In this document: in pieces, positions 1-64,000 of the stretch
How positions within the stretch are numbered: position 1 is the first letter of the stretch
How the letters are laid out: every line of letters begins with the position of its first letter
Origin: Protonemura montana
Taxonomy: Eukaryota > Arthropoda > Insecta > Plecoptera > Nemouridae
Direction: 5' to 3'
DNA: 64,000 nt
NCBI GenBank assembly: GCA_947568835.1
Contig: OX387602.1
Span: 1,272,570-1,336,569, forward strand
Translations under genes and position numbers: made by a program
Notes under the pieces: generated by a model
What the model saw: the letters and a program-made list of their open reading frames with translations, nothing else
Database searches by the model: none
What the model was told of the DNA's origin: nothing

Positions 1-691
1 CTCCCTGCGCTATCTCAGGCATCCTTCAGTTGGCGTTATTGCTTGGAGGCATCATTCCAAGTCGCGCTACCATCATAACCAAAATATTCAATGAAACAAG
101 TACTTTGTTACAAAATCTGTGCATTTATTTATTTACTCTCGTTTTGTGTCACACATTTTTAGATTGGCCTGGATAACAATTTCTTCTTTACACTAGATGT
201 TCTTTGCAAATATTTCAATTCTTGTTATTTTTGTAACTTATGCAAAATTACCATGATTAAACTTTGCTACCTTTTGAACTTCCTATCTGATCTGCATGTC
301 AATAACTTCCCACAAACAGATCCATGGCTCCACAAATATTCCGTTTGAAACGAGAGTAAACGCTGAAAAAAAATCCATGTTTGATGTCTATGTAATATTT
401 TATTATCTATAATGTGGCAAATTCCAAGAAGCAAAAACTTCTACAGCCAACAAACTTGGCCAGTGTTATTGAAAAAACATTTCCACAAATCACATCGTAA
501 ATCTTATTTTGTATTTAAATTCAGTCACAATAATGAAAAACAGCAAAATGTTCTGCAAAACCAAACGCACAAACGGCGCCACACGGGACGAGCACATGCC
601 TGAGAACTCTAGCTTCCGCCTTACTTCCTGTCGTTGGCAGCGACGCTGGCCGAACGCCCCGGCCCTGCGGTGCGTTGGCGCGCACGCCTCC
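1..691. other. TFAM 3' flank
   Basis: No gene is recognised here. TFAM ends at 692 on the minus strand, so its 3' UTR occupies the upper part of this stretch. A minus-strand AATAAA (TTTATT on the plus strand at 399-404) lies about 290 bases past the stop codon and is the likeliest poly(A) signal. Short open frames on both strands show no family resemblance. The left part is AT-rich with no repeat I can delimit. Confidence 0.5.
399..404 (-). terminator. Candidate TFAM poly(A) signal
   Basis: AATAAA on the minus strand, about 290 bases downstream of the TFAM stop. It is the first canonical hexamer I noticed past the gene; use is inferred. Confidence 0.4.
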
Positions 692-3600
692 CTATTCCTT
701 GACGGCCCGGGCACGAGGTGGCCGCGGTGCTGCGACCGGCTGAATCAACGCCTCATTGCGAACCATGTCAATGTGGCCCAGACGGATCATCTTCTCTTCC
801 CATGCATGCAGCTCACGCTTGTACGCCTCCTTGGCCGTCGCACAATCCGCTACTCGCTGCAACTTTTCCGAGTCTGGAAGCTCGGCCCATTCCTTCGCGA
901 GCCTCATTTGAAAATCCTGCAATGCCCAGTAAATGCAATTTTACCAGCTGTTGCTTTCATTAAGACATAGATTCCAGACTCTAATTTGCTACGTTATTAA
1001 AGTATGCTGTTGTTATTAAAAAACATTTTCATAAGATTCCATCTCATATTGGTCTTCGTTCACTCCAATTTCCAAAATCGAAAAATTGACAAATTTATCG
1101 CACATATTCTGCTTGGTCAAACGAACAGTCAAATGAAAAATGAGCAATTAATAGGGCCTACAGTTTTTACATTCTTTTTCAAATGACGTACTTAACAGAT
1201 TAGAGTTCTCGACTCCATATAATCATGGGTCTCCTCTGCTGTTTGGAGGTGTTATAAGAAGCTACGGTAGCTACTGGACGTAATACAGCGCCGCGCCCCG
1301 ACTTACTCAGACTTTGGTATCATTGACACTATTTGTATGATTGGGACGAGACTAACATTTCTGAAATCGTCGTGCTTTAGGGAATATTAAAACAAATTAT
1401 CGCTTTCAAAATTGTATTTACTGACGAGGTTTCGACGTTGAAACACAGGCGAAGTTTTTTCCTCATTTTAACCATTAACAACAATAATTTTGTTTGGAAT
1501 TAGATATGTAAGATGTCTGAAAACTTGTTATTCTATCAAGATTAGTATTGTAGATGAAATAAAAATTGTGAATTAGGTACTCAAATCTATTACTTCTAGG
1601 GAAACCGAAGGCGACAACGAAAAGTTTGTTTTCCGAGTTTCTCACAAATTTCCAACAGAATAATTGTTTCAGTAATTTCTTAGTGACTCAGCAATATGTG
1701 AGCATAGAGCCATGCAAACAGATTTGCTCTATTGTCGATTTTTCTGTTCTCCTTAAGCATTTATTGGTAAGGATTAAAAGATAAAAGATAAAAGATTAAA
1801 AGATATTTTAAAAGATAAAATGCTTTAAAGGTGCATTTACCCTTCAAAATTAATTTTTACCATTGATTTGGAAGATTTAATAATGGCATTTGGACTATAA
1901 AAAAAAACTCCTGTGTCCACGGCCGTCCGTGCACAAATTGCCAAAGTCTGCGTTATTCGGCTTGGGTGCTTAGAAAAAATAATCCCATAAGAAATAACCC
2001 ATAGTGCTTTTTCAACCCCTACCACCTAGACAAACCTCTTATCAGATAAAATTAAAATAATTTGAGCATAGTCCTCCATTCTTCTTCTGTGTTGAAATAA
2101 TTTGGCTTTATGATTCGATTATTTGTTTAGCCACAGTAAGCGAAATATCGCAGGTATGTAATTAGCATGTTGCATATTTTCGTGCAGTGCCGCTCTGAGC
2201 GGCAGCGCTCAGAAGGGAGAATCGGTAGTCAGGGGATAGACTTTTGGCGACTTTGGCCAACTGAGCGGCCGTAGGGAAAGACAGTACTCTACAAGAGAAT
2301 CATACTCAGATCGCAGATCCCGCCGCGCGAAAAGCCAGAAATCTTAGATAATTAATTACAATTTCAATTTTTTAGAAAATTCTTTTAAATAGGTCAATTG
2401 CAATTCATACTAAAGTTACAAATCTATGGTAAAAATTAATTTTGAAGGGTAAATGCCCCTTTTAAGATAATTCCTGCCAATTAGCCTAATTTCTGGTAGG
2501 GTTCCGATACTAATAGGAATTACTGGCTCCAGTACACCACCAGTAAAATCTACTGGGCAATAGGGTCCAGTAACTTTAAGTAAGCTATTTTGTTGTGACA
2601 GCAGGTTTTGGATCGCCCAGTGGAGTTGATTGTTGTGATTATGGAATTAGGACAGTAAGTTTTGGTTCTGTTGTTTTACCTTGAATGGCTCATTTCCTCG
2701 ACTAGGCGCCCTGGATTGCATGTATGCTAAGAATGCTGTAACTGGCCTTTTAGGTTTACCAAGCTCTTTCTTTTTCTGAAATTACAATGACCATTTTCAA
2801 TTTTAATTGTATGCCATCCAAAGTAAATAAGATGGTTAAAACTCAATTTTTGCCACAATCGAATCTACCTTTTTAATGATCGTTTTTTCTTTAGACTCCC
2901 TGTCTTTAAGTTTCAAATGCTTTATCTCTTCACGTTGAGTCGCAGTAATGGTTTCCTCATATTTGTTCCGAACTGATGTATAAATTTCCACATCACTTTT
3001 ATATTCACTCTCAAGCTTTTTCCGCTCAAGAGGGTCCACCTTGGCCCATTGCTGTGCGATCAGTCGAACAATCTCTGCAAGCATAGTACATAACCAGTAA
3101 ATTCATTTATCAACTGTCTTAAATGCTTGCAATTGGCAGGATATTTTATATTATAAAATACACAAATATCCTCTCAAAAGAGTCATGTCTAATAAGGAGA
3201 GACACTGCAACATACACAAAAGGAAGTGTCCAGGATCAGATTCCTCGATTGCATTCAAATTTTGGTGAGGGTTGCAGCGTTTGTAATAAAATGCAACATT
3301 ATGGCATTCATTTTGTAATCAGTAATAACATATGTCCTTTATCAATGACAAGTCGTCACGACAGCCCTTGAAGAAACTATTCTATCACCTGTAATTTTAG
3401 CTTCGGGGTGACTCTTCACGACGTCGGACCGGATTTTTGCCATGTATCGGAAATATGGTAAAAGTGGACGTTTTGGTTTTTTAGGCAGCCCGACCCTTTC
3501 TTCAACGGATTGTTTCAAACCGGCATTTTGCTGGTATATTACCGGAAGATATCTGCAGGGAAATAATTGTTAGGGCATATAAGTAGGGTTAGAAAAACTA

Positions 3601-3742
3601 AAACATGCTCAAATCTCAACGTTAAATTATAGAATAAAGATATTTGTACGACATTGACAAAAAATTAATACCTATTTAAGAGAAGACTTCTACCGTTTCC
3701 CAACACATTTCTGAAAAAAAATAACGTTCCATTTATGGCCAT
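692..3742 (-). CDS. TFAM: Mitochondrial transcription factor A (two HMG boxes)
   Basis: TFAM packages mitochondrial DNA and activates its promoters in the matrix. Five coding exons splice in frame: 3672-3742, 3389-3552, 2869-3074, 2680-2775 and 692-916, giving 253 codons, close to the usual 246 or so. The first exon reads MAINGTLFFFRNVLGNGR, rich in Arg and without acidic residues, as expected of a mitochondrial presequence. HMG box A starts near residue 47 (PKKPKRPLLPYF) and runs through exon 3 (AQQWAKVDPLE). HMG box B starts near residue 153 (GKPKRPVTAFLAYM) and continues in the last exon (LAKEWAELPDSEK). The tail ends in a short basic, proline-rich stretch. All junctions are GT-AG with matching phases. 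Intron 4 (917-2679) carries a terminal-inverted-repeat element. The start codon follows from the presequence and the in-frame join to exon 2. The identification rests on two HMG boxes plus a presequence in one protein. Confidence 0.9.
1830..2460. mobile_element. Terminal-inverted-repeat element (MITE-like) in TFAM intron 4
   Basis: The left arm (about 1831-1869) and the inverted right arm (about 2422-2459) match over roughly 38 bases with two mismatches; the shared core includes GCATTTACCCTTCAAAATTA. The arms enclose about 550 bp with no recognisable transposase. Each end abuts a TTAA-containing stretch, so a TTAA-targeting (piggyBac-like) origin is possible, but the arms are offset by one base next to TTAA, so the superfamily is not settled. 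The interior has a GC-rich patch near 2190-2340 unlike the AT-rich surroundings, including a short hairpin around GCCGCTCTGAGCGGC. Confidence 0.6.
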
Positions 3743-4640
3743 TGCGAAGAGCTATCTAAGCTTAGAGTTCAGGATCTTTGTTCAGGATGGACCAAAGCCC
3801 GCGTCCTCGTTCGTTAGCAGCAAGGAGCTTGCACAGTAGAGGGCTGTGTTAACTGAGGGCGGCGACGCTTGAAACCAAAGACCATAGATCTTGAAACGTT
3901 TACTAATATCTGTTAAAGCACAACTTTCTGTTTTGGTCCCCGTATGACCAAAACTAATAGAATCAAAGCACAACAGCAATAAATAATCAAAATAAAGTAA
4001 GTCCAGCCATATTACCACATGAAAAGCAGTATGCATTGGCAACATTGATTGACACACCGAACATCAGTTGCATTCAGGTTATAATTCAGTGTCTTTGATT
4101 AAGACAAGTCACACCTGATATTGTAAAACACCAATTTCTCAAAAGACTTTTCTTGGGTGCTTATAGTGGAGTGGCTAAATCATCTTATCACTAAAAGTCA
4201 CTTATTTCGAGAGCGACCTGGCAATACAGTACAACAAGACAAGAGAACACTTAGGGATGTCAACATTCATGGAGTAGGAAAGTGTACACTGCGAGCAAGG
4301 ACACCGACCAATCGAACACAAAATTAGTGCTCTGGTGCAGTTTAGTACCCGAATTGAAGGTGTAAACTACACTTAGTAAAGCCAATCAAAACATAATTAG
4401 CCACTGTTCCATCAAATACCATTTAATGCTGATGAGATTAGTAACACACATTGATACTTTAAGATTGAAATATGAACCTAGCTTTAAAATTGCAACTAAT
4501 ATTCATGGTTCTTATACATGGCTCATTTTCAGAGATTTTCAGCTTAGTCTTCACTGTGTTCATTGATCTATAATATAAGATACCAAGCCAACTCAAAACA
4601 AAATTAATTTAATTTAGAACTGATATTCCCATGTTATATT
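3743..4640. other. TFAM-NFU1 intergenic region
   Basis: This stretch lies between the TFAM start codon and the NFU1 stop codon. It should hold the NFU1 3' UTR (upper part) and the TFAM promoter (lower part). I see no conserved coding sequence, RNA gene or repeat in it. Confidence 0.4.
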
Positions 4641-7618
4641 TTATTGCGTGGTGCTTTTATCTTGATCTTTTAGTTTCTTTTCAAACTCTAAAAATTCCTT
4701 CTTGGTAATGATTTGCATTTCATCTTCCACCTGTTCCACGCTGAGTACTTCCGGAACGTAGAACTGCAGCATGTTCTGTACACCGTTCTTAAGGGTGACA
4801 ATGGAACTGGGACAGCTCGAGCACGAGCCTTGCATTTTCAACTTGACAATGCCATCCTCAAAAGACTGCAATACAAAAAAGTCACATTATGACCCATGAC
4901 AATGGGGGAAATATCAATCATTGATTCTCCTCAAATTGTGAAGGAGATAAGAAACTATTAACACTTCAATTGTTCTCTGGAAGCTAACTGAATGAGGTAC
5001 CTGCTACACATTTTTTTTTCATATCAAGCCGATTGGAAAACATCTCAAAAGTAACTTCGATGCTTTGAATACCTGGTTAGAAACTCTTACGAGCTGCCAC
5101 TGCGTTCACTAATTTGATTCGAAGGCACCGCAGACAATGCTAAACACTCCAAACACAGCCTGGTATTTCTTGTATACAGATAATTAGGACAAACTTTGCT
5201 TCCCACTTTTTACCGTTCTAGTGTGTTAGCTAAACCGAGTCTCTGGCAAAAGCAGTTTGAGCAGATATTGCCCGACCAGGACTTGAGGCTTGTTACTCAC
5301 GATGAAAACAATGTCTCCGCCATCTTCCTGCACTGTCGGGCGGATCCGCGTGTCCAGCAGTTCCTTGATCATCTGCACCGTTTCATCGTCGTCTTCCAGG
5401 ATCTCTGCAATCCAATTCAAGCACCTTGTTATGTTCTCTGCGATATAAAGACCAATGAAGCCCATTCACATACCGGTATCAGACGATGGCTGGTCTTCAG
5501 TCAAGATTGGGAGACCACTTGCAAAAAAGTCCATTATAGTGGCGAAAATCTCTGGCTTCAACAGCCGCCATTCAACATCTTCGTCGGTCTGCGGAATAGA
5601 AATAAAAGAATTTGATAAGAAAATGCTGTGACACAACTTCTGGTAGGTGCAAGTAGAGGCTCACGGGTGTAAGTATTCTCCCAAGAGCATGTGCAATAAA
5701 TGTTGCGTCCGACAACCTTAAGACATTTAACAAATAAGTAACAACTTGAAAGGAAGCAGAGGAGCGTGGCTGGAAAAATGAGCGACCGAATGGGGATACA
5801 AACCAGGGACATTCTGATTAGCAACCACCAACTTAGCTATTTGGGCACACAAGTTTGAGAGCTTGCTGAGTGGGACAAAGGATTTCCACAGGAGCAGTCA
5901 GCGGTGTCTGGTTGTCGTAGCTACCCACTCCGAGTAGCTACGAACTCGTCCGTGTAAGAGCAGCTAGATATCCCTTCATCCCTCCAGGCTGGAATCTGGT
6001 GGGTCCGGATAGCTCACACAACCACACCGATTTAGCTACATTTTGTATACTTTTTTTAGGCATTTTTGATTATTTGCGATGTGGAGCAAAGGGCCCTTAT
6101 CGCCAGCTTTTGATGAAGATGAGAGATTAGGATTTACATAGATCGGCAGCAGGGAGTCCCAGACCTCCTCGTGTAGCGCATGGCAGCGCTAAGACGTTTA
6201 ACGAGTACATCGTATAACGGGGGTCAGAAAGACTCGCTGCCCGAAGAGAAGCTGGTAATCACGTTCTCAGGGGCCAAACCGCTGTTTCCTGCATGTGGCA
6301 AAACGCCAACAAAACATTACTTTACTTTACAGATAATGTGTGGTTGCATTTACACTAATAAGTATATTATAATAATAACAATGATAATAATAAAAATGGC
6401 ATAAATTAAGCATTAAATATATATAATTGAAAAAAAAATCTAGGTGGGTCTCAAGCCCTGCAGCCCTTTACACACAACAGGTTGATTTTACTAGTTTAAC
6501 GATGCACTGTTTTGACAATGGGCCCTGAGCCACGGATATAATGGCGTTGGTGAATGACGATGATGAACCTAACCTAGCCTAGAAGGGAGGAGGGGAAATC
6601 GAGTGTAGGCACATAGCCTGCTTCTGCTGAAGAGCACCAAGGGACAACTGGCTTAACATCCCTTCCGAAGGACGGTACAACGCGAACAACAGGATTCCTC
6701 CACAAATCCTTGCGTTCGAGAGGTTGATAAGCAAGGCGAGTGAAGTTCCTGACTAACTTTCATCTCTCCAACCTCTTTCCCAAACAGAACTGGTCAGAAG
6801 TATGATGTCCATCTGTTGAATAGGCGACCTATTCAATACCTGTACCAGCGCAATGATGCGCAACTTCGGGTATCTCAAGAGATACAGTGTTTCCAGCATG
6901 CCAACCTGTTTGGTATTAAATACATATTAAATACATGGTTTGAATATAATGCTGGAGAGTCTGCAGCCCTGCAGCCTGCACTTACAAGCCACCCCTAATA
7001 GGTATACATTCTCTGGGCAGTTAGGCTTGTGGGACAATATCCTTTCTTCTGCAATACGCAAACACAACAATACGCTTGCATCTTGGCAGTTTTTACCTTA
7101 GTGACAGTTATAAAATCTGGACCATAGAAGACAGATTTGACGCCATCTATTCGAAACAACAATTTTCCGAGTGGAGAGCAGAATGCAGATTGTCCGTTAG
7201 GAAAATCTTTAGTCGTTCCAGGTTCCATAACCTTCATGCCCGGAAGAAATTTCAGGCTGTTTGGATTTGGTGTATCTTGAGTCTGAATGAACATATTTCT
7301 CAACGGGATGTTGCACGACCACGCTGCAAAGACTTTATTGTTCCTCGTATTAAAGATTGCCATTGAGCCAGAGATATGTGGCAACTGGGTTCGATGTAAA
7401 TGCCTGATGCCAAAGATGTGTGATCTGGAAAATCATAGAATTTGGATTGGTTTCAATGGTAAAGTATCATCAAACAAAGAGTAAAATGATGGAAACTGCG
7501 AATATAGTGCAAGTAAAACAATAGCTATCTATACGTACGATCGATCATTTTCAGTTACAGTCAAGCAAGGCAGTTTCAAACTACGACGAAGCAAGTTGTT
7601 TCTACATAGGACAGCCAT
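4641..7618 (-). CDS. NFU1: NFU1 iron-sulfur cluster scaffold, mitochondrial
   Basis: NFU1 receives [4Fe-4S] clusters in the mitochondrial matrix and passes them to lipoyl synthase and respiratory targets. Five exons: 7559-7618, 7097-7384, 5474-5588, 5301-5404 and 4641-4865, giving 263 codons against about 254 in mammals. Exon 1 is a 20-residue Arg-rich presequence start ([18 protein letters not shown]). Exon 2 opens the Nfu N-terminal domain at about residue 51 ([16 protein letters not shown]) and includes [16 protein letters not shown]. Exon 3 adds [17 protein letters not shown]. Exons 4 and 5 form the NifU-like domain ([19 protein letters not shown]) with the cluster-binding C-x-x-C at residues 204 and 207 (GSCSSCPSS). 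Phases agree at every junction. Intron 2 (5589-7096) carries a 5S-derived repeat. The stop codon overlaps a minus-strand AATAAA at 4640-4645. Confidence 0.93.
6476..6905 (-). repeat. 5S rRNA-derived composite repeat, copy A
   Basis: Copy A lies in NFU1 intron 2. Read on the minus strand it has a 5S-like head at about 6810-6900 (remnants of the 5S internal control region, degraded). The family body follows, with landmarks GGAATCCTG, CCGTCCTTCGGAAGGGA and GGTTAGGTTCATCATC. It is the most diverged of the four main copies. See the copies at 23034, 33042 and 43723. Confidence 0.6.
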
Positions 7619-8263
7619 GTTTCTTTCCGCTGCTGACGCATGACATGACACCACGTGCTTTTCAGGTGAAATGTCAAAAGTAGAATGGAATTGGCTGGCA
7701 ATCATAGGGAAACGGTATTTTCGACGCTAGGAACAGTCGAATTAGGTCAAAAATGAAAGATATCTTGAAGTCTACTTGCATCATAGCTTGCATAGTTTAA
7801 AGATAGGATATGTATTCTATGCTACTAGTTTATGTTAAACCAAAGACTTAAACTTACCATCAATATCACAACTGAAAATGTACTACCAATGTATTATACC
7901 ATTGAGTACTACCATAGTGACCACAGGTACTACCAGAGATTAATCCTTTATCTATGGTACTACCAGAAGAGAACATCAAAAGGTGACCTAATCTAACAGT
8001 TGACCTACCAAACCCTTGTTACTAGCAGATCTTCTCGACCTGTCCCATGAAATTCAACCATTTTTAGCTTCACCAATTCATCTTATCTCTTAATAATCTT
8101 ATTATCTCAATTTCATGTTAATTTTAATTACTGTTTCATATGCCAGGAAAGAATTTGGAGAGGTAAGTACAGAAGGGACAAATAAACAGAAGCATTTGAA
8201 AACAATTACGCTTAACCGAATGTTTATTTTCCGTCACATGGCTTCAAAAATTCACAGAAGCAA
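7619..8263. other. NFU1-RACK1 intergenic region
   Basis: Contains the NFU1 5' flank and the end of RACK1, both on the minus strand. The RACK1 poly(A) signal is near 8223. Short CTAC/GGTAC-rich tracts occur around 7860-7970. I recognise no gene. Confidence 0.4.
8223..8228 (-). terminator. RACK1 poly(A) signal
   Basis: AATAAA on the minus strand about 35 bases past the RACK1 stop codon. The position suits the short 3' UTR usual for this gene. Confidence 0.6.
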
Positions 8264-11200
8264 TTATCGGGCCGAAACAGAGACCTGCCAAACGCGGATC
8301 GTGTTGTCGGAGTAGCCAGCGAATAAGGTTTGTCCATCGGTAGACCACGCCAGCGACAGACACTGGGGAGGCTCTGCCTTAGCCGTCTGCGATACCACTT
8401 CGGGGCGGAGCTCCTCCACCATGTCCTTGCTCTCCAGGTCCTGTAACACCATATTACAAGCAGCCATTAGTGAAGGTCAATGCTCCTAACAAACTTCATA
8501 GCAGATGAATTGCTGTCTGATCAGTCCCATTTCCGCTCAGCACTCATAGTCAATCGCGCAAAAGTTAATCTCATCATGTTCAGAATTATACGCTATACTG
8601 GCAAGTTCAACCAATCTTATGTCTGCGTAGCAGATACATACCCAGATCTTGATGGAAGGTCCGAACGCAGCGCAGAGCCAGTATCGGTTGGGGGAGAAGC
8701 ATAGGGCAGTGATGATGTCGTTGTGGTCCAGAGTGTGCAAGTGCTTTCCATCATTCAGATCCCACAGCATTGCCTTGCAGTCCTGTAATCAGAGGATCGG
8801 CACCGTTAAGTACTGGACCACGAGCTACTGGCCAAGTTATTTTGCTGGTTAAGTAAAGACGATGTAAGGACCACAGCTAGCGTGAACCAAATGCATCCTA
8901 ATAAGATTTTAGAAAAAAGGAAAAAAATGAACATAAATATAGTTCAGCAGTATTTGACATTTTTTGGCCATGCAGATTAAAGACCACAACCAATTACAAC
9001 TCAAGAACTTCATTGGTGAGTGCAACAAGCCCTTCTCTGGTAAGCCACTCTTTACTTTTTCTCCATAACAAATTAGAAAACAAGCGAATTGATCAGTCCC
9101 ATTTCCGCTTAGCACTCAGAGACAGTCGCGCTAAAAGAGATGTCATCATTTCAAATCGCTGCAAAATAACATGCAAGAGTTGGGGTAATGCAAATTCCAG
9201 GTTATTTCCATGAAATGAAGAGTAAATAAAACATTCAACTCCACTAAACATGCCAGAAATATGTGCAAAATTCTGACCACTTACAAACTTTTTCATCCAA
9301 TGAAGTTTTTAAGTTTGAAGAATTTTGAGGGGACAGAATCTGAACCAATTTGCATTACATTTCCTGTCATAACCTCAAAAATTAAAAAATCCAAAACCAA
9401 AAATGTAATTCCTATTCAGATGCAAAAAGGATAAGTGCTTTTTAGGCATACAACAACCATAACTCGACATTTTATCTGGTACCAGTATAATTCCTCCAAT
9501 GAAAACCCCAATTTACAACTGTTCACCTTCACCATACCTTCACCATACCAACTGTTAGCACGTATAATACTTTCAGGATTCAAACAATCCGATAGAAGCC
9601 TTCCCGCCTATTCGTAGCTCTTTTGAGGGAATTCTGTTAGAAGCAAAAACAGCTGTGTCAGCTGTTTGAGGTGGCGATCATGAGGTCTACATTTGGCCGG
9701 AAGCTAAACCCGGACAATATTGGCAATCTCTTATTTATGTAGACAGAATGCTTAAGGACTAGCAAGCATAGAAAACAAGCGAATTGATCAGTCCCATTTC
9801 CGCGTAGCACTCAGAGACAGTCGCGCTAAAAGAGATATCATCATTTCAAATCGCTGCAAAATAACATGCAAGAGTTGGGGTAATGCAAATTCCAGGTCAT
9901 TTCCATGAAATGCAGAGTAAATAAAACATTCAACTCCACTATAAATGCCAGAAATATTGCAAAATTCTGACCACTTACAAACTTTTCCATCCAATGAAGT
10001 TTAATTTTTTTTTGTTTATTGAAAACTAGTGGAGAATTTTGAGGGGCCAGAATCTGCACCAATTTGCATTACAATTCCTGTCATAACCTCAAAAAGTAAA
10101 AAATCCAATACATTTTCCTTGTTTCAGAAAAGTAATTCCTATTCAGATGCCCAATACAAGAAGAATAAATTCTGGTCCGTTACATAAAAATAAAAACTCC
10201 ACCAAGTGCTTTTTAGGCATATAACAACCATCACTCGACATTTTATCTGGTACCGGTATAATTCCTCCACTGAAAACCCCAATTTATAACTTGTTAGCAG
10301 GTATAATACTTTCAGGATTCAAACAATTCGATAGAAGCCTTTCCGCCTATTCATAGCTCTTTTGAGGGAATTCTGTTAGAAGCAAAAACAGCTGTGCCAG
10401 CTAATTTTTTACCATTATCAACACTATACCGTCTAGAAATTTTTGAGACAAGTAGTGTTGATAATAATAAAATACCCCGCGCATTGTAAGCGTTTGCAAT
10501 TTAAATCAGATTTCATCTAAATAAGCTGTGCCAGCTGTTTGAGGTGGCGATCATGAGGTCTACATTTGGCCGGAAGCTAATCCGGACAATATTGGCAATC
10601 TCTTATTTACGTGGACAGAATGCTTAAGGACTAGCAAGCATAGAAAACAAGCGAATTGATCAGTCCCATTTCCGCGTAGCACTCAGAGACAGTCGCGCTA
10701 AAAGAGATATCATCATTTCAAATCGCTGCAAAATAATATGCAAGAGTTGGGGAAGTGCAAATTCCAGGTCATTTCCATGAAATCGAATTATTTTATCTCA
10801 TTATGAATTTTAAGATTACTTTAAAAAATGTCCAGTCTCAACAATCCCCAGCGAACTTGATGTAAGTCAATTGTTTATGAAGTAGGTGCTTAGAAAAAAG
10901 CAAATAAAAATAGCAGACAATATCTGACCCCTAGCACATCGGAGTATTTAAGAGCATGAAAGAAATAGGATTCAAGGAAGTTGTGTGGAAGTTCAGCATG
11001 TGTCAGGTTAGGTGCACATTTCAGGTCGATGGAGGTGCCTATGGCTAAAATTGTTAATTATTCCAGCGACAGAAAACTGGCAGGTACGCTTTATGCAAAC
11101 AATGTTGAACAGATGGGCTCGTTTGTATTGATGACAGTATGGGAAAACGGGAAGGTTTTACTACATCATATGGTATTTATATTCATCACATTGAAAAAAA

Positions 11201-12294
11201 AATAGCGATAATTACCGTAAAACTTGGCTGAAAGTGTGCCATCTTTAGAAATATCACAAAACAAAGCAATAATTTGTCATCCTTACCTTGCCACCTGATG
11301 CACAAAGCGAGCCATCTGGAGAGACGGTGACGGTGTTCAGATAACCGGTGTGCCCGATGTGGTTGATTTTCAAACGGCAATTAGTCAAGTTCCAGACTTT
11401 CACCATCCTGTCCCAGCCAGCCGAGACGATGATTGGGTTCGAGTGGTTCGGTGAGAATCGCACGCAAGACACCCAGTCACTGTGTCCATCATCCTGAATT
11501 GTATACTTGCACTCGGCAAGAGTGTTCCACAACTTGATGGTCTTGTCTCGACTACCGGACACAATTTGTCGGTTGTCCACGGAAAATGCCACGCTCAAAA
11601 CGTCCTACAAAACACCAAAGAAAAAACTTTCAATTTCTTCAAATATTTGTGCGACTGACTTGCAAACCTGTTAAGAGGACCAGGTTATCGACAGATAATA
11701 CTCACTACACGCTGTACCACCTCAGAGATCCAACTCTTCAAATTATAAAAAAAAAAAATGCAAAAAAAAAAGCTTCCAATCTCGAATATATACACATGGC
11801 TTAAAGGCCAAATGCAAAATTAAGAACGTTCCGCCAAGGAACGGTCCGCCATCAGTTTGTCGAGTCAAACCTTGGTGTGATCTTCAAACCTCCTCGTGGT
11901 CCTTCCTGCAGCGAGATCCCACAGACGGAGAGTCTTGTCCCAGGATCCTGACAGAGCGTAGTTGCCATCGGAAGACAAGACTACATCGCTGACGAAGTGC
12001 GAGTGGCCATAGAGGCGCTTCTGGGGAACACCATAGTTGGTCTCATCCCGAGTCAGTTTCCAAACGATCAGGGTCTTGTCTGGTGATGAAAATGGCCAGT
12101 TATACCACGAATCATGAAAACCGCCCTGATATACAGGTTCTAAATATTCGGGATTTCACACACATATGCAGTGCCCAAAACTTACCACGGGAGCAAGACA
12201 AAATCATGTCAGGATATTTAGGATTAGTTGCGATTTGCGTGACCCATCCATTGTGGCCACGAAGAGTGCCCCTCAATTGCAGGGTTTCAGACAT
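8264..12294 (-). CDS. RACK1: Receptor for activated C kinase 1, WD-repeat ribosomal scaffold
   Basis: RACK1 is a seven-bladed WD40 propeller on the 40S subunit head and a scaffold for PKC and other signalling proteins. Five exons: 12186-12294, 11871-12079, 11287-11604, 8642-8782 and 8264-8440. Together they give exactly 317 codons, the family's standard length. It starts [22 protein letters not shown] repeats are visible throughout: [48 protein letters not shown] and [12 protein letters not shown]. All junctions are GT-AG and in phase. Introns 3 (8783-11286) and 4 (8441-8641) contain C/D-box snoRNA copies on the same strand, as in other animals where RACK1 hosts snoRNAs. Intron 3 has been enlarged by a tandem duplication and a mobile-element insertion. 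The upstream region has a pyrimidine tract resembling a 5'TOP start and shares a promoter region with the PP2A gene. Confidence 0.97.
8516..8584 (-). ncRNA. C/D-box snoRNA copy 1 in RACK1 intron 4
   Basis: Read on the minus strand: a 5-bp terminal stem (TCTGA with TCAGA), C box ATGATGA (8571-8577) and D box CTGA (8521-8524), about 69 nt. The segment directly upstream of the D box, GCGGAAATGGGA, is identical to that in the three copies in intron 3, so the same guide is probably kept. The D' region reads CTATGA instead of CTGA. The host gene is a known snoRNA host in vertebrates. The rRNA target is not assigned. Confidence 0.75.
9084..9159 (-). ncRNA. C/D-box snoRNA copy 2 in RACK1 intron 3
   Basis: Minus strand: terminal stem GCGATTTGA with TCAATTCGC (8 of 9 pairs), C box ATGATGA (9143-9149), D' box CTGA, D box CTGA (9093-9096), 76 nt. 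The guide candidate upstream of D is GCGGAAATGGGA; upstream of D' it is TTAGCGCGACTGTCT. It carries all the sequence hallmarks of a C/D snoRNA and lies on the sense strand of the host gene. Confidence 0.82.
9779..9854 (-). ncRNA. C/D-box snoRNA copy 3 in RACK1 intron 3
   Basis: Near-identical to copy 2 with the same terminal stem, C box (9838-9844), D' and D box (9788-9791). The few substitutions fall outside the boxes, for example between D' and D (GCTACGC instead of GCTAAGC). It sits at the start of tandem unit B. Confidence 0.82.
10403..10523 (+). mobile_element. Short copy of the foldback/tRNA element, with 13-bp target duplication
   Basis: A 121-bp insertion flanked by the direct repeat AGCTGTGCCAGCT (10390-10402 and 10524-10536). 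Tandem unit A has the same locus with no insertion near 9645-9670, which acts as an empty site and fixes the borders. The element starts with a hairpin whose arms are TTATCAACACTA and TAGTGTTGATAA. It ends with the family tail ATACCCCGCGCATTG and the palindrome-like TTGCAA motif, then ATTTAAATCAGATTTCATCT. This copy lacks the tRNA-like segment found in the hairpin loop of longer copies. Confidence 0.85.
10651..10726 (-). ncRNA. C/D-box snoRNA copy 4 in RACK1 intron 3
   Basis: Same architecture as copies 2 and 3, with C box at 10710-10716 and D box at 10660-10663. It lies in the partial tandem unit C, closest to exon 3. Terminal stem and both guide candidates are intact. Confidence 0.82.
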
Positions 12295-12384
12295 TTTCGT
12301 TCTTTTCGTTCACAATGCCACGATGATCGACGATTAATAACCAATACAACGTTCACCCCGGCTCGACGAACTAGCAACGGCCAT

Positions 12385-12396
12385 GAGCGGAAAAGG
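12385..12396 (-). promoter_or_regulatory. Putative 5'TOP tract of RACK1
   Basis: On the minus strand CCTTTTCCGCTC lies about 90 bases upstream of the RACK1 start. RACK1 mRNA is a 5'TOP transcript in animals and would start at a C within such a pyrimidine run. The transcription start is inferred from this run alone. Confidence 0.4.
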
Positions 12397-12842
12397 ATAC
12401 TGCGTTTAAAGGACTGGAAGGCGGTGAATGTGTCCAGAAGGCTGTGCGTCCGATTGGACTAATCGCGGGAAAAGTTGCACTTTTAAATCCAAAACTTGTT
12501 TCTACTTTGGATGTTACTGTTTTCAGAGAAATATCCATATAAATATCTATAGGGACGTTGATTTATGATAATTTTTTGTCATTTTATTGCTCGATTCCTA
12601 GTTAGAATGTAGAATTTCATAAAATACCCCTGATACAATAAAAAAAAATATATTGTCGTCATTCATGCCGAATTCTAGTTCAAGCACTCTCATAATCGTT
12701 TGCCTGAAATTAAAATTTTCATGCACTGGAAGAACACTTTCAAACGATATTTGCTGCCCTTTCGAAAATGAGTAATATGATCCTTTAGAAAATATTTACC
12801 TGTAGATGCTGCCACTATCGCAGCATGTCGGCTTTTGGAACG

Positions 12843-12850
12843 TGACGTCA
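12843..12850. promoter_or_regulatory. CRE palindrome TGACGTCA
   Basis: A perfect CREB/ATF site about 180 bases upstream of the PP2A start codon. The human PPP2CA promoter is described as containing a CRE, so the position is plausible for control of this gene. Confidence 0.5.
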
Positions 12851-13028
12851 GTTGCAGGAATCGCCCATCGGCCATTTTAAATTGTGACCTATGTTGCGTG
12901 TGCTTGGGGATAGCGTTTCATAAGATTTCATTTCATAAAATATTAGTGTTTTTGGACGTATATATTACTGCATATACTTGATTTCAACTCACTTTTTTAG
13001 CCTAAGTACATTCAAAGAGGCTAGCGGA

Positions 13029-15616
<2,588 letters not shown>

Positions 15617-16734
15617 GCCGGCGCCACATCGACCACGCCTTCCCTCGAGGGGCACCTGCATGTCAACTTCTAAATTCGTCGTGTTGCTCGTATTTTTATG
15701 TGAAACCACGTACTACGTGCGGTTTGTAGCTAGGAGACTTTCTGGCCTGCATTGAAATCTCATGGTTTAAAAATTTGATTGGCTCCAAGATCATTCGAGG
15801 TGGGGGGATGTCATTTCGACGTGGCTCACATGTACATAAATCATTTTTGCCCACCTCCTAAAATAAATGCATGATCGATCACGAGCGCTGGAAGCGGAGA
15901 TTAATTTTTTGATTATGAGATTTGAACTGTCCCGTGTGAGGTGGATTATTTTCTACCCATTTAAGTGTTTGGGTTTTGGAGAAGAAACGGCACTGGTTGG
16001 ATCATGGATAATATTATAAGCAAACAATGTAATGACCCGAGGCCCCTCCCTTTGTGCAAGTCTGTAAACTGTTAACTAAATAAGTCAAAGTAAATATTTG
16101 TGCTTTTTTTCACACTATGGCATTAATGCATTTTGGTTAGAGAGTCGCTTGCGGTAGCAGAGCAGAATAAACATAATTCGTACTGTTCACAGTTTGCTGT
16201 TCATTTCTAGTGATTTTTTAATTTATCCTTGCCAAACCCCAGTTCTTATTTCTTTCTTGAAAGAGAAATTTGTGACTGCTGACCGAAGCGCATTTTTGTA
16301 GACCATTTGAGAAATTGCTCCGTTTGTTTTGATAAAGGTTCATGCTGGATGTTGGCAAATGTGTATTAAGTAAAATAATAAATTAAACTGTAGATCCTTT
16401 TGCAGATCATTGGTATCTTTCATTTCACGATAACTTGTCACTTTATAAATGTATAGTGAATAAAATAACGATGGATGATTATCAAAAAGTTGAGTTATAT
16501 GATATCTACTTATTATAACTTAATTAACCAATATTATAGGTACGATACAAATAAATATAAAATATCTATATAGGTCTTACAATATTTAAATGTTTAACAC
16601 GTCTTCTTTTCAACACATTGTACCATCTTGAGTAACAACACTGATTAAATCTATTCTATTTGGATGTTCTGCATCTGCTTTGGTCAGGTAACTGTTCAGT
16701 ACAATGATTCCTCTTCCATCCACTGCTAGAGAGA
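15617..16734. other. Tail-to-tail PP2A / SLC25A16 intergenic region
   Basis: The two genes converge here, so this region should hold both 3' UTRs. AATAAA hexamers on the plus strand occur at 15862 and 16166. No coding sequence or repeat is recognised. Confidence 0.4.
15862..15867 (+). terminator. Candidate PP2A poly(A) signal
   Basis: First AATAAA downstream of the stop codon, about 245 bases away. A second AATAAA is at 16166-16171. Either could be used. Confidence 0.4.
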
Positions 16735-19700
16735 TTACAGCTTCATTCCCGTGTCGAGCTCTAGTAGTTGCTTCATGAGTTCGTAAGTAGAGAACGAGAC
16801 CGCCACCATCGGAATAGCTCGGAGGTAGTTGATGCTCATTCCTCTGTACAACCCTTTGAAGACGCCGTTCTCATTGTAGATTAGCAGTATAGTCTTCGTC
16901 ATGCCCATCCTAAAATATCGAGAGAAGAGCTTGATTTTGTTACTGCTATAGTTGGAACTTCACGGAACTTGGAAATCAAATCTGGTACAGGACACAATGC
17001 AAAACAACTGCAAGCACAGGTAAAGTGCTCCAAGTAATAAATCTAAATGATACTCTTCTTAGCAGAAATAATTCTTTAGACCTCAAATCACTGCATGGTT
17101 TGTTCCTGGCACCGCCGAGCTTGTTTATAGAGCTTTCAATTACCAATGAAGTATTTTAACGACAGTTTTTTCTTCTAACATAATTGTTTGTACCAGTGTT
17201 GATGAAACATTGCAAATGTGGGGTAAAAAAACTATTGGTGGGAAGTTTGAGGGAAGATTGCAAGTTTGAGTACATCCAAAAAATGACTGACTACAAATTT
17301 TCAGCCAGGTTCTTAAAACGTAATATCATCTGTACAATTATGAGCATTCGAAAGCCACTTTCTGTGTGTTCTGTGGTGTGGAACGAGCTGACCTGCTTGG
17401 TGTATCCAATAGTAGGTTTGAATAAACTCTGCAACTTTGCTCCAACCAAACAAAACAAGAAATGTATTTGCAAAAACCACCGAAAAGCAGGTGGTCATGG
17501 TCAGATTTGTATTTCATCAACCTTATTGTTTATGGAAACTTGGCAGACTTGGCTGCTTATGAAAATCAATGATTATAACTAACTTATAGTCATAAGGCAG
17601 ATTTTGGATCCCAACATTGACTGCTTATGAAACGATAGATACTCATTAGGCGCCTACAAAGCATGGAATAGAACATGACACTTTAGAATCTAAAAACCGG
17701 TGAGAAGCATAGCACTGGGTCTTATTAAGGTCATTCCAAAGCATAACTTTGTTTTTAATTATTGAAAGAATGCATGTAAAATAAGTTTTGACTGACCACT
17801 ACAGAGTTAACACTTTGGAGCAAGACAGGCTTGGTCAGCGTGGCTGCCTCGACTGCCTGGTCACCCACTCACCTAACTCCAGGCTCACATCACAACTTCA
17901 AATTCTGATTTTAGATAAGCACATTTTTATTATTTTTCTCATAATTATGTTGAGTGCATTTCAATTTTATTCTAAAGCCGTGTAGCGGCCAGATGGGATT
18001 TGCTCGCATGTATAGAGATACACATTTTTTGATTCCTAAAAAGTAATAGTTAGTAAATATATTTGTGCAAATTCCAAAGCTGACCCATTGCCCCAAAAGC
18101 CTTTCACCAGGATTTGTAATACATGCTGAGATCACACACAGAGATGAGCAATCGCTTCACAACAATTGCTCTTTGGAATAAATTCAAGGGTAGACATACC
18201 TTCTATAGTTAGCAGTCCAATGTCACCATAGATAAGCAAACATGTAAAAGATATGATACAATTATACAAATTAAGCCGTGTTATGCAGTACAATTGTTGG
18301 AACAATATTAGCAAGTAAATAATTTAAAAGTTTCAAGTGAAACAAGCTGCCATGCCATTGACACAATGGTCCCTAGAACCAGTTGAAGAAAGACAAAGGA
18401 ATTTAAATGTTAAAAGAGCAGACCTTTTCCCTTCACAATAAAGAGATTAAACCATCACAATGCCCAGGCATAACTCTTGGTGTACATTCATTTACAAAAA
18501 GTTTCTATATCCTAGCTTCACCTGAAGGATCCCTCCAAATTGCTGAATAAAGTATAAAATATAAATAAATTGTCAATTGTCTATTATTATATCAATAGAA
18601 CCTCTATTTTAGAAGAAAGAAACTAAGAACATGGGGGTCAAAGATGCTGCATATTCTTGTTTGCCGTTAAGCACCTTTGGTGCCTTCATCGTAGGTGCCC
18701 AAGTGTCACCATGTGGTAGACCAGGTGATTGCTGAGAGACATAGCCTGGACCACAGCCTCGCACTCTAACAAAATATTATTTGGCTAATATCTGTGTGAA
18801 AAGATCAGGGAGATAATTTTGTTTGGATCCAATATGTTTGTACAGAAAAATACCTGCAGTCATAGCACACAGCCACACGGTCTAGCCCATGGTGCCGCTG
18901 TCTAAGGATACATATGGTGGGGTTATACATAGAGCATCGTAACAAACAGAACATTTGTTTACTTTTGGATACTTGTGTTTGGATTCAACAATGCAGAAAT
19001 TTGAACTAATAATTTGGAGAAATCCTTCAAGATCTATGTACAAGTCACAACTCATTGAAAGGCTGGTTTCATTGTTGGGTATGGTTTAAGAACATCAACT
19101 TAAGCACTGTTTGCAGCCGAAATTTAGTACAAGTAATCTGTGTATTGGCTACACACACGGGAAACGAAATGCAATTCATCGAGACTAGATAGATACCCAT
19201 GGCTACGAAAGCGGTTGCGAGAAAAGCAAGCTAGCAGCGTGGGTGGGGGACTCACCCAAACTTCCTTGTCTCGGGATTCATCATGGCAAGCTGCATCCTG
19301 CGGCGGGTGACGTCCAAGGGGTAGGACACACTCTGTGCTACAGCTCCTGCAAAGCCTCCGCACAACAGCTTGGCTGGTAGCTGTAGAACCAGACCTCCTG
19401 TGTACCAATCACAACAGTAGGTAAGCAGAGTGCAGACTGCTAATCAGAGCATACAGTTCACCTGCAATCTCTTACTGCACCACAGCTTTGCATGCTGAGG
19501 TGAACACAAATTAATTGTGTTATGCTAATTGATTGTTGGTACAGATTCAATTATTCATATTTGATAGGTAACTGAATTTGTAATATTTTTTAGGTGAAGG
19601 AAAAGCGCAACTTATTAGAGAACTTCGGAGAACTTCTCTTGTAAGTTGCGCTCTCTCTCTCTTTCCTTCTTCACTTCAACATCTCACCCGCATCTAGGGA

Positions 19701-22086
19701 CTCTATTTGCATTGAATTTGTAATACTTATGCATCGCTGAGAAGGTAAATGATTAGGTTCTATGCTTATTGCTTACCGATCATATTTTTAGCTAAATACC
19801 AATTGCACGCACCTGTATTCCTGGTACAAGAGTTGCACGTCCAGTCAGGAATATACTTCATGCACAGAAACTTGAGTCTTTCAAAGCAGTAGAAAGAGAA
19901 GCCTGCGTAGGGCACCATTCCGAACACGGTCGGAACAAAACCCCGATAGAGAGCACGGAATCCTCCTTCCTGAAGCACCCAGTCAAACCATCAGAACAAA
20001 TATTTCAAATTCTGACTCTGATCTTTGAAACAAGGAAACATCAAACAAAATGATTACATTAAATCGGTACGTAATTGAAATGCATGATGATATTTAGTTT
20101 GGTTGAGAAGCATATGAAAAAAACTGCAACTCAGCAATTCAAATAATTACTGGGGCTAAACTGTAAGTCATGCAACATAAATTCTGACAAAAAACTTCAA
20201 CGTACCCATCTGTTAACAATAATTCAGAGAAGTAATTGGGAATGCCACTGAATTTGTGTCACAAAGAGAAAGACTTTTATGTTCATGATACCAAATAAGA
20301 CCCAATTTTTCTTTCACTTCCAAGACAAATGAAATTATACATTTATAGGGACTGAATAATTAATCGGTGATCAACTTTAAGATCACTCGCCTAATTGATA
20401 AAAGATGATTTTGCTGTAGCTGTACTTCTAGGTTTAACAGGTTTCATGGATCCAGGCAGGGGTGATGAGATTCCTAGTGATCAGTTGGGTTTGAAATGGT
20501 GAGAAGGGGAGAGGTCTTTCAGTCCCCTGGAAAATATTGGGATCTAAGACATGTTAAGACTGTGTTTGAATAAATAAATAGTGGGGTCCTGTCAAGCATA
20601 TTTTCAATGTTTTACAAATAATTTCCAGTGCCTCTACAACGTCCGCATTCCCCATCGTTCATGAAATAATGTTGCTACTGAACTGGTATTTTCACATAAT
20701 CGGGGCTAATCTATTGAATTGGTTGATGAAAAATCTCGACAAGTACACCACGCGATGCCACTTTTCATATCTGGGAAGTTGCGCTCCACCTCACAGCAAA
20801 TAACGCAGCCCTACCACAGAGGCCGCTCACTGCATGGCAAAGTGAAGCTTCAGGCTGTCGGGAGAATTGCTTTATCTACACGTGATTCACACCAACTACT
20901 TGAACTAGCACGGAGCTCGCTTGGAAGAACAAATTGTAACACAATTGAATGCAAGCAAAAAATTAGAAATTAACAAGTATTCAAAAATCTTTAAAAAAAA
21001 TTGTATTGTGCATCAATTTCCTTCTTCCTCATCACTATCAGCCAGCACATGACACTGCCTGCACCGATAGACCAGCCACCCCTGCTAAGCAATAATAATA
21101 CATTTAGAGACCCAAGCCATTTTCCTGAATATTTACAAATCTAGCCAACCTTGCTACACAAGTATGATAGCCTGATATCTTTACCGTGACTACATTTGTT
21201 AGGGTAGTGTTAGTATTATCAAGTATCAATAATTTTGGCTAAACTTATTGAGGATGGGCTCACATGCTTGAATATCTGCGTGCCCGCATGAACGATACCG
21301 GTGTAAACGTGTTCACCGGTCACTTGGAATGCTAGCCGGGCTCGGATAGTGTCCAGCGGGTAAGTGAGCGTGACGGCAGTGACACCTGCCAGAGAGCCTG
21401 CCAGGAACTTTCCGATATGTGAATTACTCCCCAGCAGGTTAGCCATTTGCTGAAATCGAGAAAAAAAACTTAGTGAGGCACCTACACATTTGGCATTATA
21501 TGATATTTACATATTTGCTACATAGGTAAGCCTAATTAAGAATTAATTCTACTTTGACATGTAATTAACATGCCCATCATATTGCCGGCTCCTTTCTTGC
21601 TTGGAGAAAGTATACAAATAATTGTGGGTATTTTTTTTTACTTTTTGACATACCTTTTTATACATTTCAAAAGCTGTGAATTGAGTTGCAGCATAGGGAA
21701 AAATCCGCACCATCTGAGCACCATTTCCTTTATAGAGAGCCAAAAAACTCTCCTTCTGAATGATTTGCTTCAAGCCCGTAAACACTCCCAGATGTTTGTA
21801 ATGTTTATTATGAGCCTGAAGCAAAATCTTTATCCTGTCGAGTGGAGCTACTGTTGTTTTGGAGCACATTCCAGCAACCCCTGGAAAATATCAAGTACAT
21901 ATGGCTGCAATGTTTGCCAGGAACATCTGACAGTTAAAATACCTATCAGGAAAATAGGTCAATAATATTTACCAGACCAAGTATGTATCTGATCGAATTG
22001 TTTGATCAATTATTAGACTTACCGCCAGCCAATAGCGATTTTAAAAAGAACTCCAGGGGAGTCCTCTCTTCAGATCTTAGACCCAT
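16735..22086 (-). CDS. SLC25A16: Mitochondrial carrier SLC25A16 (Graves disease carrier protein homologue)
   Basis: An inner-membrane carrier of the SLC25 family; SLC25A16 is linked to coenzyme A or its precursors in mitochondria. Six exons: 22023-22086, 21654-21880, 21264-21449, 19813-19969, 19256-19397 and 16735-16909, giving 316 codons (human 332). Three tandem carrier repeats are visible, each with the P-x-[DE]-x-x-[KR] signature: APLDRIKILLQ in exon 2, YPLDTIRARLAF in exon 3 and YPLDVTRRRMQL in exon 5. Matching second-helix motifs are ALYKGNGAQMVRIFPYAA, ALYRGFVPTVFGMVPYAG and GLYRGMSINYLRAIPMVA. The start ATG (22084-22086) leads directly into FFLKSLLAGGVAGMCSKT, the first transmembrane helix. 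The N-terminus is a little shorter than in vertebrates. All splice phases agree. Intron 4 holds a strong hairpin at 19594-19676. Confidence 0.93.
19594..19676. other. Long hairpin in SLC25A16 intron 4
   Basis: The arm AGCGCAACTTA (19604-19614) pairs perfectly with TAAGTTGCGCT (19642-19652). An inner stem AGAGAA (19617-19622) pairs with TTCTCT (19634-19639) around a short loop. An outer stem GAAGGAAA (19596-19603) pairs with TTTCCTTC (19662-19669) with a CT-rich bulge on one side. The size and shape resemble a microRNA precursor; it could also be a small foldback repeat. Confidence 0.6.
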
Positions 22087-23033
22087 CACTGACAGAATTT
22101 AAACACACTGAATTCACTCAAATTTCGTGCCTGTGTACGATCTCACCGTCTGTCAAGTTCATGGTCATGTAGCCTAGACATTGAAAATAAACGCAAAACA
22201 ACGTAAAGAAACCCTGTGACCCCTCTTTCTCCTTCATTTTAAGCGGTCACGACCTAGATTCATCTACATTCCTATAGGTAAAATACCAACACCACACTTT
22301 CTACGATCATTTCTAAGCAATTTTACATGATCATAGCATGACGTCAGATCTTTTCGACGAGGCTATAAATCACAGAATGGAGGAATCACCGAGATACAAG
22401 TTTTAGGGATTGTAACAAACGATTTGTTTGTTGCGACTGCGAATAATCAAATCAAGGTTAATTATAACCCACGGATAACACCTGCCATCACTGTCAGTGT
22501 CAGCCTGAGCAAAAACAGGTGGCCCAATAATACCAAATATACGAGATTGCATAAAAAGTAAAATAGTGAAGATCAGTGTAGATCCTTCAAATTTGCTGAG
22601 CCAAGTGGAAATCTCTTGTAATGTAGTACCATTTTTTTGTATCAAGCTGTCAAAACATGAATAGAAAGTAACTTGAAGTAACTTATAATATTTGTAAGTC
22701 AGCGCAGCACATTTCCTAAGTCGGCGCATTTCCTTGTATTTGCTGCGAGTTCATACATTTTTTTTTAATTTTTTCTTATGAGTATTTAAACCAAGACTAT
22801 GCAAATAATCCTTGGGAGTAAAGATAAAAGTCAGAAAATGGGATAAAAATAACTTCTAAATTAGAGAAATTTCAAATTTTTCGAGGTTTCAAGATTGGTA
22901 GCATATGCTGTACTCAGCGCGCTCTAGGACCAAGGCATTGAATTCAAGCCAAGTCTATTCACACGGCTGCCGTGCCTCAAAGTCGATGAAAGCCCATTCC
23001 CACGGTATACCTGTGTAAGTTGACGAATTCGTA
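22087..23033. other. Upstream flank of SLC25A16
   Basis: Should contain the SLC25A16 promoter and 5' UTR near 22087-22300. I recognise nothing else; open frames such as the minus-strand one at 22403-22729 have no family resemblance. Confidence 0.35.
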
Positions 23034-23535
23034 TATTTATTTGTGGTGTTTAACGACGCACTGTTTTGACATCTGGCCATGCGGCACTGGTCTAATGGCG
23101 TTGGTGAACGAGTGGATGATGATGAGGATGATGATGAACCTAACCTAGCTTAGAAGGGAGGAGGGGAAACCCGGTGCCTGCACAAAGCCTACTCTTGTCG
23201 AAGAGCACTAGGGGACCACCGGCTTAACGTCCCTTCCTAAGGACGGTACAACTCGAACAGCAGGATTCCTTCCACAAATTGATGCTGTCGAGAGGTTGAT
23301 AAGCAAGGCGAGTGAAGTTGCTGAACTAACTTTCATCCCTCCAACCTCTCTCCCGAACAGAACTGGTCATGTGTATGATGGTCACCCATCCAATACCTGA
23401 CCCAGCGCAGTGTTGCTTAACTTTCATCCCTCCAAACTCTCTCCCGAACAGAACTGGTCATGACGTGTATGATGGTCACCCATCCAATACCTGACCCAGC
23501 GCAGTGTTGCTCAACTTCGGTGACCTAACGCCGAA
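23034..23535 (-). repeat. 5S rRNA-derived composite repeat, copy B
   Basis: Read on the minus strand: two 5S-like heads (about 23390-23530) with the 5S control-region words GTTAAGCAACACTGCGCTGG and GTATTGGATGGGTGACC. Then the body follows (GGAATCCTGCTGTTCGAG, GTACCGTCCTTAGGAAGGG, ACGTTAAGCCGGTGGTCC) and a tail GTGCGTCGTTAAACACCAC. The head matches arthropod-like 5S rRNA in the segment around its internal promoter, so this is a SINE3-type (5S-derived) element in which the head has started to duplicate. Confidence 0.75.
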
Positions 23536-23616
23536 TTCGTATTTGCACAACTAAAATTACGATAGACGATACCGACGACGATACCAAAGAGACGCTACAA
23601 ACTACAAACCCTACAC

Positions 23617-23847
23617 AATTTTTGGCCCAGCCCTTGACAAAAAAAAAGGGTTAACTTTTACAAGAAATACACACATTTTTTCAGAATGTTTCCAAAAATT
23701 AAGACTATCACGGATCGATACCTTGTCACATACTCTATCTTCTAAGAAAATTTCAAGGAGTTATCTTACTTCATTTTCGAGCAAATACATGAAAACCACA
23801 TTTTTGTAAATGTCAGCCTTTTTATGTCCAGGGCTGGGCCAAAAATT
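23617..23847. repeat. Short inverted-repeat element
   Basis: Perfect 18-bp inverted ends: AATTTTTGGCCCAGCCCT at 23617-23634 and its complement at 23830-23847, enclosing about 195 bp. A 29-bp direct repeat that includes AAGACTATCACGGATCGATA is found inside (23692-23720) and across the right end (23839-23867). It could be a small non-autonomous DNA element, with the direct repeat due to a nested duplication. Confidence 0.45.
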
Positions 23848-24599
23848 AAGACTATCACGGATCGATAGCTTATAATTTTCTTTGTCTTCTGTGGAAAGTG
23901 CAATAATGTTCCTATTTGCATTCATGCGGTATTAACGGTGGAATATTTCTGTGTTGATCCTTTTGTATTCACTTTTTTTACTATGGTTTGCTCACTTAGT
24001 TTGCGAAGCAATTCCAAGCAATTCCGAGCTATTGGAGGCGAAGGCTGAGTCTAACTACCCACGAACCTAGGTACACAGAACTCTTAAAATCTCGTTCTGA
24101 TTGTTATAAGTACACAGAACTCTTGTTCAACTTGCCAATTTCCCACCAAGTCTAGTCTAATTTTCTTTCCAACTAATTGCTGATTTCCAACTGTGCAAGT
24201 GCGATACTCCAGGAATCCATTCCACTAGTGAGTTAGTTTTATAATATTGAACACTTGTAAAATCTTACTTCTAAATTCAGTGATTGACCGTAACTACTTT
24301 TATACTTATTTTCATTTATTTACTAAAGTGTTGTTTACTACACTTATCACCTGTTCCAATTTTTCATCAACTCTGTTTCTAAAAAAAATCCATTTATAAA
24401 TTCAACGTAACGTTTGTAGTTCAATTTAATAATCGGGATACCGCCCGTCGATCCCTCGTATTGCTTTCCTCCGAACTTTCGGTTTTCATTGAAATATCGG
24501 GGGAAACCCATGATAACCCCATACAATTTCCCTTCTTATTTATTTCCATAGGTAATATAAAAACAAATTAAATCCAAAACTCATACAGAATTTGCATTT

Positions 24600-24790
24600 T
24601 TTTTTTTTTTTGTCTCAAAAATTGATGCTCAAACGAGGACTTGAACCCCGATCTCCACCTGTCCCGGGTGTTACTCTACCCCATTGAGCTACTTGGACAC
24701 TGGCTTTTTGATTTAAATAAAATAAATAAGAAAATACCCCGCGCATTGCAAGCGTTTGCAATTTAAATAAGATTTCATCTGAATTCGTAC
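24600..24790. mobile_element. Foldback/tRNA element, copy with inverted tRNA segment
   Basis: A tRNA-like sequence on the minus strand (about 24630-24700) has the A-box region TAGCTCAATGGGGTAGAG and the B box GGTTCAAGTCC. The family tail ATACCCCGCGCATTGCAAGC to ATTTCATCT runs on the plus strand (24735-24781). So the tRNA part is reversed relative to the tail, unlike the copy at 46300. The anticodon loop lacks U33 and pairing is imperfect, so this is a tRNA-derived element and not a functional tRNA. Confidence 0.7.
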
Positions 24791-26939
24791 TCTTCTAAAT
24801 TTACAACTTACATGTTACGAACAAACCAATAATTGGATCTGAACAATACTTCAATCATTATTTGCTTACAAAATGTATATTAAAACGACTAAACCACACC
24901 TTGTATTACATGTAAATTACAATTACCGATCATCTGTAAACCTCTCAGGCCGTTGAATCGTTCTTCCTGACCTCCGGATCGTTACCTCAGGTGTAGTTAG
25001 CGTTGGTTGCTGGAGGGATTGACTGGTCAGGGGTTCTATCTCGAGATTTACAGATTACTTTTTCCGTATCTCCATTGGAAACGGTACTACAACCTGCTCT
25101 CTGTCTGGCTCGGTCCACGTGCACGAACCTACTTTGAGACTTGACTTGCAGGGGCTGATCTAGCGGTCAGCATTTCAGCAAATGCTGACTAGGCCCCTGC
25201 CAGGCCCATACGCCCCTAGGCTTGCGCTGTTCGTAGAAAATTTTTGATACAAGAAAATAAATGTTTATACATTTGATGAAATTAAAAGTAAGTTAAGAAC
25301 ACCTTATATACGAAAAATGTGAGACTGACCACTAGGGCCCCAAATAACCACTACATTATTATTTAAAGTTCTTGGTTAAACCACGGTAGAAGTGGTAGAA
25401 CTACCTTCGGCTATGATCTGCCACTCTCGTCAAGTTAAAGTAAATATTTTCTATGGTTGACATCGGTGATAGAGAAATGTTATGAAATTTCAGCAGAAAA
25501 CTCAACCTGCGAACTGTAACTTGTAACTTTAGGTCGTTAGCTTGGCTAGCAGTGTCTTGTGGATTCTCTTGAATATCCATAGAGCTCGGAGTACCATCGA
25601 CTCGCTTATCGCGCTGCTACCCTTTGTCGGTCAGCGCCGACAAAGCAACGCGACAGTATGGAGCAAAGACAACTACTGGGTATTGGGTGGATTTTTCTAG
25701 GTACTGAATGAGAAATTGTAGGCAAAATAGAACATTTATGATTTTGCACTGGGCACGCTGAAGGGTAACTAAAGTAGTAATTCCAAAGCAATTCTCGCGT
25801 TTTGCGCATATAGAAATAAAAAAATCAACCCATGCAGTCAGTTCGGATTAGAATTTCACCTCGTGCGGACGTTGTTTTAAGTTCAGTTTTTGGTTAGTAC
25901 CAAAAGTGCTTTGTAGTGCTTTGTAGTGCGATTAAAAAACAGAGTTTTCAACATGTCTGATAATCAAAAATTTGAGTCCGGTGCATGTAAGCGAAAAAAG
26001 AGGGCTAAGGCCTTGCTAGCAGCCGCGGCAAGTGATGTTAAACAACGGAAGTTGTCATTCGAAAGTCATTCAGCTTGTGGAACTTCAAATGAAGAAGTGA
26101 AAAGTGCCGATGACATTGCCACAAGTGATTGACACGTGACGCTTTAGAAGTAGCTATTGAAATAGTCCCAACTTCGAATCCGAAATCGGATTCAGATCAA
26201 TTGAAATTTCCCTCGGACAAAAAGTTTTTCCGCAACAGAAATTTTACGTCAACCAAGCTGGAAATGCTAATTAGTGCTGGTGCCTGTCAGTCTAAATTGG
26301 ACTTTTTGGACTCAGCCAAAAAATTGAACTTTTCAACCCTGATAGACATCTTTATCAAAAAGTCGCCGTTGTGCCAGATTTACGTGGATGGGGTGGGTCA
26401 ACATATAATTACATAAAATTAATAATGATAAATAATATCACGTCATACTATGAAAAATTTTCGAATTTTATATGCTTGATAGGATGTATTGCCGTTTAGG
26501 ATTTTTTTTGCATATACCCCCTCCACCCAACAGGGGCCCCTTGGAAAGGTTTGCTGACAGCGTTTTGAGTCTTAGATTTGCCCTTGTTGACTTGTACGTT
26601 GACCGAACTAAGTTTCTGAATCACTACCCCTGGCCACCACATTATGTCTTTGTTCCGTATACTTCTGACCTTTGCTTCTGACTAGGACTCTGTCCCCCGC
26701 CACAAATTCTTTTGTGGTAATTCGATTATCTGCTTACTATTTCATGTGGTTTTTGTTGTCGTTTTGGCTGAACTTGGGCATAAGTAAAGACAATCTTATT
26801 TTTGGTTTATTTTGAAGGAACATGGTAGTTTTAAGGCCCGTTTAGTGCTACTGAAATAAACGTTGAGTGCAAACTTTGGGTAGCGTTACTAGGTGTGTTT
26901 AGGTAGGTAAACAATAAATTGTCTGTTAGTTCGTTTTAT
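24791..26939. other. Intergenic stretch with hAT-like remnants
   Basis: A sequence at 25150-25200 begins CAGGGGCTGATCTAGCGG, resembling the end of a hAT element, and includes a 9-bp hairpin (TCAGCATTT / AAATGCTGA). An open frame at 25953-26132 (MSDNQKFESGACKRKKRAK), continued out of frame at 26129-26416, resembles the N-terminal region of ZMYM-like hAT transposases but is broken. Nothing else is recognised. Confidence 0.35.
25953..26416 (+). pseudogene. Broken N-terminal fragment of a hAT/ZMYM-like transposon protein
   Basis: The first frame starts ATGTCTGATAAT at 25953 and encodes a lysine- and arginine-rich start (SGACKRKKRAK), typical of the beginning of ZMYM-like hAT proteins. It ends at a stop at 26132, and a second open frame in another register continues to 26416 (NFTSTKLEMLISAGACQSKL). 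There is no DDE core nearby. I take it as a decayed fragment; the family call is tentative. Confidence 0.35.
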
Positions 26940-28020
26940 GACCGCGCCATATTGTCTACCCTGTCTTGATGAAGCTACTTCATTAATGATTTCTATACCG
27001 TTTGCACCGCGCGTTCTGCGGCCCCATTAGAGGGGGGATGACCCAGGGGACTATGCATTAATTCAATACCATTGTTTTCGAGAAAGGATGTAAATTCCGA
27101 CGGTTGAAATGGTGGACCGTTGTCCGTAACTATAAGCTCTAACAAGCCAAAACTCGCAAAACAAGAACGTACAACTCCGATCGTGAAGACCTCTGTCCAT
27201 TGGGAGTAACTATCAAACACAATTAGAAACGTTTTATCGAACTACTTTGCGAAATCTAAATGAACACGCTGCCAGTGCCACGCACGAGTCTTGAGTGGCC
27301 ACTGTTGTGACGGCACCGTTTGGCATAAGTTTTGATTTTGCTGACATACACTGTTTCACTGTCTCCTCAATGTCCATATCTAAGTTGTGCCTCCACGCTT
27401 AACTCCGCGCCAACATATTCATTCTAGTGGATGATTTTCGTGTAACAATTTCAATATGTCGAGATGTAATTTGTCTGGGATGACGACCCGTCGGCCCCAG
27501 AGCAGATAATTTTTATCAACCGAGAGCTCTGCTCGCCTGTTGAAATATGGTATTAAACTCACCGTGATAATGCATCGGCATTCAAATTTTCCACCCCCTC
27601 ACGGAAGCGTAAATGAAACCGATATGCCGCTAATTTTAATGCCCATCGTTGCCTGCGGGCCGCCGCAATGCTAGGAATAGCCTGGCTTGGATTAAATAAA
27701 GCTGTCAATGGTTTGTTGTTCGCTAGCAGAGTGAAGTGTCTATACCCATCAGGTACTTATGGAATTTTGTTATTCCAAAAGTTATCGCCAATGCCTCTCT
27801 CTCAATCTGTGCGTATCTGCCTTTGTTAGTGGTCGGGACGCAAACGCAATTGGCTTTTCTGTGCCGTCTTCCAGGTGGTGTGATAAGACGCTACCCCCCC
27901 CCCCCCCCCATTTTCTTTTAGTACTAACATAATATTTGCCTTGAAATGCTTTATTTTTGACATTTTCGGCTGAAATACCTCCGGACATTTATTGCATAAC
28001 TTCTCCGTCATCGCATCCGC
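26940..28020 (-). pseudogene. Decayed Ty3/gypsy-type pol fragment (RNase H to integrase)
   Basis: On the minus strand, reading from 28020 downwards: an RNase H-type segment (GTEKPIAFASRPLTKA near 27830) comes first. A stretch typical of the RNase H connection follows (27580-27780). Last is an integrase core fragment (LIVTDNGPPFQPSEFTSF and HPPSNGAAERAVQT, about 27000-27220). The order is that of Ty3/gypsy pol. Frameshifts, stop codons and a C-homopolymer at about 27894-27910 break the frame, so it cannot be functional. No LTRs were recognised. Confidence 0.7.
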
Positions 28021-29563
28021 TGTATTGCAATACCGTTCTGTGGTTTTGACCGCAAATCTGGTTTAACTGAACACGAGTACTTTGATCCATGGCCGGCCCA
28101 TTAGCAGAGGCATATTATTGTAGGAACTCTCAACTATAATTAGGGGTAGTCTACATGTGTTGTGGCTATATTTAAAATTTAATTGGACAAGCCTTTTTAC
28201 AATCAATGATTCACCAGAATGATTCACTTTAATTTTATATTGCCGTTTTGCAAAGGCACGTGGCTCTACGATTTTAGGTAAGAACTAAATGGCGCCACTG
28301 AAACAACCACCCCCGTGACAATTTCCATGTGAATCAATTGATTTTCTACATCTTCACTTGGCTTGTTTGAAATGATTTGGCTGCTATTATAATAATGGTA
28401 TGCACAGTAATTTAGAATGCATACGGCAGCAGAGGTGTAACTAGGTATCCCTAGGCCCGGGGGCAAGATTTTTCGTTGCCCCCCCCCCCCCCTCCCTCCC
28501 CCCTCCCTCATTCCCCACAAAAGAAGGATCTGAAAAAATAAACAGTGCTAATATTTTTTATCGCACACATTTGTATAGGTTTACTTGCTAGTGCTGAAAG
28601 AGAAACTTAAAAAATGTCTGATTACTAGAAATAAACAATTCTTTGCGATTTAGTAATTAATCAAGATCACGGCAGGCGATCCAAGGTGAAAAATGACGTG
28701 TAGATGTTTCCAGCTACGAACTCCATTTGCCTTGGGGTAGCTTCTCTTTCTACAAACAGATACTTATATTTTTTCTTTCAGCAAAGAGCCAACACGGTTG
28801 ACAATATACGACATCAAGTGCAGTTCAATAGCCAAGCCCCGTTTCGGATTTTGTTTCATAGTTTCAGTATTTATTCAGTATTTAGATTCTGTGCATCTAG
28901 ACATAGTGGCATAGCTACGAGTTCGAATGTGAGTAGAACATCTATGCTTAGGAGATCTGTGTTGACAAACGATCGAAGTACTTGGGATTCTGATTAATGA
29001 TATCAGCAAAATATAAATGTAATTATAAATATAGAAATATCAGCAAAAGAAAAATATCTACAAGGTATTGCTTTTTTTTATCAGACAGTTGCTAATGGCG
29101 TGGTATTTTCACATTTGGATCTTGATTTTTTTTTCAAACAGAAGAATGGAAACTTTTCATGAGCATTTTGTTCTAACGAAAATGTTCTTAAAATATTAAA
29201 ATATTATGAATATTTAAATGTACACATATTACTTCCTTGCTAAAAATAAAAATAAATGTAATCAGAATGTAGATTTGTTATTTAATTGTCCAAACAAACC
29301 TTTGAGGGTGTCGATGCCACCCACCTCGTGGAGACTAGAGCTCGACCGAGAGACGAGAGCTCGAATACCTTGGCGAAACCGCCGCTCGTCTTGGCCATCT
29401 CACGTTTGTTGTTTGTGACCTTCTGTTTTGTTATTCTCTTCATTTCTTTCCACTTAGATTTGAACTGTTGAGGAAAATAGTTATTACCAACTGGCTGGAT
29501 TGGCTTGTCGATCGAAACACCTTGATGTGAAGTTATAAGTAAAAGCTGAATTCTAGTAAACCT

Positions 29564-29614
29564 AGAATATGAAAACCAAGAGACTTTCTAGCATCAAATG
29601 GCATCAAAAGTAAA
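29564..29614 (+). repeat. 51-bp dispersed direct repeat, copy 1
   Basis: Matches 32645-32695 over 51 bases, including ACCAAGAGACTTTCTAGC and ATGGCATCAAAAGTAAA. The flanks differ. One copy lies upstream of ATAD1 and the other in its intron 4. Confidence 0.75.
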
Positions 29615-29711
29615 AGTTTAAACTTCCAACCTTCCAACCAACCTCCACCTTCCGATCTTCTAACCTTCCGATTTAACCTTCAATTGCCTACTAAGATTGC
29701 TACCCTCCTAC

Positions 29712-29957
29712 CTAGAAGAGCTTGTAAAACAGGGTTGTACTTACACTTTCCATGGACCTGTAGGTAGGAGCCACAGCGTAGACAGCTTCTGTGACTTGTC
29801 CCCACGCATGAGCTTTATGCTCACTTGTTAGTTGGGGGGGAAAACTCGTCATTGATAACTCTCTCAAGCATAATGTATTCTCTGTTTTTTTTTCTGAAAA
29901 ATTCACGTTTCGCTTCTGCTCCTGCTTCTTTAGTACCGACATTGTTACTTGGTGCAC
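29712..29957 (-). pseudogene. Myb/SANT-like domain fragment
   Basis: The minus-strand frame has KRNVNFSEKKTEN then SEHKAHAWGQVTEAVYAV, the spacing of a Myb/SANT-like DNA-binding domain of the kind found in transposon-associated and MSANTD proteins. It is short, has no partner exons I can see, and lacks one expected tryptophan. Probably a relic of a PIF/Harbinger-type element; the assignment is weak. Confidence 0.3.
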
Positions 29958-30167
29958 AACTTAGGATGACAATTTTGTGTCTTTTCAAGAAAAGGCGCTC
30001 AAATTAGTTGACGGCACGGTGACCAAAACTGTGACCGTGTCTCTAGCCGTGCGAATAGCCACTTCACTGACAAATAACAGAAGAAAATTGTGAATGGCAG
30101 TGCGGGTACCATCGCGGTGAATGTGGGTTTTAATTCGGTTCTTGACTTTGATACAAATCTTGTGAAA

Positions 30168-33100
30168 ATGAGTGACGCTGTGTTCACACGAACTGAAATG
30201 TTTAGCTTCATAGTACGTCTTTCTCTTTTTAGTGCTGTTTCATATTTTAGTTTAAAATGGATGGTGAATCAGCTTGATCCCACCAATAGCAAAAAGAAAA
30301 TTGCAAAAAAGAAGGTAGGTAAGTTAGGTTAAGGATCCGACCTTTGCAATTCATGACCCTTTCGAGGAAATTCATTGAATACCCATGTGGTCCTATGTTA
30401 ATGTCATTTGGATACTTACAGGCTGTAGAACAACTGTCTCGTCTTGGCATTTTGGGAAGCAAAGAGGTCAGTACCAGTCTGCAGTACCTACGCACCTAAG
30501 TAGCACCTAGGCATCTTCTTGGTACCTACGTACTTAATTGTGTAGATTATACTAAGTATATCACCCTTTACCATCGGTTGACTTGCTTAAAAGGAATAAG
30601 GTAAAAGACATGCTCTACCAGCTATCTTTCTAGAACAAAATTATGACGGCCGAAATTAACAATTTTTCGTCCTTATGGTGCCGAAATTTAAACGGTCAGT
30701 ACTTAGGGCAGTAGAACGTTTGAAATTCGGTGATGTAGTGTGGTAATATATGAAAAGTTATTTAAGATTATGACGTAGTAACATTCTTTATTTAGCAAAT
30801 TTTTTATTTTGGTCTTACATCATTACATTGGTAAATAAGTGGTAATAAAGGAAAAATATTATGACAGAGAACTGCAGAGCAATAATTGTCATGGTGAGTG
30901 AAATAGACTTCTTGTTTTGTATATAGTTGACAACTTGAAGCACTTTACTAAAAAGTTTGTCCATGATGTTTGAAATTAATCACAGGTTCTGCATGTTCTG
31001 AATTTCATGTGTATGTTAATAACATACAGCAATAACACACAATATCAGAGTTTGAAACTAATAGTAAATGTAACTAAATTATCTCGTTGTTAACTATCAT
31101 ATTAAAAAAAACGTGGCAATGACCGGCCTTGATTAAATGTCTACATTTTGCTCTAGGGCTAGCAAGTGTTGAAGTTTGTAGAAGCAGTGTTTTTTTTTTC
31201 AAGTGTAGGTGATTTTGAAAATGGTTCAATCTGTTTTGATTTTCCTGCTAGCTTATTGAAAAGAACACGAGACATAAAGTTAGCCTATTTTTTCATATTT
31301 TGTAGTAGTTGTCTTTGTTGTGTCTGGCTAAATTGCAGTTGAAGAATAGTCTGAATGTGAATCTCTGCCCAGGAAGATTTAAGTAGTTAATTATAACTCG
31401 TGAAGGGCAATCTGTAGTCTGTCCAAATAGTTTGTAGTTTCTGACTCGTACTTGTTCACCTACAACAGACAATGTGTCTTTTGCAGCTCACTGAGTATGA
31501 GATGATGATTGCCAGTCACCTCATAGACCCAGCTGATATTCCTGTTTCCTGGAAGGACATTGCTGGCCTGGAAGATGTTATCCAAGAGCTGCGAGAGACT
31601 GTGATCTTGCCCATTCAGCGAAGAGAGCTGTTTGCCGATTCACAATTAACGCAGCCCCCTAAAGGTACTCACGCTCTCAATATTTTGCTCTGAATGTTTT
31701 AGAAGGTTGCAAAATTATACAGTTTAGTTTAATATTTGATTTTTCTAGGTGTGTTGCTTCACGGTCCCCCAGGCTGTGGCAAGACGTTGATTGCCAAGGC
31801 AACAGCCCGTGAAGCAGGGACGCGGTTCATTAATCTCGATGTGTCCATACTAACGGACAAGTGGTATGGTGAGAGCCAGAAGCTCGCTGCTGCGGTCTTC
31901 TCCTTGGCTGTCAAGCTCCAGCCATGCACAATTTTCATAGATGAAATCGGTAATCTAGGAAATCAGATATATTGTGTGTTTGGAGTTCAGTCTCTGAAAA
32001 CGATAGTAATCCAATCTATTCTTGTTGTGCAACATAACTTTGTACTCAAATTTGAAGCCAGTTTTTTTTTTAATCTTTGCTCAGAAGAGTGCCATTTGGT
32101 TGTCATTTTGTATTTAAATGAGAAGAATGGCTGTTTTCAGTGGTGTTTTTTTTCTACTGGAGAAAAACAAACAAATACAAAATAAACCGATAAGTTGCGT
32201 TGCGATTACGTTTTTAACTCTTAACGGTACTTTACTTGTTATGTCCGTGTATTTTTTCTGTCTGGTAACTTTTTCAATTTTCCATGCTTTTTTGGAACAG
32301 GGTGTTAATATGGTGCATCAAATTCTGTAACATTTTGATGTAAAAATTCATTTTTGGTAACACTTTGAAGGGTGTTAGAGCTGGAGATAGGTTGGTAAAA
32401 TAATGTTGAAATCCTGTTTTGAAATCCAATAGAAACAAGGGAATAATTAAATAAAAAAATCAGAAACCTTGAGCACACTTTTGGTTGGACATCCAGAGGA
32501 AATAAGGAGAATGCAACTCACTGAAGGTGACTTGCCTGTTGGGACATAGGTCAGCTGATTTACAGCTCTATTGTCCCCAGCTTGTCATTTACTCTAGCAT
32601 CCAGCTTTTCACATTCTGCTTTCTTCTTACAATAGTCGCTCCTAAGAATATGAAAACCAAGAGACTTTCTAGCATCAAATGGCATCAAAAGTAAAGTGAC
32701 TTTATTATGGATGGGCTAACCGTGAGTTCTCACACAAATGTACATTGTGTTCCCAGACTCGTTCCTACGTTCGCGAAACTCCCAAGATCACGAGGCGACG
32801 GCGATGATGAAAGCGCAGTTTATGTCGTTGTGGGACGGTCTGATCACAGACCCCAAGTGCACTGTGATCGTGATGGGAGCAACAAATCGACCCCAGGACC
32901 TCGATCGAGCCATCTTGCGGCGCATGCCTGCCACCTTCCACATTGGCATGCCGGTCAGTAGCCATTCCTGATTGATGGAACATTTCACCTGGGAATACAT
33001 TTGCCTTTGTTGACACACGTCACCTTCCTAACAACTGAGAGGTTTGGCGTGTTGGTAACACCGGTTCTCACAAGATCATCGAAGTTAAGCAACACTGCGC

Positions 33101-36100
33101 TGGGTCAGGTATTGGATGGGTGACCACCGAATGTTTGGCGTGTTGGAAACACCGGTCCTCGTGAGATCACCGAAGTTAATTTATATTTATTTGTGGTGTT
33201 TAACGACGCACTGTGTCTAGTGCCATGCGGTACTGGTCTAATGGCGTCGGTGAATGAGTGGATGATGATGTACTTAACCTAGCCTAGAAGGGAGGAGGGG
33301 AAACCCAGTGTCGGCACGTTGCCCACTCCTGTTGAAGAGCACCAAGGGGACCACCGGCTTAACGTCCCTTCCTAAGCAGTGCTCAGTCTCCCGATGCTGC
33401 TTCAGTTTGTTTGGCTTTAGTGACTTGTTGCCGAGAGTTTTAAAACAGATAACACATAAAAGTAGTTGAATGTCATTTTGTACAGTAATTGCAAAACCAT
33501 CCTGAATGCAAGGCGGATCGTATTTGCGTTTCACGAACGTTGCTTTTTGCTTTTTAATGATGATTTTGTTATCATCGCCGGGTTCCATTTGTTTTTTTTG
33601 ATGTCGATGCACAAAAACTAAAAGCACACAAAAATCCCCGCCGCGACATTTGGAGAGAGACTGACCAGGCTTGCATCATTTGAATCATGCTTTGTTTTGT
33701 TAAACAAGAGTAGCCAGTGATTTTGTGAAACTTTCGTAAATCTGAACATTTAACCCTTTGTTAACCCTTCCATCATCCGCTTGCTGGCTTAAGCTCCGTA
33801 GTGGCAATGCCAGAAAAACCAAAAAACTGCATTTAACCGTTTTGTCGGTGCACTCAAGCGACCAAATACTCTCAGTAGCAAACATGCGTAGACATATCTC
33901 CGTGTCCATGCCTCATATCAAAGCCGCAAACGTGCCGAGGTTACAATGTTTTGTTTTGGGCTTGGATACTATTTCAGAGTATACACTTAAAGTTACTTCA
34001 CCGAATTGGAAGTAGCTCACGTAGTCCCTTTGTCTGTGCTCTCCACACACCGAATACGCTCAGTAGTGTGTGTGGGAAACCGCAGCGGGTCTGTCAGAGC
34101 AAGAACGATAAGTTCTAGGCAAGTACACATTTCATTCTCAGAACACAAGCAGAATCAAAATAACACATGAAGACGATAAAAAAAGTTGTACTTCATGCTT
34201 TTTGGGATGAAACGTTGTGGGCCACGGACACGACCTGCCGGTTGAAACCATTGCTTTACAAAATACTGCCCGGGGGCAAGGATATCTTCTCTGGATTCAC
34301 TTTTATTACACTTTCATACAACAAGTTGTTTGAAAGTGCAGTGCATTGCCAGCCTAAAATTAAAATACATGGACACAACTCTTGAGCAGGAATGTCATTT
34401 GGAGTGAAACATACAATATATAGTGGCGGTGTTTTTAATGTGTTTTTATTGCGTAACAAACAGTTCACGATTACACGTATGACGAACCTGACAATAACAA
34501 GTTTGCACACAAAAATAAGAAGCTCATTTCATCCGCACATTATCCATCTTCTTTCCTCTTATCACAACAGATTGTTCCTATCAAAGAAATCACACACAAA
34601 GGACTTACTCAGTGTAAAAATAGCTAGCTATTTCGGTAACACACGTGTACAAGGGTTAGACCTGAGAGAAAAGAATGGGTTATAATATTAATAATAATAA
34701 TAATAATAAAATATATTTTATTCTAGGAACAATACTTTACAGAGCAAGTAGGTAAGGTTTGTTATAGACTACGTCAGAATACATAAAATGAGAAAAGCAG
34801 CAGCAGTAGAATGGCATACAATAAAATAGCATAGGAAATTCAGAGTCTGTTTTCTACATGTGAATGATAATCATGTAATGAATAAGGGCATATCTTGCAG
34901 AGAAATATTTTGAGTTCAGTCTTGAAGCAGTTCTTTCCTTGGAGTGCTTTCAACGATTGTGGGAGGTCATTAAATAGTACTTGTCCCTTATAAAGCGGGC
35001 TTTTGCCATAGATTTGTATATTACTGTTGGGCCGAGCGTAGTGCATTTTGTTTCGGGTGTTGATGCGTTTGGTGCATTGTGTTGAGGACAGCGTATTGTG
35101 GGTTGTTGCGTATTAGATGGTGTTGTATATAAAGATGCCATGGAGAGTTAAAAGTCTTTGTTAGATGAAAATTGGTTCACAAGTCACTCTGGAAGATACT
35201 CCTGCTAGTGCTCTTACGATACGTTTTTGTTGCTTGAATACTTTCCCTGCCTGTTGATATGCACCCCAGAACAGTATGCCGTAGGCGAGGTAGGAATGAA
35301 CGTATGAACAGTAGTCTGTTATTACTGTAGATTCGTTGGCTATTTTTCGAAGATGTCTTAGCAGATAAGGGGCCGATGCAAGCTTTTTCATTACGTGGTT
35401 TATATGGGCAGTCCAGTTTAAAGTGTCGTTGACTGGAGGGACCAGCAACCTGGTCAGAGGACCCTTGCTCGGTCGTAGCTCCCAGTCCCAGAGGCCTAGG
35501 CTATCCTATCGCATAGCCTAGCTCTCGACTCCAAATCTAGACTGTCCAAATTGACGGCTCCAGTGACCTATATACACCTGTCCGAGCCATGCCCGACACT
35601 TACACCATTGGCTCGCTTGCCTATTTATTTTGCCCTGGTCGGCAAGTCTAAAGTCTATAGTTTGTCATTACTGCTATTGCACGCTCCATGAAAAGTGTAC
35701 TTGTCATTACTTATACAATTTCAAAACGCTTATTCAAAAATATCAAAAAGCAAAGGAAATGAGGCGCATACCTCGTGATGTACCACAACATGTTGTATGT
35801 GTTAAAAGTACAAAATCTTGTCTCCATCTTGCAGAGTGTAACACAACGGCGACAAATTCTGCGACTGATCCTAGAACACGAGCCAACAGCCGAAGACATC
35901 GACTTGAACAGACTTTCCAAACTAACGGAGACTTTTTCAGGCTCGGACCTGAGAGAGCTTTGTCGAAACGCATCTGTGTATCGCGTGCGCGACTATGTCA
36001 ACACAGACCAAGCCAACAAGGGGTAAGAAATTCTTTGCACAGAATCAAAAGAAATGTACATTTTCAAACTTCCCTTTCTTTTCAATGGCAAAAACGTTAG

Positions 36101-36474
36101 CAAAAGTGTTTTCGCGGGGATTGTGTCACATCTGTATGTTGCGTGGTACCTTATTACTCGCTATATTTTCTGCTGGAAATGACACAATTCGATAAGTAAC
36201 GTGTGATTACTCATTTGGCCTATTTACGCAATCGCACCCCTCAGCTGCCTTGCACTTGAAACTTTGAATGCTGTGATTTTACTGAAGTTGTCGTACACAT
36301 TTCAGGCCTTCGAGCACGGCAAGCACATCTGCAGTTGGGTCCGAATCAGACGATGAATTCCACGATGCCCTGAGGCCGATAATGATGGAGGATCTAATAT
36401 CGTCGCTGAACAAAATGAAAGAGTCCAAGTTATTCTGCATGCCCAACACGATGTCCAGAATAGATTTAGATTAG
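30168..36474 (+). CDS. ATAD1: ATAD1 / Msp1 outer-mitochondrial-membrane AAA ATPase
   Basis: ATAD1 (Msp1, thorase) is a hexameric AAA ATPase that extracts mislocalised tail-anchored proteins from mitochondrial and peroxisomal membranes. Seven exons: 30168-30314, 30422-30466, 31487-31664, 31749-31949, 32757-32953, 35835-36022 and 36306-36474, giving 374 codons (human 361). An N-terminal membrane segment ([17 protein letters not shown], residues 11-27) comes first. Walker A is GPPGCGKT (129-136), Walker B is IFIDEID (185-191), and the pore loop region is LTDKWYGES. Sensor 1 is GATNRPQD, the arginine finger region is LRRMP, and the C-terminal lid includes [13 protein letters not shown]. All phases agree across introns. 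An upstream in-frame ATG at 30090 exists, but the 30168 start gives the family-like N-terminus. Introns 4 and 5 contain transposon fragments. PTEN follows on the same strand. Confidence 0.95.
32645..32695 (+). repeat. 51-bp dispersed direct repeat, copy 2
   Basis: Second copy of the repeat at 29564-29614, located in ATAD1 intron 4 about 60 bases before exon 5. Confidence 0.75.
33042..33376 (+). repeat. 5S rRNA-derived composite repeat, copy C
   Basis: In ATAD1 intron 5. A well-preserved 5S-like head on the plus strand (33042-33131) reads AACACCGGTTCTCACAAGATC, then GAAGTTAAGCAACACTGCGC and GTATTGGATGGGTGACC, which follows 5S rRNA order through the internal promoter. A second truncated head follows (33136-33178). 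The body is then in the opposite orientation to that in copies B and D. It ends within a BED-finger transposon fragment, so it is probably nested. Confidence 0.75.
33380..33627 (-). pseudogene. BED zinc-finger fragment of a hAT-type transposase
   Basis: The minus-strand frame contains [13 protein letters not shown] followed by a C-x2-C ... H-x4-H finger ([20 protein letters not shown] then HRETEH). This is the BED-type finger layout at the N-terminus of SCAND3/ZBED-like hAT transposases. The catalytic domain is absent: the sequence runs straight into the 5S-derived repeat at 33376. It lies inside ATAD1 intron 5, antisense to the gene. Confidence 0.6.
34686..34712. repeat. (AAT)n microsatellite
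   Basis: About nine AAT units; forms the 3' tail of the adjacent LINE fragment when read on the minus strand. Confidence 0.8.
34686..35450 (-). pseudogene. 3' end of a non-LTR retrotransposon
   Basis: The minus-strand frames (35161-35448 and 34840-35046) resemble the C-terminal part of a LINE reverse transcriptase ORF ([37 protein letters not shown]). The sequence ends on that strand in an ATT-type microsatellite (34686-34712), the usual form of a CR1/RTE-like 3' tail. The frame is broken and only the 3' portion is present. It sits in ATAD1 intron 5, antisense. Confidence 0.65.
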
Positions 36475-39194
36475 AAGCTGGTAGCATCTAACACAAGACG
36501 CTGAGAAGTTCAGACATTGTCGATCTGTAACTACGATGTAGATATTTTGGTTCATTAAATTACGAGCGAATTAAGAAGTGTTTTATGAGCGGGCGTGAAC
36601 TTTTTGGGGCTCGTGCACCGAGCCGGCTTCTAATTCAATGACCTGGTGGGCTCTTTTTCCAATGAACCGGTGGATTTAGTCTTTCAATGGGGCAAGCTGC
36701 CCACCTAGCAGTGCTCTTGCAGGTAATTGTTACCCTTGAATGTTTGACACACGATTGCACCACTTGTGAACTAGTTTACCTGACGCCTGGCGTGCTAGAA
36801 AAATGCTTGTGGCTGGAAATGTGTCGTCCAGTTCCTGGCAGTTGACATGGAAGGTAGCTCGTTATATTTTTGTTTGTTTTAGTTGATGACCTATGGTCAG
36901 CAAATGGTGTTCTTTGGTTTTATAAAGTCATATTTAGAGTTTAGACAATGGTTGTTTTGCTGAAATAACATCAGTGGACAATCTCTACCTGAACAGATGA
37001 GTTTATGATTTTTGCAAGGTTTTCAGAACCTAAGGTTGATGAGGATTTTAACCACAAGAGAGATAATTTAACACTTTGCTGATTGGATAACATTTCATGT
37101 TATGCCCCAAAAGTTGTGACAGATGCAGAATCAGTGTCATACACACACACATTCAAACATGTCTAATGTTCTGGAAATAAAGTAGACCCTAATTTGGCAT
37201 ATGGTTCAGGTGGAAATCTGGACACGCACGCTGCTTCTATTTCCGACAGTGTTGTCATGATTTCTATACATAAACCCTCACGGCCCGACCACTAATTCAG
37301 AGTTAAAGCTTTATCCCCATACATTTTCAGGCAAAGCTGTTATCACCCCGGTAACAACTCCTAAAAATCTATAAATGCCGTCAGTGATTTGCTGATCATC
37401 GTTAAACCTCGATGGTTCTGCTTAGTGGATCTTTTGTTGGAGTGCTTTTATAGTTGAATTTAACTGAATTAGTTGATTTCTGCTGGTGGGCTTTTTGTTA
37501 TTGCTGTATTGTTATCTTGTCACTCAGACCACCCTAGTGTGCAGAGATATGTAGGCCGACAGGGTAATGTGATAGGACGAGGAATTCTAGATTCATGTTC
37601 AAAAATAGATTCTGTGACATTGTACATGACTTGCACATAAATAAAACTCAGTTTGTTCTTTTTAATTTTGGAATTATTATATTGCAGAAAATAGTATGAA
37701 GCAATTGCTTCTTCACTTGCAGTAAGTATAAATATAGTTACATTTAGATAACAACTAATGGAAGTATTCTTTAAGATTTGTGGAGGAATCCTGTTTTTCG
37801 AGTTGTACCACCCGTTAGGAAGGACTAGATATGAGATTTCTGTGAGGACATCAACTGCTCATGAGCTCAAGTGTAGCTTAGGGGCTGTTTTTAATTTGTC
37901 TTGAGAAAACTACAAGGGGGCCGGGGCTGTCAATTTGTGCGTGAATTGTTGAAAGAACCATATCTTATGTTTGGTCACTTTGACCTGCTTGATTAGACCT
38001 GTATAGCACATGGACCATTTTAAATTTGTTTGTGAAAAACTGGAAAAGTGGTCAAATTTCAAGTTAAGCAGATTTGGGTTTCAGTTCAAATTCTAACAGG
38101 CATTTGTAATCTATCGAGGTAAGCGAAAAAAAGTGTCAAGAACGAAGGTAATGCCCATAGACATCAATTGGTGGGGGAAGGAAAAGCAAAGGAGAGACAG
38201 CAACTGACTAGAAAGTCGAAAATTACACGGTGTCACGTGTTAAATTTCAAATCAAATAAATCAATGAATGAACTTAACATTTGTTCCACAGATTTTTATC
38301 AGACAGTTGAGTGCATCAAATTAAAGCAAAAAAGTGTTGGCAATCTATAAAATAGGTGAAAATCCTGCACACATTTGAGAAGAATTAAATGCTCATTGGA
38401 ACTTGTTCACACTCAAGACGAAGGAACCCCTGAATTGTAATTCAAGATGAAATAAACAAATAAACATACTCATTATCATTACAATATTACCGGGAATCTA
38501 GCACCTCCCACTTCCACCTAAAAATGACAGGAATGAGTCAGTCAAAAATACCGCTCATGAAACAGGATTTGCGATGGCAGCGCTCGCTTGGAAGGAAGTG
38601 TGAATGAATGTCGAAATACATGCAGGAGGAGATAGGACAAAGGCAGATCTGTGTTATGTCCAGCTACTATGGAAAAAGCACGGAGGGTAACTGGTAAGTA
38701 AGGAGACGCCATTCCTAAAGGAAGAATATATCTATTGGTGCGGCTGGTACGAATTTACCACAATAGTGCAACTCGTTTCTCAATGCGTCAGACACTTGCT
38801 TTCTTGCCCAGTTCGAAGTGAGGGATTGTCAAGAATCGTGGGTAGTGCGATTACCTGAGAGTGAGCGTGTGGTGACAGTTATTGGCGGACAAGTTCCCTG
38901 CGTTCCTATAAAAAGATAAAAAGGTTCTTAGAGTCTTCGTGAAAACCTTACATACTACGAAACGTACTCGACAGTGCCGGAAACTTTTTCCGGCTGAATC
39001 ATGAGCTCGAGTCTCTTTTGAAACCAAATACCAATTTTATGGGGTTATGCTTTTCTTGCAGAAAAACACAATTGAACACTCAAAAGACTGTTAAAACCTT
39101 ACAGACCGACCACATTACTGCAACAACGCTCCATGTTTGTGTTAGTGATCAGCGGGAACCTGAACTTGGTTCTTCATATCCAAGTTACATAGGA
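36475..39194. other. ATAD1-PTEN intergenic region
   Basis: Contains the ATAD1 3' UTR and the PTEN 5' region. A fragment at 37776-37830 (GTGGAGGAATCCTG, GAGTTGTACC) derives from the 5S-composite body. A short (CA)n tract is at 37141. No further gene is recognised. Confidence 0.4.
36554..36559 (+). terminator. Candidate ATAD1 poly(A) signal
   Basis: ATTAAA about 80 bases beyond the stop codon; a common variant hexamer at a plausible distance. Confidence 0.35.
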
Positions 39195-52119
<12,925 letters not shown>

Positions 52120-55053
52120 TGGCTGCACGAGGCGGCAGGCTAGGGCTGGCTTGAGACTCTGGGAAGGGGATCATAATATTTGCTTAGAATGTGCTAGCAA
52201 TCAATACACTGCAATGCAGTTGGTAACATTAAACCTGTGTCGAACCCCTTGTGTTTGCCTCAAGCTGCAGACGAAAAACAACATGTTCCAGTTTGACGCG
52301 TTTCTTGCACAAACTGTGTTTCCTCATTACTACATTTGGTTTGCATTAGGAGGGGGCTAGGCCCCGAGGACCTTTCAGCTTGTACTTGCATTGTCTCGAC
52401 TTAGCCCGTCGTAGTCAATGGGCTAAAAGGGAAACGTATCAACGCTCAGCTCCTCAAGCTGTGCTCTGGTCTTGCACGTTGGTACTATTCAATGGAGCTC
52501 ACTCACCTGGCTAAGACGTACATTGGAACAATTACTTATGTTGACAGTGTTTGCCAAGAAGCCGAGCACCATCTAGTGTTGGACCATAGCTGTTTCATAC
52601 ACGATGCTTTTTCCACGTTGTATCATTCATTCATCCATACTTCAATATTGCTATTAATATTATCTCATTATTGTCAAGTACTGTATTACATTAAACATAG
52701 TTTCCATGCTCGTAATGTCAAGTTGTTATTTACCCATTTTTTTCACTAAGCACAACCTTCAAAAAATGTTAAATGGTGATTGGTATTTTAGGAAAATTCC
52801 TTTCTGCTATCTTTTCATCTTTAAGAAAAGAACAAAGGTAAGACTAAAATAGAGTCTTGCTTTTTGTTGGTCACCTGGCAACTTCTTGCGCAGTAACATG
52901 TTTTGTTTATCTTGAGAAATGATTCAACGTGAACATCTTCTCTGCTCTAATTCAATGTGACCTGGTGCATCTGCTTGCCTTTTAGTGACTGTCTGGCTTG
53001 ATGTTTTACAGGGGAATCAACCTATCTGTGACCATGCCCGTCTGTCCGGTCCCTGCCTTGCCTGCCCCCCTGCGTGGCTTGCTGACTGAATACTAACTAA
53101 TGGCGGGCCCCATGACCTCAATCAGCATGCCTGCCTGCCTGCCTCATATCATCCATGCATCCACCGTTGTTACATTTTAACGGAGTACGAACTAGGAATT
53201 ATAAATACCTTCAACATTGAAGATGTTGCAAGAATATTTCACACTCCTGTATTGTAAGTTATTATTTTGAAACAATATCCTGTTTCAACCTATCATTTAT
53301 ATTATAACTGGATATTATTTTTAATGAGTTGTTAGCATTTCAATTTTATTTTATATTTTTGTAGAATTCTAAATGTCATTTCTCAGTTATTTACCATTTT
53401 TGATACAAACTTGTATAGCTATAGAGAAAGGTATTCTTGCAAGAGCGTGATTCTCTATAGTCTAGCATAGCACAGTAAAGACAGCTGAATGAATATTTTT
53501 TCCCAACAAAGTACAATTTTATTATTTTTATGTGACTTGCTTGACACTACCTTCAGGCTTTGCTAGTGCCTGTTTCCCCCATCTCCCTCGTCCTCTGCTG
53601 CCTTCACGTGTACCACGAAATATTCTTCGGTGGTGCTAAAGATCTTCGAAGATTAGGAAGATGTTTTGGTCCCATGCAGCAGGTGGTGCTGTGAATTACA
53701 TTGGTAGATGGACATCATTGGCTGCTAGATCTTTCTGCTCGTTGCGACTGCAGCAGATTTTTTCGCAAAGGTACGTCTGGATCCAAAGTCAAGGTAGCCT
53801 TGTTTAAACTTGATAGACATACTTTGCATTTTCCATTTGCCAATATGAAGTCTGGTATGAAATGAATATTGCAGCAATGGCTTCCAATGCCTGCTCAGAC
53901 CCAAAGTTTCAACACACCTATCCAGCCAAGCACTCCACCCAATTCTGAAGTCTCATGCCAAGGGATCTGGACTTTTTTCACATGCATTACAGCCTCACTT
54001 GAACAATTAAGTTTATGCTAAGTTTGGTAAAAATCAAACTTGGCAAGTTCATTTCGAGCATCCCACCCACTGCGTGCTTGTGAGAACAAATGATTGCCTC
54101 ACTGTCTTAAGTTTAAGCATTGTTAAGTACTTTAAAAATATAAATGTAAATGTAATTTATTTACAGCGTTGATGTAAATAGGTGTCCCCTCACCCTCCTC
54201 CCCAAATTAAAAACGATCTGAATGTCGATCATTGTGGTCGATACCTTCTCACATAAAATAAAAAGCTTGAAAATAAAATAAAACGGAGTTGCCGACGCCC
54301 CTAAACCTTGGCGCAAGTTAGCCAAGCAGAGGTAGAGCACTGGGGTGTCGGCTCATAAAATTACAGTTATCAGTCTGAAAATTTGTTCTTTATTCAAGCA
54401 TAAATATCATTACTTATATCTATGTACTAATATCATCAACATTGATTGCAACTGCATGTATTATCAACAGTATACAGAATTTCATCTTTGTTCAAATTCT
54501 TGTTACAAATTACACAAATAAATAACAGACAAATATTATAGGACAACAAATCACTCTTAGCGATTGTTCAGTATGCACAGGCCACTTTTGATACAAATTT
54601 GGAATATGCGTAATATTTTCTGTTTAAAGAACATAAATTCAAAGTATGTATGTGGAGGTTTTGGGGAAAACAAGAGTTAGATTGGGGGAAAATGAGGTCA
54701 AAAGGTTTTTCAACGAGGTTTCTTCCCTCTATAGAACTAGGTGCCACCTAGCATTTTGATTGAATGGGTAGACTGTAGATTTAAATAAAATGTTTGGTAT
54801 TTATGTCCTTTGCACAAACAATATTACTTACAGTAACATTAAAAGACTAGACAGATGACCGACTCATGAATAGAAACATGTTAATCTGTAAGGAATGTGT
54901 TTGAGATGGGTCAGTGTTATTATACAGCCACTAGCCATGCAACTTTACTTAGATAACTAAAGCATAGGTGTAACAAAAGATAAAGGTGGAAGAATACTGA
55001 CATTAGCTAAAAATAGTGATATATCATCTTTAAACAATTGGAAATAATAGCTT
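52120..55053. other. PTEN-AKAP10 intergenic region
   Basis: Should contain the 3' UTRs of the two converging genes. A TGCC-rich patch is at 53125-53145. A stretch at about 54300-54350 has a tRNA-like A-box word (GCAGAGGTAGAGC) but no cloverleaf. No gene is recognised. Confidence 0.35.
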
Positions 55054-58000
55054 TCAGGTCAAGCTTTGATTCCGACTGCTTCCTAAAGTAAGGCTGGTTA
55101 TGTCTTTAACAATCATCTCTGCTATTTGCCAAGCCACTTCTTCTTTTGCCTGCAAGGTGCAAACAGAACAGGTTTATTATAGATGGACAGACATGGACAG
55201 TAAGAATGGCCAGGTAACATATCAGGTAGGTTACCTTGTCTTCTTCCATATTGACTAGTTTCTTGACAGCCCTGGCAAGCCGAGACTCTGTTTTGGTAAG
55301 GAAACATGAACGACATTACATTAAGGCTTATCATTGAAAAAATAAGGATGTTTCAACGATAAAAATCTGTGTTTAGGATTCTGTCCAACTGTAATTCTGT
55401 TAATGTAATAGATAAATACTGAATGTTGCTAAAATAGTTTGCAAACAATTGTAAGGGATGAAAATGGCAAGTTTTTGTGTTTACCTTCTTTCCGATCTGG
55501 CTCCGGCTCCACGTCTGTTTCAAACCTTCCCATGTGATTAATTCTTCCAAATCTAAGGCCACTGCAAAACGGAAAGCAAAGTCATAAACCAAGGTGGCGC
55601 GTATACTTTGGGTCTCATAGAACGACTTGCATGGGAAAAGTTTGGAGGAGGTTGGATATCCATCATATGACAACTTTTTAGTGGGCCTAAAACTTATTAT
55701 GATGAACCAGTTTCCTTTTCAGCACCTGCCTAGTCATTGTCGGTGTCAATCGGTCAGAATTGTCTGTGGTTTTTCAATTGATTGAAATCGGGCAGTGCCA
55801 TGTATGTGCAACAACTCATTTGACACCAAAACACAAGTAAAATGCAAATGAGGTTCAAAGTAGAAAGAAGTACATAGAAATAGAATTAGGTTTTCTAGTA
55901 ATAAGTTGCTAGACAACAGAACCAGTAGATTTCAGTAGACTTAAAATAATTAAAACACTGATTTAAGACCTTTGAGATTACAAAAAAAAAAACAGATGTC
56001 AGCGGTGGTCTCTAACAACTTGTAAAGTTGGCAGCAATAAGGGGTAAGATTTGATGATAGATTATAGAAAATACCTACATCACCAAGGATTGTCATCAAG
56101 ACCATTTCAGCAAGTTTGTTCGACTTTCAATGCTGGGCGATCAATGAAGACAAGTTTCAGTCTGAAAGAGTGCCAAGAAAGGGGTCGTGGGCTTACTTGT
56201 GTTTTCTCCCCTTCCAAAGTGCATCTGGGTCATTGAGCTGACGGGAGTCGATGCACATCTCTCCGCACCTGACTGTCGTTGTGGGCCCCGAAACGGCTGA
56301 ATCCTCACTGGCTAGCAGCGTGTTTGGAGCCGAGGTGCTCCAGTCTGAGCTGGATTCAGATCCTGCAGAACACAACACAAAGCCGTAGTAAGAGATGCAT
56401 AGATTCGAGACTAATCAGGTGCCTGGGAACTTGGTAGGTGCCTTGTTTTACTGCCAATACATATAAACACATTCAATTTAATTTAATTTCAACACCTACC
56501 AGTTTTTCTGTGTTTTTTAAGTAGAGCTGGACTGGTCTGGATAGTGTTAACAAGTTCAGTTAAATACTTCATATTTAACTGCGATGAAAGAAAGGATGAC
56601 AAAAAATTCTGAAATAAAAAGAGAAAGATTAAGTAAAATATGAAAACAATGGCTACAAAGTCAAATCTACTTATTGCATTCAATAAACCTGTGTTGTCTA
56701 TGACTGTCAATAAAGTGGCCAATCACCTTTTCCAAAACAAGCTGTACAATGGTTATTGGCACTTGAAAGCAGTCGGGAAGCGGGCCTTCTTCCCTGCAGA
56801 TATTCTGCTCCACTGTGAGTCGAATCCTGTCCCCAAATCCCAGCGGACACGTGGCTTGCATGGAGAAGTACCTGGGAGAGAACCAAGGAATATATGACAA
56901 CTTTCGACAAACAACAAGTATATCAACATAAACCTGACTTTTAATTCTAGTATAAAAGTTGTCTGTTTTACTTGTCATAGAGAATCATGGCATCATTTTG
57001 TGCCTCCGTCGCATCGTAGTTTCCCTCTTTGCTCGCCAGGTGTTGCTGGAAGTGCACGGCAGCAATCCAGAACTCTACGAGGGTTTCATTCCCCTCCTGC
57101 TCCATGTACTGGAAAATGCAGGTTCCAGATAACAACAATATTCCAAGCATTTGCACCAATATAGTATCAGGCCAAAAGGTCTTACCTCCATGAAGTAGAA
57201 GAAAGCAGTGTCATTATAAAGGATATCTTCTATCGTAACTTTTCCGCTAGTCAAAACGTCAATTTGATGCTTGCCATGATAATCACTACGGAGAAACAAG
57301 TTGAAATGTTCCGAATCCATGAGATGGAAGACGGCACTTTGAGCCTCATCAAACGTTTCTGGCACCAGAACACCATCATCACGGCAAATGGCTGATATTA
57401 CACGCTCTCTCAATTCGGAATCGATCGATATTCGATGCATGCACCCGGGTGCCAGGTACTTGCGGTATATTCTAATTGCATCATCCACTGCGATTTGTAG
57501 CACATTGTTGAAAGACAGGGAACGAGAACTAACGCTCGACACCGTTAACAAAGAGAAGTCATTTTGTTCCAATATCGTAGAACTAGTATTCATATCATTG
57601 GAAACCTTTTCATTTATTGCATTGTCTAGCACTGTTTGGTTTGCGATATCTCCTATGCGTACATTGCCACTAGAACTGTCAGCATTTGCCATGCTATTCA
57701 TGGGAGTGTCCAAGCTAGATTTCGTTCCTATTGTTAAGTTAGGCACTATATTCAAAGGGTCTAAGCTAAGCTTATGGTGAGTTCGTGCATCTTGGAGATT
57801 CGTTAAAGTAGAAACGTTGTCTGCACTGTCGATGGAGCGTGAAGGCGAATCAAACAATGACTCGCAGTCAGTTCCGAGGGAGCGCTGGAAATTCTGCGGC
57901 GATGTTTTTGGCCCGCTGAGTTGAAGATCAAGATCATCTCTAGTTGCACGCACAGGCGATGATGAATTGGCGCCATGCTTCGTTGAAATCACGTACGCGC

Positions 58001-59729
58001 GAAAGGTTTCAACGTCGAGCCAGAACTTGATTAAGGGCAGGGCTCGCTGGCTTTCCAAGTATTTTATGAAGTATCCTAAAGCACCTTTATCTCTCAAGAT
58101 TTCAGAAAGAGATTTTGATAATTGCGATCGTTGACTTATTTTTATTTTACCTGCAAAGAGACAAAAATATTATCTTCATTGAGATCACAAGAATTAAAAA
58201 AAAGATAGAAACTGCACAAGGAATACTTTCATCTGCATGAATTGTAAATAAAGAGTAGCCTTATTTCAAAACTTAAATGACAGTAAAATTTGCTTCTGTA
58301 TGTTTGTGAAGAGGGAAGGGGCATAAAGGTGAAATGATTTATAAAAACCCACACTATTGTCTGGCCTCCTCAATCTGTTGAAAATATGCATTTGCAGTTG
58401 GTACATTGCACTTTGTCTTCTAAATAAGCTTTTAATAAACTTTCTATGACATCCACCTCAACTTTTAAGTAAAGTTTAAATGCATATTTATGCAAGAGAA
58501 GAGATGAAAATAGCATTTGGAAACTTATGAACCGTAATAATATTAATAAAATAAATAAAAATGACTACTAATGGAAATTTGGGACATTTAAAGAAACGTC
58601 TCTCGTGGTATTGGCACAGGTGCTATAAAACCAGATGTAAATCTAGCATTATTTTTGTAGGTCTGATAGGACTAGGGCTTGGATTTATATTTAATTACAT
58701 ATTGTTTGTGTGATACACAAACAATATGCTCATTAATATTTCTTCACGAATCTCGTCTTTGTAATCGTTTTGACACTGTCGATGTCGAATATTTTCGAAT
58801 ATTTTTACGATAAATACATATTTTTTTATTTTTACATTTAAAGCACATATTTTGCCTCTTTTATATGAAATAACTTCATTTACAAGGATCAAAATATTTT
58901 TTCTAGAAAAACTAGGATTATTGAATGTCCATAGCAGAAATTCTGGGAAACCTGTTATTGACAGTATGAGGCAGCTAGGTTTGTGACTTCCTCGAAGTTC
59001 GGGGGTAGGTATAGTATCCAGTTAGTGGTATTTTAGGAAAAGTTCTGCTACAGTGACTTTATTTGAGCAAAAGCGGCTTTAGCGAACTGAAATTGGTGCT
59101 GAACAAAAATCCAGGGTTTGCAAAATTCCAACAGTTCATGGAAATTCTGGCAAATGACGGTCACATGCAACCAAAGGAGGAATCATTTTCTATGTGTGAA
59201 GTTGCAAACTTTAAATATGCACCAATAACGTCCTGTGACGTTGAGCGTAGTTTTTCGCAGTTTAAAAACGTATTGGCCAAACACCGGCATTTTTTTAAGT
59301 TTGATAACTTGAAGATGTGGATTGTAGTGCACTTCAACGGGGGCATTTCAAATTTGAACATACCACACACTTTTTGGCGAGTTATTCAAGTCATTTTCAA
59401 GTCATTTGGCGAGTCAATAATTTTCAGTTTTAATTGAATATAATAGCCCTTTTTAAGCAAATATAAAATACATATTTCTCTAAGTTGAGCAAATATAAAT
59501 CCAAGCCCTATTAATGATACAATAGTTAGAACTGGTATAAGCATTGCACTCCAGGACTGACCAGTGACACTAGCAACCATTTCTTCATCACTGAAGTCGG
59601 AAAGAGGCCCAGCTGATCGTTGAGAATATTTCTCACGCTGAATCGGTGATTTCTCAGCAGGTTTCACGCTTTTGGATGGTGATGCTGGAGCTTTGTTTCC
59701 TGCCTTGTCTTTTTTCCCCGAAGTTAGAC
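55054..59729 (-). CDS. AKAP10: A-kinase anchoring protein 10 (D-AKAP2), 5' end incomplete
   Basis: AKAP10 binds PKA regulatory subunits and Rab-type GTPases and is found at mitochondria and endosomes. Nine exons were joined in phase: 59562-59729, 57186-58150, 56972-57108, 56727-56871, 56500-56608, 56197-56362, 55485-55561, 55235-55287 and 55054-55149, about 638 codons. Order: a basic, Ser-rich N-terminal linker (KKDKAGNKAPASPSKS); a first RGS domain split by a long insertion (ALGYFIKYLESQRALPLIKF, then FHLMDSEHFNLFLRSDYH); a second RGS domain (YMEQEGNETLVEFWIAAVHF, NDAMILYDKYFS); the conserved FGRINHMGRF segment. The C-terminal PKA-binding amphipathic helix is KEEVAWQIAEMIVKDI. The first coding exon, which must end in phase 1, is not established. 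A hAT-like element fills most of the intron between the first two exons. Confidence 0.92.
58673..59510 (+). mobile_element. hAT-like element with terminal inverted repeats in AKAP10 intron
   Basis: Perfect 20-bp inverted ends: TAGGGCTTGGATTTATATTT at 58673-58692 and its complement at 59491-59510. Inside, a plus-strand open frame (about 59063-59437) holds the C-terminal dimerisation region of a hAT transposase (YAPITSCDVERSFSQFKNVL, then NLKMWIVVHFN). The rest of the transposase is missing, so the element is a non-autonomous remnant of about 840 bp. I do not see a clear 8-bp target duplication. Its right end lies about 50 bases from the AKAP10 exon at 59562. Confidence 0.8.
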
Positions 59730-61808
59730 CTAACAACAACATAAATTCAGCTTTAATTTTAGAATGAGGTTATTTTTGATTATGTTTTTAGACTCATGTC
59801 TACTTTTTCTGACATAATTTGTATTTTATTTTGTTGTTTATGGTCCATAAATCACAGTAAGAATATTTGCAAACAATGCATCAGTAGAATTGAGTTGAAG
59901 CAACAGTGTTGTTGTTGTCAACTAGTTTGGAGGCAGCTTAACCAGCTTGCCTTAGTTTAAGATCATATTACATAATAAGTATATAATAATGTTGTTTGGG
60001 GATTAATCTCAAATGTGCTGCTACCATAGAACAGTAAGTTAGGTTTGCAGTACAATCTACCAAGGCCAGTTGCAGCGACCCAAAAAATCACTCACAGGTT
60101 CAAGGTCGGTCACTAATGAATTCCTTACATCTACCCCAATATGTATACGATCAGTTACTCGATTAAGAAGAAATCACACAAACCTGATTTCTTCCAAAAT
60201 TGTAGCATCATTAATTTCTTAATAGATATGACATTGGCACTGACATTGATAGAAATGGTATCTGAAAATTCTTTATGTGTTTACACCTGTTGTTTTAGTT
60301 GTCCTTGCTCTCAAAAGGAAAACTTTATTTACTGAATCTCGTTCCCACATAATGGTATCATATGTAAAAGCTCAGCTTGAAATACGCATCTGTAAATTCA
60401 CCGAAGTCACACGTCGATGAAGCCAAGTGGACTTGCCTCCCACCATGTTCACAGGTTATGGAAGGAGCTGTCAGCGTCAGCTGTAGTCAGCTGTGCTATG
60501 CAGAATCGATTCTATATAAACGAGAGCGCAAATTTGTTTTTCAATTGCTTTCATTTCATTCCAAACAAAACCAACTGATTGATTTCTTCGTTAAACTGTA
60601 CTTTTAGTAAGGGAAAGCCCTTCTTGGTCAAATACAATAAATACGGCACTATTTTACAAAATAGCAGGCCGCATTTAGTTTCGACTGGAATCAAGAATAA
60701 TCCAAAAGTCCCACCATAGAAAAAATACTTAATGGTCCCACCCTCACATTAAACAATCCCTAGACTTATTATTTGAACAAAATTGCACTGGAAATGTATC
60801 TAAGCGCGAAAGGACTAGCAAGCAGATACATTCTCCATTTCAGTTGTTTGATAAAATATTTATTTGTGAACAGTTTTTTGCAAGGAAGTTACATCTCCAA
60901 AGTGTGTAAACATTGGACAGATTATCAAAAGCACACACAATATAACAGGTGGCAGTTAAGCTAGGAAGGCAATTTAGAAGGCACAACGTTGAGACATTTT
61001 ATCACAAGCCCTAGTCTTACTTATCTCTGTTTTCACTTCCATACTTGCCAATTAACTGCACATTAACTTATTAATTATTACAAGAGAATACTCAAAATAA
61101 AGCCTTTGCTTGTTATTGCTTATGAGCTGGAGAAAGGTTAATAATGATAACAGTCAATATTTCTGAGAAAGCAACACGAATAAAACAATATGTGCTATAC
61201 AAAATAGTGAAAAATAAAATTGTATCTCTGAAGAACACAAATCTTAGAAACATTAACCAATGACAATACCTAATGTAAGGTTACTCATCAGTTAAAATTT
61301 GAACTGAAGGTACCATTTTTGCAATGTCCAGTTAAAAAGAAAACTGACCGCAAATGACTCATCCTAATTCTATTTGTACCTCGACATACAGCTCTGTTTT
61401 ATCTGAACATTGCAAGAATGGTCTATAACCTGAAAGATTTATTATCCATAACAACTGGCTGGAAAAATATTCTTCAACTTAATAAATCTGTCTTTAAAAA
61501 GTTACATAATCAACATACACGACAAGGAACTAGCATACCTACGTGAAAACTTGCACTCCAAATTTGTTCCTGACCAACAATCGGTTTAGGACAAATAGAA
61601 AAGGCACCCATGTGAAATACTTATGAGTTATGAGCACACAATGTAACTTCTTGGAAGACAAGGCTGTGGCAACGTATTCCATGAAACCCTGTGCATTTGT
61701 GCTGAATAAAGATTTGTGCTGATGGGTGAGTATATGACAGTTATAATGAATATTCCTATTTTATGTTTGTTTGTGATTGTGCTGATTCTTATCAGCAGGC
61801 ACTGGGAT
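59730..61808. other. Region upstream of the first recognised AKAP10 exon
   Basis: Mostly AT-rich without clear repeats. One possible AKAP10 first exon is 61539-61611 on the minus strand: ATG followed by 24 codons, ending in phase 1 before a GTATGC donor. Its product (MGAFSICPKPIVG) does not resemble known AKAP10 N-termini, so it is only a candidate. Confidence 0.3.
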
Positions 61809-64000
61809 TCAGAACTTGTATTGATGGGAGATGTGTCTGATAAGCCGTTCGAATGCGTTCTCCTCAAACTTCTGCCGCCACATATACTCGTGCAGCGCAA
61901 TAGTGGCCTGGCGGTCATTCATGTGGACGTCTTGGATGCTCTCACAGATCGAGACCACGTTCTGCCAGATGGTTTCTAGGGAGCCGCAAACAAAATACAT
62001 CGTAAGCAGTGAGCCACAAAAATATCAATTTCCAAAGTGGTTTTGTGCCTATAAAGACATGTAGACATGAAGTGATCTTACTTCAGCTGTAACTGTGGAT
62101 ACAAAAATAAAACTGGTAAGTGATTCCAAAAGGCTCGTATGAATAGCAGGGAACAGATAGAGATAGAAGTACACTCACTTACCGAAAGTAAAAAAGCCGG
62201 ATGCGAAATATTTTGCTGCTAGATTTTCACTTATAGTAAGTTGCTTATCTTTCCTAGCCTTTGTTATCCCTATCCTTCAAAACCCAGCAACACGAGGCAA
62301 TGGTAGCTGCACTTAAATATCTTGCTCAATACAATTCTTCAAACCCAAACAATTTGCAAGCTCTGCACTTGTGTTACACTGGTAGACAGGGAGGATCGTG
62401 GCAAATTATGAGAGGGTCTTAAGGCCTCTTTTACATTGTGTTTAGCTACAACACCATTAAGAGTTAAACAAATAAAAGCACTGCTAAATTTTAACCATCT
62501 GTTTGGAATGATTCAATGCATCTGTTTGTTCTACAATAACAGAGCTAAAAAGGACATGACCCGTGTGGCGGTCTCACCGAGGTTGTCACGCAGGCGTCGT
62601 GTGCCAGGTGCATCAAGTGTGGCCAGTTGCTCTGCGCTGGACACGCTGGCGTAGGCTGGCAGTTCTCGTAGAGCTTCCACGGAGCAACAGCGACTGCGGT
62701 AGTTGCCAACCAGCGCCGACCCAGGTAGGATATGACGACGCACTACTAGCAACGCATCTTCTACCAACCCCGTCACGGCAGCGCCATGCACAGCCTTGCT
62801 CGACCGCTCAAAACCGGGCTACATAGAGAAACAAACTTCACTGATAGGACTGCCAATCCAAGGTATAGGGTATGGTGCAAGCATGGATGTGTTAACTCGC
62901 TTTTGAGACTTTTCATGGTCAAAAGATCTCCATCAATGTTAACCTCAACGATTGATATATTCGTAACGATATTCAAAAGCGAGTAACCTACAAGAAATAT
63001 TGAAATTAAATTTCATACAACAGTGGCTCCACTTAACGGGGTGTTCCAGTACTCTGCATTTTTGTCGGTAAGGTAGTCATTTGACGGGTATCTTTCACGC
63101 AGAAACTGTAACATTAATGTTCTGCCTCTACCTATAACCTGCACTCAACGGTATAAGGCATGGTGCAAGCATGAATGTGTTCAGAGGTTGGCACCTTCCA
63201 TAGGAGTCAGGGATTGCAATTTACCGTGGCAAATGCAGCCGATTTCCTACCATTACTAACATCAAAGCAAATGTGGCAACCCTCAAACTTACGTCAGGCT
63301 TGACAATCTGAAGCCACGTCAACGGCGGAAAGACGCTGAGGTCGGAGAGACAGAGTATGAACTGCTGCTGGTGCCGTGCCTTTTTTTTGGTAGGGCCAGT
63401 AGTGGAGTCGAGAGCTGGCGGCACCATGCAGCCATCAGGATAAGTGTCTACCAGCACAACAGAATTGGGCCCACCCAGCTGCCACTGCCTTCCAAACTCA
63501 AGCAAGTGACAGCTTGTTACTTCACTGCAACGAGTGTAGATGCGTTTCATCACGTCTGCTTTTACTGATATTCCATGCTCTAGAAAATTGTGATAGAAAT
63601 AGAAACAATAGAATTAGAAGACCATTCTTTCCAGAAAAGAAGAAACGAAGCTTGGATTTTTAAGCATACCATTCCGAATGTTGTTTGCCAACAACTCATA
63701 GGGCAAACTTCTACACCAGCCCATCATTACCTCCATAATTATTTTTAGTTCACATTTAATTTTAAGAAAGAAAGAGCCATCTCTTATGATAACTTTTTCA
63801 AGGCATTTTCCGCAAAGCCAGATGAACTTGTCTGTAATGCGAGATTGGCTAGTCCAAACCGCCCAACGGTTGTTGCATTGGGGGTTTTTACATTGGACAC
63901 CTGACTTTAACAAGGTTTCCTCTTTTAACCATTGTACAAGCTCGCCCTCATGTCCACCACATAACTTTGGGCGAACCACAACGTTGTAGAAATCAAATGA
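61809..64000 (-). CDS. ISXO2/Merlin-type transposase-derived gene, 5' partial
   Basis: Four exons join in phase: 63670-64000 (open at the window edge), 63293-63579, 62578-62818 and 61809-61975, about 342 codons. Exon 1 has a zinc ribbon (CKNPQC and WLCGKC) followed by IRDGSFF, the layout of ISXO2-like transposases. Exon 2 holds HGISVKADVMKRIY and LGGPNSVVLVDTYPDG, matching the region of the first catalytic Asp. Exon 3 has HILPGSALVGNYRS, where the family usually has a second acidic residue (S-D-x-W type); here it reads V-G-N-Y. The third acidic position appears kept in LETIW at the exon 3/4 join. Exon 4 ends EYMWRQKFEENAFERLIRHI, the usual C-terminus. An intact spliced frame with a damaged catalytic centre suggests a domesticated gene; a decaying element is the alternative. 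Its true start is outside the window. Confidence 0.72.
62371..62460 (+). repeat. Dispersed repeat, copy 2
   Basis: Counterpart of 48705-48800, here in the last intron of the Merlin-derived gene. Confidence 0.5.

Follow-up and report, generated by a model that had tools for sequence, protein, structure and literature searches.

The window, by which we mean the whole 64-kb stretch of DNA analysed, contains NFU1-, mitochondrial-carrier-, AAA- and RGS-domain genes, PTEN and, running off its end, a four-exon gene on the minus strand whose product resembles Merlin/ISXO2 transposases (Table 1). The neighbour that the initial annotation called AKAP10 does show RGS-domain similarity, and the label rests on that similarity only. 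A fragment of RACK1 is also present, with ribosomal RACK1 chains as its best single-stretch matches in the PDB; higher scores, due to repeats, went to a repeat protein and to designed WD40 proteins. This set of genes is suggestive of an animal source. Three tandem arrays share a unit of 91-94 nt, which by eye we take to be 5S-rRNA-like; at gathering score, Rfam placed 5S_rRNA at one site only, listed in Table 1. A further fragment, presumably reverse-transcriptase-like and of the non-LTR type as judged by eye, had no Pfam match at E ≤ 0.1. On the strand opposite the RGS-domain gene lies an open stretch that weakly matches the hAT dimerisation domain (C-terminus), below the Pfam cut-off.

Table 1. 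Coordinates of the Merlin-like gene and of other features in the window
Feature	Position	Strand	Remarks
Exon 1	63670..64000	minus	5' end beyond window; zinc-ribbon-like Cys and GSFF
Intron 1	63580..63669	minus	90 nt, GTATGC...TTTCTAG
Exon 2	63293..63579	minus	LGGPNSVVLVD including D155, first catalytic-type aspartate
D155 codon	63446-63448	minus	exon 2
Intron 2	62819..63292	minus	474 nt; holds direct repeat and short palindrome
Direct repeat, intron 2	62854-62893 and 63142-63181		40 nt, 85% alike
Short palindrome, intron 2	62895-62984		
Exon 3	62578..62818	minus	ILPGSALVGN; N245 at the second catalytic position
N245 codon AAC	62702-62704	minus	column is D in 19/19 prokaryotic IS1595 proteins
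Intron 3	61976..62577	minus	602 nt, GTGAGA...CTCCCTAG
Exon 4 with TGA stop	61809..61975	minus	ETIW and HEYMWRQKF C-terminal block
TGA stop	61809-61811	minus	
AATAAA, poly(A)-signal-like hexamer	61438..61443	minus	~366 nt downstream of stop
Palindromic element, MITE-like	61312-61422		111 nt; 26-nt arms, 88% complementary; downstream of gene
hAT-like open stretch	59057-59434		E 0.009
Tandem array	44433-44653		2.4 copies
Tandem array	43721-44340		6.8 copies
Reverse-transcriptase-like fragment	35161-35505		
5S_rRNA (Rfam)	33034-33167		
Tandem array	23327-23517		2.1 copies

The exons of the Merlin-like gene join into a single continuous frame of 341 codons plus the stop, without any internal stop, across three introns with GT-AG borders and compatible phases (1, 0 and 1). 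The four-exon spliced open frame described in the initial annotation is thereby confirmed as real. In each of the five remaining frames the joined exons contain 10 to 21 stops, and a poly(A)-signal-like hexamer follows the gene. As the window ends within the gene, its start codon, a possible upstream exon and the upstream flank lie out of view, and no start codon was found upstream of the known blocks within the part that is visible, up to the edge at position 64000. Codon-usage log-odds failed to tell even the reference genes apart from background, and this measure therefore says nothing on the gene.

The exon model is sequence-based and its splice sites were picked by eye, which could lead one to suspect that an old pseudogene or a set of chance exons had been stitched together. 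When each exon was shuffled at constant composition, none of 2000 sets was stop-free and the mean was 16.8 stops, against zero in the 341 codons observed. Moreover, whichever of the three introns is retained, the reading frame runs into a stop within 24 codons, and the blocks typical of the transposase family occur in order along the joined exons. An artefact of this kind is, in our judgement, very improbable.

The translated exons contain the zinc-ribbon-like stretch, GSFF, LGGP..VLVD and MWR..F C-terminus that had been named earlier, here reading CKNPQC...CGKC, GSFF, LGGP..VVLVD and MWRQKF, together with LETIW. In exon 1, the zinc-ribbon-like pattern C-x4-C ... C-x2-C is formed by C37, C42, C63 and C66. 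The D-D-E triad is incomplete, with D155 and E287 kept and the second acid gone. In the MAFFT alignment, made without manual placement, the three catalytic columns hold D155, N245 and E287; hhalign sets N245 against the second D and D155 against the residue following the first D; in BLASTP, D155 meets the first D and, after a gap, R248 and not N245 falls opposite the second. Under all three methods the second catalytic position is non-acidic, as the initial annotation had stated from the GNY found there, while this column and the first are D in all 19 of the prokaryotic IS1595 proteins aligned.

The local context aligns without any gap, PGSALVGN in the window protein standing against PGSILVTD in one relative (L009), and GNY against T/S-D-x in the relatives generally. 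The codon AAC of N245 is one transition away from GAC. The codon of E287 (G|AA) straddles intron 3, taking one base from the end of exon 3 and two from the start of exon 4, and this residue thus requires intron 3 to be removed as in the exon model. The first aspartate and the second position are 89 residues apart, compared with 57-82 in the 19 relatives. Other often conserved columns are altered as well (after the E, K is replaced by V and R by S, with nothing N-H-like between), although constancy among the 19 is limited to the two D columns.

A DDE enzyme that has lost the second acid should no longer be capable of two-metal cutting. A nuclease that is still active, with another residue or the asparagine itself taking the place of the second acid, would be in keeping with the variability of the third catalytic column, which is E in 15, H in three and N in one of the 19 prokaryotic relatives. 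The second column shows no such tolerance, being D throughout, and we give this explanation hardly any credence.

Matches to family libraries were sought with Pfam at a limit of E 10, but its filters discard most matches above about 0.1. There was no match to PF12762 (DDE_Tnp_IS1595) with the whole protein or exons 2-4, and none to PF12760 (Zn_ribbon_IS1595) with the whole protein or exon 1. As controls, PF12762 matched four of four prokaryotic IS1595 proteins at 2.1e-20 or better and PF12760 matched three of the four. NCBIfam yielded no transposase model for the whole protein, and a PDB sequence search with it yielded no match. Sub-cut-off Pfam lines were taken as chance, namely GKAP for the whole protein (E 0.055) and GKAP (0.027), CapR (0.13), CoiA_N (0.16) and HEAT_PSME4_mid (0.19) for exon 1.

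Profiles built from prokaryotic relatives gave borderline or negative results. In hmmsearch with a 19-protein IS1595 profile, the window protein ranked 5th of 2001 sequences (itself and 2000 shuffles) with E 1. Among the window's 950 six-frame stretches of 35 or more residues, the same profile ranked exon 1 first (E 0.03); exon 4 followed in twelfth place (E 7.6), and the exon 2 and exon 3 stretches were absent from the list at E ≤ 20. With hhalign the prokaryotic profile alone scored 17.8, a value exceeded by at least 5 of 100 shuffles, the highest of which reached 21.0. A home-made PSSM, whose outcome varies with gap costs and mode, was run in four settings with 60 shuffles each; two settings placed the protein above all shuffles (z 4.33 and 2.76) and two did not (z 0.73 and 1.95). 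Searches of other collections were negative: tblastn of the window protein in plasmids returned two matches only, at chance level (E 6), and no relative turned up in IMG/VR when it was scanned with the window protein, with an unsourced probe sequence and with an unsourced three-row alignment, nor in phage records searched with the unsourced probe. When genome contigs were scanned with one prokaryotic relative, a single locus came up, encoding the same protein in another Novosphingobium. A regular expression for the chain of motifs matched none of 200,000 shuffles and none of the 19 fetched relatives either; having been written post hoc with the window protein in view, it is not evidence.

A clearer relationship appears with an animal-type ISXO2 probe, an unsourced sequence that was written out when the window protein was already known. 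This probe itself matches PF12762 (5.3e-26) as well as 66 plasmid records, many of them annotated as IS1595 transposases. In BLASTP, probe and window protein share 21% identity across 270 aligned columns (E 5e-9). In phmmer the full sequence obtained 5.7e-6 and its best single domain just 0.019; the best full-sequence value among 2000 shuffles was 0.04. When the probe was added to the prokaryotic profile, hhalign scored 35.6, a level that none of 100 shuffles approached (19.4 at most). The order of blocks is likewise shared with the family, running from the Cys pairs through GS-x-F, GGP..D, PGS..(D/N) and E..W to E-F/Y-x-W-R.

A host gene combining a zinc ribbon with some other fold, and resembling ISXO2 by chance, would explain why no family library matched and why the profile tests made without the animal-type probe were borderline or negative. 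The motif blocks would then have fallen into family order by accident, and the scores obtained once a single animal-type member is added, which top every shuffle in both phmmer and hhalign, would be fortuitous too; we find such a coincidence improbable. Remote descent from ISXO2/IS1595/Merlin transposases is likely, a conclusion that leans on the unsourced probe. The ancestry proposed in the initial annotation comes out clearly with this probe and weakly with the prokaryotic relatives only (17.8 in hhalign, E 1 in hmmsearch).

Merlin elements carry terminal inverted repeats beginning with GG and produce target-site duplications of 8-9 bp (PMC8101967). Since one flank of the gene lies beyond the window, absence of such repeats is not judgeable here, and the argument for domestication that the initial annotation drew from missing repeats fails. 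Its other two arguments, an open spliced frame that has been kept and a catalytic residue that has been lost, both hold for the four-exon gene. No second copy was found in the 64-kb window, where no other match was better than E 0.73. Intron 2 contains a direct repeat and a short palindrome, possibly an old insertion, and neither has further copies in the window. Downstream of the gene there is a MITE-like palindromic element, whose end likewise has no further copy in the window.

The main rival to domestication is an ordinary, divergent Merlin-like transposon with introns in its transposase gene, of which this copy recently died by one D-to-N change. A single transition from GAC to AAC would suffice at N245, and there would have been too little time for stops to gather. 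Divergence can also accumulate while an element is still active, terminal inverted repeats are possible given that one side of the gene is in view, and another transposon-like piece, the weak hAT C-terminus (E 0.009), lies nearby. A recently dead copy fits less well with the lack of a PF12762 match where all four prokaryotic relatives are matched so strongly, and with the changes in further often conserved columns, though only the D columns are constant; the lack of a second copy in 64 kb is weak evidence in the same direction. Element transposases normally keep a visible domain, as do 84 of 84 complete microsporidian Merlin transposases (PMC4202319), whereas the window protein shows none. We consider a recently dead transposon unlikely.

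Domestication is compatible with the data, as judged from sequence, and falls short of proof. An open multi-exon frame combined with a sequence that has drifted past the reach of Pfam would be the pattern expected of a long-domesticated gene. It seems somewhat probable to us that this is a catalytically dead host gene descended from a Merlin/ISXO2-type transposase, perhaps with DNA-binding ability. The fuller proposition, a multi-exon animal host gene of Merlin/ISXO2 origin that is catalytically dead and kept by selection as a DNA-binding protein, is held more tentatively and falls slightly short of probable.

Under domestication, a Merlin/ISXO2-type transposase gene would have become a host gene that carried, or gained, spliceosomal introns. 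The second catalytic aspartate would have been lost by a D-to-N change, with which two-metal cutting and joining of DNA should be gone, and the zinc-ribbon-like N-terminus and a presumed RNase-H-like core would have stayed open. The likeliest reason for the preserved frame, we propose, is that binding of DNA or chromatin has persisted; the protein could, for example, regulate transcription or keep related elements repressed.

The piggyBac, Harbinger, P and hAT superfamilies, among others, have given rise to domesticated transposases. Genes derived from piggyBac are documented (PMC3902484), while for Merlin the literature covered here holds suggestions of domestication (PMC8101967) and no demonstration. 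An intact, spliced and catalytically dead Merlin-like animal gene would be a concrete candidate for it, and if the reading is true, Merlin joins the transposon superfamilies that have given rise to animal host genes. As standard domain models miss the window protein, similar genes may be under-counted. In the literature searched, with subscription journals mostly outside it, no description of a Merlin-derived spliced animal host gene was found. Merlin elements are present in the aphid mobilome; such domesticated proteins as the available text of that study names belong to other superfamilies (PMC9783078).

The window gene differs from Merlin/IS1595 transposases (PF12762, PF12760), which are visible to Pfam, have an acid at the second position and keep the shorter spacing given above, as well as in having three introns. 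An N-terminal zinc ribbon is missing from most described Merlins and is present in a few nematode proteins (PMC8101967). Lopes et al. (2021) proposed domestication of Merlin in some species, mainly protists, and reported open Merlin frames, some with a DDE motif that is not conserved (PMC8101967). In the available text of that work, these conserved Merlin-related genes retain a detectable DDE_Tnp_IS1595 domain, which the window protein does not, and the word "intron" appears nowhere in the main text, whereas the window gene has three.

Parallels are also seen in piggyBac, a different superfamily. PGBD3, a human piggyBac-derived protein, has one D-to-N change in its triad, like the window protein, and is reported to have kept the ability to bind its terminal repeat (PMC3902484). 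PGBD5, a domesticated piggyBac gene conserved in chordates, has 7 exons and resembles the window gene in spreading its transposase domain over several exons and in having lost the catalytic motif (PMC3902484). According to the same source, PGBD5 does not bind DNA or chromatin, and a dead transposase therefore need not be a DNA binder. A single D-to-N change has its precedent in PGBD3, and a spliced gene encoding a dead transposase has one in PGBD5.
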